Shown here in pieces: positions 1 through 64,000 of a stretch of 64,000 bases of DNA; the first letter of the stretch is position 1; each line of letters starts with the position of its first letter. This DNA comes from a virus, in the IMG/VR virus record IMGVR_UViG_3300030060_006317, positions 1 through 64,000 of that record. One strand, given 5' to 3'. The translations under genes and the position numbers were made by a program. The notes below the pieces were generated by a model. The model worked only from the letters and a program-made list of their open reading frames with translations, was not told the DNA's origin and ran no database searches.

Positions 1-2
1 CT

Positions 3-260
3 GGTGCTGATCAATTGTTGGGCATCGCTCTTGGATCAAATCCTGCTACGGATGGCGTATTGATCAGAGGATTCTTTGATGCCAACAGTTATTTGTCAAA
101 TTTCTCCGCTGGTAAAGCCGTTTATATTAGCACCACCGCAGGTAGCATGGACACAACCGCACCAAGCGCCAGTGGAGATTTCGTGAGAATTGTTGGATAT
201 TGTACAACAACAGCAAATGTCATTTACTTTAACCCATCAACAACTTGGGTTGAGTTGTAA
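3..260 (+). CDS. C-terminal part of a virion structural protein (partial)
   Basis: The open frame runs in from the left edge, so only the last 86 codons are present; the TTG at 15 is internal and not a convincing start. The visible part is rich in Gly, Ser, Thr and Ala, with short beta-strand-like segments and no charged clusters, as in phage tail-fibre or head-decoration domains. It ends TAATG-overlapped with the LamG gene, so the two are probably co-translated. The family is not recognised. Confidence 0.6.
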   Translation, partial: GADQLLGIALGSNPATDGVLIRGFFDANSYLSNFSAGKAVYISTTAGSMDTTAPSASGDFVRIVGYCTTTANVIYFNPSTTWVEL

Positions 261-1027
261 TGCCAAATTTTGTTAAGATAAATGGTATAGCGCTATCTAG
301 CATTGTTAAGTTTGCCGGTGTGGCTAAAACATCTTTGGCTAAAATGATTGGCTTGACTAATCCAGACGCCGGAGGTGGCGGTGACGGTGGCGGCGGAGCT
401 GGTTCAGGTGGGTTGGAAGAAAATGCTGGTGCTAGTTTCTTTGGAAATGCTTCTTTGACAGACGGCGTTCTTCAACTTGATGGTAGTGGAGATTATGTCA
501 AACTTGCAAGTTCAACTGATTACGATAGAGGAAGTGGAGATATGACCATTGAAGTTTGGTTCAATGCAGCCCAACTTCCAAGCTCTAATAACAATTTTGG
601 TATCGTATCAAAGTCAACCGGTCAACATGCTTGGAATGGGTGGGTATTGACCCTTTCAACACAATCACAAGATGGCGGTGGCACCATGACCAACGGAGGA
701 ATAGGTGTATATAATTCTTCTGCCGGTGGTGGTAGCAATAGAAACAACAGGAAAGCTCCGTCTGGTGGGGTGTCTACAAATGAATGGCACTATGTGGCTT
801 TTGTTATGGACGCCGATGATGTTTATAGAATTTATTTTGATGGACAACAGATACACACATTCACTCCAGTTAGTAGATCAACAACCACATCTGCTGATTT
901 AGTAATAGGTGGTCTTAAAACAAGTGGAATCATAAATACCTTTAATGGACAAATTGATGGAGTCAAAATAACCAAGTCAGTATTAACCGCACAAACTATC
1001 CTCAACACTTATAATGCTGGTAGATGA
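260..1027 (+). CDS. LamG/concanavalin A-like lectin-fold virion protein
   Basis: 255 aa. A short N-terminal region is followed by a glycine-rich linker (about residues 36-52) and then a LamG/jelly-roll domain. Typical signatures of that fold are a G-DYV-strand, TIEVWF near residue 95, EWHYVAFVMD, YFDGQQI and a C-terminal GQIDGVKI strand. Domains of this type often decorate phage particles and bind glycans, so an adhesion or decoration role on the virion is likely but inferred. It starts at the TAATG overlap with the upstream gene and is followed by a candidate late promoter for the capsid operon. Confidence 0.7.
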   Translation: MPNFVKINGIALSSIVKFAGVAKTSLAKMIGLTNPDAGGGGDGGGGAGSGGLEENAGASFFGNASLTDGVLQLDGSGDYVKLASSTDYDRGSGDMTIEVWFNAAQLPSSNNNFGIVSKSTGQHAWNGWVLTLSTQSQDGGGTMTNGGIGVYNSSAGGGSNRNNRKAPSGGVSTNEWHYVAFVMDADDVYRIYFDGQQIHTFTPVSRSTTTSADLVIGGLKTSGIINTFNGQIDGVKITKSVLTAQTILNTYNAGR

Positions 1028-1069
1028 TGACGTCTTTATGGCCTTTAAGTACTTTTATTAATAATTATA

Positions 1070-1078
1070 CTATTTATT
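1070..1078 (+). promoter_or_regulatory. candidate late promoter motif (CTATTTATT)
   Basis: CTATTTATT lies 29 nt before the start of the prohead core gene. Near-identical motifs precede other virion genes in this window. No TTGACA -35 element is present. Confidence 0.35.
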
Positions 1079-1107
1079 GAAGAAAATATTTTCTAGGAGA
1101 TAAGTTT

Positions 1108-2274
1108 ATGTCTAACATGCTAGAACAAGCAATCGCAGATGCGGCAGCTTTGAGAGAACAAGCAATTAAAAACGCTGAACAATCAGTAATTGAAAAATAC
1201 TCACATCAAATTAAAGAAGCCGTAGAGCAAATGCTTGAAGCAGAAGAGGATCCAACAAAGAAAGTGGATGAAGTTTTAGCAGAAGCCGAAGAAGAACTAA
1301 TGCAAGAAGAAGAAGCTGCAGCACCAGCAATGGATGCCACACAAACCACTGAGTTTGATACGCCAGCCGCTTGGGATTCTCGCTTTGATGATATTTCATC
1401 TAGACTAACTGCAATGGTAGACAACCTACCGGAAGATGAGAATGGAATGATTAATTTAGACCTTGGCGATTTTGATGTTCCGGAAGAAGAAGAACAAGCC
1501 GCCTCAGGCGACCTAGGATCCGATTTAGGAGACCTTGGCGATCTTGGAGAGGAAATACCCGATCAAGAAGCTGAAGACGATTTAGACAACCTTCTTGGAG
1601 ACATATCTGATGATGAAACTGAAACCGTCGATGATGATGATTTAGATTTTACATTACAAGAAATGGAAGAGATCGTTGGAGACATTTTAAGTGAAAAGAC
1701 TGAAATTGACTTTGACCCAATAAATGATGAACTTGGACATCATATGACAAACAGATCTAGAAAAGAAAGAAACCAAGAAATGGCCGAGATAGTCTACGAA
1801 GAAGTGTCTGAAGATGAAGACGCTGAAGAAGTAGAAGAAGAAAAAGAATTAGGCCGAACTAACGAATTACAAGAGACAATTGAGCTTCTAGTTCAACAAA
1901 ACAAGCAATTGGAAAATGTCCTTACCAAGATGGAATCATATCTTGAGGAAGCTTTATTGTCAAACGCAAAACTTTTATACCAAAACCGCACACTAGGCGA
2001 TGCCTCCCTGAATGAGCGACAAAAATCAAAAATTGTCGAAGCCATAGCCAATGCGGAGTCTCCGAAAGAAGCTAAAACACTTCATGAGACACTCAAAGCT
2101 ACAGTGGGGTCGACGCCTAATAGCAATAAAGGCCCACAATCACTTAGCGAGTCAGTCAACAGAAGATCGAACTTAAGTTCTATGCTGAATTCAAGACAAA
2201 ATATTAACGAAAGCAAGCAGAGCGCTGATCCGTTTTTGGAAAAGATGCAGAAGCTTGCGGGCATTAAAAAATAG
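1108..2274 (+). CDS. prohead core/scaffold protein (gp22-like, by position and composition)
   Basis: 388 aa, strongly acidic, almost free of Cys and dominated by Glu, Asp and coiled-coil segments (about residues 1-75 and 245-300). It lies directly upstream of the major capsid gene, where T4-like phages keep the prohead core protein on which the shell assembles. The N-terminus is amphipathic helix (residues 1-40). The C-terminus is Ser/Asn-rich and ends in a short basic tail, a common shell-binding element of scaffolds. Sequence identity to T4 gp22 cannot be judged by eye; the call rests on context. The start has a good SD (aggagat, 1097-1103). Confidence 0.65.
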   Translation: MSNMLEQAIADAAALREQAIKNAEQSVIEKYSHQIKEAVEQMLEAEEDPTKKVDEVLAEAEEELMQEEEAAAPAMDATQTTEFDTPAAWDSRFDDISSRLTAMVDNLPEDENGMINLDLGDFDVPEEEEQAASGDLGSDLGDLGDLGEEIPDQEAEDDLDNLLGDISDDETETVDDDDLDFTLQEMEEIVGDILSEKTEIDFDPINDELGHHMTNRSRKERNQEMAEIVYEEVSEDEDAEEVEEEKELGRTNELQETIELLVQQNKQLENVLTKMESYLEEALLSNAKLLYQNRTLGDASLNERQKSKIVEAIANAESPKEAKTLHETLKATVGSTPNSNKGPQSLSESVNRRSNLSSMLNSRQNINESKQSADPFLEKMQKLAGIKK

Positions 2275-2284
2275 GAGATTTAAA

Positions 2285-4150
2285 ATGTCTATTATCGAAA
2301 CATTAACAGAGGGCATCGTCAACCGTGATATGGGGAAAGAAGGTGCTGCTCTTTTAGACAAGTGGAGCCAAACTGGTCTACTTGAAGGGTTGTCTAATGA
2401 CACCCAAAAATCAAACATGGCACGTTTACTTGAAAACCAAGCCAAGTCATTATTGAAGGAAGCTTCTTCTATGACTGCTGGTGACGTTGAAGGTTTCGCT
2501 GCTGTTGCTTTTCCAATCGTTCGTCGTGTATTCGCTGGATTGATTGCTAACGATCTTGTAAGTGTTCAACCGATGTCATTGCCATCTGGTTTGATTTTCT
2601 TCCTTGACTTCGTATTTTCTGATAATATCGGAACCAGAACTGATAACTCAAGAAGTGGTAACACTGCTGGGCAATCAATCTATGGTACTGATCGTGTTGG
2701 TTCTCAAATCATCAATGGTGTTAACCTTGAAGGAACTCAAGGCGGAGACCTTTCTGGTCCTGGCCGTGGTGGTGCAACTGGTTATGCTTACGCTTCACCA
2801 ACTGGATCTAATGTTGCGACAGCAACAAGCGCTGATGACTGTGCTTCTGTTGCAATTTTTAAATTGGACGGATCACTCACAGAAACTAACGCAAAATTGA
2901 TTCAATTTGACCCAGACCTAATGGCTCAAACCACAACTGGATGTATCATTTTTGATGTTGCAGATGATCATCTTCCAAATGCAGATTTTGATAATCTTTC
3001 TGCTTTCTCTTTGGAAGACATTTTCAATAACACCACCGGTGGTAATGACATTACATCATTTATTAATGGTCAAGCTGGGGTTTCTGGTCTTGCTGTAGGA
3101 GAACTTCAGCAAGTTCGCCGTTTGACTTCTCGCGTTGCTTCTGATTCACGCGGAGCACCATTTCAATCTGGTATTACCAGTCAAGCTGCTGCTACTCGTT
3201 TTGTAGTTACTTTTACAAACGGATCTGACGTTGCAACTGAAACAAATACCGCTGAGGCAGCTGCAACAATTATTGATGCAGCAAAAATTAAATTTCCTCA
3301 GAGAGATTCAATTACTGAAAAATCAAACGGTGTTGGTGCTATTGACGGTTACACAATGCTATTGGAAAATGAACAAGAGATTCCAGAGATCGACATCAAG
3401 GTAGACTCAACAGCAATCACAGCTCAAACTAAAAAGTTGAAAGCAAAGTGGACTCCTGAATTAGGACAAGACTTAAACGCTTATCACAACATTGATGCTG
3501 AGGTTGAATTGACTTCTATCCTTTCAGAGCAAATTGCTTTGGAAATTGATCGTGAGATTCTTGCTGATCTTGTAAATGGCGCAACTGCTGCTACTTACTA
3601 CTGGTCTCGTTCACCTGGTTTATTTGTAAACCGCGAAACTGGTTCTGAACTTGGTGCAACTTCTGCTGCTCCTGACTTCACTGGAACAGTTTCTGAATGG
3701 TATGAAACTCTTGTTGAAACTATCAACGACGTTTCTGCACAAATTCACAGAAAAACCCTCCGTGGCGGTGCTACTCACATCGTTTGCTCTCCTGAAGTTG
3801 CAAACATTCTTGAGTTCACCTCTGGATTCCGTGCAAACGTAACTGCTGATGCAGATCGTGGAGATATCGGCGCAATGAAAGCTGGTTCTTTGAATCGTAA
3901 ATTCGACGTTATCGTTGATCCTTACTTCCCACGTAACGTTGTATTGGTTGCTCGTATCGGATCTTCTTTCCTTGAAAGCGGATATGTGTACGCACCATAT
4001 GTACCACTACAAACTACACCAACAATCTTCGGACCAGAAGACTTCGTTCCTCGTAAGGGAGTCATGACTCGCTATGCGAAGAAAATGGTTCGTCCGGATA
4101 TGTACGGTCTCGTTATCTGTCGTGGACTTCTAGGAGAAGAAGGATCCTAA
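2285..4150 (+). CDS. gp23: major capsid protein (gp23-like)
   Basis: 621 aa from the ATG at 2285, which has a GGAG SD at 2272-2275; an in-frame TTG start 30 nt upstream is less likely. The first 60 residues match the T4 gp23 propeptide pattern, with ARLLENQ near residues 46-52 (compare KIFENQ in T4) and a likely prohead-protease site L57-K-E59|A60. The following FPIVRRVFAGLIANDLVSVQPM segment and the C-terminal region with VVDPYFPRN-like strands are typical of the HK97-fold T4 capsid family. The mature protein would start at Ala60. Codon use shows the many CGT/GGT codons of a highly expressed gene. Confidence 0.93.
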   Translation: MSIIETLTEGIVNRDMGKEGAALLDKWSQTGLLEGLSNDTQKSNMARLLENQAKSLLKEASSMTAGDVEGFAAVAFPIVRRVFAGLIANDLVSVQPMSLPSGLIFFLDFVFSDNIGTRTDNSRSGNTAGQSIYGTDRVGSQIINGVNLEGTQGGDLSGPGRGGATGYAYASPTGSNVATATSADDCASVAIFKLDGSLTETNAKLIQFDPDLMAQTTTGCIIFDVADDHLPNADFDNLSAFSLEDIFNNTTGGNDITSFINGQAGVSGLAVGELQQVRRLTSRVASDSRGAPFQSGITSQAAATRFVVTFTNGSDVATETNTAEAAATIIDAAKIKFPQRDSITEKSNGVGAIDGYTMLLENEQEIPEIDIKVDSTAITAQTKKLKAKWTPELGQDLNAYHNIDAEVELTSILSEQIALEIDREILADLVNGATAATYYWSRSPGLFVNRETGSELGATSAAPDFTGTVSEWYETLVETINDVSAQIHRKTLRGGATHIVCSPEVANILEFTSGFRANVTADADRGDIGAMKAGSLNRKFDVIVDPYFPRNVVLVARIGSSFLESGYVYAPYVPLQTTPTIFGPEDFVPRKGVMTRYAKKMVRPDMYGLVICRGLLGEEGS

Positions 4151-4174
4151 TCCATAATTCTCTAACAAAAAAAG

Positions 4175-4204
4175 ACCCTCGAATTTCGGTTCGGGGGTTT
4201 TCTA
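4175..4204 (+). terminator. rho-independent terminator after the capsid gene
   Basis: A 9-bp stem (4175-4183 with 4190-4198, one G-U pair) and 6-nt loop are followed by a T-rich tail. It lies 25 nt after the capsid stop codon. Confidence 0.85.
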
Positions 4205-4214
4205 TTTTTAGATA

Positions 4215-4223
4215 CTATTTACT
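4215..4223 (+). promoter_or_regulatory. candidate late promoter motif (CTATTTACT)
   Basis: CTATTTACT directly follows the capsid terminator and lies 52 nt before the next gene. Its downstream AGGAAAA is shared with the motif before the sheath gene at 7722. Confidence 0.3.
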
Positions 4224-4275
4224 AGGAAAACAAGGGCACCTTGCCCGAGATCATATATTTAAGGAGATATAAATT

Positions 4276-4719
4276 ATGTCAAGAGTTGCAAGAAGTGCTC
4301 GAGTTGCGAGCCGACAACGAGTAGAGATTCTAGGAGATGCCGACAAGACTATCGAATCAGCAGAAACTGGTGAACTTTATATTTTAACTAGTGATTTAAC
4401 TGGTACGCGAACAGTCACCCTTCCAACACCACAAGATGGTGCTTACTTCAAATTCCTCATCATGTGTGATTTGGATGGCGGAACATTTAAGATCAAGACC
4501 CATGCCACGACAACATATTTTTTTGGAGCATTGTTGTTTCAAGATAGTGACGGAACTGCCGCTGACTTTGTACAACATGGCGGGAGCGCTGATGAAATCG
4601 CTATCATTCATTCAAACGATGGTGCTCAATTTGGTAGTTGGGTTGAATGTGTATCCGATGGTACTTCTTGGTATGTTACCGGATGTATCCACGCCGATGA
4701 AGCACCTACAATTTCTTAA
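4276..4719 (+). CDS. hypothetical head-associated protein, beta-rich
   Basis: 147 aa. A basic N-terminus with repeated Arg-Val-Ala/Ser-Arg is followed by a beta-rich domain (about residues 28-140) with TVTLPTPQDGAYFKF and GTFKIKTHA strands. This resembles small decoration or fibre domains found beside phage capsid genes, but no family can be named. It has its own SD (aaggagat) and sits between the capsid terminator and the next gene, so it is probably a late virion protein. Confidence 0.6.
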   Translation: MSRVARSARVASRQRVEILGDADKTIESAETGELYILTSDLTGTRTVTLPTPQDGAYFKFLIMCDLDGGTFKIKTHATTTYFFGALLFQDSDGTAADFVQHGGSADEIAIIHSNDGAQFGSWVECVSDGTSWYVTGCIHADEAPTIS

Positions 4720-4732
4720 TAAGAGGTAACTA

Positions 4733-5053
4733 ATGGGTCGTAGATCAAAAAGAAAAAAGATTTTATTACAACGACATCGTCTGCTGGGGATTGAATTAGA
4801 TCCTCAGGAGGCTCGTCGTGTTGGGCTTGGTTACATCATTGATGAACAAGAGAGAATTAAAGCCGAAGCAAAAGCAAAAGCTGAAGAAGAAGCAAAACGT
4901 TTAGCCGAGGAAAAAGCAAAAGCCGAAGCCAAACTTCTCGCAGAGGAAAAAGCTAAAGCAAAAAAAGAAGCGGAAGCCAAAAAGAAAGCAGCCGCAAAGA
5001 AAAAAACTGAAGCTACTCCGAAAGCGAAGGCTGCTAAGAAAAAAGAACAATAA
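4733..5053 (+). CDS. Lys/Ala/Glu-rich helical protein, basic
   Basis: 106 aa. Residues 1-40 contain an RRSKRKK cluster and an LDPQEARRVGLGYI segment. From about residue 41 the protein is an uninterrupted Ala-Glu-Lys repeat that would form a long charged helix, ending in Lys-rich Ala/Pro-Lys like histone-H1 tails. It could be a DNA-associated or head-internal protein, but composition is the only evidence. A terminator follows 24 nt after the stop. Confidence 0.6.
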   Translation: MGRRSKRKKILLQRHRLLGIELDPQEARRVGLGYIIDEQERIKAEAKAKAEEEAKRLAEEKAKAEAKLLAEEKAKAKKEAEAKKKAAAKKKTEATPKAKAAKKKEQ

Positions 5054-5077
5054 AATTATTTCATAACCTTCCTTTTG

Positions 5078-5113
5078 ACCTCCGGTATTTTACGTCGGGG
5101 GTTTCCTGTTTTT
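5078..5113 (+). terminator. rho-independent terminator
   Basis: A 7-bp stem (5078-5084 with 5096-5102, one G-U pair) and 11-nt loop precede a T-rich run. It separates the head genes from the neck and tail operon. Confidence 0.75.
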
Positions 5114-5143
5114 TGAACTAATTACACTGACGGAGGATTGTCT

Positions 5144-6382
5144 ATGAGTTTCCCTGACTTAACCCCAACTTCAACCCAGTCTGCTATTGTCCTAACTTCA
5201 ACAGGATCTGCTGATTTGGTTTCTGGTTCATTAGCAATAAATTTTTATGGCTCTAATACTGCATTTCAGAATGGTGCTGCTGCACAGGTTGCATATACTT
5301 TTAAAAGATTGGGCGGTGATATACTTGATATTGAAATCAAGGCAGAAAACGTTTATAATCACTATGAGGAGGCTTGTCTTGAGTATTCCTATATTGTAAA
5401 TCTTCACCAAGCTAGAAACGCTCTAGGAAGTGCTCTTGGAGGTCCTACAGGGTCATTTGATCACAAAGGAGACATGACAGAAGGAACAGATGTTGCTTTA
5501 AAATATCCAAAGTTTCAATTTGATTATGCATTTCGAGCATCAGATAAATTTTCATCAGAAGCTCTAGTAGGTGGAACAGAACCTATTTATTCAGCATCTT
5601 TTGACAGGGTGGCAGATCAACAAGATTATGATTTGCAAAATATTGTTTCTGGATCTCAAAATGGTTCCTCATGGGACGGAATGGGAAATAAAAGAATTAA
5701 GATTAGACAGGTGTATTATCTTACGCCAAGACAAATGTGGAGATTTTATGGCTATTATGGCGGGCTTAATGTGGTGGGCGACTTTCATAACTACGGTCAG
5801 TTTGCTGATGATTCAACCTTCAACGTCATCCCAGCATGGCAAAACAAGGCACAAGCCGTCGCATTTGAAGACCACTTGTACACAAGAACATCACACTATT
5901 CGTATGAGATTATAGACAATAATTTAAGAATCTATCCAACACCAGACTCTGTATCACCAGAACAATTCTGGTTTAGGTTTACAGTTACGGGCAACGATGC
6001 CTTTGAAGATTCAAACGGAGAGAATGGGGTTAACGGTGTTAACAACATGAATACTATGCCAATGGAAAACATTGCGTTTGAAAAAATTAACTCAATTGGG
6101 CAACAATGGATTCGCCGATTTTCTTTGGCTTTATCTAAAGAAACCCTTGGTCAAGTCCGTGGAAAATTTGGAGGGCAAGTACCAATTCCTGGTGATAACG
6201 TAACTCTAAACGCCTCTGACTTATTATCTCAAGCACAAGCAGAACAGACTGCATTAAGAGAAGAACTAAACAGACAACTTGATGAGATGTTGTATGCTAA
6301 AATTGCTGAGGTAGATAAAGGGATGGTTGATAACATGGATGCAATTGTTGCAAAAACCCCTCTTAAGATATTCGTGGGGTAA
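5144..6382 (+). CDS. gp13: neck protein (gp13-like head completion)
   Basis: 412 aa from the ATG at 5144, 7 nt after GGAGG; the TTG at 5138 is too close to that SD. It resembles T4-like gp13 neck proteins, which close the packaged head and join it to the tail. The supporting features are the LTPRQMWRFYGYYGG and ENIAFEKINSIGQQWIRRF segments, then ALSKETLGQVRGKFG and a C-terminal coiled coil (about residues 345-395). Position directly upstream of gp14- and gp15-like genes fits. Identification is by pattern and synteny, not by alignment. Confidence 0.7.
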   Translation: MSFPDLTPTSTQSAIVLTSTGSADLVSGSLAINFYGSNTAFQNGAAAQVAYTFKRLGGDILDIEIKAENVYNHYEEACLEYSYIVNLHQARNALGSALGGPTGSFDHKGDMTEGTDVALKYPKFQFDYAFRASDKFSSEALVGGTEPIYSASFDRVADQQDYDLQNIVSGSQNGSSWDGMGNKRIKIRQVYYLTPRQMWRFYGYYGGLNVVGDFHNYGQFADDSTFNVIPAWQNKAQAVAFEDHLYTRTSHYSYEIIDNNLRIYPTPDSVSPEQFWFRFTVTGNDAFEDSNGENGVNGVNNMNTMPMENIAFEKINSIGQQWIRRFSLALSKETLGQVRGKFGGQVPIPGDNVTLNASDLLSQAQAEQTALREELNRQLDEMLYAKIAEVDKGMVDNMDAIVAKTPLKIFVG

Positions 6383-6386
6383 ATAA

Positions 6387-6872
6387 ATGTCAAAATGGGA
6401 AAGACCAACTCAACCACCTCCTCCATTGTTTCTTGGAGAGAAGGAAAAAAATCTTGTTAAACAAGTTAATGATGAAATCATTGAAAGAGTTGTTGGTCAA
6501 CAAATTTTATACTTTCCAATAGACATGGAGACAACCAACTTCCATCCATTATACGGAGAAGCCATAGAAAAAAACTTTTTGCACCCCATTAGAGTGTTTG
6601 CTCTTGTTGAATATCAAGGAGTTGAAACAAGCTTTATGGAAGGTGTTGGGATTGACAAGAAAACAGGACTAAAGGTCAACTTCCATAAGCGAAGACTGAC
6701 CGAGGATCAGAATTTATTCGTTCGTGAAGGTGACTTCGTTCGTTATGGAAGTATTTATTATGAAATAGTTAAGATAAATGAGCCAAAACAACTTTTTGGT
6801 CAAATTGACTCTAGATTTGAAGTCACTGCAGAGTGTATAAGAGCTAGAGATGGAGTTTTCAATGGCGAATAA
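6387..6872 (+). CDS. gp14: neck protein (gp14-like)
   Basis: 161 aa, shorter than T4 gp14 (256 aa). Shared features with gp14 are the ILYFPID strand, the FHPLYGEAIEKNF segment followed by a strand near residue 70 (RVFALVEY), the NLFVREGDFVRYG strand pair and a C-terminal FGQIDSRFEVTAECIRARD stretch. T4 gp14 forms the head-tail collar with gp13. The gene starts 4 nt after the gp13-like stop and overlaps the next gene by 11 nt. Confidence 0.7.
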   Translation: MSKWERPTQPPPPLFLGEKEKNLVKQVNDEIIERVVGQQILYFPIDMETTNFHPLYGEAIEKNFLHPIRVFALVEYQGVETSFMEGVGIDKKTGLKVNFHKRRLTEDQNLFVREGDFVRYGSIYYEIVKINEPKQLFGQIDSRFEVTAECIRARDGVFNGE

Positions 6873-7701
6873 AGAATACACACTTAATTCATCGACAATA
6901 GAGACAGTCGATATGGCCATATACAATCTTATAAATGAAGAATTTAATCTTCATACAAAAACAAATTCAGGCTTTAAAAAAGTTCCAGTTCTTTGGATGT
7001 CACCAGAGAGATCTGTTAACTCTAAAGACAAAGACATTAGAGATTCGGTTGGTAAATTAAAATTACCCCTTATAACAGTGCAGAGAACTTCGTTTAATAA
7101 AGACCCTGAGTTTAAAGGCGGTTGGCAAGCAAACCTTTTTCCAGAAAAGACTGGTCCTCGAGGATACAGAAAACATCAAAGGTTGGTTTCTAGAAAAATA
7201 TCTCAAAAAACAACCAACAAGTTTGCAACAGCAACAGCAAAAGAAAAGTTTAACGACTTGAATTATCCACACAACAATAAGAAAGTTGTGTATGAAGAAA
7301 CATTCATGCCAATACCAGTGTGGGTTACCGTAAATTACTCTGTAAATTTGAGAACAGAGTATCAACAGCAAATGAATGACTTAATGACACCCTTCGCAAC
7401 AAGAACGGGGTTGATAAACTCTATATTTGCAGAGCACAATGGACACAGATATGAAACCTTTATACAAGGAGACTTCGCAGTGTCCGATAATGTCAACAAT
7501 CTAGCGGAAGAAGAACGCTCTTTTCAGACAAAAATAGACCTAAAGGTTCTTGGGTATCTCTTGGGAGATGGCGAGAATGAGGAGGCCCCAAAAGTAATTA
7601 CGAAAGAAACAGTTGTCGAAGTAAAGCTTATAAGGGAAAGATCTATTGTTGGGCAAGAGAAACCGTGGGAAAATGACGATGATAGTTTTAGAGAGTTTTA
7701 G
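6862..7701 (+). CDS. gp15: tail completion / sheath stabiliser protein (gp15-like)
   Basis: 279 aa from the ATG at 6862, which has GGAG 6 nt upstream; the ATG at 6850 lacks an SD. Like T4 gp15 it has a KVPVLWMSPER strand near residue 40 and a central PIPVWVTVNYSVNLRTEY segment (about residues 150-167), then a helical QMNDLMTPFATR region. gp15 caps the sheath and tube and connects to the neck. The neighbours, a neck protein upstream and the sheath gene downstream, support the call. Confidence 0.72.
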   Translation: MANKEYTLNSSTIETVDMAIYNLINEEFNLHTKTNSGFKKVPVLWMSPERSVNSKDKDIRDSVGKLKLPLITVQRTSFNKDPEFKGGWQANLFPEKTGPRGYRKHQRLVSRKISQKTTNKFATATAKEKFNDLNYPHNNKKVVYEETFMPIPVWVTVNYSVNLRTEYQQQMNDLMTPFATRTGLINSIFAEHNGHRYETFIQGDFAVSDNVNNLAEEERSFQTKIDLKVLGYLLGDGENEEAPKVITKETVVEVKLIRERSIVGQEKPWENDDDSFREF

Positions 7702-7721
7702 TACTTTGAGTTCTAGGGCGA

Positions 7722-7730
7722 CTATTTATT
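7722..7730 (+). promoter_or_regulatory. candidate late promoter motif (CTATTTATT)
   Basis: CTATTTATT lies 31 nt upstream of the tail sheath ATG and is followed by AGGAAAAT, as at 4215. Confidence 0.35.
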
Positions 7731-7761
7731 AGGAAAATGAATTTATTAAGGAGATAAATCG

Positions 7762-10700
7762 ATGGCTACAAAATTTGATTTTCTTTCACCAGGTGTAAAT
7801 ATCCGTGAAATTGACCAAAGTTTCATCCCAGCGCAAGCTGATGCTTTGGGACCTATTATTATTGGTAGAACCAGAAAAGGACCTGCTAATAAGCCAGTAA
7901 AGGTTAGGAATTTAGACGACTATGTGTCGGTATTCGGATTACCAGTTGCTGGTGGAAATGGAGTTCAAGGTGATATATGGAGAGAGGGCAACACTGTTGG
8001 ACCCACATATGCATCTTACGCTGCGCAAGCATGGTTGGCATCCGAAGAGTCTCCTATAACAGTTGTTAGAATCGCTGGTGAGCAACACTCATCAATTGAT
8101 ACTGGTGGAGAAGCTGGTTGGCAAGTTGGCGCGGCACCTATTGGAGCCACCGGTCACAACTCAACCGCTTATGGTCTATTTCTTTGTGATGAGGCTGATG
8201 GTGGTCAAGCCACAGCAGTTACACTCGCAGCAGGTAGCGGATTCAATGCCAATACAATCGGTGATGGATCTGGAGCTTTCACAAACTTTAAACTAAGAGT
8301 TATTCAGGGAACCGCAGGAGCTTCCTTGCATACTGCGGCAACATCTGGTGCTGGTTTAAAGTTTGAGGTCATTTTTAATGATGCTCTGGAATCAATTACG
8401 TCTATCTCTAGAGATGCAACAGGTGGTTCTGGTGGGGTTCCATTGATTACTCTCGGTATGGTTAGTAGCGGGGGGACAATTGCAAATGTTATGTCTCAAA
8501 TTGAAGCAGCATTTGATTTGGCTATAAGTAGCGGTGATATTACCAATGTATCTGTTGCCAACAAAGGTTCCACTTTAGAGATTTTTAACTTAGACACTTC
8601 AGGTCCTATGTTAGTAATTACAGATTTCAGAGCTGGTGGTCACATTAAAGGTACAGGTATTGAAGGTGACGGAGCTGATGCCGTCTCTGCTCAAGATTTA
8701 GACGCCGGAGACAGAACGAAGTCAGCAGGTGCCTTAGCAGCCACAAGTGCCGTTTCAAAAGGCTCTCTTGCTGCAGTATTCTACTCTGTAACCGGTGCTT
8801 TGGCATTGTCAGGTACAGTCGTGGACGCCGGAGCTGCTGGAACTGTAGCTGCTGGTACCATGATGGAATCTGCTGGAGCTAGTGGACAATTTAACTTAGT
8901 AGCTTATGATGAATCTGGAGCTATCAAAGATGATTTAGCTTTTAATTTATCGAGAAATAGTTCAAATTATATTAGAAAGGTGTTTAACACAAACCCACAA
9001 CTTACCAATACTGCAATGTATGACGCTGCAGATCAAAAAACATATTGGCTAGGAGAATCATTCTTGGATCATTATGAATCAAATGTTAGCGGTACCGTTG
9101 CAGAAAACATATACGGTATACTCTTACCTCTTGGTACAGGACTTACCGCTGGGGCTAACTGGGGTTATCACAGATACGGCGCTAGAGAGGCGAAATCAGG
9201 ATGGGTATTCTCAGATAAGTCAACAAATGAACAAAAACTATTCAGATTTAAGTCTTTACACGTTGGAATCGACATTCAAAAAGATTACTTAATTGCAATT
9301 GAAGACATTAAAGAAACTTCAAATTCAAACGTTAATGCTTTTGGGTCTTTCACAGTTTGCATCAAAAGCGTGACTGGTGATACAGTTGAAAAATATAGCG
9401 GATGTAACTTAAATCCTGCTTCTCCAAACTATGTTGCTGCTAGAATTGGTGATCAATATCAAGTATGGAGCGACCAAGATAAAAGATATAGAACTTATGG
9501 AGATTTCAAAAATCAATCTAATATTTTCTACATTGAAGTATCTGACGTTGTAGAGAACGGTGGGGCAAGTACTTTATTACCAGCTGGTTTTTATGGACCA
9601 GTTCGACCAAAAGGTTTCCAAATTTTAACTGGGGATGCACAATACAAATCCTTCGATGGTAGCGCTGATTTTACCGGTGCAGCTGTTCAAAGTGGTGAAG
9701 ATGCTACCCTTTTCAAAGGACACACAGGAACTGCTGGACAAGTGGCAAACCTAGGAAGCTTAGTTAGTGCACAATTTGAATTCCCTAAATTGAGAATGCG
9801 AGATAATGGCTCTGATGGTGGCGCTTCTGATCAAGCGAGAACATATTGGGGAGTTCGCCCGAAAGTTTCCGCTCGATCAAATCAACATGATCCAGATTAT
9901 ATTGATTATTTAAGACCGCTTGGTATGGGATTAAATGAGGCAGATAGCCACATCCCAGCTAATTCAAATTTTGAATACTCATTCATCTTCTCTCTTGATG
10001 ATGTAAAAGGAACAGTAGCAAGTGGCGTTTGGACTTGGGCATCTGGTAATTATGATGCTGGTCTATCCTTTACTTCTATTGGTGGTCAAACTTATGGTGG
10101 ACTTTTAGATGCAAATGTTAGACAATTTATCATGCCAGTATGGGGTGGTTCTGAAGGATTTGACATCAAAGAAATGGAACCACTAAGAAATGAATTGATT
10201 ACTGATGCTACTTTCTCAGAAAAAGCTAACTATGTTGATTACTCAATTTCAAAAGCTTTAGATTCAATCGCGGATTCAGAATTGGTTCCAGCTAACTTAT
10301 TAGTTGCTCCTGGTCTATGGAGACGCTCTGTAACAGACAAGATGATCGATATTTCAGAAAATAGAAGAGATATTCTTTCAATCATCGACATCCAAGGCGA
10401 CTATCGTCCAAGAGTTGAAGTTAATAATACTGCGGAAAATAGACTTGGATCAGTAACAGATGCTATCACTAATTTAAAAACTAGAAGTCTTAATTCCTCA
10501 TATGCTTGTGCATTCTATCCATCAGTACAAATTGCTGATAATCTAAATGGAAGCAAGCTAGTGTGGATTCCTTCCTCTGTGGCAGCCCTAGGTGGCATGG
10601 CACGTTCCCAAGCACAATCAGACGTATGGTTTGCGCCTGCTGGGTTTAATCGAGGAGGATTAGGGTCTCTCGGAGGTTCAAGAGGACCTAGAGTTATCCA

Positions 10701-11148
10701 AGCTCGTCAGAGGCTGGACTCTAAAGAAAGAGACTTGCTATACGAACAAAACATTAATCCCGTTGCAACATTCCCCAATGAAGGAGTTGTTATCTTCGGA
10801 CAAAAAACATTACAAGCAGAAGATTCAGCATTAGACAGAATCAACGTTAGACGTCTAGTATTAGACTTAAAAGCTAAAGTTGGCGATGTTGCGAAGAACT
10901 TGTTGTTTGATCAAAATTTAGAATCAACTTGGTTGAGATTTAAATCACAAGTAGAGCCAATTTTGTCTTCTACTCAAGCTAGATTTGGATTATCTGACTA
11001 TAAATTAGTTCTAGACTCGACAACAACGACTGCTGACTTGATAGATCGTAACATTATGTACGCAAAAATCTTTATTAAACCTGCTCGCGCTATTGAATAC
11101 ATTGTTGTTGACTTTGTAATCACAAAGACTGGTGCAGATTTTGTATAA
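7762..11148 (+). CDS. gp18: tail sheath protein (gp18-like)
   Basis: 1128 aa, much longer than T4 gp18 (659 aa). The N-terminus LSPGVNIREID is a hallmark of contractile sheath proteins, and the C-terminal third has the conserved sheath core: RNELITDATFS, LWRRSVTDKMIDI, DIQGDYRPRV, YACAFYPSVQI and the final INVRRLVLDLK to AIEYIVVDFVI region. The extra length is Gly/Ala/Ser-rich inserted domains (about residues 90-400 and 590-700) that would face the outside of the sheath. It makes the contractile layer around the tail tube. A strong SD (aaggagat) precedes the start. Confidence 0.95.
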   Translation: MATKFDFLSPGVNIREIDQSFIPAQADALGPIIIGRTRKGPANKPVKVRNLDDYVSVFGLPVAGGNGVQGDIWREGNTVGPTYASYAAQAWLASEESPITVVRIAGEQHSSIDTGGEAGWQVGAAPIGATGHNSTAYGLFLCDEADGGQATAVTLAAGSGFNANTIGDGSGAFTNFKLRVIQGTAGASLHTAATSGAGLKFEVIFNDALESITSISRDATGGSGGVPLITLGMVSSGGTIANVMSQIEAAFDLAISSGDITNVSVANKGSTLEIFNLDTSGPMLVITDFRAGGHIKGTGIEGDGADAVSAQDLDAGDRTKSAGALAATSAVSKGSLAAVFYSVTGALALSGTVVDAGAAGTVAAGTMMESAGASGQFNLVAYDESGAIKDDLAFNLSRNSSNYIRKVFNTNPQLTNTAMYDAADQKTYWLGESFLDHYESNVSGTVAENIYGILLPLGTGLTAGANWGYHRYGAREAKSGWVFSDKSTNEQKLFRFKSLHVGIDIQKDYLIAIEDIKETSNSNVNAFGSFTVCIKSVTGDTVEKYSGCNLNPASPNYVAARIGDQYQVWSDQDKRYRTYGDFKNQSNIFYIEVSDVVENGGASTLLPAGFYGPVRPKGFQILTGDAQYKSFDGSADFTGAAVQSGEDATLFKGHTGTAGQVANLGSLVSAQFEFPKLRMRDNGSDGGASDQARTYWGVRPKVSARSNQHDPDYIDYLRPLGMGLNEADSHIPANSNFEYSFIFSLDDVKGTVASGVWTWASGNYDAGLSFTSIGGQTYGGLLDANVRQFIMPVWGGSEGFDIKEMEPLRNELITDATFSEKANYVDYSISKALDSIADSELVPANLLVAPGLWRRSVTDKMIDISENRRDILSIIDIQGDYRPRVEVNNTAENRLGSVTDAITNLKTRSLNSSYACAFYPSVQIADNLNGSKLVWIPSSVAALGGMARSQAQSDVWFAPAGFNRGGLGSLGGSRGPRVIQARQRLDSKERDLLYEQNINPVATFPNEGVVIFGQKTLQAEDSALDRINVRRLVLDLKAKVGDVAKNLLFDQNLESTWLRFKSQVEPILSSTQARFGLSDYKLVLDSTTTTADLIDRNIMYAKIFIKPARAIEYIVVDFVITKTGADFV

Positions 11149-11183
11149 TCTACTAATTATGAATATAACAGGAGAACTTAATT

Positions 11184-11798
11184 ATGTCATTTTGGAGTGA
11201 AAGCGCCAGCGCAGTGGGGGAAAGCAAGGACCCTAAAAGAAATTTTAGATTTCAAGTTACCTTTACTGGTTTATCTACTGGGAGAGTATGGTTCGCTAAA
11301 AAAGTTGGAAAACCTAATTTTACAATTACGGAGTCCACACATGACTTCTTTAATCACAAATTCTACTACCCAGGTCGAGTCGAATGGCAACCAATCCAGT
11401 TGACTTTAGTTGACCCAGTAGATCCGAACATTGATACTGCGGCACAAATGTCTGCCCTAGTTGAAGCGGCTGGGTATGAAATCCCTGCCAACTCAACTAC
11501 CCCTTTGAGATCTATGTCAAAAGGTAAGGCAGTAGATGCAATTGGTGCAATTACAATTGCTCAATTGGATGCAGATGGAAATGAGATAGAAACTTGGACC
11601 CTAACCAACCCATTCATTAAAACATTGAAGTTCGGAGACTTGGATTACTCAAGTGATGACTTGACTGAAATGGAAATGGAAATTAGATACGACTTTGCAA
11701 CATGGACTTCCACTGCAGCCGGATCTAAAAATATGGGTACACCAAGTCAAAATATGGCTCCTAAAACTGAGGGCTTCTTTGGCCCCAAGAACAGCTAA
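11184..11798 (+). CDS. gp19: tail tube protein (gp19-like)
   Basis: 204 aa. It follows the sheath gene, as in T4. The N-terminus SFWSESASA, the RNFRFQVTFTG strand, KKVGKPNFTITESTHDFFNHKFYYPG-type segment and the late WTLTNPFIKTLKFGDLDY strands match the gp19 beta-barrel family that stacks as hexameric rings to form the DNA channel. It is paralogous to the next gene. Confidence 0.92.
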   Translation: MSFWSESASAVGESKDPKRNFRFQVTFTGLSTGRVWFAKKVGKPNFTITESTHDFFNHKFYYPGRVEWQPIQLTLVDPVDPNIDTAAQMSALVEAAGYEIPANSTTPLRSMSKGKAVDAIGAITIAQLDADGNEIETWTLTNPFIKTLKFGDLDYSSDDLTEMEMEIRYDFATWTSTAAGSKNMGTPSQNMAPKTEGFFGPKNS

Positions 11799-11806
11799 GG
11801 TGAGCG

Positions 11807-12463
11807 ATGTCTTTCTGGACTTTAAAGTCATTTGAGCCGAAGACTAAATCTAAATTTATTGTTAATTTAGGTGGAGACTTTTTTATAACAGTTAAGTCTG
11901 TTACGAAGCCTAAATTAACAATAGAAACTCAAGAATATAGAATGATAAATCATTTCTATAAATTTCCAACGCTTGCAAAATGGGAACCAATCGAGCTAAT
12001 TTTAATAGATGCTTTTGGTGAAAAACAAGAAGGCGAATCTTTTAATGATAAGCAAAGCACAAACACTGCTGCTTTTTTATCAGCTTTAGCAAACAAAATA
12101 GGATACGTTGGCAATGATCATCAATCATTTGATGAAAATGCTGGAAGCTTCAGTAGTAAATATTCAGTAGAAAGTTTAGATTCAATCTCAAAAGAAGCCT
12201 CCGCTTTAGCTTTCACATCAAATGGATCCTCAGGTGATCCAATCATAAAAATACAACAACTCAACTCAGAAGGAAAAGTAATCGAAGAGTGGTCTATATT
12301 TAATCCTGTCATAAAATCTTTAGAGTGGGGAGACCTGCAATATGGATCGGATGATGTTGTTGAATATAAACTTAGCCTTGAATACGACTACGCCAAATTT
12401 AAATCCGGTGATGGAACAGAAAAACCTACGCAGGGTGGAAATTCAACAAACATATATAATTAA
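11807..12463 (+). CDS. second tail-tube-like protein (gp19 paralog, possible tube initiator)
   Basis: 218 aa, clearly paralogous to the preceding tube protein. Both begin MSFW, share SVTKPKLTIETQEYRMINHFY / KPNFTITESTHDFFNHKFY and a W-P/E-IEL-LID segment, and end with a WS/T-NP-IK-L-GDL-Y-SDD block. Differences include a longer middle insert (about residues 70-135) and a Gly/Asn-rich tail. In T4, gp54 caps the baseplate and has a gp19-like fold, so this copy may initiate the tube; it could also be a distal or alternative tube subunit. It lies 8 nt after its paralog. Confidence 0.8.
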   Translation: MSFWTLKSFEPKTKSKFIVNLGGDFFITVKSVTKPKLTIETQEYRMINHFYKFPTLAKWEPIELILIDAFGEKQEGESFNDKQSTNTAAFLSALANKIGYVGNDHQSFDENAGSFSSKYSVESLDSISKEASALAFTSNGSSGDPIIKIQQLNSEGKVIEEWSIFNPVIKSLEWGDLQYGSDDVVEYKLSLEYDYAKFKSGDGTEKPTQGGNSTNIYN

Positions 12464-12477
12464 TACTCGAGGTGTAA

Positions 12478-13308
12478 ATGAGAAGAAATAATGAAGAACG
12501 GGCGATGGGCGGTCACAAACCACCTCCATCAGAAGACGTTCCACAAATGGCAAATCCAATGGATTTTGTTGCTCCAACCGAATGGGTAGAGCTACCTTCA
12601 AAGGGAAAGTATCCCGACGGGCATCCGCTCCATGGTCAAGACTCAATTGAAATTAAGTACATGACAGCTAGGGATGAAGATATCCTTACAAACAGAGATT
12701 TGCTTAAGAAAGGTTTGGCAATTGACAGATTGATCTCTAATTTAATTAAAGATAAATCTATTGATTCAAAATATCTCTATGTTGGAGATAGAAATGCAAT
12801 TATGTTGTATGCAAGGGTTTCCGCTTATGGAGCAGATTATAAAACAAAAATAAACTGTCCTAATTGCGGAGAACAAAATAAATGTACATTTGATCTTCAA
12901 AGTCACGATGTTAATGAAGTGAATATAGAAGATACCTCTATTGAGAGAGTTGGTGATGGAACATTTGTAGTTGAACTTCCAATGTCTAAAATGCATGCCT
13001 GCATCAGACCCCTACTTGGACGTGATGAAATGGAAATCATTAAAGAGTCAAAGGGTGGAAAAATGGACAACCTTATAACAAAACAAATGAAAAGATTTGT
13101 AGTTGCTTTTAATGGCTACGAAGACCCTAAGACCATAAATTATGTTTGTGATAACATGGTTGCAACCGACTCAAGGTTTCTGAGAGATTGTTTTATGTTA
13201 ATATCTCCGGATATTTCAGTTAAAGACAACTTTGAATGCAAAGAGTGCGGCCATGAGGAGGTTATGCTGGTTCCTTTTGGGGCCGACTTTTTTTGGCCTG
13301 AACGCTGA
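12478..13308 (+). CDS. gp26-like baseplate protein / tail assembly chaperone-like, with zinc ribbon
   Basis: 276 aa. It has the T4 gp26-type layout: WVELPSKGKYP near residue 36, a YMTARDEDIL segment (61-70), a helical middle and a C-terminal FGADFFWP. Two CxxC pairs (C127/C130 and C254/C257) would form a zinc ribbon. The conserved FF codons at the very end lie in a run of seven T (13288-13294), and a second frame is open across the end of the gene. The position just before the tape measure matches tail-assembly chaperone genes. The two roles cannot be separated by sequence alone. Confidence 0.72.
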   Translation: MRRNNEERAMGGHKPPPSEDVPQMANPMDFVAPTEWVELPSKGKYPDGHPLHGQDSIEIKYMTARDEDILTNRDLLKKGLAIDRLISNLIKDKSIDSKYLYVGDRNAIMLYARVSAYGADYKTKINCPNCGEQNKCTFDLQSHDVNEVNIEDTSIERVGDGTFVVELPMSKMHACIRPLLGRDEMEIIKESKGGKMDNLITKQMKRFVVAFNGYEDPKTINYVCDNMVATDSRFLRDCFMLISPDISVKDNFECKECGHEEVMLVPFGADFFWPER

Positions 13309-13312
13309 GTAT

Positions 13313-13477
13313 ATGGAAAGTGTCTATGAGGCATTCTTTATTCTAAAACACTATGGCGGTTGGTCTTTGTATGAACTTTATAACCTACCAGTCGGTTTAA
13401 GAAAATGGTGGCTTGATAGAACAATCGAAGAATACGAAAAAGAAGCAAAAGAAGCCAAGAAAGCTAGAGGCAAGTAA
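13313..13477 (+). CDS. small partner ORF before the tape measure (possible frameshift extension)
   Basis: 54 aa from the ATG at 13313; the frame is open upstream to at least 13232, overlapping the end of the gp26-like gene by 76 nt. It contains YEAFFILKHYGGWSLYELYN and LPVGLRKWW, a conserved-looking aromatic pattern, then a charged helix. The ATG has no good SD (only GAG 3 nt away), so it may be made as an extension of the gp26-like protein by a +1 or -2 shift at the T-run, giving about 332 aa. Independent initiation remains possible. Confidence 0.6.
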   Translation: MESVYEAFFILKHYGGWSLYELYNLPVGLRKWWLDRTIEEYEKEAKEAKKARGK

Positions 13478-13480
13478 TCA

Positions 13481-13508
13481 ATGCTCGGAGAAATCCGAGC
13501 ATTTTGTT
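13481..13508 (+). terminator. rho-independent terminator
   Basis: A perfect 8-bp stem (ATGCTCGG with CCGAGCAT, 13481-13488 and 13495-13502), 6-nt loop and a TTTTGTTT-type tail. Confidence 0.9.
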
Positions 13509-13544
13509 TATGAAACTAATTAATGAATATACGAGGATTTATTA

Positions 13545-16142
13545 ATGAGCGTACCACCAGGAGGTGGCGGAACAGTTCCACCGCCAACACCACCAACCAG
13601 TCCAACTCCGGAAGCAGAGAATAGAGCAGAGCAAGAAGCTGCTGCTAATGCTCAGGTTGGTCAAATTATCGCTCAATCCGTTGAAAGGGAAAAAGAACTA
13701 AACAGAATCATGGAGGAGCGCCTCGGATTAATTGGTTCGACTGGTGAAGCTAGACTTAAACTCTTGGAACAAGAAGGCGACTTGTTAACCAAAGCTGTTA
13801 TTTCAATTCAAAAAGCTGGCGATGGGTACAAAGACAACGTAGAAAACATTAAATCAATCATTAAAGAAATGGGGACTCTCAGCGAGGCGAGATCTAAGGA
13901 ACTGCAAGAAGCCATTGAATCCGCTGAAACTCAACAGGACCAACTTGATATAATTCAAAAACAACTTGGTGTCATGGAAGATATCAAAAATACGCAACAA
14001 GAAATAAATAACGTAACAAATTCTGTTGCTTCAAAATTTGGACTTGCTTCAAAAACATCAGAGACGCTTCTTGGTAGAACTGTATTGTTAGGTCACCAAC
14101 TAAAAAAGATGGGAGGGGAACAAGGTGCCCAGGGCGTCGCCCTTGGATTGTATTCAGCAACTCAAGAAGCTTTCGGATTAGAAAAAATTCTAGCCTCAAT
14201 CGTTGAGGAAGCCGTAAAACTTACTCTTGAATTAGATAAGGCAGCTAAATCTTTTGGAAAAGCGACTGGATTTGACACAGCAGGTGTTAACGACCAATTA
14301 TTGGAAGCATCGAGATCAGGCGTTAAAGCCGCTGTTACACTTAGTGACGCAGGAAAATCTTTTGAAGCTTTAGCATCAGGGATGTCTAGTTTTAAAATGG
14401 GCTCTGTCGCTACAAACAACTCTTTAATAGAAACTGTCTCCTTATTAGATGCATTTGGAATATCAACCAATGATTCAGTAAAATCTTTGGACTTTCTAGT
14501 AACGGCTCTCGGAAGAACAGAAAAGCAAGCGGAAAATACAACCATGGCCATAGCCACAATGGGTAGATCCATAAATGTTAGTGGTACAAAAATGATTAGC
14601 GACTTTAACAGTAATGCTGGAAAACTTATAGGTTTTGGATCTAAAATGGAACAAGTGTTTAAAAACTTAGCCGTTCAATCAAAACTTACTGGGATTGAAA
14701 TGGGAACATTGATATCTACTGCAGAAAAATTTGATACTTTTGAAGGAGCAACAAAACAAGTTGCGCAAATGAACGCTGTTTTAGGCACCAACATGAGCTC
14801 TATGGAAATGATGAACATGAGTCATGATGAGAGAATAGATAGAATTAGACAAGAAGTAAAAGCATCCGTTGGAAATTTCAACACTCTTGACCGCTATACT
14901 CAAATGTATATCCAAAATGCAATGGGTGTCAATTCTCTTGAGGAGGCATCTAGATTATTAAACATGTCTCAATCAGAGTATTTTGACAATCAATCAAAAA
15001 TGCAAGCAGCAGCAGACACACAAGAAAAGTTAGCAGAAATGGCAGCAGAGTACGTTCCTTTACTTGAACAAATGAAGCTGCATTTTATGGAGATAGTTAG
15101 AACACTTGATCCTTTAATAAAAGGTTTTAGTGCTACCCTTGAACTTTTTGCAAAGTCACCAGCAATCCTATATACTCTCGTGGGAGCGCTTGCAGTTGGA
15201 AGAATTGCCATGTTAATGTTTGGAGCCTCTGCAGGATTCGCACAAGCCCAAATGGGACTTATTGGTCTATCAATTAAGTTACTCATGGTTGCATTCGCTC
15301 TATTGGTAGGTGAACAGTCGATGACGAATATTGGACTATTCATAGCTGGGTTGATATTATTATATGTGGCGTTTAGACTCCTAAGAAAGGAAACAGATAA
15401 TACCACTTTTGGATTTAAACTTTTGGCTAAAGTATTTGCTAAAAAAATTAACCCTCCGATGATTGCTGCGTTTGCATTTATGGCTGTTGGAGTTGTCGCG
15501 TTGGCATTAGCGTTAAGATTAGTCAAGGGACAAGTTATGTTAGCAGCGATAGCTATGGCCTTGTTGGCAGGAGCATTTGCACTTGCATTCTATGGATTCG
15601 CAGCAATGACAGGTGCCTTAAATGAACTTATCAAAACATTTATTGAGAGCGTTGATGTACTGCCAAAAGTGGCAGTTGGAATGTATCTTATAGCTGGAGC
15701 TATGTTGGCAATGGGAATGGCAGCAATGGTAAGTGCTAGCTCTATGTTGATGTTTCTAACTGGTTTAGCCGCGATAGGTGCAATTGTAATGATCGCAACA
15801 GGGGTTACTGCATTGGGATCTCTTGGAGAATCAATGGACGCAATCGGATCAGGTATGGAAAGGTTTGCCAGCGGTTTGGCTCAAGTTGTTTCAATATCAA
15901 AAGAACTTTCTGGTTTAAGTGAAAATTCATTTATGGCATTTTCTGCTAAAGGCTCAGAAACAAGTGCAATTATATCATCAAACGACTTAATAAAAACGGC
16001 AGTATCAGGAAAAATCAAAGTTGATGTCAATATTCCTGAGATAAAAAGTCCAACAGTAAATCTTAGCGTTTATCTAAACGGATTCAAGTTAGATACAAGT
16101 GGAGATAGTGATATAGCGAGAGTTGTTGTAGGAGCATCATAA
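13545..16142 (+). CDS. tape-measure protein
   Basis: 865 aa. It has a Pro/Gly-rich start, a long coiled-coil region (about residues 20-170), an alpha-helical middle, a hydrophobic multi-helix block (about residues 530-765) with several membrane-like segments, and a short beta C-terminus. This arrangement is typical of tail tape-measure proteins, which set tail length and help DNA cross the inner membrane. At about 0.15 nm per residue it would suit a tail near 130 nm, which is an inference. It has its own SD (gagga) after a terminator and TAATG-overlaps the next gene. Confidence 0.82.
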   Translation: MSVPPGGGGTVPPPTPPTSPTPEAENRAEQEAAANAQVGQIIAQSVEREKELNRIMEERLGLIGSTGEARLKLLEQEGDLLTKAVISIQKAGDGYKDNVENIKSIIKEMGTLSEARSKELQEAIESAETQQDQLDIIQKQLGVMEDIKNTQQEINNVTNSVASKFGLASKTSETLLGRTVLLGHQLKKMGGEQGAQGVALGLYSATQEAFGLEKILASIVEEAVKLTLELDKAAKSFGKATGFDTAGVNDQLLEASRSGVKAAVTLSDAGKSFEALASGMSSFKMGSVATNNSLIETVSLLDAFGISTNDSVKSLDFLVTALGRTEKQAENTTMAIATMGRSINVSGTKMISDFNSNAGKLIGFGSKMEQVFKNLAVQSKLTGIEMGTLISTAEKFDTFEGATKQVAQMNAVLGTNMSSMEMMNMSHDERIDRIRQEVKASVGNFNTLDRYTQMYIQNAMGVNSLEEASRLLNMSQSEYFDNQSKMQAAADTQEKLAEMAAEYVPLLEQMKLHFMEIVRTLDPLIKGFSATLELFAKSPAILYTLVGALAVGRIAMLMFGASAGFAQAQMGLIGLSIKLLMVAFALLVGEQSMTNIGLFIAGLILLYVAFRLLRKETDNTTFGFKLLAKVFAKKINPPMIAAFAFMAVGVVALALALRLVKGQVMLAAIAMALLAGAFALAFYGFAAMTGALNELIKTFIESVDVLPKVAVGMYLIAGAMLAMGMAAMVSASSMLMFLTGLAAIGAIVMIATGVTALGSLGESMDAIGSGMERFASGLAQVVSISKELSGLSENSFMAFSAKGSETSAIISSNDLIKTAVSGKIKVDVNIPEIKSPTVNLSVYLNGFKLDTSGDSDIARVVVGAS

Positions 16143-17914
16143 TGTCGTACAATTTAAGCGGAAATCCATTTGGCCTAAATAATTTAGAAAAAGATAGCAC
16201 CTATATAACTATCGGCTCTCTAAGAACTAGCAAAATGATAACATTCAAGCCTTTTGTTGAGTCGTTCTCTTTTAGTCTTGAGAAAGAAAAAGAAGAATTT
16301 ACGACAAATGAATACTCTCCATATAAAGATGTTATCACAAAAGCAACCCAAATAAATGTTGCAATAGAATTAAATATTGTAGCATCGAATTTAAAAGAGG
16401 CATCGACGAATGTTGCAAAAATAGTCGAATTACAAAGAATGATAAATGGAAACTATTCAGAACCCACCGTTCTCATAGTTCACTTTAGTAACTTAATAAA
16501 TTCTGGTTTACCTCAAGGAGATAAGGTGATGACAACACCACCTGGGGATTTCAATAGTTTAAAAAAAATAGGCGTTGCTTGCGTTTGTAACGAAGTTAGC
16601 TATGACCCAGACTTAGAAAAGGGAATGTTGAAATCTAGCGGTGGCAAGCTGGTTCCAAAATTTATCAAACTTAGCTTAGACTTAAAATATGTAATTCAAA
16701 AAATAACAAATAGAGATAGGAAAGAACTTGGAAACTTTTTTTTAATAAACTCTTTTACACAAAATGGCCTTTTTGCACTTAATGACAATCCCTTGTTTCC
16801 ATTTGGTGTTTTGTACAGTAATCCTGCGGATGGTTCCAATTATAATTTGGAAAATTTAGGTGGAATAATGCAAGGCCACCAATCGAGTTTTATCGATTCG
16901 ACATATAGAAATACAAAATCTTGGATTTTTATTGGAAACAATATCCAACCTAGTGAACAAAATTGGCGGGATGAAGAATTCGATAACATCCTTAATCCTA
17001 CAACGCAGGAAAATGACCCTGAAATAGCTAGGGCGAATGAAATAAAGAACTTAAACACAATTTACAACAATGATAATGGTATAAAACTTATGAGATATGT
17101 GTTTTTTGATCCCTACATAAAAACTTTCAAAAGAGTTATTAAGGTTGATAACAAATCAGCACAAAGTGGCAATCCAGAACCATTTAAAACAAATTATAAC
17201 GCTACAAAATTTCAAGATATAATTTTTAACTTAGAGTTTGATTGCCCTTCAGAATCTCTTGGGATGGGTTTGGTAAATTTAGCCAAACTGCAAACACTTG
17301 TTAGGCTTTTTTCTACAAGAGGAAAGTTGTCAAATAGCGGAATTACTAAAAACGGAGATGAAATTAGTTTTCAATTTCTACAATCTTCCAATGATAGTTT
17401 CTGTAGAGTTTGTATACCTTCTTTCTTGCAAAGTGCAGCCTCTGGTCCATTAAGTTGGAGTAGGACTGCTGAGCCTACACAATCATATGGTGCTTCGATG
17501 GAAGTTGTAATATTGGATATGAAAATAACAATAGATGCTAGTAATGGATTTTTTAGAGATGAGGGTGGATACTTAGTCCCTAAGAATTTTTCCATTTCTT
17601 TAGATATGATACCATTTAAAGACTCAATCCTTAAAGATTATATTATAACAGAAAAAGATGGAGAAAGCACATATAGAGTGCAAGACCCAGGGTTTGGTAT
17701 AAACGACACGGAACAATCTAATATACAAACAGATCCCGAATCAAATACTACAACAAAAGATTTTTCCGAAGATGATATAGTATTTCAACCAAGTGAGGTT
17801 CGAGTTGAGGAGTCTGTAACAATAGGTACTGAAGAGTATGCTGAGAGCGATGATGTTGAACCAGAAGGTGGATCTTTTGAAATCTTCAACGATGACCCAG
17901 ATGCAGATTATTAA
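16142..17914 (+). CDS. putative tail/baseplate protein, family not recognised
   Basis: 590 aa. It begins with a Gly/Asn-rich segment, then beta-rich sequence with helices such as KEASTNVAKIVELQRMING (about residues 83-101). Two similar blocks, one around residue 55-190 and one around 360-500, both contain hydrophobic strand, ISFQFLQ or VHFSNLI, and a KLSLDLKY / SISLDMIPF strand, suggesting a duplicated domain. The last 60 residues are Asp/Glu-rich. TAATG overlap with the tape measure places it in the baseplate/tube module; a gp48-like tube-cap role is possible but unproven. Confidence 0.6.
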   Translation: MSYNLSGNPFGLNNLEKDSTYITIGSLRTSKMITFKPFVESFSFSLEKEKEEFTTNEYSPYKDVITKATQINVAIELNIVASNLKEASTNVAKIVELQRMINGNYSEPTVLIVHFSNLINSGLPQGDKVMTTPPGDFNSLKKIGVACVCNEVSYDPDLEKGMLKSSGGKLVPKFIKLSLDLKYVIQKITNRDRKELGNFFLINSFTQNGLFALNDNPLFPFGVLYSNPADGSNYNLENLGGIMQGHQSSFIDSTYRNTKSWIFIGNNIQPSEQNWRDEEFDNILNPTTQENDPEIARANEIKNLNTIYNNDNGIKLMRYVFFDPYIKTFKRVIKVDNKSAQSGNPEPFKTNYNATKFQDIIFNLEFDCPSESLGMGLVNLAKLQTLVRLFSTRGKLSNSGITKNGDEISFQFLQSSNDSFCRVCIPSFLQSAASGPLSWSRTAEPTQSYGASMEVVILDMKITIDASNGFFRDEGGYLVPKNFSISLDMIPFKDSILKDYIITEKDGESTYRVQDPGFGINDTEQSNIQTDPESNTTTKDFSEDDIVFQPSEVRVEESVTIGTEEYAESDDVEPEGGSFEIFNDDPDADY

Positions 17915-17924
17915 GGAGACTAAT

Positions 17925-18278
17925 ATGCCAATTTATAAAGGACAAAAAACAGCAAAACTAAGTAACGATCTATACTTCGAAGTATTTGAAGACAAGGGAG
18001 TTAAATATTTAGAAATTTATAGATCTGTAAATATGAAAGAGATGCAAGGTGTGAGAATTGGAATTTTAGCCAAACACACTTGGACTTACGGAGATAAGTT
18101 GTATAAATTATCTGCAAAATATTATTCTGGTGATATATCAAAATATTGGATTATTGGATTAATCAATAAAAAACCAACTGATGCACACTTTAAAATTGGA
18201 GACGAGGTTTTAATCCCCGCACAAATAAGTATAATAGAAAACCTAATAGGAAATCCTAATGACAACCTACAATTCTAA
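17925..18278 (+). CDS. LysM-domain baseplate protein (gp53-like)
   Basis: 117 aa from the ATG at 17925 with an AAGGAG SD; the longer frame to 17838 lies inside the previous gene. The C-terminal half is a LysM-type fold: HTWTYGDKLYKLSAKYY, SKYWIIGLIN and a final FKIGDEVLIPA. T4 gp53 and phage Mu/P2 gpX-type proteins carry such LysM domains in the baseplate or tube-end. The N-terminal half has beta strands (YFEVFEDKG, KYLEIYRS). Overlaps the next gene by 20 nt. Confidence 0.68.
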   Translation: MPIYKGQKTAKLSNDLYFEVFEDKGVKYLEIYRSVNMKEMQGVRIGILAKHTWTYGDKLYKLSAKYYSGDISKYWIIGLINKKPTDAHFKIGDEVLIPAQISIIENLIGNPNDNLQF

Positions 18279-21200
18279 CGATTTTTTTAATGCAAGTGAC
18301 AAACCACAATACTGGAAAGATTGGGCTCGCAATGAACCTGGTAGTTTAGCAAATGTTATAGATACAAGTATTGGCCAATTACCATCCAATTTCCTTTCAA
18401 GTTTAGACGAAGCAGAAACCGAAGATAAAGAAGTAATAAAATTTATTTATTCTCAATTTGCACCCATATATCTTGAGGCTACAATTACGGTTATTGGTGA
18501 TGAAATTGGAGCAACTGAGGGATCTCTCACACTACAGACAACGAGAGCATTGATTGTAAATGATAATCTAGACGGTACAGAATTAAAGAAACTATTTTGC
18601 AACTGGATTGTGCAAGCAAGAAGAGCTGCCTATTTAAGCTATGGGGAAGTAGGTTCACTGGTGACATACTCCTCAGGTTGGCAAGGAACTATGCCAGGTT
18701 CAGGTGGGAATCTAGGGCAAATCGCTAGCCGAGCTAAGAAATCGTTTAAAGATAAAATAGATGAATTAGTAGACGCATCTTTGGATGCCAATGGTGTTGC
18801 CGATCCATCAACTGGTGAAGAGGGTATAGAGGCTCTGGCAGCATTGGAAAAAGACAATAATCGAGCAGTTGATGCAGCTGCCGTTGCTGCTCCTTTAATT
18901 AGGGGAACCAATGTTGAAGAAGAGACCTATAAAGAAGATGATTTAAGAAATTTTTTACAATGTGTGTTATTGCGAGATTTCGTAAATGAAATAGCGTCGA
19001 AGCAAGGCGGAAATGCCGCTGTCTCTGATGGTGATTTCGGATGGAGTATCCTAAATGTAGATCAAGGTACAGCTAAATCAAAGGGTCCGTGGATCAAGCC
19101 ATACAATGGTAGAATAATACCTCTAACAATGGCTGAACCTACAGAATTTTTGAACAAATGCAATTTTCCAAAAAACTTTCAACATCTTTTCAGGAGAAAA
19201 TCTTATCATAAAAAATCAGAATTAACACCGTCTTTTTTCTATGTTAAACCAAAAATTAAAGAAGTGCAAGGAGTGACCACCATCGAGGGAACAGAAGAGG
19301 TGCCTCTAAAATTAACACAAGATGATGGTAAGGTAAAGTTCAAAGGATTAACCATTACTTTTGATGGAACAAATCCCTCAACAGCAAGAAGAGATATTAA
19401 AGTTACCTTAAAGCTTGGATTAGCAAACCTTGGGTCTTTAACTGCAAATGTTGCTCAACAGGATAATGAAATTAATTTTGAACTATACAAATTAATAACA
19501 ATACCTTACGGTGTAAAAGCTCCAAGCACCATCGCAGGTGGAATAGTGAGAAACCAATATAGTCCAGATTATAATAGAATTAGACTTAAATTAAAATGTC
19601 AATATAAAGCAGATTTTTCGGCATCAAGTAGACTTACTAAAGAAGCCGGTGGTGCAAAACACACGTATGACATGGATCAATGTTTTGATTTAGCCATAGA
19701 GGGTCATACTATAACAAGAAGTGATATTGAGAATGAATCAGAATTAGTCATTAACTATAGGGGATATTTTGAAACTTTATTAAGCCACCCGTTCATGGAC
19801 TCTTTGGCAACACCAGCTGAAGTACAAAGTAGGTTCTATGCTGATTATAATTTGACGGAGGCTGCAAAAAAATGTTCAGAAGACACTCTCAAGAAAATCA
19901 TTAAAATAAACCAGATGGCAGATAGAACGACAGCCAAAACAGCAGGTTGGCAAAAATTTATGAACCAAATACCAAAGGAAAATACAGGTTGGGTGAAATA
20001 CACTGTTCCGAAACAATTTCTTAGATCCTTTGCTCTTGTTGATTCTCTATCTTTTTTGAGATCAACAGATAAAGCATGTATATTCAGGGTTGGAAGAAGC
20101 TTGACCGCTACGCAAATAAATGATCAAATATCAAATTTAACTGATGTTCAAGACGAAATGACAGATGAAAAAATAGAAGACGATCTTTCGAAGGATGGAT
20201 TAAAAAAAGTAAGTGAATCAAGTTGGACTACTTTGGGAGACATAATGAATGTTGCCTTGAGTGGTCTTTATGACCCAAACGATAAAAGCAAACTAGCAAG
20301 TCAATTCAAGCATTTAAATTTAAAATTTGCCGTTGCACCAATCCAAATAAGAAATCCTCTAGATAACGATACTATTTTAAAATTTAATCCTTTAGATTTA
20401 CCAATCGATATATTCTTTTTTCATCAATGGTTTCACTCTAATATTGTTAATAAGGATTTGACTTACTATCCAATTTTAACAATGATGAGAGACTTAATAG
20501 AGAGGCTTGTAAACAACCTCTTATATGAAGTTTGCTTCCCAAACTCATTACCAGATGAAGCTCCACCTTCATTAAGAACTGGATTTTTTCAAGATTCTTC
20601 AAATTTAAATCTTCTAGATTACCCTTTAGATGGGTTTAACTACTACCATGACGTCGATAGAGCACTCGACGAGTCACCGAAAAAACAAAGATTATTTGAA
20701 TATGATTCGGAGGCCAAACCTGAGGAAATAAACAATTACTGTTTAATATATATGCAAAACAGAGGTACATTTGTAAGATCTGGAGTTTCAGATTCATTAT
20801 ATACGTCGCCATTTGTCCCCTCGTTTAATCATGGAGCTGCATTCACTGAAATAGGTTCAGAAGATAATGATGGGTTAATGAGTGATGTTGCCTTTAGTAA
20901 AGCATCAACTCCTGGTTTAAAAGAGGCTAGATTCTTTTCTAGTCCTGTTGGCGGATTGAATATTTTATCCAACGTTTATAACTTAAATTTTAATTTGAAA
21001 AATATTGCTGCAAATATGTCAATTTATCCGGGTCAAATAATTAAGTTTAAATTGCATGATTTTGATAAATACAATAATGATTATAGAAAACCTGGGTCAT
21101 TAAGTGCTATCATGGGTTTTGGTGGTTATTACACGGTTAAAAAAACAGAAATACAAATTAACGCAGAAACTGGTGAATCATTCTCTATAAAATACGAAAG

Positions 21201-21702
21201 TTTATGGTCAGGAAACGGAAATAACATAGATTTTAGAAGACAAAGAACGGATGGAGTCATAATAGAAAGAAGTGATCAATGTCAAACATATTTTGATACC
21301 GCTAAAACAAGATATTACAGTGCAGGTGGTACTGAAGAAGTTGATGAAGACTTTCAAGTTATTGAAACAGCAACTGAAGCTGGTGCTAGGTATTTCCTAC
21401 ATGGCTCTGTTGGTGGCGATGACGGACTACAAGAAGTTCAAGATATAGAAGCTGCTCTACAACAAAAGGCTGATGAGATAAGTGGAGCTTGGTTTGACAA
21501 TGATGGAGGAAAACTATTAAATAATTATAATATAGGAGATAGTAGAAGAGATGAATCTGATCAAACCACCAAAGGTCTTATAGCTACAATAACTTCAATT
21601 CCATCAAACAGAGCATCAGTTCAAGTACTAATTGAAGAGTCAGATTCAGGAATAACCGGAGAATACATAATAACACAAGGAGCAACCGTATTGGTTAGAT
21701 AA
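18259..21702 (+). CDS. large baseplate/tail structural protein, unidentified
   Basis: 1147 aa, no signal peptide or membrane segment. The sequence is mixed alpha/beta. Residues about 1-130 are helical; 320-480 form beta-rich repeats including FKGLTITFDG and VTLKLGL; a LNVINYRGYFET-like strand lies near 490; and from about residue 890 to 1040 there is a hub-like region with GYYTVKKTEIQIN and FSIKYESLWSG. The last 60 residues include TKGLIATITSIPSNRASVQVLI. Placement after the LysM protein points to the baseplate hub or wedge. Its equivalent in T4 cannot be assigned by eye. Confidence 0.6.
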   Translation: MTTYNSNDFFNASDKPQYWKDWARNEPGSLANVIDTSIGQLPSNFLSSLDEAETEDKEVIKFIYSQFAPIYLEATITVIGDEIGATEGSLTLQTTRALIVNDNLDGTELKKLFCNWIVQARRAAYLSYGEVGSLVTYSSGWQGTMPGSGGNLGQIASRAKKSFKDKIDELVDASLDANGVADPSTGEEGIEALAALEKDNNRAVDAAAVAAPLIRGTNVEEETYKEDDLRNFLQCVLLRDFVNEIASKQGGNAAVSDGDFGWSILNVDQGTAKSKGPWIKPYNGRIIPLTMAEPTEFLNKCNFPKNFQHLFRRKSYHKKSELTPSFFYVKPKIKEVQGVTTIEGTEEVPLKLTQDDGKVKFKGLTITFDGTNPSTARRDIKVTLKLGLANLGSLTANVAQQDNEINFELYKLITIPYGVKAPSTIAGGIVRNQYSPDYNRIRLKLKCQYKADFSASSRLTKEAGGAKHTYDMDQCFDLAIEGHTITRSDIENESELVINYRGYFETLLSHPFMDSLATPAEVQSRFYADYNLTEAAKKCSEDTLKKIIKINQMADRTTAKTAGWQKFMNQIPKENTGWVKYTVPKQFLRSFALVDSLSFLRSTDKACIFRVGRSLTATQINDQISNLTDVQDEMTDEKIEDDLSKDGLKKVSESSWTTLGDIMNVALSGLYDPNDKSKLASQFKHLNLKFAVAPIQIRNPLDNDTILKFNPLDLPIDIFFFHQWFHSNIVNKDLTYYPILTMMRDLIERLVNNLLYEVCFPNSLPDEAPPSLRTGFFQDSSNLNLLDYPLDGFNYYHDVDRALDESPKKQRLFEYDSEAKPEEINNYCLIYMQNRGTFVRSGVSDSLYTSPFVPSFNHGAAFTEIGSEDNDGLMSDVAFSKASTPGLKEARFFSSPVGGLNILSNVYNLNFNLKNIAANMSIYPGQIIKFKLHDFDKYNNDYRKPGSLSAIMGFGGYYTVKKTEIQINAETGESFSIKYESLWSGNGNNIDFRRQRTDGVIIERSDQCQTYFDTAKTRYYSAGGTEEVDEDFQVIETATEAGARYFLHGSVGGDDGLQEVQDIEAALQQKADEISGAWFDNDGGKLLNNYNIGDSRRDESDQTTKGLIATITSIPSNRASVQVLIEESDSGITGEYIITQGATVLVR

Positions 21703-21705
21703 GAT

Positions 21706-22998
21706 ATGTCAAGATTATTTTTACAACAAAAAACAAACAATTCTTTTACACAATGGTATTACAAGCAAAAATGGAAATCAGATGCATATACTGAAAACTC
21801 TGGTATCGGATCAGAGAGTGTTAAAGATTTTAACTTTGTTGAAAGATCATATTATGGTTTGGTGGATCATGAGAATAATCCCGTTGTTCCAAATGATGAA
21901 TTCATGGTTCAACTTAAAGATGGAAGGGTGCTAGACTTTGTAGCTGACTCTGTCTCTCTGATGAGATTAAATTATTTAAGTGCAGTTCGCATTGGATCTA
22001 TATCGCCATCAGATTCTTTCTTGAATGAATTGGGAATTATATCGTCATATGAAAATCCTAGAATAAGATATGGAGAATACTTAAGAAATATTCTCCAATT
22101 CTACAACGAAACACACATACCAATTTCACTTGGTAAACATAGTATAACATCTTATGACGACTATGTCAACAACTTTTTTAAATTTTTTTTAAAAGAAGGA
22201 AAAAATATTCCTTTAACTATGTCAAAATGGCTAATTTCAAAACATGCTAGTGTTTTTGAAACTGGACTTGCATTTTCTTTCACTGATATACCTCCAGATG
22301 AAGATCAAAGAAAAGTAGATGAGATAATTGATAGCGATTCTTTTGAATATTTTAAAAATTTAACACTAAATATGGGATTTTCTATATCCCATCAGAATCC
22401 CAACGTATTGGTTTATGATCTAGCCTCACCAGCTACTGCTTCAATTAGGAATAAGTATAGTTTATTCAATTTAGATAAAGTATTTAAAGATAGATTTATA
22501 AAAGCATGTACTTTAGATTTACAATTACTTAATAATAATATTAATATATATTATAATAAATATGTTGAAAATAATTCACTTGTGAGAGTTGTTAAAACTG
22601 AAAAATGCAAAACTGTTTCGGAATATATACAGCTTTCAAAAGTCGCTATCAATAAACGAGCAATGTCTGACCATCAGGAGCTAGAATTTTATATAAAGGT
22701 TAGAAACACCGAAGAAGGTATGCCCTATAGTAACGAAGATGTCAAAAAAATATACAAAAGAGCAAAAATTCTTCTAAAAAGACTTGACAAAACACAATCC
22801 ATAGGTTATATTAATAATAGGTTTAAAGACGAACTTTGGAACAAGGATTATGGCTATCATGATCTTGTGAAAAAATTAAAAGGCGATACAAAAACTGAAA
22901 CTCAACGATCTCAAGTTGGCGGTAGTTCAATATCAAGCGGAGGCTCTGGTGGCGGCTATTCTGGAGGATCGTCCGGTGGTGGAGGATCGTCTTATTAG
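21706..22998 (+). CDS. hypothetical tail-region protein with Gly/Ser-rich C-terminus
   Basis: 430 aa. It is the last gene of the structural run, starting 3 nt after its neighbour. The body is helical and basic with aromatic-rich segments (YYKQKW, LRNILQFYNETH). The final 35 residues are nearly all Gly and Ser, a flexible tail. No family is recognised. Context suggests a virion or tail-assembly protein. Confidence 0.55.
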   Translation: MSRLFLQQKTNNSFTQWYYKQKWKSDAYTENSGIGSESVKDFNFVERSYYGLVDHENNPVVPNDEFMVQLKDGRVLDFVADSVSLMRLNYLSAVRIGSISPSDSFLNELGIISSYENPRIRYGEYLRNILQFYNETHIPISLGKHSITSYDDYVNNFFKFFLKEGKNIPLTMSKWLISKHASVFETGLAFSFTDIPPDEDQRKVDEIIDSDSFEYFKNLTLNMGFSISHQNPNVLVYDLASPATASIRNKYSLFNLDKVFKDRFIKACTLDLQLLNNNINIYYNKYVENNSLVRVVKTEKCKTVSEYIQLSKVAINKRAMSDHQELEFYIKVRNTEEGMPYSNEDVKKIYKRAKILLKRLDKTQSIGYINNRFKDELWNKDYGYHDLVKKLKGDTKTETQRSQVGGSSISSGGSGGGYSGGSSGGGGSSY

Positions 22999-23006
22999 GA
23001 GGACAA

Positions 23007-24200
23007 ATGTTATTTCAACTGATGGACAGTAAAAAAGACTGTGCCGGAGTTTATATTGATGGTAATTTTATATGGGATAAAATACCAGAGGGTATAACAA
23101 AAACATGGTCTTACTCAGACCATCTATTTGGCAGGGACATTGATTATGCCCAGTTGCTAGTCGGAGGATGTTCTCTAGATGATGTTTGCCCTGAACACCT
23201 AAGAGAAAGATGGTCAAGATCACAAGGACTGCTTAAGGCCCATTTTCGAGGCTTTAATACTGCAAAAATAAGGCTTGATGGAATCTGTTTTTATGAGATA
23301 GTACCTGAAAAACACCTTCGACACTATTTTGATACAAAAAATGAAATAACACAATGGGTATTTGACAATTATGAAAGACCAGAACATTATTCATTATTAA
23401 AAAGAGCACAAGCAGCAATCAAAGAATTGAAAAAACATCCCGTATCTATTAATAAAATGGGTATACATCGTGCAAGCGCAAATGATCCAAAAGCAAAGCA
23501 TCTTTATGAACAATTTAAGGACACAACCCCGTATGTCGATTATAATCTTTTTGGCACCGTTACTGGTCGACTCACAACTCGAAAAGAATCTTTTCCGATT
23601 CTTAACTTAAAAACAGAATTAAAGCAGTTTGTTTTACCAACGAATGATGTATTCCTTGAGTTAGACTTCAATGCTGCTGAGATTAGAACAATGCTTGCAC
23701 TGCAAGAACACGAACAGCCTGAGGAGGATATTCATGAGTGGAACATCAAAAACGTATTTAAAAAAGATTTGTCAAGAGACAAAGCAAAGCAAAAAATATT
23801 TGCATGGCTCTACAACCAAGAATCAAATGCTATCAAATCCAATTACTACGATAGAGAAGTATTATTGGAAAGATTTTACGAAAGCACAAATGAAGTGGTC
23901 CGGACACCATTTGGACGGGCAATTAATACTCCCCATCGCAAGGCACTCAACTACCTTCTCCAATCTTCCTCATCAGATAATACCCTCGAACGATTTATTC
24001 GAATTTCTAACTTTCTTCGAGCCACAAAATCGCATGTCGCATTTGTCGTTCATGATAGCGTGGTTATTGACCTACACCGAGATGACAGAAGAATAATTCC
24101 GCAACTTAAACAAATGTTTGGCGAAACTAGGCTTGGAAAATTTAAAGTAAATTGTTCACTAGGAAAAAACCTAGGAGATATGAGAGATTTTTCATGGTAG
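23007..24200 (+). CDS. short family A DNA polymerase
   Basis: 397 aa, holding the palm and fingers of a Pol I-type polymerase but no exonuclease domain. Motif A is LELDFNAAEIR (217-227, metal Asp220). Before it, FGTVTGRLTT (182-191) matches the conserved TGRL segment. The O-helix motif B RDKAKQKIFAWLYN (257-270) keeps the Arg and Lys but has FAWLYN in place of FGxxYG. Motif C is VHDSV (348-352), where Ser replaces the usual Glu of HDE. It would synthesise or repair DNA; with DnaE also encoded, an accessory role such as lagging-strand or recombination synthesis is plausible. GGAGG-type SD at 22997-23003. Confidence 0.85.
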   Translation: MLFQLMDSKKDCAGVYIDGNFIWDKIPEGITKTWSYSDHLFGRDIDYAQLLVGGCSLDDVCPEHLRERWSRSQGLLKAHFRGFNTAKIRLDGICFYEIVPEKHLRHYFDTKNEITQWVFDNYERPEHYSLLKRAQAAIKELKKHPVSINKMGIHRASANDPKAKHLYEQFKDTTPYVDYNLFGTVTGRLTTRKESFPILNLKTELKQFVLPTNDVFLELDFNAAEIRTMLALQEHEQPEEDIHEWNIKNVFKKDLSRDKAKQKIFAWLYNQESNAIKSNYYDREVLLERFYESTNEVVRTPFGRAINTPHRKALNYLLQSSSSDNTLERFIRISNFLRATKSHVAFVVHDSVVIDLHRDDRRIIPQLKQMFGETRLGKFKVNCSLGKNLGDMRDFSW

Positions 24201-24391
24201 AGTCAAAATTTGAAATCGGAGACTTAATTGTAGTCTCAGGATCGCAAACAAGTGGCATACCAAATGGTGAAATAGGACTGGTAACTTCGGTGGAACATGT
24301 GCAACGTAAGCATTTTATTTATTGGGTACAGTTTACAAGCTGTGACTATATGATCCCAATGTGGTCCGTAGAGATGGAGAAAATATCGTGA
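24194..24391 (+). CDS. small SH3-like protein
   Basis: 65 aa from the ATG at 24194 (gagag 7 nt upstream). It has FEIGDLIVVSG, EIGLVTSVE and YWVQFTSCDYMIP strands, the GDxV - GxV - V-F pattern of a KOW/SH3-like barrel. Several proteins of this shape are scattered over the window. Overlaps the polymerase stop by 7 nt and the next gene by 4 nt (GTGA). No function can be assigned. Confidence 0.6.
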   Translation: MVESKFEIGDLIVVSGSQTSGIPNGEIGLVTSVEHVQRKHFIYWVQFTSCDYMIPMWSVEMEKIS

Positions 24392-24603
24392 TTGATGTGG
24401 GAGATTTGGTTGAAATTATCAATACACCCTTTGATAAAGAAAATTTGTTTGGATTTGTTAACGGAAACATGGGAATAGTTCTTGATCTAGCAGGTTACTT
24501 AACAAAAGACGTTCAGATATTTGTGGTATATATTTTCGATGGCGGAAGGATGGTGCACATTGCATCATATAATTTAAAAAAAATGGAGAATAAAAAATGT
24601 TAA
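24388..24603 (+). CDS. small SH3-like protein (paralog-like)
   Basis: 71 aa. The GTG at 24388 overlaps the upstream stop (GTGA) and has GGAG 8 nt before it; the longer frame from 24361 lacks an SD. Like its upstream neighbour it reads VGDLVEI, FVNGNMGIVLDLAG and FVVYIFDGGR strands, an SH3/KOW-like pattern. The two tandem genes probably arose by duplication. Confidence 0.58.
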   Translation: MIDVGDLVEIINTPFDKENLFGFVNGNMGIVLDLAGYLTKDVQIFVVYIFDGGRMVHIASYNLKKMENKKC

Positions 24604-25406
24604 TGATTGGACTTGGAGAAGCAGGAAAGAATATAGCAAAACTGTTCAAGCCTCACTCCAAAAACTATAAAGTAATTTTAATTGACGGAGGAGAAGGTAT
24701 AGAAACTAAAAATACTGTGGAAGAATATGATTCGGTAGATTTTAAACTTAAACAGAAAGGGCTCAAATCTCACTCTGAAGCTATCCTGTTTGTATGTGGG
24801 TCTGGTAAGGTTGCCGGTGCCACACTTAGAATTTTAGAGGCATTGAAGGGCTTTAAAACAACTGTCGTTTACATAAAACCTGATGTTGAATTTGCATCAA
24901 GATTGGAGAAAAAACGACATAAAGTGCATTTTGGAATTTTACAACAATATGCGAGAACGGGAAGTATTCATGAAATGATTTTAGTGGATAATAAAATCCT
25001 GTTAAATCAAGCTGGAGCTGGTAAGGTTACAAATTATTACGAAAAAGTTAACTATTTTATTTACTCCATACTTCAGAACTTAATGTATTGTGCTCATGTG
25101 GATCCGGATTATGGAAGAATTCATGAAAAAAAGAGTATTTCTAGAATTTGCACCATTGGTTTCGGGGGATTTTATGAAGATGATGAAAATTTTATTTTTC
25201 CTCTTGACAATATAACCGAAACATGTTATTATATTAATATAGAGGAAAGTGATTTAGAAAACGATACAAATATCATACCTAGATGTCAAGAGATTGTGAG
25301 AGAAAATAAAACAAAAGACAGGGAAACTTCTTTTGCAATATGGAAATCTTCTGAAAATAATCACTACTATTCTAAGCATTACACTCATTTTATACAAGAG
25401 GAATAA
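24597..25406 (+). CDS. divergent FtsZ/tubulin-like protein
   Basis: 269 aa. The N-terminus MIGLGEAGKNIAKLF (3-17) is an FtsZ-type T1 loop and helix, and ILFVCGSGKVAGATLRI (63-79) sits where FtsZ/tubulin has its GGGTGTG signature but is degenerate. Then come a VVYIKPD strand (90-96), an LVDNKIL segment and a central H7-like helix (about 145-165) ending in PDYGRI (170-175), comparable to the FADV segment. The C-terminal domain is short. Phage tubulin-like proteins (PhuZ, TubZ) organise or move DNA and virions. Whether it polymerises or binds GTP is unknown. It could also be a non-nucleotide-binding relative. Confidence 0.5.
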   Translation: MLMIGLGEAGKNIAKLFKPHSKNYKVILIDGGEGIETKNTVEEYDSVDFKLKQKGLKSHSEAILFVCGSGKVAGATLRILEALKGFKTTVVYIKPDVEFASRLEKKRHKVHFGILQQYARTGSIHEMILVDNKILLNQAGAGKVTNYYEKVNYFIYSILQNLMYCAHVDPDYGRIHEKKSISRICTIGFGGFYEDDENFIFPLDNITETCYYINIEESDLENDTNIIPRCQEIVRENKTKDRETSFAIWKSSENNHYYSKHYTHFIQEE

Positions 25407-25407
25407 T

Positions 25408-25596
25408 ATGGACTCTAGAAAAAAAAATTTACTAAGAGAAAGAGAAAAACTTGAAAGATTTGAAATGATTGCTTTGGATGCTATAATACATGATGAATAT
25501 GAGGGAACGGACCTTAGATTAATAATTCAAAAAATATTCGAGGCAGCACAGATGATCACAAAAATTGATGAAATTTTAAAAAACTTAAAGAAATAA
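25408..25596 (+). CDS. small hypothetical helical protein
   Basis: 62 aa from the ATG at 25408 (agagga SD). Mostly charged helix with KNLLREREKLERFEM and IIQKIFEAAQMITKIDEIL segments, so probably a small coiled coil. Starts 1 nt after the FtsZ-like gene and is followed by a promoter. Function not recognised. Confidence 0.5.
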   Translation: MDSRKKNLLREREKLERFEMIALDAIIHDEYEGTDLRLIIQKIFEAAQMITKIDEILKNLKK

Positions 25597-25597
25597 C

Positions 25598-25626
25598 TTG
25601 ACAACGACTTTAAAATATGTTATATT
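25598..25626 (+). promoter_or_regulatory. sigma70-type promoter
   Basis: TTGACA (25598-25603), 17 nt, TATATT (25621-25626) with a TG-type extension. It lies just upstream of a 25-aa membrane peptide gene. Confidence 0.85.
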
Positions 25627-25649
25627 ATTAATATAGCGATGGAGGAACG

Positions 25650-25727
25650 ATGTTAGCACTTGTTTGCTTTACGCTTTTTATTTTTGCCTTTACTTGGATT
25701 TGGTATTGGCTACACGAAAAAATTTAA
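25650..25727 (+). CDS. 25-aa single-span membrane peptide
   Basis: ATG at 25650 has a GGAGG SD 4 nt upstream and the promoter at 25598. The peptide is a single hydrophobic, Phe/Trp-rich segment (about residues 2-21) with a short polar C-terminus, so an inner-membrane peptide. Such phage micro-proteins often modify host membrane functions, but no target can be named. Confidence 0.55.
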   Translation: MLALVCFTLFIFAFTWIWYWLHEKI

Positions 25728-25730
25728 AAA

Positions 25731-25747
25731 AAGACTTGACAAGTCTT
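25731..25747 (+). promoter_or_regulatory. inverted repeat over a -35 box (possible operator)
   Basis: Perfect 7-bp inverted repeat AAGACTT/AAGTCTT with a 3-nt centre; the TTGACA of the following promoter lies inside it. Confidence 0.4.
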
Positions 25748-25764
25748 CAAAAACATGTTATAAT
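25736..25764 (+). promoter_or_regulatory. sigma70-type promoter
   Basis: TTGACA (25736-25741), 17 nt, TATAAT (25759-25764), with extended -10 TGTTATAAT. Drives the 86-aa gene at 25802. Confidence 0.88.
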
Positions 25765-25801
25765 ATAAAGACAAAATAACTCAAAACAAAATGGAGGTTT
25801 T

Positions 25802-26062
25802 ATGAGTAACAATTCACAACCAATGACTGTATATACAGGTACTTTCGTAACACAACGCGGCAATCGAAGAACAATGAACTTCGTTAAGCCATCGGAAGCG
25901 CCAAGTGGAATATTTCCATCGTTTAGTAAAACACGTAACTTACAGCCAGGTTCTGAGACCGTATATGATATTGATCGTCAAGCATATCGTACATTCAACT
26001 CCAACACTCAAGTTGGAGACGTAATATCGTCAACTAAAGACGTAAACATTAACTTATTTTAG
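25802..26062 (+). CDS. hypothetical protein, 86 aa
   Basis: Ser/Thr/Asn-rich, no hydrophobic segment, with RGNRRTMNFVKPSEAPSG (about residues 19-36) in the middle. It has its own promoter, GGAGG SD and terminator, so it is expressed as a single gene, probably early. Family not recognised. Confidence 0.6.
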   Translation: MSNNSQPMTVYTGTFVTQRGNRRTMNFVKPSEAPSGIFPSFSKTRNLQPGSETVYDIDRQAYRTFNSNTQVGDVISSTKDVNINLF

Positions 26063-26085
26063 TTAGTATAATTTGTTTAAGGTTC

Positions 26086-26114
26086 GCGGTCTCCTTTCAA
26101 AAGACCGCTTTTTT
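26086..26114 (+). terminator. rho-independent terminator
   Basis: 7-bp stem GCGGTCT/AGACCGC (26086-26092, 26102-26108) followed by seven T. Confidence 0.9.
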
Positions 26115-26163
26115 ATTACTAAAAGCACTGCATACTATGCATTAACAGACGTAAGGAGGAAAT

Positions 26164-26742
26164 ATGTCAAAACCAAGAAAAACAGAGGGTAAAGTAACCC
26201 TAAGAGAACACTTAGATACAATCGATCAAAACGGAAAAGTTAGCGAAAAAGCAATCTTTTCACTGATCACTAGACTAAAAAAGACATTCAGACAAATGGG
26301 TTATACTCGTTTGGCTAAAAATCAATTTTTAATTAGAGACTATATTGACATGATTTTTGAAACACAAGATTATAGATGCACACACTGGTTAGAAGTTAAG
26401 GAAAATGAACTGAATGGAGTATGGAATAGACCGGGGTCTGGATATTCTCTTTGGAAAAGAGAAGATGTCGTCTATGAACTTGATCATGTACACCCAGTAA
26501 ATTCAGATGGGACCGATGGTTTTGAAAACTTTCAGTTTCTATCAGCAAATGCAAATCAATTTGTAAAATGCTCTTTAACCTATGATGACTTGCTTAAGAG
26601 GGTAGATTTATCTGATAGACTTAAGGATAGGATTAGAGATGTTTTACGGCGAAGAGCCGAACTGTTTGCTTCTGAAAAATGGAATAACTGGATAGATAAA
26701 GTAAACAATCTTGAAACAGAATTACAAAAAGCAGCAAAATAA
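26164..26742 (+). CDS. HNH nuclease-like protein
   Basis: 192 aa. A basic N-terminal half (about residues 1-60) is followed by an HNH-like core: C72-T-H74, WNRPGSGY near 87-94, ELDHVHPVNSDGTDG (105-119, Asp107-His108) and ENFQFLSANANQF (121-133). It resembles phage HNH nucleases of the homing or packaging-accessory type. It is a lone gene with its own SD after a terminator and before a promoter, so it may be a mobile insertion. The metal-binding set is inferred from pattern. Confidence 0.65.
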   Translation: MSKPRKTEGKVTLREHLDTIDQNGKVSEKAIFSLITRLKKTFRQMGYTRLAKNQFLIRDYIDMIFETQDYRCTHWLEVKENELNGVWNRPGSGYSLWKREDVVYELDHVHPVNSDGTDGFENFQFLSANANQFVKCSLTYDDLLKRVDLSDRLKDRIRDVLRRRAELFASEKWNNWIDKVNNLETELQKAAK

Positions 26743-26755
26743 TATAAAAAAATAC

Positions 26756-26784
26756 TTGACAAACCATTTATTATGTGTTATAAT
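26756..26784 (+). promoter_or_regulatory. sigma70-type promoter
   Basis: TTGACA (26756-26761), 17 nt, TATAAT (26779-26784), TGTTATAAT extended -10. About 95 nt upstream of the ssDNA-binding protein gene, leaving a long leader. Confidence 0.88.
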
Positions 26785-26878
26785 AGTATTATAAACGATT
26801 TAAAAATGGGGGTATGGTTGAAACCCTGCCTACCTTAGTGATAAAACACAAAAACATAAAAAACTTAGGAGAAAAATT

Positions 26879-27652
26879 ATGGCTATTAATATTGAAGCAA
26901 TGCGAGCAAAACTTGAAGCATCTAAAAATGGTGGAAAACCATCCGGACGAAAGAGTACTATGTGGCGGCCCTCCGCTGGAGATCAACACATTAGGATTCT
27001 TCCAACCGCTGATGGCGATCCATTCCGTGAATTCCACTTTCACTACAATGTAGGAAAGAATCCTGGAATATACTGTAATAAGCGAAACGACAATGGCGAA
27101 TGTGCTATTTGTGATTTTGCGTCTAAATTATGGCGTGACGGTGTTGAATCTGACGATCAAAATCTAAAGAATGAAGCAAAAAAGTTGTTTGCCCGTAAAC
27201 GTTACTACTCACCTGTTCTTGTTCGAGGCAATGAATCAGAAGGTGTAAAAATTTGGTCTTATGGCGTCACAGCCTATCAGACATTGTTAGGTTATGTGTT
27301 GGACGAGGATTACGGTGATATTACTGATCCGGAAACTGGAACCGACATTAAACTAACTTACACAATCCCCGGAACTCCCGGATCATTCCCGAAGACAAAT
27401 CTACAGCCTAGAAGACGTCCATCTATTTTGTGTGACGATAATATTGCAGATTGTCAAGAACTATTAGATTCTGTGCCGGTAATTGACAGCGTATTCGATG
27501 TCAAGACCACAGAAGAGATCCAAGCTCTGCTGGATGGTTATCTGTCCTCCGACTCTTCGGCAGAGTCCTCTTCTAAAGAGACTAAGAAGTACAATAAAGA
27601 CACTGGTAGTAACGTTGACGAGGCTTTCGCAGCTTTTATGCAAGAAGATTAA
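26879..27652 (+). CDS. gp32: ssDNA-binding protein (gp32-like)
   Basis: 257 aa. It has a basic, Lys/Arg-rich N-terminus, then a core with HFHYNVGKNPGIYC and ECAICDF (about residues 53-82), a Cys/His zinc-site pattern like T4 gp32, and a Ser- and Asp/Glu-rich acidic C-terminal tail ending FMQED. gp32-type proteins coat single-stranded DNA in replication and recombination and contact partners through that tail. UvsX and helicase genes lie nearby. A 95-nt leader from the promoter leaves room for translational control, as T4 gp32 shows. Confidence 0.82.
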   Translation: MAINIEAMRAKLEASKNGGKPSGRKSTMWRPSAGDQHIRILPTADGDPFREFHFHYNVGKNPGIYCNKRNDNGECAICDFASKLWRDGVESDDQNLKNEAKKLFARKRYYSPVLVRGNESEGVKIWSYGVTAYQTLLGYVLDEDYGDITDPETGTDIKLTYTIPGTPGSFPKTNLQPRRRPSILCDDNIADCQELLDSVPVIDSVFDVKTTEEIQALLDGYLSSDSSAESSSKETKKYNKDTGSNVDEAFAAFMQED

Positions 27653-27684
27653 GTCGTAGATCCTCCTGTGTTGTAAAGGGAATT

Positions 27685-27721
27685 GCCACCCGCCCTTGGT
27701 TATAAAAGGGGTGGCTTTTTT
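27685..27721 (+). terminator. rho-independent terminator
   Basis: GCCACCC/GGGTGGC stem (27685-27691, 27709-27715) with a T-run. The 184-nt gap from 27653 to 27836 holds this terminator; no further gene or promoter was seen in it. Confidence 0.85.
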
Positions 27722-27836
27722 ATGCTTACTATCTGAGCCTCCTCGATGGCGTAAGTGGAAACGGGTCATGCCGGCTAAGAAGATTTATTACCTTAAATCA
27801 TAGAGATTTGAGAAAAGTTACAAAATGGAGGGGCCT

Positions 27837-29357
27837 ATGCCCACTGAAGAATACGGTTCGTTTGTACCGGAAACAAACTTAAATAATTTATATAGACTAG
27901 TAATCCCAGCATCGGGACACGACTTATCTGATGCGCTAAAAGACTTGGTTGACAATTCTTTTGACGCCGGAGCCAATAATATAAGGATTTTCTTAAATGG
28001 ACAGCCAACCAATTTAGAAAGTTATACAGTTATTGATGATGGTATCGGAATGGATGTGGCCACCTTGAAACGAGCCTTAACTTACTCTGCTGGTTCAAGC
28101 CATGACCCTGGAGACTTGGGAAAGTTCTCAGTCGGTGGAACAGTAGCATGTTGTACCTTGGGTCTTTCTAGAAAAATATATACGAAAAAGAAAGACGGTC
28201 CGTTACTGATTGCAATGCAGAATTTTGAAAATGTATTGGAAGCATCAGAGATCCGACGACCAACGCCGGAAGAGAGTAAGTGGTTTCGAGTAAATGTTGG
28301 CACCAATGGCACGGTTGTAGATATTAATGAACTTCGCGAAGACAAAAGGAAATACAAAAGAACCGGTGACCTTAAAAATGCATTACTAAAAGATTTTGGT
28401 CAAACATTTTACCAATTGTTGAGTTCAAAAAGGTCCATTGAAATTAGCACCAATAGTGGTTGTTATGCGGTCAAACCAAGTGATCCACTATATTATAAAA
28501 CAGATCCAAAGTTTGTACACGTTCATAAGGAATATAAAGTTTCTTTTGATGGAGGTGAAATATACATTCGAACTGCATTTCTTAATCTGGACTCAATAGA
28601 TCAAGGAGAGAAAGGTTATGATACACAAGGTGTTTATTTTTCTAGAAATAATCGATTAATCTCCAAAGGCTTAGCAGTTAAAAATTTATGGGTAAAAAAC
28701 CCTAGAAAAAATGCTGGAAGAATTGAAATTTCTTTTACGGAAGATTTGGACGCACACTTTGGGTTGACTGCGACAAAAAACAAAGTAAGTTTATCTCAAT
28801 CCTTAACTGATACTTTAGCAGCAACTATCAAACCTTTTATATCGGGTTTGGAAGAAAAGTGGAGAAAAAACACTGACACCAACACTGATGAAATTAAAAA
28901 AGAGAATGATGATTTTACTAGCAAACTACTTAGAAACACTGGCATAGTGGATCTGCCCAAAACAGAAAAAGGCTCTCCCAATGCTCAAAAACAAGAAAGA
29001 CTCAAAGGAGATAAGAAAGGTTCTGTAAAAGCAAAAGGATCAGGAATAACCCGTAAAGCCCGAGGAGTTAAGTACCCAGAATTTATTTTTGAAGAAAACC
29101 GTAGGTCACCCGAGGTTTTTTGGACTGAATTTCCAAACGACGAAATGAGAATTGTGCTTAATTTGTCTCATCCTTTTGTCCGCGAACACTGGACCGAAGG
29201 AACTGAAACATCAAGAATGTTGATGAGAAAATGGACAACAGCTACTTGCTTAGCTGCTTTCAGAAAGAAGGAAACGTACCATGAAGGGGCTGCTGAGTCT
29301 TTTATGATGGATATGTTTCACGAACTTTCTAGACTTCAAATGGTTTTTGGAAATTAA
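27837..29357 (+). CDS. GHKL (MORC/Hsp90-like) ATPase
   Basis: 506 aa from the ATG at 27837 (GGAGG 5 nt upstream). It carries the GHKL ATP-binding motifs: N-box DLVDNSFDA (36-44), G1 DDGIGM (67-72), and GKFSVGG (95-101). A second half with YFSRNNRLIS (about 275-284) matches the S5-type domain after the ATPase in MORC, Hsp90 and MutL proteins. There is no visible C-terminal effector domain. It could act on DNA compaction, repair or host defence; the role is unknown. It is followed by the lipoprotein and uvsX genes. Confidence 0.75.
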   Translation: MPTEEYGSFVPETNLNNLYRLVIPASGHDLSDALKDLVDNSFDAGANNIRIFLNGQPTNLESYTVIDDGIGMDVATLKRALTYSAGSSHDPGDLGKFSVGGTVACCTLGLSRKIYTKKKDGPLLIAMQNFENVLEASEIRRPTPEESKWFRVNVGTNGTVVDINELREDKRKYKRTGDLKNALLKDFGQTFYQLLSSKRSIEISTNSGCYAVKPSDPLYYKTDPKFVHVHKEYKVSFDGGEIYIRTAFLNLDSIDQGEKGYDTQGVYFSRNNRLISKGLAVKNLWVKNPRKNAGRIEISFTEDLDAHFGLTATKNKVSLSQSLTDTLAATIKPFISGLEEKWRKNTDTNTDEIKKENDDFTSKLLRNTGIVDLPKTEKGSPNAQKQERLKGDKKGSVKAKGSGITRKARGVKYPEFIFEENRRSPEVFWTEFPNDEMRIVLNLSHPFVREHWTEGTETSRMLMRKWTTATCLAAFRKKETYHEGAAESFMMDMFHELSRLQMVFGN

Positions 29358-29374
29358 TTAACAATGGAGGTAAC

Positions 29375-29515
29375 ATGATGTTACTATTAACAATGCTCTT
29401 CGCTTGCGGAGACAAAGAAGAAGATTCAGCAGTAGCTGAAGAGGTTGTCGAAGAGACAGCCGAAGAAACCACCGAAGAGGAAGCTGAAGATACAGCGACT
29501 TCCGAGGAGGAGTAA
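29375..29515 (+). CDS. small acidic lipoprotein
   Basis: 46 aa. A hydrophobic N-terminus ends in a lipobox LFAC|G (acylation at Cys11), and the rest is nearly all Glu, Asp, Ala, Thr and Val. Start ATG at 29375 follows a GGAGG at 29366-29370; the next ATG is at 29378. It lies between the GHKL ATPase and uvsX. Phage lipoproteins of this size (for example T5 Llp) can block receptors and prevent superinfection. That role is inferred here only from size and type. Confidence 0.6.
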   Translation: MMLLLTMLFACGDKEEDSAVAEEVVEETAEETTEEEAEDTATSEEE

Positions 29516-30622
29516 ATGACCAAAGCAGGAAAGATTGACATTTCAAGAATGAAAAAGTTCATCAACAAAAAAGCTGGACTTGACATTGCTCATAACTTGA
29601 GTGAAGACAATCCTACTGAGGTTACAGAGTGGATTCCAACTGGCTCACGCTGGTTGGATTCTATTACCTGTCGAGGTAAGATGGCTGGAATTCCCGTTGG
29701 GAAAGCTACCGAGATTGCTGGTTTATCATCAGCAGGCAAATCTTACATGGCTTGCCAGATTGCTGCACAAGCACAAAAGAAAGGTCACTGTGTTGTTTAT
29801 TTTGACGCAGAGTCCGCCATTGACCCAGCATTCTTATTGAGTTCTGGTGTTGATGTTGAAGACCTCTTCATGTATGTTCAGGGAGTTTCCGTTGAGAAAG
29901 TTCTTGAGACCATTGAAGACTTAATGACGGAGTATCCGGAGACACAATTTTTGTTTATTTGGGACTCAATCGCTGCCACCTCTTCTGAGAAGGAGTTGGA
30001 AAGCGACTTTAATCCCCAGTCAACAATGGCTGTGAAACCAAGGATCTTTGCGAAAGCATTTCCTAAATTGATTATTCCGTTAGCAAATCAACAATGCACA
30101 ATGTTGTTGATCAATCAACTTAAAACTAACATTACTTCTAATGTTGCCGAGGCAATGACCACACCCTATATCGCTCCCGGCGGTAAGGCGATTGGTTATT
30201 TCTGCTCGCTACGTATTTGGTTAACAAAACGAAAAGCGAAAGCAGCATTTGTAACAGATCCGACTGGTCTTCGAATTGGTTCTGAAGTGAAAGTGAAGGT
30301 TGAAAAATCCCGATTTGGATCCGAAGGGCGCACTTGTGCTTTTAAGATCTTGTGGGGTGATAATGTTGGAATCCAAGATCAAGAATCGTGGCTTGAGGCT
30401 CTTAGGGCATCAGGTTCGGATCGATTTAAAGCAGGTGCTTGGAACAAGATTTATTCATCAGACGGTAAGGAATATAAATTCCAACGATCTCAGTGGCTTG
30501 ATAAGTTACAAGATGATGAGTTTCGTTCTGTAGTGTTTGATATCATGGATGAGGAGATTATCAGAAAATTCGATTCTGAAGGAAAAAACTTTGGTCTCGA
30601 AGGAGAATCCGAAGAAGCATAA
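29516..30622 (+). CDS. uvsX: UvsX/RecA-like recombinase
   Basis: 368 aa. Walker A GLSSAGKS (69-76), Walker B LFIWDS followed by IAATSSEKE, and the RecA-type PGGKAIGYFCSLRIWL region are present, plus an acidic C-terminus. It catalyses strand exchange for phage recombination-dependent replication and repair, working with the gp32-like protein. The start directly abuts the lipoprotein stop. A terminator follows. Confidence 0.93.
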   Translation: MTKAGKIDISRMKKFINKKAGLDIAHNLSEDNPTEVTEWIPTGSRWLDSITCRGKMAGIPVGKATEIAGLSSAGKSYMACQIAAQAQKKGHCVVYFDAESAIDPAFLLSSGVDVEDLFMYVQGVSVEKVLETIEDLMTEYPETQFLFIWDSIAATSSEKELESDFNPQSTMAVKPRIFAKAFPKLIIPLANQQCTMLLINQLKTNITSNVAEAMTTPYIAPGGKAIGYFCSLRIWLTKRKAKAAFVTDPTGLRIGSEVKVKVEKSRFGSEGRTCAFKILWGDNVGIQDQESWLEALRASGSDRFKAGAWNKIYSSDGKEYKFQRSQWLDKLQDDEFRSVVFDIMDEEIIRKFDSEGKNFGLEGESEEA

Positions 30623-30638
30623 GCTGAAGGAATTCACT

Positions 30639-30670
30639 AAGCCCCGTTGGTTCGCCTTCGGGGTTTTTTT
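30639..30670 (+). terminator. rho-independent terminator
   Basis: AAGCCCCG/CGGGGTTT stem (30639-30646, 30659-30666) with T-run. Confidence 0.85.
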
Positions 30671-30681
30671 ATCTTTTCTAC

Positions 30682-30710
30682 TTGACAAAGGGGTTTAAAA
30701 ATGTTATAAT
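30682..30710 (+). promoter_or_regulatory. sigma70-type promoter
   Basis: TTGACA (30682-30687), 17 nt, TATAAT (30705-30710) with TGTTATAAT. Upstream of guaC. Confidence 0.88.
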
Positions 30711-30735
30711 ATAAATATGCAATCTCGGAGGACAA

Positions 30736-31761
30736 ATGAGAATTGATAATGAAATAAAATTGGATTATAAGGACGTCTTGATAAGACCAAAAAGAAGCGA
30801 ATTGCGCAGTCGAAAAGATGTCAGTTTAAGAAGAACTTATAATTTCAGAAACAGTAAAACTATATGGACAGGCGTTCCTATTATGGCTGCCAATATGGAC
30901 GGCGTAGGCACTTTTCAGATGTCTAAAGCCCTGTCTGAATTTGAAATTATTACATGTATCACAAAGCATCATACCCCAATAGACTGGTGTGACAATAAAG
31001 TAGATCCAGACTATGTCACAATAAGCATAGGCACAAATGAAAAAGATTATTCAATGGCTAAACTATCGATTGGAACTAATAATATAAATTGGATCTGCAT
31101 TGATGTAGCTAATGGATACTCGGAACACTTTGTGAAGTTTGTGAGAAAAGTACGATCTGATTTCCCAGACAAGATAATTATTGCTGGAAATGTAGTCACG
31201 GCTGATATGACTCAAGAGTTAATTTTGGCAGGAGCCGATATTGTAAAAGTTGGAATCGGGCCCGGATCTGTTTGTACGACTAGAATACAAACTGGAGTTG
31301 GATATCCTCAATTATCTGCTGTGATAGAATGCGCTGATGCTGCACATGGTCTTGGAGGTCACATTATTGCCGATGGTGGATGTACTTGTCCCGGAGATGT
31401 TGCTAAAGCATTTGGAGCAGGAGCAGATTTTGTTATGTTAGGTGGAATGTTTGCTGGTCATTATGAAGGCGGCGGAAACGTCATAAATGTTAATGGTGAG
31501 CAAAAAATACAATTTTATGGAATGAGTTCGGACACTGCAATGGAGACTCACAGTGGCGGAGTTGCAGACTATAGATCCTCAGAGGGTAGAACTGTCGAGA
31601 TTCCACTTAAAGGTCTTGTAGAAGACACAGTCAAGGATTTACTTGGAGGACTTAGGTCAACCTGTACTTATGTCGGCGCCCCAAGTCTCAAACAATTAAG
31701 TAAATGCACAACTTTTATAAGATGCACACAACAGTTTAACTCTGTTTTTGTCAGCAATTAG
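30736..31761 (+). CDS. guaC: GMP reductase
   Basis: 341 aa. An IMPDH/GMPR family TIM barrel with catalytic Cys180 in [11 protein letters not shown] (174-183) and the flavin-less GMPR hallmark [12 protein letters not shown] (mobile flap) near residue 258. No CBS domains are present. It converts GMP to IMP with NADPH, so it would feed host guanine nucleotides toward adenine ones. It is unusual in a phage. It heads an operon with the phosphomannomutase and 5'-3' exonuclease. Confidence 0.88.
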
Positions 31762-31769
31762 GAGAAAAG

Positions 31770-32552
31770 ATGAAAAAAATAGTATTATTTGATATGGATG
31801 GAACATTAACTCCAGCAAGACAACCAATGGAAAGACCTGTAACTGATAAGTTAATGCAACTACAAGAAGCAGGTTTTGAAATAGGTATAGTCACAGGTTC
31901 TGACTTGGGATATGTGAAAGAACAATGCAAGGATCTTTTTGAACATATTGGTCTCGATAGGTCTGGAATTCATTTTTTACCTTGCAATGGAACAAAATAT
32001 TATAGATTACCCAACAACGAATTTGTCAAGGTTTATGAAGAAAATATGAGACGACATCTTGGTGAATCAAACTGGAAACGATTAATAAGAATTGTAACAT
32101 CGCTACAACTCTCGCTTATCAATGGAAATAGAACCATTCCATTGACTGGCAACTTTATAAACTACAGAGGTTCAACTTTAAATTGGTGCCCAATAGGTCG
32201 CCAAGCTGATATGGATGATAGAGAGAAGTGGTGCCTTTGGGATAAACATGATTGGATTAGGTATAAATGGTTTAAGACTGCTCGAGAAGAATTTGATGCC
32301 TCAGATTTAAAAGATGTGGTCATAAAGATGGGTGGAGACACCTCTTTCGATATTTACCCAAAAGGTTGGGATAAAACGTTTGCTTTTAGAAACTTTGAAG
32401 ACTATGATAAAGTATACTTTGTTGGAGATCGATGTGGTTCTAAAGGCAACGACAAGGAAGCATATGATCTAGCAGGAGATTTGGGCTTTGTAACATCAGG
32501 TCCAAAAGAAACAATAGGAATAATTGACCACATAATCAAGGAGGATAAATGA
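31770..32552 (+). CDS. phosphomannomutase-like HAD phosphatase/mutase
   Basis: 260 aa. HAD motif I DMDGT (8-12) is followed by PCNGTKYY, an NFINYRGSTLNWCPIGRQ block (sugar-binding cap) near 128-145, GGDTSFDIYPKGWDKT near 190, and GDRCGSKGND at the end. These features match eukaryote-type phosphomannomutase, which interconverts mannose-6-P and mannose-1-P. A phosphatase of the same fold is an alternative. It lies between guaC and the 5'-3' exonuclease, with which it overlaps by 4 nt (ATGA). Confidence 0.85.
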   Translation: MKKIVLFDMDGTLTPARQPMERPVTDKLMQLQEAGFEIGIVTGSDLGYVKEQCKDLFEHIGLDRSGIHFLPCNGTKYYRLPNNEFVKVYEENMRRHLGESNWKRLIRIVTSLQLSLINGNRTIPLTGNFINYRGSTLNWCPIGRQADMDDREKWCLWDKHDWIRYKWFKTAREEFDASDLKDVVIKMGGDTSFDIYPKGWDKTFAFRNFEDYDKVYFVGDRCGSKGNDKEAYDLAGDLGFVTSGPKETIGIIDHIIKEDK

Positions 32553-33499
32553 AAAACGTAATAATAATTGATGCTCTAAACATGTTTCTTCGAAGCTACG
32601 TTATCAGCCCGCATCTTGATAAGGGAGGAATGCCCATAGGAGGCACTATAGGCTTTTTAAAGAGTCTTCAGAAGGTCTCTAGGGATTTTAACGCTGATGA
32701 GATCATAATCGCTTGGGATGGCCATGAAGGCTCTCAGAGAAAGCGTTCTATGAACAAGGACTACAAGGCTGGACGAAAACCCGTGAGATTTAATCGGAGA
32801 ATGATTACCTTGCCCGAGGATCAAGAAAAGGCGAACAAGGGCTACCAACAAGTTCGTTTGATGGAATATCTCAATCAAATGCCTGTCATTCAATTGATCG
32901 CTGATTTTACAGAAGCAGATGATATTATTGCGCACGTCATAAAACATCCAAAATACAATGGCTGGAAAAAGACTATAATATCTTCTGATAAGGACTTTTT
33001 TCAACTTTGCGATGATGAGGTTCAAATATACCGACCAATTCAGAAAAAAATTGTAACTAAAAGTACCCTTTTGGAGGATTTTAAGATCCATCCAAACAAT
33101 TTTGCCCTTGCAAGAGCAATCGCAGGGGATGCATCGGACAATTTGCCGGGTGTTAAGGGTGCTGGTCTTAAGACGATTGCTAAAAGATTTTCATTCCTTG
33201 GACGCGACTATGAATATGAAGTATCTGATGTGATCAGAGAGTGTGTGATGCAGACAAAAAAACTAAAAATTCATCAAAATGTTGAAAAATCTGAAAATTT
33301 AATAAAAGAAAATTATAAAATAATGCAACTTTATCATCCAAATATTCGACCAATTAATCGAGAATTAATTAACAATTCAATCAGAGATTTCGAGTTCTAT
33401 TTTGATAAAATAAAGTTTGTACAAATGCTTTTTGAAGATGATGCAGGTCATTTAAATTTTTCTGACCTATTACAAATATTTCGAAAAATAAATAAATAA
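32549..33499 (+). CDS. 5'-3' exonuclease / flap endonuclease (FEN family)
   Basis: 316 aa. It reads IIDALNMFLR (5-14), IIAWDGHEG, an arch-type KRSMNKDYKAGRK segment, ADFTEADDIIAHV (metal-binding Asp pair), SSDKDFFQL and AGDASDNLPGVKGAGLKTIAKRF (helix-hairpin-helix), the full FEN/Pol I-N/T4 RNase H signature. It removes RNA primers and flaps during lagging-strand synthesis, complementing the exo-less family A polymerase. Overlaps PMM by 4 nt. Confidence 0.9.
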   Translation: MKNVIIIDALNMFLRSYVISPHLDKGGMPIGGTIGFLKSLQKVSRDFNADEIIIAWDGHEGSQRKRSMNKDYKAGRKPVRFNRRMITLPEDQEKANKGYQQVRLMEYLNQMPVIQLIADFTEADDIIAHVIKHPKYNGWKKTIISSDKDFFQLCDDEVQIYRPIQKKIVTKSTLLEDFKIHPNNFALARAIAGDASDNLPGVKGAGLKTIAKRFSFLGRDYEYEVSDVIRECVMQTKKLKIHQNVEKSENLIKENYKIMQLYHPNIRPINRELINNSIRDFEFYFDKIKFVQMLFEDDAGHLNFSDLLQIFRKINK

Positions 33500-33504
33500 T
33501 TTAG

Positions 33505-33533
33505 TTGACAACTTGATCAATATAGGTTATATT
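33505..33533 (+). promoter_or_regulatory. sigma70-type promoter
   Basis: TTGACA (33505-33510), 17 nt, TATATT (33528-33533). Upstream of the helicase. The extended -10 G differs slightly (GGTTATATT). Confidence 0.75.
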
Positions 33534-33562
33534 TAAACATACACAAAAAATTAGGAGGACAC

Positions 33563-34921
33563 ATGAATGAATTATCAAGCAATGAAACCTTTACGAGGTT
33601 CGGTAAAAACTTTCAGGAAAAACTATGTCAATTAATGCTGGAAGACAGACCATTTTTTGACCAGATTATCGAGGTTTTAGACGTTAACTTCTTTGAGAAA
33701 AAATATTTACAGATTTTTGCACAAACATTAATAAATTATCGTGATCGATATAACACTCACCCCAATTCTGAAGTAATGATATCTCTACTGAGAACAGAGT
33801 TGAATCACCACGACAAGGCAACTGCACAAGCAGTGAGAGAGTATTATGCTAGAATACACACCTCAGATGGTGTCGAAGAAGCGGAATATATCAAAGATAA
33901 ATCTATTGATTTTTGCCGTAAGCAAGTTCTTAAAGGTGCTATGATGAAATCAGCAAAACTACTTAAGTCTTCGTCCTTTGAAGAAATAGAAAAGTTAATT
34001 AAAGATGCTCTTGTGCTTGGAACTGATAATAATTTTGGACATGATTTTAGAAAAGATTTACTGAAAAGATTTGAGTTCGTTTCTCGAGATCCAACATCAA
34101 CTGGTTGGGCTCGAATGGATGAGATTGTAAAAGGTGGTTTGGGCAAGTCTGAGTTGGGTGTCGTTGTTGCTCCAACAGGAGCAGGAAAATCAATGGTACT
34201 TGTTCATTTGGCATCACAGGCTATCCTAGCTGGAAAGACAGTTGTATACTATACTTTGGAACTTAAGGACACTGTTGTTGGTCAAAGATTTGATTGTTGC
34301 ATAACCGACGTTCCACTCTCAGACCACAGAGATCGTCAAAAAGAAATTATTGATAAAGTTAAAAATTTAGATGGCACCTTGATAATTAAAGAGTATCCAA
34401 CCAAATCTGCCTCGGTATCAACTCTCAAAAATCACATTGAAAAATTGAGAAAGAGGGGAATAGAACCGGACATGATTTTGGTTGATTATGCTGACTTATT
34501 ACGACCACCTCGGAGCACTGGTGAAAAGCGACACGAATTGGAAGAGACTTATGAAGGCCTACGTGGTCTTGCTCAGAGTTATGAAATCCCCGTGTGGACA
34601 GCCTCACAGACTAATCGTGGAGGACTCAATGCAGAAGTCATCACAATGGAGTCAATATCGGAGGCATTTAATAAGTGTTTTGTCGCTGACTTCATATTTT
34701 CGTTATCTCGAACAGTACACGATAAACAAGCCAATAAGGGAAGAATTTTTATTGCAAAAAATAGAAATGGACCCGATGGACTTGTTTTCGACGCCCATGT
34801 TGACTGGTCAATTGTAAAGATTGATATTTTAGACAGGGCTGAAGCCGCCGAGAAAATGCAAACAACAACAGATCAAATGCATATTTTAAAAGAAAAATAC
34901 GCACAAATTAAATCAAAATAG
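33563..34921 (+). CDS. replicative DNA helicase (DnaB/gp41-like)
   Basis: 452 aa. An N-terminal helical domain (1-150) precedes a RecA-like ATPase: APTGAGKS (203-210), Walker B ILVDYADLL, and SQTNR sensor (around residue 350). It unwinds DNA at the fork as a hexamer, matching T4 gp41 and DnaB. A primase gene is not visible in this window. It is followed by the ribonucleotide reductase gene in the same operon. Confidence 0.9.
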   Translation: MNELSSNETFTRFGKNFQEKLCQLMLEDRPFFDQIIEVLDVNFFEKKYLQIFAQTLINYRDRYNTHPNSEVMISLLRTELNHHDKATAQAVREYYARIHTSDGVEEAEYIKDKSIDFCRKQVLKGAMMKSAKLLKSSSFEEIEKLIKDALVLGTDNNFGHDFRKDLLKRFEFVSRDPTSTGWARMDEIVKGGLGKSELGVVVAPTGAGKSMVLVHLASQAILAGKTVVYYTLELKDTVVGQRFDCCITDVPLSDHRDRQKEIIDKVKNLDGTLIIKEYPTKSASVSTLKNHIEKLRKRGIEPDMILVDYADLLRPPRSTGEKRHELEETYEGLRGLAQSYEIPVWTASQTNRGGLNAEVITMESISEAFNKCFVADFIFSLSRTVHDKQANKGRIFIAKNRNGPDGLVFDAHVDWSIVKIDILDRAEAAEKMQTTTDQMHILKEKYAQIKSK

Positions 34922-34931
34922 GAGCACAGGA

Positions 34932-36785
34932 ATGGATTTGGAGAAAAAGATCTTATCAGATATAACGGTTCACATGAAGTATGCCCGATATCTCGAAAAT
35001 AAAAACCGTAGAGAAAATTGGGACGAATTGGTAACTCGTAATATGGAAATGCATATTAAAAAGTTTCCAAAATTAGAAAAAGAAATTAGAAAAAATTATG
35101 AGTTTGTTTATGATAAGAAGGTTCTTCCATCAATGCGCTCAATGCAATTTGGAGGTAAACCAATTGAAGTTTCTCCGAACAGGATATTTAATTGTGCTTA
35201 TGCACCAGCAGATGATCCGAGAGTTTTTGGAGAGATCATGTTTCTTCTTCTTGGCGGAACTGGTGTGGGTTATTCTGTGCAAAAACATCACGTTGAAAAC
35301 TTACCCGAGATACGAAGACCCACTAATAGAAGCAGAAGGTTTCTCATTGGAGATTCAATTGAAGGATGGGCGGACGCAGTTAAATTACTAATGCAGTCTT
35401 ACTTTAAAGGTACTTCAAAAATAAGATTTGACTTCTCAGATATCCGTCCAAAGGGAGCTAGACTAGTTACATCCGGCGGAAAGGCTCCAGGTCCACAACC
35501 GCTTAGAGAATGTTTGGTAAAAGTAGAGGGAATTTTAGATGCTAAAGAAAATGGTGACAAACTCACTCCTATTGAGGTGCATGATATCATCTGTCATATT
35601 GCCGATGCTGTTCTGGCGGGAGGTATTCGCCGCGCTGCTCTCATTTCTTTATTCTCGGCTGATGACGAAGAAATGCTCGGAGCCAAAACTGGAGCATGGT
35701 GGGAACTCAATCCCCAACGTGGACGAGCTAACAACTCCGTAGTTGTAATGCGGCACCGCATTGACAAGCCGACTTTTATGGATTTGTGGAAGCGAGTTGA
35801 AGAATCAAGATCTGGAGAGCCGGGATTTTATTTCTCCAATGATAAAGAGTGGGGTTGTAACCCTTGTTGCGAAATTGGCTTGAGGCCTTTTCAATTTTGT
35901 AACTTAGTTGAAATAAATGTTTCAGATGTTGCAGACCAAGTAGACCTCAATCAAAGAGCAGCCGCTGCAAGCTTCATAGGCACCCTTCAAGCGTCTTATA
36001 CTGACTTTCACTACCTAAGACCTGTTTGGAAGCGTACAACAGAAAGAGACTCCCTTATTGGTGTATCTATGACTGGGATAGCTTCAGGCGGAGTATTAGA
36101 TTTGGATATGTCCGAAGCTTCTTTGCAAGTATCAAAAGAGAATAATCGAGTGGCAAGTGCCATCGGCATCAGACCAGCCGCCCGACAAACTTGTGTAAAG
36201 CCTGCTGGAACAACATCTCTCACTCTTGGAACTTCAAGTGGAATCCATGCGTGGCACAATGACTATTATATACGTAGATTACGCGTTGGAAAGAATGAAG
36301 CAATTTACCAATATATTACCCAGAATCTCCCAGAATTGATTGAGGATTGTCGATTCCGACCTCATGATACTGCTATTCTTTCTGTTCCTCAAAAATCTCC
36401 TGCCGGGGCAATAACGCGTCACGAGAGTGCTATTGATTTGCTCGAGAGAGTAAAGAAGGTTTCCAATGAATGGATTAGGCCTGGTCATAAAAATGGTAGC
36501 AATACTCATAATGTATCAGCCACGGTAACTATTAAAGATGGAGAGTGGGAAAACGTTGGAGAGTGGATGTGGAAAAATAGAAAAGTATACAATGGATTGT
36601 CCGTTCTTCCACATGATGGCGGTACATATATTCAAGCTCCATTTGAAGATTGTAGTAAAGAAACTTATGAAAACATGCTCTCATTACTAAAAAATGTAGA
36701 TTTGGACCTAGTTATAGAGACAACAGATGAAACTGATTTAAGCGGAGAGATCGCTTGTGGCGGTGGCGCCTGTGAAATTTTCTAA
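34932..36785 (+). CDS. nrdJ: adenosylcobalamin-dependent (class II) ribonucleotide reductase
   Basis: 617 aa, the single-chain class II type. The catalytic region NPCCEIGLRPFQFCNLVEIN (about 312-331) and the C-terminal redox pair CGGGAC at the very end match the monomeric B12 enzymes such as RtpR. It makes deoxyribonucleotides without oxygen but needs cobalamin. An N-terminal MRSMQFGG and a RRAALISLF segment agree with the family. No separate small subunit is seen. Upstream sequence shows no obvious cobalamin riboswitch. Confidence 0.9.
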   Translation: MDLEKKILSDITVHMKYARYLENKNRRENWDELVTRNMEMHIKKFPKLEKEIRKNYEFVYDKKVLPSMRSMQFGGKPIEVSPNRIFNCAYAPADDPRVFGEIMFLLLGGTGVGYSVQKHHVENLPEIRRPTNRSRRFLIGDSIEGWADAVKLLMQSYFKGTSKIRFDFSDIRPKGARLVTSGGKAPGPQPLRECLVKVEGILDAKENGDKLTPIEVHDIICHIADAVLAGGIRRAALISLFSADDEEMLGAKTGAWWELNPQRGRANNSVVVMRHRIDKPTFMDLWKRVEESRSGEPGFYFSNDKEWGCNPCCEIGLRPFQFCNLVEINVSDVADQVDLNQRAAAASFIGTLQASYTDFHYLRPVWKRTTERDSLIGVSMTGIASGGVLDLDMSEASLQVSKENNRVASAIGIRPAARQTCVKPAGTTSLTLGTSSGIHAWHNDYYIRRLRVGKNEAIYQYITQNLPELIEDCRFRPHDTAILSVPQKSPAGAITRHESAIDLLERVKKVSNEWIRPGHKNGSNTHNVSATVTIKDGEWENVGEWMWKNRKVYNGLSVLPHDGGTYIQAPFEDCSKETYENMLSLLKNVDLDLVIETTDETDLSGEIACGGGACEIF

Positions 36786-36795
36786 GGAGAAAAAT

Positions 36796-36990
36796 ATGAG
36801 AGACCAACTAGAAAAAATTATTGCCAACCTTCAAGGAATCCTTGATGAACTTGACAAAGTTGAAGCAGGATCTTATGGATATAAGTCTGCCGCTCCTCGT
36901 GCAAGAAAGGCTCTTATGGAAGCCTCAAAAGAACTTCGCGATGTAAGAACAATAGTTCAAGAAGTCAAAAATTCTCATGAACAAAAGTAA
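36796..36990 (+). CDS. small histone H1-like (Hc1-type) helical protein
   Basis: 64 aa from the ATG at 36796 (AAGGAG SD). The pattern LDELDKVEAG, then PRARKALMEASKEL and a final helix resembles the N-terminal domain of chlamydial Hc1 and similar small nucleoid proteins, which have a helix-turn-helix with KAAA-RAR-type repeat. It lacks the long basic tail. It may bind DNA or RNA; the match is by eye and weak. Confidence 0.5.
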   Translation: MRDQLEKIIANLQGILDELDKVEAGSYGYKSAAPRARKALMEASKELRDVRTIVQEVKNSHEQK

Positions 36991-36997
36991 ATAATAC

Positions 36998-37026
36998 TTG
37001 ACAATACTACTAAAATGTGCTATACT
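36998..37026 (+). promoter_or_regulatory. sigma70-type promoter
   Basis: TTGACA (36998-37003), 17 nt, TATACT (37021-37026). Its -10 lies inside an inverted repeat. It drives the GroES-like gene. Confidence 0.85.
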
Positions 37027-37040
37027 ATAGACGTATAGCA
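37018..37040 (+). promoter_or_regulatory. inverted repeat over a -10 box (possible operator)
   Basis: Perfect 8-bp inverted repeat TGCTATAC/GTATAGCA around a 7-nt centre, overlapping the -10 and probable start of transcription. A repressor or 5'-end hairpin could act here. Confidence 0.45.
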
Positions 37041-37062
37041 CTTTATTTTTATGGAGGAAAGA

Positions 37063-37353
37063 ATGCATTTTGAACCATTCAATAGACACTTATGGGTAAT
37101 GCCGCAATTAAAAAACTCAACACTTGATGAAAAACTTTTTGTCATGCCTGATGAGTATGTTCCGGCAAAAGATCCATTTACTGTTTGTGAGATTATTGGA
37201 ATATCTGACGATTGCGAATTGCAATTGAAACTTGGCGACACAATTATTGTTGATACCACTACACTTTTGGAATTAAAAGCCAAAAATGAAACTATTTACG
37301 TTGTTCAAGAAAACTACGTCTATGGGAGATTGGAGAATGAAATTAACCAGTAA
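37063..37353 (+). CDS. GroES-like co-chaperonin (gp31-like)
   Basis: 96 aa from the ATG at 37063 (GGAGGA SD; the ATG at 37051 is part of it). The pattern PFNRHLWVMP, then FVMPDEYVPAKDPFTVCEIIG, LKLGDTIIVD and a final YVVQENYVYGRL matches the GroES beta-barrel with a mobile loop (about residues 16-27). GroES and T4 gp31 cap GroEL. The phage also encodes a GroEL at 58842, although far away. Overlaps the next gene by 17 nt. Confidence 0.65.
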   Translation: MHFEPFNRHLWVMPQLKNSTLDEKLFVMPDEYVPAKDPFTVCEIIGISDDCELQLKLGDTIIVDTTTLLELKAKNETIYVVQENYVYGRLENEINQ

Positions 37354-37939
37354 AAAATTAAAACAAATGATTAAAGAGGCTCTAGAGGAAAAAAAGGGTG
37401 CATCAAAGTATGAAGATGTTATCGCAATCCTCGAGGGTAGCAACAAAGATGTTAAAACAATTGGAATCATGTCGGGCCAAAACCCAATGGCCCAAGCATC
37501 ATCTCCTGATGACAACAAGAGACTAAAAACCAGCCTTGAAGAAAGACTGCAAGAACTTGGTCTTGATTTTATTAGAATCGGCGGTAAGTTTATGGGGATC
37601 TTTGAACAATCAGTCCTCATCCTTAACCCAGAAGATGAAGATCAAATGGAAGTTTTGAATAGAGAATATACTCAATGGGGTTTTGTATATGGAGAGAAGT
37701 ATCCAATTGATGCTGAAAAATCTTTTATGGTCTTTACGATGTACGAAGTTGATTATGACAACCCAATGGGACACCGCAAAGCGCCTGGATCAAAGCAGGT
37801 TGGAAAGCCGATTAGAAATCAAGATATGACCAGTACAGATGATAATTATTCCTATATTCCTGGTAAAGGAAATCCTGAAGGTGGAGATCCTAAGGTTAAG
37901 AAGAAATTTGGTTTAGAACTCTATGAAGAGGACCAATGA
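37337..37939 (+). CDS. tagged protein with DUF3293-like domain
   Basis: 200 aa from the ATG at 37337 (GGAG SD), where it gains the MKLTSKKLKQMIKEAL helix shared with six genes at 42-45 kb; M11-I12-K13-E14 offers a possible prohead-protease site. The rest is a globular domain with TIGIMSGQNP, RLQELGLDFIRIGGKF and ESVLILNP-like strands (about residues 35-125), which resembles DUF3293, and a Gly/Lys-rich end. Function unknown. It overlaps thyX by 4 nt (ATGA). Confidence 0.6.
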   Translation: MKLTSKKLKQMIKEALEEKKGASKYEDVIAILEGSNKDVKTIGIMSGQNPMAQASSPDDNKRLKTSLEERLQELGLDFIRIGGKFMGIFEQSVLILNPEDEDQMEVLNREYTQWGFVYGEKYPIDAEKSFMVFTMYEVDYDNPMGHRKAPGSKQVGKPIRNQDMTSTDDNYSYIPGKGNPEGGDPKVKKKFGLELYEEDQ

Positions 37940-38619
37940 AAATTGATCTTTATGACGATGGCATTGGATGTGTTGAATACGTTCAGCATATGGGAGAGGA
38001 CATTACGGTAGTTAACTCCGCTAGGGTGTCATTTGGAGCACACAAGGAGACGATGGATGAAAGAGACAAAAAACTCATCAAATACCTCATCAAACACCGA
38101 CACACCTCAACACTGGAACACAACACTATTACACTTAGGTTTGCTGTACCTTTGTTTGTGCGTTCTCAGCACCATCGTCATAGAACTTGGTCTTATAATG
38201 AAATTTCTCGTCGCTATACTGATGTAGATATTTCTTTTTATGAACCGAAAATGTTTAGAACTCAACACAAGAGTAATCGTCAAGCATCTAGTGATAAATT
38301 GATTAATCCAGAGATACAATGGGATAAAACAACAGCGCATCATTTAGTTACAGCTCATCATAAGAAATCTTTAAGATTATTTGATGATTTAATACTTTCT
38401 GGGGTGTGCCGTGAACAAGCAAGGGGTGTATTGCCACAAAACTTATATACTCATTACTACGGAACAGTAAATCTCAATAATTTATTAAAATTTATTGATC
38501 TTCGTATTCATGAGGGTGCACAATGGGAGATTCAACAAGTCGCAAAGGCTTGTTTGGATATTGTAACAGAAATTTGGCCATTTACCGTTGGTGCATATCG
38601 TGAAATCAGGCAATCCTAA
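37936..38619 (+). CDS. thyX: flavin-dependent thymidylate synthase
   Basis: 227 aa. The ThyX motif region RHRTWSYNEISRRY (81-94) and the surrounding SLEHNTITLRF, with a C-terminal GAQWEIQQVAKA helix, are present. It makes dTMP from dUMP with FADH2, methylene-THF and NADPH, supporting the class II reductase and dUTPase encoded here. ATGA overlap with the upstream gene. Confidence 0.93.
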   Translation: MKIDLYDDGIGCVEYVQHMGEDITVVNSARVSFGAHKETMDERDKKLIKYLIKHRHTSTLEHNTITLRFAVPLFVRSQHHRHRTWSYNEISRRYTDVDISFYEPKMFRTQHKSNRQASSDKLINPEIQWDKTTAHHLVTAHHKKSLRLFDDLILSGVCREQARGVLPQNLYTHYYGTVNLNNLLKFIDLRIHEGAQWEIQQVAKACLDIVTEIWPFTVGAYREIRQS

Positions 38620-38857
38620 ATTTAAAAAAGGAGATCTTGTTTTCTTTCGGAAATTTAAAATTATACCGAAAAAACCTTCTCTGGGAATAGTTGTCTCAGA
38701 GCCTCAATTGATGTTCGTTCATGATTGGGAAATGATACCTCACCCATATAAGAATTATTGGTGTTACAATATAATCGCTGAAGAACAACTATTTAAAGAC
38801 ATACCTGAAGATATGTTAAGGAGTGTTAATGATGAAGATGAAAAATATTCTGAATGA
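38600..38857 (+). CDS. small SH3-like protein
   Basis: 85 aa if the GTG at 38600 is used; TTG at 38588 and GTG at 38591 are alternatives, none with a strong SD. FKKGDLVFF, LGIVVSEPQLMFVHDW and the YNIIAE strand follow the GDxV/GIV pattern of the other small SH3-like proteins here. Overlaps thyX by 20 nt and the next gene by 29 nt. Confidence 0.5.
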   Translation: MKSGNPKFKKGDLVFFRKFKIIPKKPSLGIVVSEPQLMFVHDWEMIPHPYKNYWCYNIIAEEQLFKDIPEDMLRSVNDEDEKYSE

Positions 38858-39587
38858 ATGGAAGAAGTTTACCATTCAAGAAGCAAAAAATGACGGACTA
38901 TATCAAGCTATGCGCGTACAGCCTGGATCTTTAGATATATTTCTTAGACATTTTGTTGAAGATAATCCGCATGCCGATAATAAAATCAGAAGTTGGATTG
39001 AATCAAACTACAAAGACCAAATTGAAGCAGTACGAGAAGAAGATATTCCTCCAACAGACCTTAGAGGACACAGAGATAGACTTACAAAAGTAAAAAACGC
39101 TCTCTACGGAGGTCAGTCATATTGGTGGGCAACTATTTTTCCGGGATATGACGCAGCCAGAGATTTGGTTAATTATAAAACAGAACTTTACTATGATGAT
39201 CTCCGAGCTGCTATTGAAGGTTTACAATATAATGGTAAAGGGTATCGAGAAGTAACTTCTGAAGAATTTGAAGCAATGCCAGAAGAGCAAAGAAATGTTT
39301 CATATGAAAAGCATTTTTGGGAAGATTACTTGGAGAGTTTTTTCAACAACTTTATTGGAGGTACCCAAGCTACGAATACAATGGATTATGTTGGAGCAAA
39401 AGGAGTTCAGACTGGGTTGTTTGGCCAATTGAAAGATTGGTGGATGGGAGGAGAAGGAATGCCTGTGTGGAAAGGTTCTTTTAGAAGGGAGAGAGATGCT
39501 CTCTATCAAGAATTTAGAAGACCACAGGATCCGGAAGAAGGTAGGCAAGAGGTGATACCATCAAAAGAATCCCCGTTCAAAAAATAG
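38829..39587 (+). CDS. possible internal head protein (N-terminal targeting peptide)
   Basis: 252 aa; AAGGAG 5 nt before the ATG at 38829. The N-terminus MKNILNEWKKFTIQEA (residues 4-19) ends in I-Q-E|A, like the T4 internal-protein propeptide site (FIAE|A). The gene at 46456 starts in the same style. The body has aromatic-rich helices (YWWATIFPGYDAARDL, HFWEDYLESFFNNF) and a charged C-terminus. No enzyme family is recognised. The presumed role is a protein carried inside the head. Confidence 0.5.
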   Translation: MMKMKNILNEWKKFTIQEAKNDGLYQAMRVQPGSLDIFLRHFVEDNPHADNKIRSWIESNYKDQIEAVREEDIPPTDLRGHRDRLTKVKNALYGGQSYWWATIFPGYDAARDLVNYKTELYYDDLRAAIEGLQYNGKGYREVTSEEFEAMPEEQRNVSYEKHFWEDYLESFFNNFIGGTQATNTMDYVGAKGVQTGLFGQLKDWWMGGEGMPVWKGSFRRERDALYQEFRRPQDPEEGRQEVIPSKESPFKK

Positions 39588-39610
39588 TCGTCGGTAGAAG
39601 CCTGACAGCC

Positions 39611-40327
39611 ATGTTGTATGCATGGAGAACTCAATCCAAATGTATAATAAAAGATCCCTTATACGTCTTTAAGTTTGATAAGAATTTAAGGAATTTTGAT
39701 TTTTCTTTTATGAACGCTGAGGATCCGAGTCGTTTTTATCATAATTTATCTTTTGCTTTGGCTTTTAGTTCTCTTATGTTGACTCCAAATGATGTATCCT
39801 CATTTCGAGAGGAAGGTGATGAATTTCACTTAATAACAAAGGGCAATAGAAAGATGATACTACAGCCCGATGAAGTTGTTTATTTTGATAAAAATGATTC
39901 TGAAGACTTGATGGTATATGATTTTTTTGACATTAGAGAAATGACCGGCAATAACAAATCTAGAATAGAAGATTATGATTCAAGTTTTGTTAATGAAATA
40001 AATTTTTACAAAAGCAAAAGATCAGGTTTTAATGGAAAAGACCTTGTGTTATCCTCAAGATTAAACACTGGTCAACTTTTGGATGCTGACTATGGCCAAG
40101 GAATAGCTATGATTAAAGCCATACGTATGCTTAAAAATGCTGGTTTAAATGGCAAGTTTGCACATCAACGTGGAGATAAACGATACTACAAGAGAATAAA
40201 GTTGGATTTTTTTAAAAGAGAAGTCTCACCGATAATGGAAAATGACTTAACTTTTAAGCAAGTATATGAAATGAAGCAAGAAGAAGGTGTTCCATGGAAA
40301 ACAATAGAAAAACTAAGACACAGATAG
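39611..40327 (+). CDS. hypothetical protein, true start probably upstream
   Basis: 238 aa from the ATG at 39611, but its frame continues upstream to 39545. The translated upstream part (residues KRIPVQKIVVGRSLTA) reads like a genuine N-terminal strand, with no ATG/GTG/TTG. An AGAGGTGAT SD at 39548-39556 lies 7 nt before an ATC codon at 39560, so initiation at ATC or a shift from the previous gene is possible. The body (DYGQGIAMIKAIRMLKNAG, FAHQRGDKRYY) matches no family I know. It overlaps the nucleotidyltransferase by 34 nt. Confidence 0.6.
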   Translation: MLYAWRTQSKCIIKDPLYVFKFDKNLRNFDFSFMNAEDPSRFYHNLSFALAFSSLMLTPNDVSSFREEGDEFHLITKGNRKMILQPDEVVYFDKNDSEDLMVYDFFDIREMTGNNKSRIEDYDSSFVNEINFYKSKRSGFNGKDLVLSSRLNTGQLLDADYGQGIAMIKAIRMLKNAGLNGKFAHQRGDKRYYKRIKLDFFKREVSPIMENDLTFKQVYEMKQEEGVPWKTIEKLRHR

Positions 40328-41190
40328 ACAATCTTGTCGGCATTATTCCAATTTCTGGTCACGATACTTTTGATTTTAATCAACCTTGGCCAAACTGCAT
40401 GATGCCTATAGGACCAGGATACAATCTGATAGAGGCTGCTGTGGTTGAGTGTGCTTGGGCTGGTTGTAAATCTATATGGATTGTTGTAAATGATGATATT
40501 GCCCCAATAATAAGAAAGACAATTGGAGATTTTTGTGGAGACCCTGTTTGGGCAAACAGAAAGTTTGACCCACACCCAGGAATGTCTAAGAGAAGGATAC
40601 CAATTTATTATGTTGGCATCAACCCAAAAGACAGATACAGGAGAGATTGTATATCGTGGTCCGTTATTCAAGGATCACTCAGCGCCTTTAAGATATTGAC
40701 AAGTATCTCAGAGTGGATGGAGCCATCAAAATATTATGTTTCTTTTCCACATGGTTATTTTACACCTTGGCAACTCCGAGAACATAGAAAAATAATTAAT
40801 TCTTCAAAAAACACAATAATCTCCTTTAATAATAAAACTGTTCTTAATGATAATTTTTGTTCTTTTTCTTTTGGCAAGGATGAATGGATTGAATTCCGTA
40901 AAATTATAAGAAGCGGAACCGGAAAGCGAGTCCCAGGCTCGCACCCAGATGATGAACTTCTTTTGGATCCCAAAGAAAGATGGTCAGCCAGATTTTTTGG
41001 AATAGATAAAGTTTTTGAACCACTTAAGGAAAGTAGTCCTTATGAAATAAAAGTTGATAATTACTTTAATGTTAGAAATTGGGAAGAATATTTAACTTTC
41101 TTAAATATTTCTCGAGACTTAGTGATCAAGAGGCCTTCAAAATCAATCCTCTTTGGAGCAAAATACAATAAGGTAGCAGACGATGATTAG
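40294..41190 (+). CDS. nucleotidyltransferase-like protein
   Basis: 298 aa. LVGIIPISGHDTFDFNQP (about 13-30) and MPIGPGYNLIEAAVVECAWAG (37-57) followed by SIWIVVNDDI resemble the N-terminal Rossmann-type fold of sugar-phosphate nucleotidyltransferases, with the phosphomannomutase-like gene elsewhere in the window. A glycan-nucleotide role is possible. A canonical GxGxR signature is not clear, so the family remains tentative. Confidence 0.55.
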   Translation: MENNRKTKTQIDNLVGIIPISGHDTFDFNQPWPNCMMPIGPGYNLIEAAVVECAWAGCKSIWIVVNDDIAPIIRKTIGDFCGDPVWANRKFDPHPGMSKRRIPIYYVGINPKDRYRRDCISWSVIQGSLSAFKILTSISEWMEPSKYYVSFPHGYFTPWQLREHRKIINSSKNTIISFNNKTVLNDNFCSFSFGKDEWIEFRKIIRSGTGKRVPGSHPDDELLLDPKERWSARFFGIDKVFEPLKESSPYEIKVDNYFNVRNWEEYLTFLNISRDLVIKRPSKSILFGAKYNKVADDD

Positions 41191-41797
41191 TAAACTTAAA
41201 ATTAGAAAACTAATAAGTGAGTATCGTGCTCTAAGATATGAATTGGCAATGGTAGAGGAGATCCTAGAAAAAGGACATTTAGAATTTGAAAAATACTATA
41301 GAAGATGGTGCGCAGAAAACGATGTTGACATAGATCAACTAGGCAATGACAACAAAAGACAGTTAGACTTAGAGTTTATAGAAGCCAAATCAGCAGATTT
41401 AAAAAGAACTCTGAAAGAGTTAGAAGAAGAAGAGATCCAAAAAGATAAATACAAACATTTATTTAAAGAAGTTGCTAAAAAAGTACATCCTGATAGAATT
41501 TCGTCGGATGATTCTCGATATTGGGAATTGAATACAGATTTTAAATTCGCCTCAGATGCAAAATCTAAAGGCGACTGGGGCAGACTCTTGGACATTGCCG
41601 AGAAGCACGGAATATATGCGAGAGACCACGCCGAAGCGTCTTTGGATATGAGAGAATCAATAACAAAATTAGAACAAAAGATAAACAAAGAAAAATCAAC
41701 ATACTCTTGGAAACTACATGAGTGTGAAGATGATGAGAACTGTAAGCAAATGGTTGTAAAAAACTTTCTTCTTCAACTGTTTGGATGGAAGCAGTAA
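41183..41797 (+). CDS. J-domain protein
   Basis: 204 aa. A coiled-coil N-terminus (residues 15-85) leads to a J-like segment, KHLFKEVAKKVHPDR (91-105) with the HPD tripeptide at 102-104, then helices typical of J-domain III/IV. J proteins deliver clients to Hsp70 (DnaK). It has no zinc-finger or C-terminal DnaJ domains, so it may redirect host DnaK to phage targets. It overlaps the nucleotidyltransferase by 8 nt and the next gene. Confidence 0.7.
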   Translation: MISKLKIRKLISEYRALRYELAMVEEILEKGHLEFEKYYRRWCAENDVDIDQLGNDNKRQLDLEFIEAKSADLKRTLKELEEEEIQKDKYKHLFKEVAKKVHPDRISSDDSRYWELNTDFKFASDAKSKGDWGRLLDIAEKHGIYARDHAEASLDMRESITKLEQKINKEKSTYSWKLHECEDDENCKQMVVKNFLLQLFGWKQ

Positions 41798-41799
41798 GA

Positions 41800-41973
41800 A
41801 TGATGGATATTTATGTCGGATGCTTGGTTGTTCACAAACTACCGTCTCGACATAGTGAATTGCAAATTGGAGTTGTACTAGCCATACATCAATATACAGG
41901 GTTTGCAGAAGTAAAGTGGTCTGATGGCAGCACTAGAAAGCATATTATAACTTTGCTAAAACGAATTGCATGA
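41800..41973 (+). CDS. small SH3-like protein
   Basis: 57 aa. IYVGCLVVHK, GVVLAIHQYTG and AEVKWSDGSTRKHIITLL give the G-V, GVV, VKW strands of a KOW/SH3-like barrel. Starts ATG at 41800 or 41803; SD unclear. Overlaps the J-protein gene slightly and precedes the tagged-protein operon. Confidence 0.55.
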   Translation: MMDIYVGCLVVHKLPSRHSELQIGVVLAIHQYTGFAEVKWSDGSTRKHIITLLKRIA

Positions 41974-41974
41974 A

Positions 41975-41983
41975 CTATTTATA
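41975..41983 (+). promoter_or_regulatory. candidate late promoter motif (CTATTTATA)
   Basis: CTATTTATA lies 18 nt before the first gene of the tagged-protein operon. Confidence 0.3.
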
Positions 41984-42001
41984 TCCATATGAGGGTGTGG
42001 T

Positions 42002-42619
42002 ATGAAAATTACTAATGAAGAATTGATTCAAATCATCAAAGAGGAGCTAATCGCTGTCATTGATGAAAAGAAAGGAAAGAAGCGTAAAGCTGCCAAAAAG
42101 AAGCGAAGAAAGAAAAAGAAAGCTAAAAAAGCTAAGAAAGATGCTTGCTATCACAAAGTGAAATCTCGCTATGATGTGTGGCCATCTGCTTATGCTTCCG
42201 GTGCTCTTGTTAAGTGCCGCAAGGTTGGAGCTGCCAACTGGGGCAACTCAAAGAAAGAAGGTTTAGACGAAGAGTTTAAGCCACACGATATGTATGACCC
42301 AGAGACTGGCGAGAAGCACGATGCCGAAGTTGAAGCCGATCATGTTGATATGGCAGGCAAGGGCTTCGTCCATGTTGATCCGAAGAAGATTGAGAAGATC
42401 CTCCGTGATGAAGGCGGCGCTGCTGGAATGGATCCGTTCCTGAAAGAGTTCGGAGAAGAGATGGAAGAGGAAATTCTCAAAGCATTGGAAGAAATGCCAA
42501 GTGTCGCTCAACACGAAGATGGAGACTACATCCTTGATGATGACAAAGACGTCAACCTTCAAGAAGCAAAGAACTGTGGATGTGGCCAAGATCCCTGCAA
42601 GACTTACGGAAAACAATAA
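42002..42619 (+). CDS. tagged basic protein 1 (probable internal head protein)
   Basis: 205 aa. N-terminus MKITNEELIQIIKEEL (I12-K13-E14 site) is followed by an extremely basic Lys/Arg stretch (about residues 22-46), the segment YHKVKSRYDVWPSAYASGAL (about 50-69) with a CRKVGAANWG continuation, then an acidic half with Glu/Asp repeats. The KSRYxVWPSAYASGALVKCRKVG motif is one I have seen in other phage virion proteins, though no function is established that I know of. A DNA- or core-binding role inside the head is inferred. It starts the tandem tagged operon. Confidence 0.6.
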   Translation: MKITNEELIQIIKEELIAVIDEKKGKKRKAAKKKRRKKKKAKKAKKDACYHKVKSRYDVWPSAYASGALVKCRKVGAANWGNSKKEGLDEEFKPHDMYDPETGEKHDAEVEADHVDMAGKGFVHVDPKKIEKILRDEGGAAGMDPFLKEFGEEMEEEILKALEEMPSVAQHEDGDYILDDDKDVNLQEAKNCGCGQDPCKTYGKQ

Positions 42620-43570
42620 ATGAAACTCACCAATGAAGAACTATTGCAGATCGTCAAAGAAGAGCTTGATGCCGTTTTGAATGAAAAGTGTCAGAAAGGC
42701 TACAAAACTCACGAGAAGAGAAAAACAAAAAAAATGTTTGGAAGGACTTATCGCAATTGCATAAAGGCAGAAGAGGGAATGGAAGAGGAAAAAAATCCTA
42801 GAATTCCAAGAAAGAAAGGACAACCTGCTAAGAGCAAGAAACACTCCGATCTATACACAGATGAAGATCCAAAAGGAACAATCCATGGACTAAAGTTTGC
42901 CACAGAAGCAGATGCTAAAAAGAGTGTGGCTAAGATTAAGAAATCTGGAAGATCTCACGCCCACAAAGTTCAGGCTGCTGTAGCGATGGAACAGAGAGCA
43001 AAAGCTGCCGGCAAGAAAAGTGCTGCCGCAGTTTACAGAAAATACATTAACTCCGTCAAAAAAGAAGAAGTTTATTCAGAAAAGCAACGAAGATACATGT
43101 GCGCTATGGCAGAGCCTGATGCAGACAGACCAGATGGTTTGAGCCAAGCTGAAGCTGAAGAAATGTGCAAAGGTCCAATGAAAAAAGAAGCCAAAGCATA
43201 TCATTGGGATGAGCCCAATTGGCATTATGATGGTGGCTATGGCGATCCTGAAGGTCCTGATTCCAAGTGGTATATGACTGAAGCGGAGCTTGAAGAGAAA
43301 AAGAAAAAGCGTAAGAAAGCTGGAACTGAGTCCAGCAAAGAGTCTTCCCTCCGCGACTGGTTTGGTCGTAAAGGAGCAAAAGGCAAGAAGAAAGGTTGGG
43401 TTGATTGTAATGCCCCCGACGGCAAAGGTGGATACAAGTCTTGCGGTCGTGGATCAGGCGAGAAAAGAAAGAAGTATCCTGCATGTCGTCCAACTCCCGG
43501 CGCATGTAAAGAAAGAGGTAAAGGAAAGTCTTGGGGTAAAAAAGCTAAAAAACAAGGAAAAAGAAAATGA
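42620..43570 (+). CDS. tagged basic protein 2 (probable internal head protein)
   Basis: 316 aa. N-terminus MKLTNEELLQIVKEEL, with V12-K13-E14, leads into a Lys-rich region. There are Ala/Lys motifs (AHKVQAAVAMEQRAKAAGKK) around residues 112-131, a YMCAMAEPDAD segment, and a C-terminal Cys/Gly-rich block GWVDCNAPDGKGGYKSCG and YPACRPTPGACKERGKGKSW (about residues 262-309), which resembles zinc- or disulphide-rich motifs seen in phage virion proteins. It abuts the previous gene and overlaps the next by 4 nt. Confidence 0.6.
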   Translation: MKLTNEELLQIVKEELDAVLNEKCQKGYKTHEKRKTKKMFGRTYRNCIKAEEGMEEEKNPRIPRKKGQPAKSKKHSDLYTDEDPKGTIHGLKFATEADAKKSVAKIKKSGRSHAHKVQAAVAMEQRAKAAGKKSAAAVYRKYINSVKKEEVYSEKQRRYMCAMAEPDADRPDGLSQAEAEEMCKGPMKKEAKAYHWDEPNWHYDGGYGDPEGPDSKWYMTEAELEEKKKKRKKAGTESSKESSLRDWFGRKGAKGKKKGWVDCNAPDGKGGYKSCGRGSGEKRKKYPACRPTPGACKERGKGKSWGKKAKKQGKRK

Positions 43571-44091
43571 AATTAACAGAAGAAATATTAAAAGAATTAA
43601 TTAAAGAGGTTTTAGATGAAGGTCGTCTTCCCGATATTCCTGGTGTTTACCGAAATCCATTTACCGGAGAAGACTTAACACCAGAGCAAAAAGCTCGTCT
43701 TGATCAACCACTAGACCTAACACTAGACAAGCCAGCTTGGTTCCTTGATCTTAAAATGAGATATAAAGCAGAGAATCGAACCCCAGAGGAGAAAGCAGCG
43801 TTTGCTGATGAGTTGGCCCAAAGGGAACGTGACGATCAAGCTCGAATAGATCGAGAGATTGAGAGAGAGCGCCAAAGAGAAAAGAATTTAGAGCGTGACC
43901 GTATGGATTACCTTAAAACTACAAAAGCCTCACACGGTGGAAAGTTTCCAATACCTGGTCCCGATGGAGAGATGACTGTCCGAGGCGTTGGTGTCTTGGA
44001 AGATCCACCAGAAGATCCACCTCTAAGAGCAGTTCCATCTCGCCGTAGGAGAAGAACCTCTGGTCCATTGCGCGAAGGTAAAGAGAAATGA
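43567..44091 (+). CDS. tagged protein 3
   Basis: 174 aa. N-terminus MKLTEEILKELIKEVLDEG; L11-I12-K13-E14. The middle is charged with Arg/Glu-rich helix (QRERDDQARIDREIERERQR, about 98-117), followed by a GGKFPIPGPDGEM segment and a basic Arg cluster. Overlaps the upstream gene by 4 nt (ATGA) and the next gene by 4 nt (ATGA). Confidence 0.55.
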   Translation: MKLTEEILKELIKEVLDEGRLPDIPGVYRNPFTGEDLTPEQKARLDQPLDLTLDKPAWFLDLKMRYKAENRTPEEKAAFADELAQRERDDQARIDREIERERQREKNLERDRMDYLKTTKASHGGKFPIPGPDGEMTVRGVGVLEDPPEDPPLRAVPSRRRRRTSGPLREGKEK

Positions 44092-44567
44092 AAATCACAT
44101 CAGAAAATTTAAAGCAAATTATCAGAGAAGAGCTAGAAACTGCCATCTTTGAAGATGTGATCGAAGAAGAGGGGCTTTTGTACGAAGGAGACGATTCAAT
44201 CCTTGAAGTGTTTGAGGATGCAACCCTTGAAGAAGGTGGACACGCTTGTGGTGCTTGTCTGTTTGAAATGTTGCAAGAAGCATCTTGTGGCTGCCCTGAT
44301 CTTATGGGCGAAGCCGTGTATCAAGGCAAGACCGTTCAACTTAACAAGCCAACCCGTGGCGATGTCAAGAAGTTCAAGGTATATGTCAACTCAGGCAAGA
44401 AAGATAAGGAAGGACGAGTCAAGGCAAAGAAAATTAACTTTGGAGACAAAAAGATGAAAATCAAGAAGTCAAACCCAAAGCGAAGAAAATCTTTTAGAGC
44501 ACGACATAAGTGCCACACAGCGAAGGATAAGAAGACCGCCCGTTATTGGTCTTGCAAAAAGTGGTAG
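44088..44567 (+). CDS. tagged protein 4 with Cys-rich and basic C-terminus
   Basis: 159 aa. N-terminus MKITSENLKQIIREEL (I12-R13-E14), an acidic region, then a Cys-rich CGACLFEMLQEASCGCPD segment (about residues 57-74), and a basic C-terminus FRARHKCHTAKDKKTARYWS (about 137-156) ending CKKW. The FRARHxCxxAKDKxTARYWSCxxW pattern is known to me from other phage structural proteins and probably binds zinc or nucleic acid. Overlaps the previous gene by 4 nt. Confidence 0.6.
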   Translation: MKITSENLKQIIREELETAIFEDVIEEEGLLYEGDDSILEVFEDATLEEGGHACGACLFEMLQEASCGCPDLMGEAVYQGKTVQLNKPTRGDVKKFKVYVNSGKKDKEGRVKAKKINFGDKKMKIKKSNPKRRKSFRARHKCHTAKDKKTARYWSCKKW

Positions 44568-44575
44568 GAACTAAA

Positions 44576-44809
44576 ATGAAATTAACTAAAGAACAATTAA
44601 AGCAAATTATCTCAGAAGAACTTGAGACTTTTCAAGAGCAAGAAGGTCAAGAAGGATCATTTTTGCAAATTTCTGTATCAAACGATGGATACGATATAGA
44701 CATTGAACAAATATCGAATCCCGATGAAGTTAATATTGATGTATCCGAGAATCCATATGTTGCCTACAGAGCAGTTGTAAAAGTTATAAAATCAAGCGGA
44801 GAACTCTAA
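44576..44809 (+). CDS. tagged protein 5, small
   Basis: 77 aa from the ATG at 44576. N-terminus MKLTKEQLKQIISEEL (I12-S13-E14), an acidic linker, then a short beta/helix domain with SFLQISVSND and VAYRAVVKVIK. The longer frame from 44546 lies within the preceding gene and is rejected. The fold is not recognised. Confidence 0.55.
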   Translation: MKLTKEQLKQIISEELETFQEQEGQEGSFLQISVSNDGYDIDIEQISNPDEVNIDVSENPYVAYRAVVKVIKSSGEL

Positions 44810-44810
44810 A

Positions 44811-45134
44811 ATGAAACTTACAAAAGAACAGCTAAAACAAATCATCAAAGAAGAGCTTCAGGCTGTTCTAAGGATGAATGAAGGCTACGAGGATTATGAA
44901 GATCATCCACTTTACAAGAAAATTATAGAACTAAACGCCGAAGCCGAAGAGGCTTTAGATGAATACATTGATTCAACTGAGGATGATTGGCTATCAGACT
45001 ATGTAGAGCAGGTTGAAGTAAAAGGTCTCGATGCTGTTGCAAGAGAGTGGATTAGTGATCTTGAGCAAGGCGCACTGGGAGATCAGCTTGCTGCATTTGC
45101 TGCACAAGACAAGAGTGATGCTTTTTATCACTAA
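44811..45134 (+). CDS. tagged protein 6, acidic
   Basis: 107 aa. N-terminus MKLTKEQLKQIIKEEL, identical to the consensus with I12-K13-E14, then an acidic helical region (LNAEAEEALDEYIDS). Last of the six tandem tagged genes. It starts 1 nt after the previous gene, so the block is one transcript. Confidence 0.58.
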   Translation: MKLTKEQLKQIIKEELQAVLRMNEGYEDYEDHPLYKKIIELNAEAEEALDEYIDSTEDDWLSDYVEQVEVKGLDAVAREWISDLEQGALGDQLAAFAAQDKSDAFYH

Positions 45135-45152
45135 CCGAAGGAGAAAATTAAA

Positions 45153-45422
45153 ATGGCAACACTAACAAAAGATGACATTTGGAAAGTAATTCAAATGGGA
45201 CTGGCTACACTCGTTATTCCGCTTGCGGGATGGGTGTGGAACATGAATGTTGAAGTCGCAGAACTGAGAAACGATCTTGGTGACGCAGAGGAGGTAATCA
45301 CCTCTCTTGAAAAAAAGCTCCAGGGTTCGGACGACAACGCGAGACAAATCATAGGAATCGAGAAAGACATCGAATACATGAAGGGTTCTCTGGGTCGGAT
45401 CGAACAAATGGTGACGAGATGA
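45153..45422 (+). CDS. small membrane protein with coiled coil (possible spanin/holin-like)
   Basis: 89 aa. A single N-terminal hydrophobic segment (about residues 14-30) follows a short polar start, and the rest is a heptad-rich coiled coil (about residues 34-85). This layout fits an inner-membrane spanin or a holin-accessory protein. Two further small membrane/secreted genes follow, forming a possible lysis group. The endolysin itself lies at 56448. Confidence 0.5.
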   Translation: MATLTKDDIWKVIQMGLATLVIPLAGWVWNMNVEVAELRNDLGDAEEVITSLEKKLQGSDDNARQIIGIEKDIEYMKGSLGRIEQMVTR

Positions 45423-45640
45423 CTGCTGGAATGTTTGTACTATTGTTTAATTCCCCCGTTGCAGATGCAGCGCCTGAGTGTGACGACCTTAAAAAAGACA
45501 TGATCGCACTAGAACTATTTCTTAAGGACAAGGAAGATCACAAAGATCATTGTCCAAGATTAAAATGGGTCCAACCAGACATTGAGATATACAAGAAAAC
45601 TCTTAAGTCTCAACTTCCGGAGGGATGCAAAAAGGAGTAG
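45419..45640 (+). CDS. small exported Cys-containing protein
   Basis: 73 aa. A signal peptide with likely cleavage around VADA|AP (about residue 16-18) precedes a Cys-rich mature part (ECDDL, DHCPRL, EGCKKE). ATGA overlaps the previous stop. It may be periplasmic and act with the neighbouring membrane proteins; function is unknown. Confidence 0.5.
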   Translation: MTAGMFVLLFNSPVADAAPECDDLKKDMIALELFLKDKEDHKDHCPRLKWVQPDIEIYKKTLKSQLPEGCKKE

Positions 45641-45643
45641 AAG

Positions 45644-45802
45644 GTGACACCGGTTGACTTAGCATTTAAAGCAATTTTTTGGAAGGCGATGTTCTTTGGG
45701 ATAATAATTCCAACCATCGCCTTTTGCTGTTTTTACTACTTATCATACCGGCAACAAAAAGAGTTTTTAAAACAACTAAGAGATCAATTGGAGAAAAAAT
45801 GA
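45644..45802 (+). CDS. 52-aa membrane protein (GTG start)
   Basis: GTG at 45644 with AAGGAG at 45632-45637. One long hydrophobic segment (about residues 14-36, with IIIPTIAFCCF) and a basic coiled C-terminus (QQKEFLKQLRDQLEKK). It overlaps the aldolase start by 4 nt (ATGA). Its size and layout would suit a holin or i-spanin; not established. Confidence 0.55.
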   Translation: MTPVDLAFKAIFWKAMFFGIIIPTIAFCCFYYLSYRQQKEFLKQLRDQLEKK

Positions 45803-46398
45803 TTACAGCAATGGGCGACGTCATGAGACGTGCATATGAAAGAGGATGGATAACAACCAGAGATGGAAATGTTTCCGTGAAGAGAAGTGGGAGTGACATA
45901 TTCTATATCACACCTAGTGGTTGGAGAAAAACAATCATCCACCCAGAACACATGATAAAAGTCGAACTAACTCCCGCTGGTCTTACAATTTTAGACAACC
46001 ATGCAAAACCTTCTGGTGAATTGTCGATGCATGCCAAACTTCTTAGGTTTAGAAAATACACAACGTCGGTGGTGCACCTTCACCCCACAAACATAATAGC
46101 GGCTATGTATGCTGGAGTAGATCTTCAAAACCTGGCAGCAGAGTTTCCGGAAGTATCTAGATACACAAAAGTGGGACCTTCTGTCCCAGTGTTACCTGTC
46201 ACATCACATGAGTTGGCAGAGGCCACACATGAAGCTTTTACTCAATTCAAGACCGAAGGGACAAATAGGCTCAAGTTTGACATTGTTGGGCAAAAAAACC
46301 ACGGTGTATGTGCGATAGGGAAAAATCCGTGGGATGCTTTTGAGCACATTGAAAGGTTGGAACATATATGCGAAATATTTTTAAAAAGTAGAAAGTAA
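45799..46398 (+). CDS. class II aldolase/adducin-family protein
   Basis: 199 aa from the ATG at 45799 (ATGA overlap); a longer frame from 45679 reads through the preceding gene and is rejected. It has GN (23-24), SG (40-41), Glu74, HLH (93-95) and NHG (167-169), the Glu and three zinc His of the family. It resembles sugar-phosphate aldolases such as FucA or the dehydratase MtnB. The substrate cannot be read from sequence. A metabolic enzyme beside lysis-like genes is unusual. Confidence 0.82.
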   Translation: MITAMGDVMRRAYERGWITTRDGNVSVKRSGSDIFYITPSGWRKTIIHPEHMIKVELTPAGLTILDNHAKPSGELSMHAKLLRFRKYTTSVVHLHPTNIIAAMYAGVDLQNLAAEFPEVSRYTKVGPSVPVLPVTSHELAEATHEAFTQFKTEGTNRLKFDIVGQKNHGVCAIGKNPWDAFEHIERLEHICEIFLKSRK

Positions 46399-46408
46399 AC
46401 AAAAACAC

Positions 46409-46437
46409 TTGACAAAAAACTATTTACATGTTATATT
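46409..46437 (+). promoter_or_regulatory. sigma70-type promoter
   Basis: TTGACA (46409-46414), 17 nt, TATATT (46432-46437), TGTTATATT. Precedes the gene at 46456. Confidence 0.85.
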
Positions 46438-46455
46438 ACTATAGAGGTAAGAATA

Positions 46456-47208
46456 ATGAAATTAATTTTAGAAAGTTGGAGAAAGTTTCAAGATTTGGAT
46501 GAAGCTACCAGAAGAGACTTGATTCGCGGAGCCGCCGCTGGTGGTGCTCTTACCGCTGCAGGCGCTAATATTTTCGGCGATGATGATGTGGAGCCTGAAG
46601 ATATAGCCAAAGCTACACAAGAAAAAGAAAAGGCTGCAAAAATAGATTATGGAAAAGAAGCTCTATCAAAACTTAGGTGGGTTCCAAATGTTGAGAATTA
46701 TTATTTAGCACCAGCTACTGACACTTCGACTGGACAATCATATGTTTATATACCTCTGTCAATGCTTTATGATATGGCCGATACCGACAATGATCTTTTC
46801 ATGGATGTTGATGATGCAAAAGACTTTTATTTAAATTGGACTATAGGTCAAATTCACAGGTATGTTTTTGGAGAATTAGCATTTTGGGGAACCGAAGTTA
46901 GTGATGACCCGAATAGTATGAAGTTGGCACAAACCATGACTGTTAAAAACAATCGAAACCAATCTGTAGTATTGAAAAAACTTCCTATAGCGTGGACTGT
47001 ATCGATGAATGTTTGGCTTGATAGAATGGTCAATTTCGACGGAGAACTATCGAGATCCACAGCAACTCAAAAAAGACAATTAATGATTGACCAACAAGTA
47101 AGCGAAAGTAGTTACAAAAAACTTCTTCAAGATTACGAGAGGGTTATGAATAGCCTAAACAATCCAGTTACGGTAAAAAACCCAGACTATTTTGTACCAC
47201 TACAATAG
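46456..47208 (+). CDS. hypothetical protein with capsid-targeting-like N-terminus
   Basis: 250 aa. The first residues, MKLILESWRKFQDLDEA (L14-D-E16|A17), match the second type of possible capsid-targeting peptide seen also at 38829. A Gly/Ala-rich hydrophobic stretch (about 24-40) follows, then a globular alpha/beta body with YVYIPLSMLYDMADTDND near 95-112 and a helical C-terminus. Unlike the other tagged genes it lies behind a sigma70 promoter. Confidence 0.5.
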   Translation: MKLILESWRKFQDLDEATRRDLIRGAAAGGALTAAGANIFGDDDVEPEDIAKATQEKEKAAKIDYGKEALSKLRWVPNVENYYLAPATDTSTGQSYVYIPLSMLYDMADTDNDLFMDVDDAKDFYLNWTIGQIHRYVFGELAFWGTEVSDDPNSMKLAQTMTVKNNRNQSVVLKKLPIAWTVSMNVWLDRMVNFDGELSRSTATQKRQLMIDQQVSESSYKKLLQDYERVMNSLNNPVTVKNPDYFVPLQ

Positions 47209-47216
47209 GAGAGACA

Positions 47217-47348
47217 ATGATATTATTTATTTTACTACTTTTTACTACAAATGCGGGACTTACACCGACAGAGAAAGCATCTGAAAACATAGAAGCTTAC
47301 ACTAATATTTGTATTACTTTATCAGAAGATCCAAAAAAATGTAAATAA
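47217..47348 (+). CDS. 43-aa small exported peptide
   Basis: ATG at 47217 follows AGGAGAG. Residues 1-13 are a hydrophobic signal-like segment (ILFILLLF) with a TNAG cleavage-like site, followed by a short polar tail with two Cys. Starts 8 nt after the preceding gene. Function unknown. Confidence 0.45.
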   Translation: MILFILLLFTTNAGLTPTEKASENIEAYTNICITLSEDPKKCK

Positions 47349-47353
47349 AATAC

Positions 47354-47382
47354 TTGACAAACGTTCTTCAACATGTTATATT
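47354..47382 (+). promoter_or_regulatory. sigma70-type promoter
   Basis: TTGACA (47354-47359), 17 nt, TATATT (47377-47382), TGTTATATT. Confidence 0.88.
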
Positions 47383-47403
47383 ATAATATACAACGGAGGA
47401 CAC

Positions 47404-48342
47404 ATGAATTACAATTTAGGCTATGCGTGTATCAACACGGAATTATCATCTTTGAAACCAAAGGTTTCAACCAATCGCACAATGCGACGAAAAACATTTG
47501 ACGAAAAAGGTCTTAATTACACATCAGAACTTATCTTACAAAACGTAACCGACCTACTTACTATTCTCAAGTGGAACGCAGCGAACGATATTCACTTCTT
47601 TCGCCTGTCCTCTGAGATATTCCCTTGGGCTTCTGAATACAAACTTGAAGACCTCAAAGACTTCGACGCAATTGAGGAAGCTCTTTATGAAGCCGGTCTG
47701 TTTGCTAGTGAGAACAACATTCGTCTCACATGTCATCCGGGTCCCTTCAACAAACTTTGTTCTCCTAATGAGCAGGTTGTGCTTAACACCATCAAAGATC
47801 TTGAGATTAACGGCAAGATGATGGATCTCTTGTGCCAACCTCGCTCACCTTGGGCAAAGATCAACATCCATGTAGGAGGAGCTTACAATGATAAACCTAT
47901 GGCCCTTGGCAATTTTTGCCGGAACTTCGCTAGATTATCGGAAGCTGTACGGACTAGACTGACTGTAGAGAATGACGACAAAGAGTCGCTTTACTCAACT
48001 CAAGAACTTTACGATGGTATATTCAAACAAATAGGCATCCCCATCGTCCACGACTATCATCATCACACTTTGTGCACTGGTGGTCTGTCGCAACAGGATG
48101 CCGTTGAGTTGGCTTTGACGACTTGGGGCGATGTTGTCCCTGTTGTCCACTACAGCCAGTCACGTTCTGTGGAACACAACGATCCAAAGATCAGACCACA
48201 GGCACACAGCGACTCTTATTGGACTCCAATAGATACCTATGGTCATCGAATGGACATCATGCTGGAGTGTAAACATAAAGAGATTGGATTGTTTAAAATG
48301 AGGGAACTTATGGCTTCTAAAAAACTACTTATGTGTGCGTAA
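47404..48342 (+). CDS. uvsE: UV DNA damage endonuclease (UvsE/UvdE)
   Basis: 312 aa. A TIM-barrel enzyme with the RLSSEIFPWAS segment near residue 63 (as in UvdE family YRxSS), CHPGPF, INIHVGGAY, ENDD and HDYHHH metal-binding residues, and a HYSQSRS strand followed by an HS-Y late His. It nicks DNA 5' to pyrimidine dimers, letting repair proceed without photolyase. It has its own promoter and GGAGG SD. Confidence 0.88.
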   Translation: MNYNLGYACINTELSSLKPKVSTNRTMRRKTFDEKGLNYTSELILQNVTDLLTILKWNAANDIHFFRLSSEIFPWASEYKLEDLKDFDAIEEALYEAGLFASENNIRLTCHPGPFNKLCSPNEQVVLNTIKDLEINGKMMDLLCQPRSPWAKINIHVGGAYNDKPMALGNFCRNFARLSEAVRTRLTVENDDKESLYSTQELYDGIFKQIGIPIVHDYHHHTLCTGGLSQQDAVELALTTWGDVVPVVHYSQSRSVEHNDPKIRPQAHSDSYWTPIDTYGHRMDIMLECKHKEIGLFKMRELMASKKLLMCA

Positions 48343-48357
48343 CATTGGAGGTTAGCA

Positions 48358-48615
48358 ATGGATGAATATTGTGATGTTTGTGAATGTGATCCTTGTGATT
48401 GTCATGGGTCAACACCGGATAAAATGAGATATGCATATGTCAAATATAAAAATAATTATTATGTTCCTAGAGCCCCATCATTTTGTATGGCAAGAGAAAG
48501 AAACGATGCATTTAAGCAAAAATTGAAAATCGAACCAGTAATTGTAGGAACATTCGAATGGGAAAAATTATCTATAGATTCAGATGTATCATATTTGGAA
48601 GTTGACAATGTTTAA
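48358..48615 (+). CDS. hypothetical protein with N-terminal Cys cluster
   Basis: 85 aa. Residues 5-15 hold CDVCECDPCDC, a CxxCxCxxCxC cluster that may bind zinc. The rest is beta-rich with a final YLEVDNV strand. It overlaps the next gene's start by 8 nt. Family not recognised. Confidence 0.55.
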   Translation: MDEYCDVCECDPCDCHGSTPDKMRYAYVKYKNNYYVPRAPSFCMARERNDAFKQKLKIEPVIVGTFEWEKLSIDSDVSYLEVDNV

Positions 48616-48829
48616 TGTTGGAGACTTAGTCACCCTTAAGAAAAAAGGTATAGCCAAAACTCGATACCATCCAGATAAAAAAATTGGTATTGTTCGTGAA
48701 GTTAGACGTGAAGTATTTTATACTTACACTGGCGAGTTGGACGATGCTATCACTGTTTACTGGATGCCATTGGATACTCACGAAACTGTGATGGAGTTTT
48801 ATTTAGAATTTGCGGAAAAACTATGTTAG
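48608..48829 (+). CDS. small SH3-like protein
   Basis: 73 aa from the ATG at 48608. FNVGDLVTLKKKG, IGIVREVRREVFY and AITVYWMP strands fit the small SH3/KOW-like pattern found repeatedly in this window, with a short acidic C-terminal helix. The ATG at 48823 of the next gene overlaps its stop. Confidence 0.58.
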   Translation: MFNVGDLVTLKKKGIAKTRYHPDKKIGIVREVRREVFYTYTGELDDAITVYWMPLDTHETVMEFYLEFAEKLC

Positions 48830-48981
48830 GTAAATTAGTCATGCCGAATTGGAATTATGGAGTAGGAATTATTACAAGTTCAGACTGGGTCGACAACCTC
48901 TGGGAAATCTATAAAATCTACGACTTCACAACAATGACTTACTATTGGGTAGATCCAGATGATATTCAAATAATTGGATAA
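48823..48981 (+). CDS. 52-aa small SH3-like protein
   Basis: ATG at 48823 overlaps the previous stop by 7 nt. MLGKLVMPN, YGVGIITSSDW and TYYWVDPDDI give a G-V/GII/VD strand pattern matching the neighbouring SH3-like protein. Followed by the dnaE promoter. Confidence 0.5.
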   Translation: MLGKLVMPNWNYGVGIITSSDWVDNLWEIYKIYDFTTMTYYWVDPDDIQIIG

Positions 48982-48987
48982 AGATAC

Positions 48988-49016
48988 TTGACAACTATGT
49001 CTAAATGTGTTATATT
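48988..49016 (+). promoter_or_regulatory. sigma70-type promoter
   Basis: TTGACA (48988-48993), 17 nt, TATATT (49011-49016), TGTTATATT. Drives dnaE. Confidence 0.88.
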
Positions 49017-49042
49017 ATATTATAATCAATCATGGAGGACAC

Positions 49043-52000
49043 ATGAATTTAAAGAAAGAACAATTTGTAAACTTGCACGGTCACTCGTGCTTTTCGCTTT
49101 TTGATGGGTTTGGATTCCCACAAGAGCACATGAACTTTGCTCATAGCAATGGTTCAAAAGCCTTGGCACTAACTGACCATGGCTCAATGAATGGTTTATC
49201 ATATCAATTGCTAAGAGCAAAAGAAATGAAAGCCGAAGGAATAGACTTCAAGCCAATCTTTGGCGTTGAGGCTTATTACATTGATTCAATTGATGATTGG
49301 CGTGAATTACGCAATGAGATTGCACAAGACAAGAAACGTGCAAAAGAAGTTGACAAAGGTGATTCTGCGATGGTTGTCGAAGACGAACAAAGGAATGATA
49401 AGAGAGCTTTGTCTCGTAAGCGCCACATTGTCCTTCTAGCCCAGAACCAGAAAGGACTTGAGAACATCTATGAAATGGTTTCCAAGTCTTACTCTGGCGA
49501 CTACTTCTATCGTAAGCCACGTATCGACTGGGAACTTCTCAAGAAGCATCAAGAGGGCGTCATTGTCCTTACAGCGTGTCTTGGAGGTATCGCTGCGGGT
49601 TCTATGTGGAAACATCAAGAGGACGGCGAGGATGCAATTGTCGAGGACATGTTAGTAAACTTGACCAAATTTAAGGAAACATTTGGCGATAGATTCTATG
49701 CAGAATTACAGTGGAATAACATTCCAGAACAGCATCTGCTAAATCGTTGCCTAATTAAAGTAGCGGAACAGCTTGATCTAAGGCTGGTTTCTACTTGTGA
49801 CTCTCACTATCCAACACCAGATGCGTGGAAAGATAGAGAGGTTTATAAGCGTCTAGGCTGGCTTGGTAAAATGCCGGCTTGGATGGAAGATGAGATCCCA
49901 GTATCAGTAGAGGAAATCGGTTATGAACTTTATCCAAAGAACGCGCAAGAAATGTGGGAATCTTATCGAAGATACTCTAATGATTTGGGTGTGTCTTATG
50001 ACGATGATCTTGTTATTCAGTCCATTACTAACACAGCGAGCATCGCTTTCGAACAGATTGAAGATTTTCTTCCTGACACTAGTGTGCAGTTGCCTTCTTT
50101 TATGGTACCAAGCGATAAAAGCGCTGACGAAGCTTTATCAGATCTCGCAGAAAAAGCTTTGGGAACCTATCTCCGTGGAACGGATAAGACTACAAAAAGG
50201 CGGTACAGAAGAAGATTGGAGGAAGAATTAGATGTTATCTCGTCTCAAAAATTTAGTGAATACTTTTTGGCGACCAAAGCAATTACTGATTTCTCATGGA
50301 ATTATACTTTTGTTGGTCCCGCTCGCGGTTCGGCAGCTGGCTCTTTACTTGCTTTCCTACTAAAGATTACACAGATTGATCCGATCAAGTGGAACCTTCC
50401 TTTCGAACGTTTCCTTACTCGTGGTTCTTCCGGCTTTCCGGACATCGACATTGACTTTGGAGACAACTCTCTAATCAAAGACAAGATGGTCGAGGAATGG
50501 GGAGAAGACTCAGTTGCGTTTATCTCAAACTATAACACTCTTCAGCTGTCCTCATTGATCAAAGACATTTCTAAGCGAGAAGGTGTTGACTTCACCATTG
50601 TTAACAAAGTCACCAAGGCTATGTTAGCAGAGGCTACGCCAATTGCAAAGAAGAAGCACGGCATCAAAGCAGGTGTTTACACTCCCACGTTTCACGAAGT
50701 TTGTGAGTATTCCGAAAGCCTCCAGAATTTTTTCCGACAATTTCCTGAGATTCAAGCACAAGTGTTTGGGTTGATTGGCCAACCACGATCTATCGGTCGT
50801 CATGCGGCTGGCGCTATCATTGGAGACTATCTACCAAGTAAGATGCCATTGATTACTTCTAAAGGCATCAGACAGACACCTTGGGCTGAGGGTCAGAACG
50901 TTCGTCACCTCGAACCACTTGGTTTCATCAAGTTCGATATTCTTGGTCTTGAGACCCTTAAGATGTTCGAGGATGCAATCCAGCGTATCCTAATCAATCA
51001 AGGCACTCGCAACCCTACATTTGAGGATTGCAGACAGTGGTACATGGAAAATCTCCACCCATCTGTATTAGATATGGATGACCCGGTTGTCTATGAAGAG
51101 GTGTTTCATGAGGGTAAATTTGCTGGTATTTTCCAGTTTATGAACGGCGGTATGCAACGACTAGGTAAGAATGCTAAAGTGTCTTCTATTGAGGAAATTG
51201 CGACCGTGAGTGCGATCTATCGTCCCGGTCCTTTATCTGCGAACGTTGATAAGATGTATGTTAAGGCTAAGTTCGGAGACGATGACATTGAGTATGATCA
51301 CCCTCTTGTCGAGCAGGTGTTGGGCAAGACCTTTGGTCTGATTGTGTTCCAAGAGGACATCATGAATTTGGTGAACACCCTTGGAGATAAGATTACCATG
51401 TCGGATGCGAATGTGTTGCGTAAGTTGTTGACCAAGAAAGGTTTGTCCGAGACAAAGATGAGAAAGAAAAAGGATCTTTATGATCGCTTCGTCAAAGGTT
51501 GCGAGAAGAAAGGAATGTCTTTCACTCAAGCGAAAGTCTTGTGGGATAAGATGGAATACTTCTCTGGCTATGGTTTCTCAAAGAACCATGCGATCCCTTA
51601 CTCAATCATTTCTTATCAGTGTGCTTGGATGCAGACTTACTATCAAGACGAATGGGTCTCTTCTTTCCTTGACCACGAACCGGAAAAGCGTAAAGAGGCA
51701 GCGATTAACATTGCTCGTTCGTTTGGCTACGAAGTCAAAGCACTAGATATTAACACATCAGGAAAGCGATGGGAAGTTGTAAACAACAAATTAGTTTCTC
51801 CACTAACGACCATTAAGGGTCTTGGTGATGCTGCGATTGATGAGATCATATTGAAGCGTCCATTTGAGTCCGTAGAGGATCTCTTGTTTGACAAAGGTGT
51901 GATAGCACGGAAAGTCAACAAGAAGTCTCTAGATGCGATGTGTCGAGCCGGTGCAATGGAATCCTTGATGGATGACCGCTTCTTTGGAGACAAACACTTC

Positions 52001-52471
52001 TGGTCTGCGGTTGTTGTTGATAAACCAAAGAACAAGAAGAAATTGGACTCTAACATTGAGAAATATAAAGACGAGGGAACATTCACAAAAAGCGAAAGAA
52101 TTAATCACTTACAAGCCTTGACCGGAATCTATCCGATTAACATGGTTGTTCCTGTAAAGGCATACCAGTTCTTCGAGATGCAAGGTATCAATCCTATCTC
52201 AGAGTATGATCCAGAGTTAGGTATGGCTTGGTGTGTTCCAACGAACGTGACTGAGCGCAAGACTAAAACTGGTAAATCTTACTATCAAGTCACAGTCATT
52301 GACTCTAATATGGAGACGCAAAGAATAAATTGTTGGGGAGTTGATCCAACAAGAGACTTTATTTATCCTCATCGACTTTATGTCCTCAGCTGGCCAAAAT
52401 ACAATGCGACGTGGGGTTTCTCGACAAACGGGGGATTATCTCGCAATTGGAAACTAATGCCTGTAATTTAG
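49043..52471 (+). CDS. dnaE: DNA polymerase III alpha subunit (DnaE-like)
   Basis: 1142 aa from the ATG at 49043 (GGAGGA SD). It has a PHP domain (NLHGHSCFSLFDGFG near 9-23, LTDHGSMNG, GVEAYY), the polymerase-3 palm with catalytic Asp in GFPDIDIDFGD (about residues 464-474), the RGSAAGSLLAF segment, the GIFQFMNGGMQR and IYRPGPL fingers region, a helix-hairpin-helix (TIKGLGDAAIDEIILKRPFE) and a C-terminal OB-fold. This is the main bacterial replicative polymerase family and is rare in phages. With the family A polymerase, DnaB-type helicase and FEN it makes a self-sufficient fork. No clamp or clamp loader is seen in this window. Confidence 0.93.
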   Translation: MNLKKEQFVNLHGHSCFSLFDGFGFPQEHMNFAHSNGSKALALTDHGSMNGLSYQLLRAKEMKAEGIDFKPIFGVEAYYIDSIDDWRELRNEIAQDKKRAKEVDKGDSAMVVEDEQRNDKRALSRKRHIVLLAQNQKGLENIYEMVSKSYSGDYFYRKPRIDWELLKKHQEGVIVLTACLGGIAAGSMWKHQEDGEDAIVEDMLVNLTKFKETFGDRFYAELQWNNIPEQHLLNRCLIKVAEQLDLRLVSTCDSHYPTPDAWKDREVYKRLGWLGKMPAWMEDEIPVSVEEIGYELYPKNAQEMWESYRRYSNDLGVSYDDDLVIQSITNTASIAFEQIEDFLPDTSVQLPSFMVPSDKSADEALSDLAEKALGTYLRGTDKTTKRRYRRRLEEELDVISSQKFSEYFLATKAITDFSWNYTFVGPARGSAAGSLLAFLLKITQIDPIKWNLPFERFLTRGSSGFPDIDIDFGDNSLIKDKMVEEWGEDSVAFISNYNTLQLSSLIKDISKREGVDFTIVNKVTKAMLAEATPIAKKKHGIKAGVYTPTFHEVCEYSESLQNFFRQFPEIQAQVFGLIGQPRSIGRHAAGAIIGDYLPSKMPLITSKGIRQTPWAEGQNVRHLEPLGFIKFDILGLETLKMFEDAIQRILINQGTRNPTFEDCRQWYMENLHPSVLDMDDPVVYEEVFHEGKFAGIFQFMNGGMQRLGKNAKVSSIEEIATVSAIYRPGPLSANVDKMYVKAKFGDDDIEYDHPLVEQVLGKTFGLIVFQEDIMNLVNTLGDKITMSDANVLRKLLTKKGLSETKMRKKKDLYDRFVKGCEKKGMSFTQAKVLWDKMEYFSGYGFSKNHAIPYSIISYQCAWMQTYYQDEWVSSFLDHEPEKRKEAAINIARSFGYEVKALDINTSGKRWEVVNNKLVSPLTTIKGLGDAAIDEIILKRPFESVEDLLFDKGVIARKVNKKSLDAMCRAGAMESLMDDRFFGDKHFWSAVVVDKPKNKKKLDSNIEKYKDEGTFTKSERINHLQALTGIYPINMVVPVKAYQFFEMQGINPISEYDPELGMAWCVPTNVTERKTKTGKSYYQVTVIDSNMETQRINCWGVDPTRDFIYPHRLYVLSWPKYNATWGFSTNGGLSRNWKLMPVI

Positions 52472-52487
52472 GATAAAAAAATGACCT

Positions 52488-52516
52488 CATGCCCTTGACA
52501 AATCGTCTTGGGCATG
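52488..52516 (+). promoter_or_regulatory. inverted repeat flanking a -35 box (possible operator)
   Basis: CATGCCC/GGGCATG, 7-bp arms with a 15-nt centre that contains the TTGACA of the following promoter. Confidence 0.4.
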
Positions 52517-52523
52517 TTATAAT
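52495..52523 (+). promoter_or_regulatory. sigma70-type promoter
   Basis: TTGACA (52495-52500), 17 nt, TATAAT (52518-52523), TGTTATAAT. Upstream of the gene at 52550. Confidence 0.88.
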
Positions 52524-52549
52524 ATATTATACTCAACCAAGGAGGAATT

Positions 52550-52861
52550 ATGAGTTTTGAATTTGTAACCGGTATTAATAATACCACACCAATGGCTGTT
52601 GTTGAAAAAGCAGATGATGCCAAAACAACTGAAGAGCACATGGCAGACTATATTGAGAGCCTACGCGTTCTAGAGGAAGAAATGGAACCATTTAAGGAGC
52701 AAAAGCGCGATTTAAAAGCAAATTATGTTGAAAACGGATGGCTTACGAAAGGAGAAATATCTCTTGCTGTTAAAGCTTATCGTCTTGCAAAAGATGACAC
52801 CGATATGTCTGCTTTGATTGATATGGTGGAGGCACTTAAAAGCAAAGGAGTTGGGCAATGA
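52550..52861 (+). CDS. hypothetical helical protein
   Basis: 103 aa with its own promoter and GGAGG SD. It is helical and charged, with HMADYIESLRVLEEEMEPF (30-48), a LKANYVENGWLTKGEISLAV linker (54-73) and a C-terminal helix. The layout resembles small DNA-associated alpha-helical phage proteins, but no family is assigned. Overlaps the next gene by 4 nt (ATGA). Confidence 0.55.
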   Translation: MSFEFVTGINNTTPMAVVEKADDAKTTEEHMADYIESLRVLEEEMEPFKEQKRDLKANYVENGWLTKGEISLAVKAYRLAKDDTDMSALIDMVEALKSKGVGQ

Positions 52862-53061
52862 GATTCATAACAATAAAAACAAAATGGGGTGAATCAGTTG
52901 CCATTAATACCAACAACATCACAAGTATTAAGTCAGATAATGAATCAGTTTTAATTTACATGTGTGGAGACAAACCTATTGTCACCCAATTTACCGACAT
53001 TGAACATGCTGTTGACTATGTGCAAAGAGCACCATCCGTATCTTTGAGGTTGGCAAAATGA
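52858..53061 (+). CDS. hypothetical small beta-rich protein
   Basis: 67 aa. Alternating strands RFITIKTKWG, VAINTNNITSIKSDNESVLIYM and a final helix-like DIEHAVDYVQRA. ATGA overlap on both sides. Not recognised. Confidence 0.5.
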   Translation: MRFITIKTKWGESVAINTNNITSIKSDNESVLIYMCGDKPIVTQFTDIEHAVDYVQRAPSVSLRLAK

Positions 53062-53471
53062 CCTTAAATGAACTAATGATTGATGTCGCTCTCTTTGGAG
53101 AGTGTGGAGATGTGAAAAAGATCAAAGAAGAAGGTTGGGATAGTGAAGAACAATTTTTAGATGAGTTTCAAAAACTGAAAGGAATTGAATGGTCTTATTA
53201 TAAAGATGGTCGAAAAGTCATGATCTTAGACAAAGCAAACGGCGAAGGCGGTTGGGACTGCAAATTCGTTGTTAAGGACGGATGGGTTGCCACATTTAAC
53301 TATGCACTGCTCGAGATCCAGATGGAAGAACGAAAAAATAAAAAAGAAAAATCCAGACGCGATGATTATGATCACTACGACGATGATGACTTGTATTATT
53401 ACGACGACGATGATGGCCACGAAGACTATGGTCTTGATGACTACAATGATGATTACGGATGGTGGAGATAA
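53058..53471 (+). CDS. hypothetical protein with Asp/Tyr-rich C-terminus
   Basis: 137 aa. Residues 1-90 are a small alpha/beta domain with EWSYYKDGRKVMILDKANG. From about residue 98 the sequence is a Lys-rich turn followed by an extreme Asp/Tyr repeat (DDYDHYDDDDLYYYDDDD). This acidic tail could mimic DNA or serve as a partner-binding segment, which is speculation. Confidence 0.55.
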   Translation: MTLNELMIDVALFGECGDVKKIKEEGWDSEEQFLDEFQKLKGIEWSYYKDGRKVMILDKANGEGGWDCKFVVKDGWVATFNYALLEIQMEERKNKKEKSRRDDYDHYDDDDLYYYDDDDGHEDYGLDDYNDDYGWWR

Positions 53472-53558
53472 TATCGATCAACCCACCCCGTTTCGCGCCA
53501 CGAAAAAATTTCTTAAAACAGAGCCTTAAATGGCATCTTTAATTTGATAGGAGACAGA

Positions 53559-53753
53559 ATGAAAGATAAACTTATAACAGCAGCAATAATGCACTTCGAA
53601 GCAGTGAAGCTAAGAGCAGAAGCGAACCTTGAGGTTTATTTTTCAAATTCTGTTGGCGTCGGAGAACACAAAGATCTTGTGCAAGAAGTGATTGAACTAA
53701 CAAAAACAATCGCTGAAGCAGAAGAAGCAATAAAATATTTGGAGAGAAAATAA
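53559..53753 (+). CDS. hypothetical small helical protein
   Basis: 64 aa from the ATG at 53559 (taggaga SD). Two helices, LITAAIMHFEAVKLRAEANL and LVQEVIELTKTIAEAEEAIK, with an Asn/Gly-rich turn. TAATG overlap with the next gene. Not recognised. Confidence 0.5.
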   Translation: MKDKLITAAIMHFEAVKLRAEANLEVYFSNSVGVGEHKDLVQEVIELTKTIAEAEEAIKYLERK

Positions 53754-54007
53754 TGGAAATAACAAATGAACAACAAGATGATACGTCGCTTTTAACAAAG
53801 GCTGATCTAGTATCAGCAACCTGGGCAATAAGTGAGGTTTTCAACTACATGCTTGAAGGTTATAATAAAGAGGAGTATGGCGAAATGACAAAAGAACAAG
53901 CTGAACACACTCTTAACTCGCTGAGAACAGCTTTTATAAAATTTGATTCAATTTTACAATCAACAACGGGAGAAACAGATGAAAGTGAAATTCAGGAAAA
54001 TTCGTGA
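53753..54007 (+). CDS. hypothetical small acidic helical protein
   Basis: 84 aa, all-helical and acidic, no signal sequence. Overlaps the dUTPase start by 29 nt. Family not recognised; it belongs to the early small-protein cluster with its own SD. Confidence 0.5.
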   Translation: MEITNEQQDDTSLLTKADLVSATWAISEVFNYMLEGYNKEEYGEMTKEQAEHTLNSLRTAFIKFDSILQSTTGETDESEIQENS

Positions 54008-54395
54008 CTACGCCATAATACCAAAATACGCCAAACCCGGCGATGCCGGGATGGACCTTACGGCGGTCACTGCAACTCGTGAATGGGATATTGTCACATA
54101 TAAGACAGGTATAGCACTGGAAATACCTGAGGGTTATGTTGGTTTAATTTATCCAAGGTCATCAGTTTATAAAACCGGCATGCGTTTGTGCAATTCTGTA
54201 GGAGTAATTGACTCCGGATACAGAGGCGAAATTGTGTTTAAATTTGAAATTGTTGGCCGTGGAGAAATTTATGAGGTCGGTGACAGAATTGGGCAGCTAA
54301 TTATTATGCCCTATCCAAAAATAGAACTTGAAGAAGTCGACACTCTTTCTTCAACTATCCGAGGAGATGGGGGTTATGGAAGCACGGGGAAATAA
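53979..54395 (+). CDS. dut: dUTPase
   Basis: 138 aa from the ATG at 53979 (gggaga upstream); the longer frame from 53943 is rejected because it lies inside the preceding gene. The trimeric dUTPase motifs are PGDAGMDLTA, PRSSVYKTGMRLCNSVGVID, GYRGEI, GDRIGQLIIMP and the C-terminal RGDGGYGSTGK (motif V). It hydrolyses dUTP to dUMP, supplying the ThyX substrate and keeping uracil out of DNA. Confidence 0.95.
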   Translation: MKVKFRKIRDYAIIPKYAKPGDAGMDLTAVTATREWDIVTYKTGIALEIPEGYVGLIYPRSSVYKTGMRLCNSVGVIDSGYRGEIVFKFEIVGRGEIYEVGDRIGQLIIMPYPKIELEEVDTLSSTIRGDGGYGSTGK

Positions 54396-54397
54396 CT

Positions 54398-54727
54398 ATG
54401 TCAAAGGATCAAGGTGAAGCAAAAAGAGTTCATTTTTATGCAAACAAGGATATGCACATAAGATTTAAAGCAGCATTGGAAAAGCATCAAATGACTATGT
54501 CGGGCTTTTTCCGTTCCTGTTGTCAAGCAATTGTTGAAGAGAATCCTTTAATGAGCGATTTCATGACTCAATTAAAAGATTCAAGTGATCAACATTCAAA
54601 GAGAAATAATAAAATTGCAAAAAGAGATAGAGAGAAAGGTGAAGCCATAATGTCTGACTTTGGTTTTGATGATCAAGACATTCAAGAGTTGTTTGACATC
54701 ATTGCTGATCATAACCCAGAAATTTAA
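54398..54727 (+). CDS. possible ribbon-helix-helix DNA-binding protein
   Basis: 109 aa. The N-terminal segment KRVHFYANKDMHIRFKAALEKHQMTMSGFFRSCC (residues 9-42) has the strand followed by two helices of Arc/MetJ-type repressors, then a charged helix and an acidic C-terminus. A regulator of the local operators is a possible role, but no target is known. Two nt after the dUTPase stop. Confidence 0.5.
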   Translation: MSKDQGEAKRVHFYANKDMHIRFKAALEKHQMTMSGFFRSCCQAIVEENPLMSDFMTQLKDSSDQHSKRNNKIAKRDREKGEAIMSDFGFDDQDIQELFDIIADHNPEI

Positions 54728-54757
54728 GCCTCTAATGGCCTTTTCTTTTTGTTCAGG

Positions 54758-54766
54758 CTATTTATT
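54758..54766 (+). promoter_or_regulatory. candidate late promoter motif (CTATTTATT)
   Basis: CTATTTATT, 32 nt before the acidic core-like gene. Confidence 0.35.
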
Positions 54767-54798
54767 TTACAATCATGATTATTAAGGAGATTTAAGCC

Positions 54799-55347
54799 AT
54801 GGCTAAAAAAACTTTGAACGAGGCAGTTGTTCGTCGCTTCCAAAAACTTGCGAACCTTGCCCCTATTAACGAAATGTATAGTATGCGTGACGAAGAAGAA
54901 GAAAAAATGGAAGAAACCATTGAAGAAACATACATGGAAGCTGAAGAAGAACCAGCAGCTGAAATGGATGCACCTGAATTACCCGAAGAAGAACCAGAGA
55001 TGGACGTGGAAGATGGAGATCTTGAGCTTTCTGACGAGGAAGCATTAGCGATCATCGAACTTGGAAAAAAACTCGAAGCTGCGATGGGTGATGAAGAGGA
55101 AGTAGAACTCGATATGGACGACGCACCAGAGATGGATGAGGAAGAGCCAGCTCCAATGATGGAGACAGAAGAGATCAACGAAGAAGAAATCAACGAAGAA
55201 GAAGAGTTAGCGGAAGCACTATCTGAAGTTGAGTATGTTCCTTCTCAAAACGAAATTGTTAATGAAGTTGCTCGTCGAGTTGCATTGCGTCTTAAGCAAG
55301 CAAAATTGCACGAAGCAAAATTGAAAGAAGCCTTAGGTCGTAAGTAA
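54799..55347 (+). CDS. acidic prohead-core-like protein
   Basis: 182 aa, very acidic with Glu/Asp-rich repeats (residues 25-150). The N-terminus MAKKTLNEAVVRRFQKLANL contains L6-N-E8|A9, a candidate prohead-protease site. The C-terminal helix (VARRVALRLKQAKLHEAKLK, near residues 155-174) is basic and coiled, as in scaffold proteins. It has a late-type motif upstream. Together with the gene at 1108 it may form the prohead core. Call is by composition and context. Confidence 0.55.
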   Translation: MAKKTLNEAVVRRFQKLANLAPINEMYSMRDEEEEKMEETIEETYMEAEEEPAAEMDAPELPEEEPEMDVEDGDLELSDEEALAIIELGKKLEAAMGDEEEVELDMDDAPEMDEEEPAPMMETEEINEEEINEEEELAEALSEVEYVPSQNEIVNEVARRVALRLKQAKLHEAKLKEALGRK

Positions 55348-55356
55348 TAAATTTAC

Positions 55357-55385
55357 TTGACAACCTTTCGGTTTCATGTTATAAT
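55357..55385 (+). promoter_or_regulatory. sigma70-type promoter
   Basis: TTGACA (55357-55362), 17 nt, TATAAT (55380-55385), TGTTATAAT. A terminator-type hairpin follows at once. Confidence 0.85.
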
Positions 55386-55386
55386 T

Positions 55387-55415
55387 AAAGAGAGGCTTGG
55401 TCCTCTCTTTTTTTT
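55387..55415 (+). terminator. hairpin-plus-T-run at the promoter start (terminator or 5'-leader hairpin)
   Basis: Perfect 9-bp stem AAAGAGAGG/CCTCTCTTT (55387-55395, 55102-based equivalents at 55402-55410), 6-nt loop and T-tail. It lies right after the promoter, so it may terminate upstream transcripts, attenuate the new one, or protect its 5' end. Confidence 0.7.
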
Positions 55416-55428
55416 ATATGGAGGAATA

Positions 55429-55797
55429 ATGAAACTACTAATCGTTTCTTTTTTGTTTGGCTGCTGCCTGACTTATTTATTAACTCTCATATCATCATCC
55501 ATAAAAGCTGCTAAAGTTTTGGAAGATGCTATGACCACTTATGCAATAATGATGGTTTCATCTTATGAGGTAAGTTTAATCAGTCTTGAAAAAGAAATAA
55601 TATCTTTAAAACTAGAAAACACTCAAGCAGAAAGAAAAAGAAAAATTCACAACAAGGCTTTTGAAGTATTTGCAAATAATCAAATAAAACAGACTTTAAA
55701 TTTCATACCAATTATACATGAAAATATCATAAATTTTAAAAATTTTAAAGAATTAAGGACCTATATCGAAAGCAAAACAGGGAGAAACCATGATTAA
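55429..55797 (+). CDS. hypothetical membrane-anchored protein
   Basis: 122 aa from the ATG at 55429 (GGAGG SD). The N-terminus is a hydrophobic span (about residues 2-24) with an LFGC motif at 9-12 that could also be a lipobox. The rest is a charged coiled-coil-like region to the C-terminus. Overlaps the ClpP-like gene by 8 nt. Role unknown. Confidence 0.5.
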   Translation: MKLLIVSFLFGCCLTYLLTLISSSIKAAKVLEDAMTTYAIMMVSSYEVSLISLEKEIISLKLENTQAERKRKIHNKAFEVFANNQIKQTLNFIPIIHENIINFKNFKELRTYIESKTGRNHD

Positions 55798-56455
55798 TTT
55801 TGATAAAAAGAAAAAGAAAACTAAAAAATCCAAGGAGGAAGTATGCGAAGAAGAAGAGGAAGAGCAACAAGAACAGATAACCTTAGTGGACCTCTTAGGA
55901 GGAGCTGCAGAAGACGCCGGGCCAGAAGCCCGAAGCATAATGTTTGTTGGAGAAGTAACCGAGGAGCGAGCAGCTGATCTTTGTTCGGCACTGCTTGTTT
56001 TAGCGCAAACAAAAGACGAAGAGGAAGATAGAGCTGAAGACATTAAACTTTACTTGTCAACCTATGGTGGTTCTGCAGACGAGATGTTTGGAATCTATGA
56101 CGTAATGAATTTTTGCAAACAATTTTGTGACATTGAGACTATTGGACTTGGGAAAGTTATGTCTGCAGGAACCTTACTGCTTGCAGCAGGAACTGAAGGC
56201 AAGAGAAAACTTGGGAAGCATTGCCGCGTAATGATACATTCTGTTAATGGCGGTTCTGTTGGAGAATTGCACAATCTGAAGAACGAAATGGAACAAATCG
56301 CCGGTCTTCAAGACTCGTATATTCAAGCTCTATCTTCGGAGACAAAAATGACGAAAAGACAAATCCAGACACTAATTAACAGAAAAGTAAATGTATATCT
56401 TTCCGCTGACGAAGCGATTGAGAAAGGTTTGGCAGATGGAGTTCTAGATGGATAA
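55790..56455 (+). CDS. ClpP-like serine protease
   Basis: 221 aa. A Lys- then Glu-rich N-terminus precedes a ClpP/S14 fold: strand LYLSTYGGSADEM (about 87-99), Ser125 in KVMSAG, His150 in MIHSV (25 residues on, as in E. coli ClpP) and the final LSADEAIEKGLADGVL. The position of the third catalytic Asp holds Asn201 (NVYLS versus DRFLS), an unusual change. It may degrade or process host or phage proteins; a role as prohead maturation protease is an alternative. Followed by the endolysin gene with an 8-nt overlap. Confidence 0.75.
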   Translation: MINFDKKKKKTKKSKEEVCEEEEEEQQEQITLVDLLGGAAEDAGPEARSIMFVGEVTEERAADLCSALLVLAQTKDEEEDRAEDIKLYLSTYGGSADEMFGIYDVMNFCKQFCDIETIGLGKVMSAGTLLLAAGTEGKRKLGKHCRVMIHSVNGGSVGELHNLKNEMEQIAGLQDSYIQALSSETKMTKRQIQTLINRKVNVYLSADEAIEKGLADGVLDG

Positions 56456-57344
56456 AGATTTTTATAACGAAAGTTCCGCAAACAAGTTGGGCTGGGAACC
56501 GCAATGGTTTGGTTGCGACGAGTTTGATGACGATCTCGTTGATGCTATTATAAAATATCAGAAAGAAAATGGAATGTCCGCTGATGGACTTTGTGGTCCG
56601 GGAACTTTCCGAGCAATCTTTAGTGACAGAATGTCAGATATTGAAAACTATCGACCTACTGAGGCAAAACCTGGAGAAAAATTTATTATTTCTAATGGAG
56701 ATTATTTTCCAATCAATTGGCCAAAGGTCAAATTGTTTTTTGAGGGAGACGGACTAAAACTTACTAGCGGTTATCGAAAGCATGTTGGCGAGCGGAATCC
56801 GTCTTTTTTTGTTTGTCATTGGGACGTCTGCCTTTCGTCAAAAATGTGTCATCGCGTACTAAAACAACGAGGCATATCAGTGCACTTTGCTATCGATAAT
56901 GACGGGACAATATATCAATTTATGGACATGAACGATGTTGCCTATCATGCTGGTGGGAAAACATGGAACAACAAGTCTATTGGTGTTGAGATTGCAAATG
57001 CTTATTACCCCAAACATCAGTCTTGGTATGTCAAAAATGGATTAGAAGAGCGACCAATTATTGACAATGCAATATGTCATGGAAGAAAACTTCAACCTTT
57101 CACCGGATTTTATCCACAACAAATTGAAGCCTTAAAAGCTTTGGCGAAAGCAGTCCACAAAGCAACAGGGATACCCCTTCACGCTCCTCTTGATCGCTCC
57201 GGTAAGACAAACACTACCGTGAGCAAGAAGTGTGCCAGTGGTAATTTTGAAGGCTTTATAAGTCACTACCACTTAAAGAAGAGTAAGATCGACTGTGCTG
57301 GTCTTGACTTGAAAGCTATTCTGGAGGAAGTAAGAAATGGCTAA
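56448..57344 (+). CDS. endolysin: N-acetylmuramoyl-L-alanine amidase with PG-binding domain
   Basis: 298 aa. An N-terminal peptidoglycan-binding domain (about residues 8-62, KYQKENGMSADGLCGPGTF) is followed by an amidase_2-type domain with FFVCHWDVC near 122 (zinc His), HFAIDNDGTIYQFMDMNDVAYHAGG (about 147-171) and NNKSIGVEIANAY. It cuts the peptide from MurNAc at lysis. No signal peptide, so release would need a holin. It overlaps genes on both sides by 8 nt. Confidence 0.88.
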   Translation: MDKDFYNESSANKLGWEPQWFGCDEFDDDLVDAIIKYQKENGMSADGLCGPGTFRAIFSDRMSDIENYRPTEAKPGEKFIISNGDYFPINWPKVKLFFEGDGLKLTSGYRKHVGERNPSFFVCHWDVCLSSKMCHRVLKQRGISVHFAIDNDGTIYQFMDMNDVAYHAGGKTWNNKSIGVEIANAYYPKHQSWYVKNGLEERPIIDNAICHGRKLQPFTGFYPQQIEALKALAKAVHKATGIPLHAPLDRSGKTNTTVSKKCASGNFEGFISHYHLKKSKIDCAGLDLKAILEEVRNG

Positions 57345-58788
57345 AAAAGTTACACAAAATGATTTAAGGAATTTAATTGAGGGAGCCTTGAATGAAAGAG
57401 TCTCAATTAATGTTGCTGGGAGAGCTGATCAAGTAAAGCAAGCTTTGGATTTGCCCGTTGACTCTGATATAACAAAGACTTCTATCACAAATGTTGCTGA
57501 CTTAGATAGGACACCAGCCGATACTTTAGATTATGACGATATGTTAAAGGCATATAGTAGAAAGTTGGATGGATCATCATTCAACGCTGATGTGCTAGAC
57601 AGGATATCCAACCAAACAGATAATCCTGAAATTAAAAGTGACTGGGTAGATGCCCAAAAAATTAATCCCGAAGACCCATCGCAGATGGGAGACATAAAAG
57701 ACATTGACATTGACGCACAAACCTATGAACCCTCCTCAGTTGCTTTTCAACAAATGGCTAACATCGGAATGCAAAATTCTGATCCATCACAACCTCTTGG
57801 AAAAATGCCCGAAGGATTAGCATCATCGGTCAAAGTATTTTTTAAAAACAAATCGACATTCCAAGAGAGAGTCGAAGCTGTTTCAAATTTTTCAACCATG
57901 GTTTTTGATGATCAAAAAATAGAGGGATTATCCGTAACTTCAATGTTGGCTGCCTCATTGTTCAATGACTATCTCACTACAATTGTAACAGAGATGGATT
58001 CCGGAACAGGAGCGTATCAATTTGAAGTACTCTTGGCAACCATGGCAGGCGGATCAGTAACTGGTAAAGGCGATATAACAGAGAGCACTGGGCAAATGGG
58101 TGCTGTTGATTTCTTGATGAATGACGGCACTGCTGGAAGTGCAAAGTTTTACGCAAATTTAGACGCTAGTTCGATAACTCAATCCGTCGCTGGTTTTGCG
58201 AATAAAAAAGGCAAGAGCATACTTTATGTAATAGCTCACAAGGTGGGAGATTCATCACTTGCTCAAACTGAGAGAGGGACATCAGACCCAGGAAAAATAA
58301 CTCAACTAAATATTTATCTCGTCAGTGTTGTGCCGCTCGTTGACAAGCCAAAAATAAGTCAGCATTTTCTCTTACACGTAAACGGAAAGCCCATTGGTGC
58401 CGAAGTGAAAGGTAAAAAATTAATGATATCAGACAAGATAGGAAGAATAACTCCAATCCCAATCAAAGTCTCAGCTGGACAAACCAAATTTAAAGATGCT
58501 TTGGCAACTGCAACGGCGAATTCTGATAGCGAACTCAAAGAAGCATATGAGGAGTTTCAAGCATTGTTCTCGGAACTAAACGATGCTAACCAAAAGGCTC
58601 AAAGATATTCATCAACAGGGGATGCCACAGCTGGAGAGGCAGCTCTCAAAGGAATTGACGGCGCAGATGAAAGGATGATTAGTTTGGTTTCCACAATATC
58701 CAACAAAGATGTCTCTGGTGAAAAAGGCGCAAGAAAAATAACTCAAGAACATCTTTTAAAAATAATTGAAGAATCTTTTAAGAAATAA
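57337..58788 (+). CDS. presumed virion/internal protein with tag-like helices at both ends
   Basis: 483 aa. The N-terminus MAKKVTQNDLRNLIEGALNE and the C-terminus KITQEHLLKIIEESFKK both resemble the tag helix of the 42-45 kb genes. The core contains YQFEVLLATMAGG (about 228-240), VDFLMNDGTAGSAKFY near 254-269 and a FLLHVNGKP strand. The E...D...SAK order could be read as a restriction-nuclease-like core, but this is weak. The C-terminal quarter is helical. It overlaps the endolysin by 8 nt and ends 2 nt before the groEL promoter. Confidence 0.5.
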   Translation: MAKKVTQNDLRNLIEGALNERVSINVAGRADQVKQALDLPVDSDITKTSITNVADLDRTPADTLDYDDMLKAYSRKLDGSSFNADVLDRISNQTDNPEIKSDWVDAQKINPEDPSQMGDIKDIDIDAQTYEPSSVAFQQMANIGMQNSDPSQPLGKMPEGLASSVKVFFKNKSTFQERVEAVSNFSTMVFDDQKIEGLSVTSMLAASLFNDYLTTIVTEMDSGTGAYQFEVLLATMAGGSVTGKGDITESTGQMGAVDFLMNDGTAGSAKFYANLDASSITQSVAGFANKKGKSILYVIAHKVGDSSLAQTERGTSDPGKITQLNIYLVSVVPLVDKPKISQHFLLHVNGKPIGAEVKGKKLMISDKIGRITPIPIKVSAGQTKFKDALATATANSDSELKEAYEEFQALFSELNDANQKAQRYSSTGDATAGEAALKGIDGADERMISLVSTISNKDVSGEKGARKITQEHLLKIIEESFKK

Positions 58789-58789
58789 C

Positions 58790-58818
58790 TTGACAAACCC
58801 CTTATTCGGTGTTATAAT
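58790..58818 (+). promoter_or_regulatory. sigma70-type promoter
   Basis: TTGACA (58790-58795), 17 nt, TATAAT (58813-58818), TGTTATAAT. Drives groEL. Confidence 0.9.
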
Positions 58819-58841
58819 ATAGTATAACATTTGGAGGCTTA

Positions 58842-60413
58842 ATGCAAAAACATTATAAGCAAGGCTCCCCTCTCAATCAAGCGATTGTCGAGGGGGTTAA
58901 TATTTTGGCGGATAATGTGTCCGCTACGCTCGGCCCTCGCGGCCGGACTGTTGCTTTATTTCACAAGGAACAAGGCATACCTGTACTTACGAAAGACGGC
59001 GTTACCATCGCTGAGTTCATTGATCTTGAAGATCCATTTCAAAATCTTGGAGCACAAGTTATCAAACAAGCAGCGAAACAAACCGTTGAGACCGCCGGTG
59101 ATGGAACCACGACCTCAACTGTGTTGGCTAGAGCAATCTTGACTGAAGGTCAGCGCTATTTAACATCGGGAATCTCTCCTGTTGAATTAAAACGTGGGAT
59201 CGACAAGGCTGTTGATTCAATTGTTGAAAGACTTGATGACCTGTCAAGACCAATTGAGACTGTGGAAGATATCAAACACATCGCAACTATCTCTTCCAAC
59301 AATGATACGACAATCGGAACTCTTATTTCTACTGCTGTTGACAGAGCGGGCAAAGATGGTTCTGTGCTTGTAGAAGAAGCTCGAAGTATGAAGACTTCTC
59401 TGGATCTTATAGAAGGCTTTAGATTTGATTCTGGGTACCTTAGTAGCCAATTTATTAACAATGAAAGAAATGGAACCGTAGATTACGACAATCCTCTCAT
59501 TCTTATCACAGATGAGAAGATCGAAGTCATCGATCAGATCATGCCAACGTTGGAAATTGCCGCAAGAGACTCTAGACCACTAATTATTGTAGCAAATGAC
59601 GTTGAAGGTCAAGCTCTCGCTGCTTTAATCGCAAACTCTATTCGAGGAACGATGAAAATTGCAGCAGTTCGTGCACCAAAGTACGGAGAGGAGCGAAGAA
59701 ACATTCTTAAAGACCTTTGTGCTTCAGTCGGAGCAACGTTTATCTCTAGAGAAAAAGGCCTTTCTTTAAGAGAAGTCAAGCTAAACGACTTTGGTCAATC
59801 AAAGTCTTTGAATATTACAAAAGGCTGGACAACGATTGTTGGAGGAAAAGGAAATTATGAAGAAATCGAAACGAGGATCACTGCGATCAAAAATGAAATA
59901 CACCAAACAGAAAATCTTCAAGAATGCGAGAGGTTACAGGAAAGAATTACCCGTCTTGCTTCTGGTGTTGCTGTCATTCGAGTTGGCGCAGCTACTGAAG
60001 TCGAAATGATTGAAAAGAAGCATCGCATTGATGATGCTTTAGAAGCTGTCAGATCAGCACAAGAAGAAGGTATTATCCCAGGAGGGGGTGTAGCGCTCGT
60101 AAGAGCGGTCACAGGGCTTTCTGTGGAGACATCTAATGAAGAGCAAGCCCTTGGTGCTCAAATCGTTTTAAGGGCATGTGAAGCGCCTTTAAGAACAATG
60201 GCAAGAAATGCTGGAGAGTCTGAGGATATAATTTTACAAATGGTGCGCGACGCACAAGGAGACAAAGGATATGATTTTCTTAACAGATGCGTGGTTAGCA
60301 CGTATGAGAGGGGCATCATCGACCCCAAAAAAGTAACAAGATGTGCATTACAGAACGCCGCTTCGGCAGCGTCCACTTTGTTGACAACATCTCATGCCAT
60401 TGTCAAAGTTTAA
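58842..60413 (+). CDS. groL: GroEL-like chaperonin
   Basis: 523 aa. It has the GroEL ATP-binding GDGTTTST (86-93, Asp87 as in E. coli), LGPRGRTV, LTKDGVTIA, and a C-terminal GGGVAL and GIIDPKKVTR region. It lacks the GGM-repeat tail and ends SHAIVKV. Phage GroEL homologues are rare; it would refold phage proteins or replace the host chaperonin with the GroES-like protein at 37063. It has its own sigma70 promoter and GGAGG SD. Confidence 0.95.
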   Translation: MQKHYKQGSPLNQAIVEGVNILADNVSATLGPRGRTVALFHKEQGIPVLTKDGVTIAEFIDLEDPFQNLGAQVIKQAAKQTVETAGDGTTTSTVLARAILTEGQRYLTSGISPVELKRGIDKAVDSIVERLDDLSRPIETVEDIKHIATISSNNDTTIGTLISTAVDRAGKDGSVLVEEARSMKTSLDLIEGFRFDSGYLSSQFINNERNGTVDYDNPLILITDEKIEVIDQIMPTLEIAARDSRPLIIVANDVEGQALAALIANSIRGTMKIAAVRAPKYGEERRNILKDLCASVGATFISREKGLSLREVKLNDFGQSKSLNITKGWTTIVGGKGNYEEIETRITAIKNEIHQTENLQECERLQERITRLASGVAVIRVGAATEVEMIEKKHRIDDALEAVRSAQEEGIIPGGGVALVRAVTGLSVETSNEEQALGAQIVLRACEAPLRTMARNAGESEDIILQMVRDAQGDKGYDFLNRCVVSTYERGIIDPKKVTRCALQNAASAASTLLTTSHAIVKV

Positions 60414-60415
60414 AA

Positions 60416-60424
60416 CTATTTAGT
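60416..60424 (+). promoter_or_regulatory. candidate late promoter motif (CTATTTAGT)
   Basis: CTATTTAGT lies 29 nt before the ATG of the coiled-coil membrane protein. Confidence 0.3.
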
Positions 60425-60453
60425 ATGGTTTGGGAACTTTGGGGGTATCGATT

Positions 60454-60711
60454 ATGTCGGAGAATGAAATGCAAGAATTAAAAGATGCGATTGTTAATTT
60501 AACGCATCAGATTGAAAGAATGGCTGAGAAGCAGGAAACTATGTTTCAAGACGTTCGACAGATCAAAGAAGCGATTTACAATCCAGAACAAGGATTGTAT
60601 GCTCGTGTTCGTGATCTTGAACAATGGCAACAAAGCATGTCTAGAATAGCATGGATATTTGGATCGTCTTTGGTAGCTCTTGTTGCAAAAACACTTTACG
60701 ATCTATTATAG
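60454..60711 (+). CDS. coiled-coil protein with C-terminal membrane span (XhlA-like)
   Basis: 85 aa from the ATG at 60454 (GGGGG SD); the frame from 60430 has no better start. Residues 1-60 are coiled coil (MQELKDAIVNLTHQIERM) and the C-terminus (about 64-83, IAWIFGSSLVALVAKTLYDL) is one membrane span. This order is that of XhlA-type lysis accessory proteins. A membrane protein next to groEL, possibly part of lysis. Confidence 0.55.
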   Translation: MSENEMQELKDAIVNLTHQIERMAEKQETMFQDVRQIKEAIYNPEQGLYARVRDLEQWQQSMSRIAWIFGSSLVALVAKTLYDLL

Positions 60712-60726
60712 AAAACTGGAGGAATA

Positions 60727-61092
60727 GTGAGAGTAAAATTATCGTATGGCGTTCAGATAGAAGACGTCCCAAAAGAATTGGCAACATTATTTGATTATGT
60801 TTATGAGAAAAAAATAAAGCTAGAAAATCAAATAGATTTTGCTGAGAAGCTTATAGAAGAAAATGAGTTTGAATCTGCATTTGAAATAATGGAAAAGATT
60901 CGTGGAACCTTGTTGATGATGGATAGTAGGGTTGCCGATTGTTCTTTAATTGCACAAGGAATGATTAATATCAAGAAACAAGAAGAACAAAAAAATCAAC
61001 AGACAGAACAAGTCTATACAGAACCAGAAGGAGAAAGAGATGTTTCAGAAAGGGGACCTTTTGTGGATTCCACAGAACACATCACTGATTAA
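60727..61092 (+). CDS. hypothetical protein (GTG start), helical
   Basis: 121 aa. GTG at 60727 with GGAGGA at 60719-60724. Helices LATLFDYVYEKKIKLENQID and AEKLIEENEFESAFEIMEKI suggest a small helical bundle, with a Gln/Glu-rich C-terminus. Overlaps the next gene's start by 53 nt. Not recognised. Confidence 0.5.
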   Translation: MRVKLSYGVQIEDVPKELATLFDYVYEKKIKLENQIDFAEKLIEENEFESAFEIMEKIRGTLLMMDSRVADCSLIAQGMINIKKQEEQKNQQTEQVYTEPEGERDVSERGPFVDSTEHITD

Positions 61093-61285
61093 GAGCGACC
61101 CTAATAACCCAGCAAGTATCTGGATAACTACAAAGCCAGAAGTTGGAATAGTGATTAAGAGCCCTTTGGATAAAACTATGGGGTTCTCCACTATCATTGT
61201 CGATGGATCAGAGTGGATCATAGAAAGTAAATATTTAAAACACCTAAGGAGAAAACATGATGGTCAAACTAGTAGAGTTCTTTAA
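61040..61285 (+). CDS. small SH3-like protein
   Basis: 81 aa from the ATG at 61040 (AAGGAG SD). It has FQKGDLLWIPQNT, VGIVIKSP and TIIVDGSEWIIE strands, the same GDLxW/GIV pattern as the other small SH3-like proteins. Confidence 0.55.
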   Translation: MFQKGDLLWIPQNTSLIKSDPNNPASIWITTKPEVGIVIKSPLDKTMGFSTIIVDGSEWIIESKYLKHLRRKHDGQTSRVL

Positions 61286-61523
61286 GCCACCTGGGGAGCG
61301 CCCACATTTAGATGAAGTGTGGATCAATCCTGATGCAGTGGTATCAATACGACCCGAACGCAGTGGTTTAATCGAAGAGGCATATGACTTTGGAATTGAT
61401 AGGAATGTCGAATTCAGTAAGTTAGCAGTAAATGAATCTGGGTTCAGTCGTCAAATAATTGTTATCGGATCACCAAATGAAGTTCGTGATAAATTAAATA
61501 AGAAACAATTGTTGAGGGATTGA
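61257..61523 (+). CDS. hypothetical protein
   Basis: 88 aa, AAGGAG SD. It reads VKLVEFFKPPGERPHLDEVW, DAVVSIRPER and RQIIVIGSPNEVRDKL, beta strands with a C-terminal helix. Overlaps the previous gene by 29 nt and the glutaredoxin by 1 nt. Not recognised. Confidence 0.5.
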   Translation: MMVKLVEFFKPPGERPHLDEVWINPDAVVSIRPERSGLIEEAYDFGIDRNVEFSKLAVNESGFSRQIIVIGSPNEVRDKLNKKQLLRD

Positions 61524-61774
61524 TGAAGTATTTTAAAATTATATGCTGGACAGAATGTCCTTATTGTATAAAAGCAAAAAACTTGCTAATTGAAAAAAAT
61601 CTTCCCTTTGAGTATTCCTCCGTAGACCACTCCAAAGATCTTCTAGAATATTTCAAAACTATTTACAGTCATAAGACAGTACCAATTGTTATTATAAAGG
61701 AGCAAGGATGTAATGATCAACTTATCGGTGGATACACGGAACTTGTCGCCTTCCTTGAGCGAGAAGGATCTTGA
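61523..61774 (+). CDS. grx: glutaredoxin
   Basis: 83 aa from the ATG at 61523 (TGATG overlap). Active site CPYC (12-15), TVPIVII and IGGYTELVAFL glutathione-site pattern. It would reduce ribonucleotide reductase and other disulphides, fitting the class II reductase in this window. Confidence 0.92.
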   Translation: MKYFKIICWTECPYCIKAKNLLIEKNLPFEYSSVDHSKDLLEYFKTIYSHKTVPIVIIKEQGCNDQLIGGYTELVAFLEREGS

Positions 61775-62165
61775 AATTATTTTAACTGAAATGATTAATT
61801 TAGTGGAGTATAGTTTTGATGTTAATGTAGAAGACATCGAAGGAGATAACTCTTATTGGATTGAGACACCGGAGGATGAAATCGAAGAACTTGAATTGTT
61901 TGGGATAATTGAAATTGGAGAAGATCAGTGCGCTTTTCAAAAAATCATATCTCTAACCCATGAGACAGGTCACGCCATATATCATAGCGACCCATACTTT
62001 AAAACAAATGATAATACATTGTTTAGAGAGTCTTTAGCATGGTACTTGGGATACCACTTTATGGCAGAGCACGGGTACACAATTGACCCTGAGTATTATG
62101 ATCAAGATGTTGCCCGCGCAATATACTTGTACGTTAAGAGCGAGAATACAAAAGATCAAAAATAA
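61713..62165 (+). CDS. small zinc metallopeptidase-like protein (HETGH)
   Basis: 150 aa. SLTHETGHAIYHSD (80-93) holds the zinc motif H83-E84-x-x-H87, with a downstream Glu106 in RESLAW as possible third ligand. The N-terminal 75 residues are acidic. It resembles ImmA/IrrE- or SprT-like small peptidases, which cleave regulatory proteins, but the family is not certain. It overlaps the glutaredoxin by 62 nt in another frame, using an AAGGAG SD within it. Confidence 0.65.
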   Translation: MINLSVDTRNLSPSLSEKDLEIILTEMINLVEYSFDVNVEDIEGDNSYWIETPEDEIEELELFGIIEIGEDQCAFQKIISLTHETGHAIYHSDPYFKTNDNTLFRESLAWYLGYHFMAEHGYTIDPEYYDQDVARAIYLYVKSENTKDQK

Positions 62166-62192
62166 AAACATGACATATCATCATGTTTCTTT
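62166..62192 (+). terminator. rho-independent terminator
   Basis: AAACATGA/TCATGTTT stem (62166-62173, 62181-62188), 7-nt loop, then CTTT. The rest of the 165-nt gap to 62330 has only AT-rich DNA and a short hairpin near 62221-62235. Confidence 0.7.
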
Positions 62193-62330
62193 AATAAAAA
62201 CAGAAAAATATGTATTCTAGCTCTTCAAATAAGAGGTGTTTCTAGCTTAAAATTTTACGTTAATTTAGTTTTTTACCTACAACCATGCATTATTCGTATA
62301 TTTTTCCTAATTATTTAAAGGAGTATAATA

Positions 62331-62930
62331 ATGATTGCAATTTTTAGTTTATTAATGAGCATGGCTTCTGCTCAAACATTTGATGTTTATGTTTCGCCAA
62401 TAGAATTTAGAAACCACGCAACTAATCAAAACATCGTAATAAGTCATGAGAGAGATGCACCATACTATTACAGCTCTCTTTATGCTAGAAGGGCAAAAGA
62501 AAAAAACGATCATGGTGGATACCAACCTGTTGAAAAGGTTAGAGTTTATAGCGAAGACACCATTGAAGCAGTGTACCCTGATGATTGCAACTACAGAAGA
62601 AAACCTGTTCTATGTGCCATCAAAAACAATCACTATTACGTACAAACAATTGTTACACTAAATAATGATCAAATGATTTTTAGAACAATCCTTTATAGCC
62701 CCGAAGGAACAATAATCAATACTGCAACTCGCACTGATGAAATGATTGTAAATTGGATCAGACAACAAGAAGTTACAGTTGTTGAGACTCAGACACGTCA
62801 AGGGAAACAAACCATGACTCATTATGGAAAAGAAGAGATGCCTCTCAAGTGGGAGATTCCATACAAACTTCTGCAATACCATGCTCAACAAGCTTCTTTA
62901 GGTTTGTGGGCTGGAGTTAAGCTAAACTGA
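62331..62930 (+). CDS. exported protein, periplasmic or virion
   Basis: 199 aa with a clear signal peptide (LLMSMASA|Q, cleavage about residue 14). The mature part is beta-rich, with DVYVSPIEFRN, HYYVQTIVTLNNDQMIF and TILYSPEGTIIN strands and two Cys (DDCNYRRKPVLC). No family is recognised. A CTAATTATT motif and an AAGGAG SD precede it. Confidence 0.6.
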   Translation: MIAIFSLLMSMASAQTFDVYVSPIEFRNHATNQNIVISHERDAPYYYSSLYARRAKEKNDHGGYQPVEKVRVYSEDTIEAVYPDDCNYRRKPVLCAIKNNHYYVQTIVTLNNDQMIFRTILYSPEGTIINTATRTDEMIVNWIRQQEVTVVETQTRQGKQTMTHYGKEEMPLKWEIPYKLLQYHAQQASLGLWAGVKLN

Positions 62931-62941
62931 ACCTTTCGAAC

Positions 62942-62972
62942 AAAATTGTAAATATTCCGTTACAATTTTTTA
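62942..62972 (+). terminator. rho-independent terminator
   Basis: Perfect 10-bp stem AAAATTGTAA/TTACAATTTT (62942-62951, 62960-62969), 8-nt loop, T-tail. Confidence 0.88.
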
Positions 62973-63002
62973 CCCCCTAGTTACTAATAGGAGGTCGCAT
63001 GA

Positions 63003-63707
63003 ATGGGAAGGATAGGACTTTTACTTTTTTCACTGCTCGCATCAGATAATCAAATGAGAGACACTTACGACAGCTCTTATCATCAAGATCTGTATATGTT
63101 TGCAGAACCTGGATTCAAAAAATCTCACAAGTCATCCATTATTGTCAACGCTTTTGGAGAGAATGATTCCCACTCGATGGGCTCCGGAAATTACTTGAAA
63201 GTATATGGAAAAAGGTTTATTCTAACTGCACTGCACGTTGTTGAAGATATGCCCATAGTTTATGTCACAGATAGGAGCGGATTTTCATATGCCGCAGAAG
63301 TAAAATATGTAGATAAACTCAGAGACATTGCCATCTTAACTGTTGAGAGAAAAATTAAGTATGCAAAGGCAATAGAGTACAACCCGGCTAGGGATTTGGA
63401 AATAGGAAAAGAGGTGTTCTACTGCGGGCATCCCAACGGGCAATGGTTTACATCCTACGAAGGCAGAATAAATGGCTTCAATAAGCAATTTATAACACTA
63501 GACTCTTTTGGTTGGCCTGGAGCTTCTGGCTCTGTTATATTCGATAAACAAGGCAATGTTATTGGCGTGGCTTCGGCTGTCCCAATCTCCTCTCCTACTG
63601 GCTTTCCAGTAATAATATCTCAGATATTACGCGTGGGCCCTGTGTTTAATTTATCTCGAGACTATGTCTGGAGGATTCTCAATGAAGCCGAAGAGTCCAG
63701 TAGGTAG
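63003..63707 (+). CDS. exported trypsin-like serine protease
   Basis: 234 aa. An N-terminal hydrophobic signal-like segment (about 3-13) precedes a chymotrypsin-fold domain with His78 in TALHVV, Asp108 in RDIAIL and Ser175 in GASGS. It would be active in the periplasm. Phage proteases of this fold are known but a lytic-cycle role here is not clear. It overlaps the next gene by 26 nt. Start at 63003 follows AGGAGG. Confidence 0.82.
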   Translation: MGRIGLLLFSLLASDNQMRDTYDSSYHQDLYMFAEPGFKKSHKSSIIVNAFGENDSHSMGSGNYLKVYGKRFILTALHVVEDMPIVYVTDRSGFSYAAEVKYVDKLRDIAILTVERKIKYAKAIEYNPARDLEIGKEVFYCGHPNGQWFTSYEGRINGFNKQFITLDSFGWPGASGSVIFDKQGNVIGVASAVPISSPTGFPVIISQILRVGPVFNLSRDYVWRILNEAEESSR

Positions 63708-63909
63708 GTTTATACTAGATGGTGGGAAGTTAGGTATCGTAACAAATGAAATTAGTTCTACTAATTGGAACAACGAACCTTTCTTCAGCTGGAACATTAG
63801 TTATGAAATAAAATACTTTGATGGCGTATGTTGCATAATGACCAAGCCATCTTTTGAAAGGTTAGTTGATATGGGTAGAATCATTTTCTTAGATGGAGAA
63901 AAAAAGTGA
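63682..63909 (+). CDS. small SH3-like protein
   Basis: 75 aa from the ATG at 63682 (GGAGG 7 nt upstream). GRFILDGGKLGIVTNE, SYEIKYFDGVCCIM and a final RIIFLDGE strand give the GxI/GIV/Y-D pattern of the small SH3-like proteins. Confidence 0.5.
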   Translation: MKPKSPVGRFILDGGKLGIVTNEISSTNWNNEPFFSWNISYEIKYFDGVCCIMTKPSFERLVDMGRIIFLDGEKK

Positions 63910-64000
63910 TGTACTACTACCCCCCTACCCCCCTACTACCCCTCTTGTTGTTCTCGATCTTGGAGGGTTCATAGAAGTGATTGCTAGTTTCGAAACCATC
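63910..64000. other. C-rich stretch, gene end not resolved
   Basis: Contains repeated CTACCCCC units (63916-63945), out of line with the AT-rich surroundings, then a possible GTG start at 63977 after GGAGG (63962-63966) whose coding region leaves the window. A 21-codon ATG frame from 63911 is too short to call. Confidence 0.3.

Follow-up and report, generated by a model that had tools for sequence, protein, structure and literature searches.

A common N-terminal leader, putatively removed by a prohead protease, on diverse genes of marine T4-type phages

The stretch of DNA which was analysed here (the window) covers positions 1 to 64000 of an IMG/VR virus record with a length of 70,195 bases and stems from an uncultured marine virus of bacteria. 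Six tandem genes on the + strand, at 42002-45134, all open with the peptide M-K-[LI]-T-x-E-x-L-x-[QE]-[IL]-[IV]-x-E, referred to as the tag in the following (Table 1). A first, sequence-only reading had described near-identical N-termini on six consecutive genes, each with I/V-x-E at residues 12-14; both statements were borne out by the translations, where [IV]-x-E was present in 6 of 6 copies. With a 22-residue tag profile and a cut-off of E<=0.01, seven copies were detected in the 70,195-base contig, including the one at 37337 which had also been named before; the supposed relatives at the start and the C-terminus of the gene at 57337 did not reach this cut-off.

Table 1. Leaders and head genes in the window; a slash marks a predicted cut.
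Feature	Position	Strand	Remarks
gp22-like prohead scaffold (predicted)	1108..2274	+	assigned from position, acidity and the C-terminus FLEKMQKLAGIKK, which is common to relatives
T4-type gp23 major capsid protein	2285..4150	+	predicted maturation site LLKE/A at 2450-2461, residue E59
Tag MKLTSKKLKQMIKE, seventh copy	37337..37378	+	DUF3293-domain gene 37337-37939; starts at an ATG inside the 37286 ORF
Second leader MKNILNEWKKFTIQE/A	38838..38882	+	gene 38838-39587; T4-CTS-like layout W-x-x-F-x-I-x-E
Tag MKITNEELIQIIKE, residues 1-14	42002..42043	+	205-aa Lys-rich gene 42002-42619; body matches phrog_727
Tag MKLTNEELLQIVKE	42620..42661	+	316-aa Lys/Cys-containing multi-module gene 42620-43570
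Tag MKLTEEILKELIKE	43567..43608	+	174-aa gene 43567-44091
Tag MKITSENLKQIIRE	44088..44129	+	159-aa gene 44088-44567; basic Cys-containing C-terminal module; phrog_7595
Tag MKLTKEQLKQIISE	44576..44617	+	77-aa gene 44576-44809; starts at an ATG inside the 44546 ORF
Tag MKLTKEQLKQIIKE	44811..44852	+	107-aa acidic gene 44811-45134
Second leader MKLILESWRKFQDLDE/A	46456..46503	+	gene 46456-47208

The bodies following the tags had been thought to diverge completely. This holds for most of them, which are unrelated within the window, but genes 42002 and 42620 have phrog_727 modules in common. A homologue of gene 44811 (L043:3033) has retained the leader, and residues 5-21 of the 44811 protein were modelled as helical by AlphaFold with low confidence.

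A degenerate DNA pattern of the tag matched at least 118 IMG/VR stretches; a control pattern with the same codons shuffled in order gave no viral matches, and the tag pattern itself gave none in 257 Gb of prokaryote genomes. From 119 loci, 262 distinct tagged proteins were set apart from all else by a position matrix, the threshold of which was reached by none of 41,332 shuffled 16-mers. When the tag was scored without residues 1-2, 345 of 351 matches were located at a start codon. The tag is therefore, like members of the functional class of T4-type capsid targeting sequences (CTS), a short leader at the extreme N-terminus which is common to unrelated bodies. A search for the tag across phage genomes, as the sequence-only reading had called for, was successful for the IMG/VR stretches but not for cultured phages: tblastn with the 22-residue tag gave nothing at E<=10, a result made uninformative by the short query and low-complexity filtering, and named genomes were examined by profile search instead, with no match in T4, P-SSM2, Syn9, HTVC008M, phiM12, RM378 and Mel-JY01 and a weak match in immuto.

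The tandem layout, with runs of up to 18 genes in other phages, might suggest a cassette at the level of DNA or RNA, i.e., recently duplicated gene starts which act as translation-initiation region or recombination homology and in which the peptide is incidental. Yet among the seven tags of the window 110 of 206 synonymous codons were identical, compared to 90.5 expected from codon usage, which is nearly random; thus selection on the peptide at the protein level is indicated, not a recent copy of DNA. The upstream regions differ between tag copies as well, and the peptide is kept across very divergent phages. Recent duplication of gene starts was rejected after the codon comparison; the cassette explanation, to which we attach hardly any probability, is already contradicted.

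The window encodes a T4-type capsid protein next to the predicted scaffold; its nearest cultured counterparts, from Flavobacterium phage immuto, Microcystis phage Mel-JY01 and Rhodothermus RM378, are each less than 50% identical. Among 26 long tag records, that of the window included, gp23 was present in 14 and Peptidase_S77, the prohead protease of gp21 type, in 16. Of 32 short tag fragments, 15 contained S77, versus 3-5 expected under random placement of the tag in genomes of an assumed 120-190 kb (P 2e-5 to 5e-8). The HK97-type capsid family was found in none of 48 tag records. Two long records without S77 (G001 and G004) were considered as another type of phage and rejected, since both have T4-type baseplate wedge genes and look like fragments. 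In the records tested the tag was confined to T4-type phages, which combine a gp23-type capsid with a gp21-type protease; the window contig itself contains gp23 only. The lack of S77 in this contig counts against the leader reading. The contig begins some 1 kb ahead of the scaffold gene, whereas in relatives a distance of about 10-12 kb separates S77 from the capsid gene downstream of it; the protease region of the window phage lies beyond the left end of the contig.

A looser pattern yielded five stretches in prokaryote genomes, all on contigs of marine MAGs. As cellular examples these were considered but not retained. Of the four MAGs from which the stretches come, three contain an S77 gene. 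At least one contig, of 305 kb, is a mis-binned T4-type phage, because S77, capsid and scaffold genes occur together with tags on the same contig. In a Halobacteriovorax MAG, S77 and tags are on separate contigs; an Opitutia MAG has no S77, yet its tag contig is rich in CTS-like leaders.

Within loci, too, the tag is linked to the protease. A tagged gene directly adjoins S77 in 9 of 13 distinct loci versus 2.7 expected (P=5e-5, permutation with labels shuffled inside the same loci), and the tagged genes beside S77 occupy the positions of T4 genes 67, 68 and 22. In the 484-kb phage LR756508 a run of tagged genes follows shortly after S77 and a second array is present near 190 kb. Consecutive runs of 18 and 6 tagged genes were found in the 305-kb phage and a run of 15 in another one; variant tag-like starts are present there inside the S77-capsid cluster as well. 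The longest arrays are far from S77, which counts against a role of the tag as a leader for head proteins.

The positions of gp67 and gp68 would also be appropriate for a different function. In T4 these small proteins are encoded beside gp21 and belong to the core which gp21 cleaves; the tag could accordingly be a core-assembly helix of structural proteins of this kind, which would form the scaffold and for the most part be degraded and expelled at maturation, and not a device for cargo that is retained and injected. T4 gp67 contains LIKE/E and FLIE/G stretches, a similar helix (QIKEAVDQMLE) is found in the scaffolds of tag phages, the tagged bodies tend to be acidic, and one protein of 576 aa carries four tag copies. 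Some of the latter are internal, for which a pure leader has no need, and this likewise counts against the leader reading. Core proteins are conserved, however, whereas the tagged bodies are extremely diverse, vary among related phages and include enzyme-like domains; many arrays are distant from the head genes, as are the ip genes of T4; and gp67 and gp68 are single conserved genes without a common N-terminal leader, not interchangeable cargo. We therefore consider a core-assembly helix improbable.

The tag is nearly invariant at residues 12 and 14, where a cut motif would be expected. Tags that were picked by residues 2-11 only had I at residue 12 in 96% (I/V/L in 100%) and E at residue 14 in 97%, with residue 13 free, E15 in 88% and L16 in 61%. 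In two large phages, 100% of the 46 tags had E14, and conservation dropped from 4.3 bits at residue 14 to 2.4 at 15 and 1.2 at 16, with about 1 or less thereafter, a pattern which would fit a functional unit that terminates with E14. The leader thus ends in L/I-x-E, after which gp21 cleaves (PMC9026906). About half of the first tag set had another [ILVM]-x-E, at residues 20-22. In 11 tag-bearing relatives the motif [LI]L[RK]E/[AS] precedes the mature domain of the capsid protein; it is the probable capsid cut site, since T4 gp23 has FLTE/A at its own, and its P4-P1 residues match I-I-[KR]-E of the tag. At P1', on the other hand, the tag mostly has E but the capsid protein A or S, a mismatch which counts against a leader function.

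A second leader, MKLLxENWRxFLxE, was found on 30 proteins from the same loci. Although this set was chosen without regard to residues 12 and 14, E14 was present in 24 of the 30, and four more had a hydrophobic-Q-E ending at residue 15. In the register of the tag its residues are E6, W8, F11, L12 and E14; both leaders therefore have E6, hydrophobic residues at 8, 11 and 12, and E14. Homologous bodies occur with either leader, namely the pairs L092/L053 (56% over 64 aa), L011/L083 (60-69%), L072/L108 (63% over 35 aa) and L062/L013 (30% over 127 aa).

The sequence-only reading had proposed internal head proteins which are loaded by a common, cleavable tag. This proposal is supported by the linkage to S77, the near-invariant I12 and E14, the matching capsid cut site and the exchange with a second, T4-CTS-like leader on homologous bodies. 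Comparative sequence evidence of this kind makes it probable (about 0.78 by our estimate) that the tag is a CTS-type leader which targets proteins to the prohead core and would be removed by the protease; packaging into the prohead and removal at maturation are thus its putative roles. The 14-residue amphipathic helix M-K-[LI]-T-x-x-x-L-x-x-[IL]-[IV]-x-E would dock a new protein onto the prohead core, and the gp21-type serine protease (Peptidase_S77) would cut after E14 and often a second time after [ILVM]-x-E at 20-22, i.e., after E22. The freed bodies may then remain inside the head, along with the DNA, and would presumably be injected at infection.

An amphipathic helix on diverse and partly enzyme-like proteins could perhaps also serve for docking to a partner outside of the head, such as a cytoplasmic complex or a protease adaptor which recruits many phage proteins; ClpP (at 55790) and a chaperonin are encoded by the window phage. 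A few tagged proteins do resemble enzymes (exonuclease-like, polynucleotide-kinase-like, DnaJ) and could act in the cytoplasm, which counts against the leader reading. Such docking leaves unexplained, however, why the tag is linked to the prohead protease, why its I-x-E is nearly invariant, why it matches the capsid cut site and why it interchanges with a CTS-like leader, and appears very improbable to us, even more so than a core-assembly helix.

The claim that a packaging toolkit of this type had not been described was too strong, since the internal proteins IPI, IPII and IPIII of T4 have such a common leader. The CTS has been proposed as a general route of T4-like phages for loading various proteins, and variable cargo on the CTS of T-even phages has already been discussed (PMC9026906). 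The concept as such is thus familiar from T4, and the novelty lies in this family of leaders, in how widely it is spread and in the arrays of up to 18 genes. The phages with the long arrays have few cultured relatives. Searches of the literature on the tag string, on DUF5872/phrog_727 and on the proteome of phage immuto revealed no description of the leader.

The CTS of T4 (IPI, IPII, IPIII, Alt) resembles the tag in being a short N-terminal leader on otherwise different proteins of one phage, in its hydrophobic-x-E end with two spaced hydrophobic residues before it, and in its association with a T4-type capsid and an S77 protease. From mutational work, which has been reviewed, targeting by the CTS depends mainly on residues 4 and 7 and processing on residues 8 and 10 (PMC9026906); in T4 IPIII (MKTYQEFIAE/A) these are Y4, F7, I8 and E10, which correspond to positions 8, 11, 12 and 14 of the tag. 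In sequence the two have only this spacing of hydrophobic residues and E in common: the tag does not belong to the T4 CTS family M-K-T-[YF]-x-E-F, the T4 ipI and ipIII sequences differ from it, and its profile matches nothing in T4, whereas MKLLxENWRxFLxE is closer to the T4 CTS. The tag usually has 14 residues, compared to 10-19 for the T4 CTS; it often has the second [ILVM]-x-E; and it is found on many carriers per phage, in arrays of up to 18 genes, versus a handful in T4. Its bodies are not generally basic as are the T4 internal proteins; they are acidic on average, with a median charge per residue of -0.034 versus -0.011 for other small proteins, a feature which does not support an IP-like, basic cargo and counts against the leader reading. 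Propeptides at the N-termini of inner-head proteins are also known from the giant phages SPN3US and phiKZ, where a gp21-related protease removes them after x-x-E (PMC5694885); those of the ejection proteins are mostly much longer than the tag, several with more than 100 residues, and have another sequence.

A broader picture can be drawn only tentatively, with a chance somewhat below even: in a widespread, largely uncultured marine lineage of T4-type phages, an interchangeable 14-residue leader, together with its second class, would load many proteins, in some phages dozens, from swappable arrays of about 18 genes at most, and these would be injected as a variable kit of effectors. Related viruses have the tag on hundreds of their genes, and it thus provides a means of listing candidate proteins which may be carried into cells. 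If the leader reading is true, a simple sequence signature should predict packaged and probably injected "hypothetical" genes of marine T4-type phages, hundreds of unknown proteins should become testable candidates for early host takeover or anti-defence, and a CTS-like leader for the loading of proteins into phage heads would exist outside the T4 group.

Some of the bodies have relatives in cultured phages. The modules of gene 42620 occur also in proteins of cyanophages and of immuto, and the bodies of genes 42002, 42620 and 44088 are built with the same basic Cys-containing modules, phrog_727 and phrog_7595, as are present in cyanophages (e.g., P-SSM2 PSSM2_123, SynMITS9220M01_097). The cyanophage versions are without the tag, and their genes are located among neck and terminase genes.

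Uninterrupted rows of 15–18 tagged genes occur on two MAG contigs, which bear Halobacteriovorax and Methylococcaceae labels. Since genes for a T4-type capsid, a scaffold and an S77 protease are all present on the 305-kb MAG contig, this contig is a mis-binned phage. A 576-aa protein of another tag-bearing locus, L098, carries the tag at its N-terminus and three further internal copies; it is possibly a polyprotein, cleaved to several internal peptides.

The gp22-like scaffold carries a conserved C-terminal peptide, EKMQKLAGIKK or a related sequence. A third motif found at N-termini is similar to this peptide; it reads RRFQKLANLAPINE in the window and FRRMQKLAGIITE in gene 188 of Flavobacterium phage immuto. 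On this resemblance, some cargo proteins may imitate the peptide by which the scaffold itself binds. Three immuto genes (187, 191 and 199) have tag-like starts, and gene 192 contains an internal copy; immuto may therefore be the closest cultured system for experiments.

The phage of the window also codes for both a cpn60-type chaperonin and a ClpP-like protease.

Locations of the features discussed (L123, phage immuto)
Feature	Location	Remark
gp22-like scaffold	window 1108-2274 (+)	inferred
Small protein, 77 aa	window 36757-36990	match to histone H1-like Hc1 family, weak, above cut-off
Third motif	window 54799-55347	
ClpP-like protease	window 55790-56455	
cpn60-type chaperonin	window 58842-60413	full-length, 523 aa
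Third motif, immuto gene 188	L123:8201-8665	
immuto gene 192	L123:10532-13057	internal tag-like copy
576-aa protein	L098:2997-4724 (-)	
Tagged-gene rows L190, L191	G060:C25; G061:C5 183-213 kb	labelled MAG contigs
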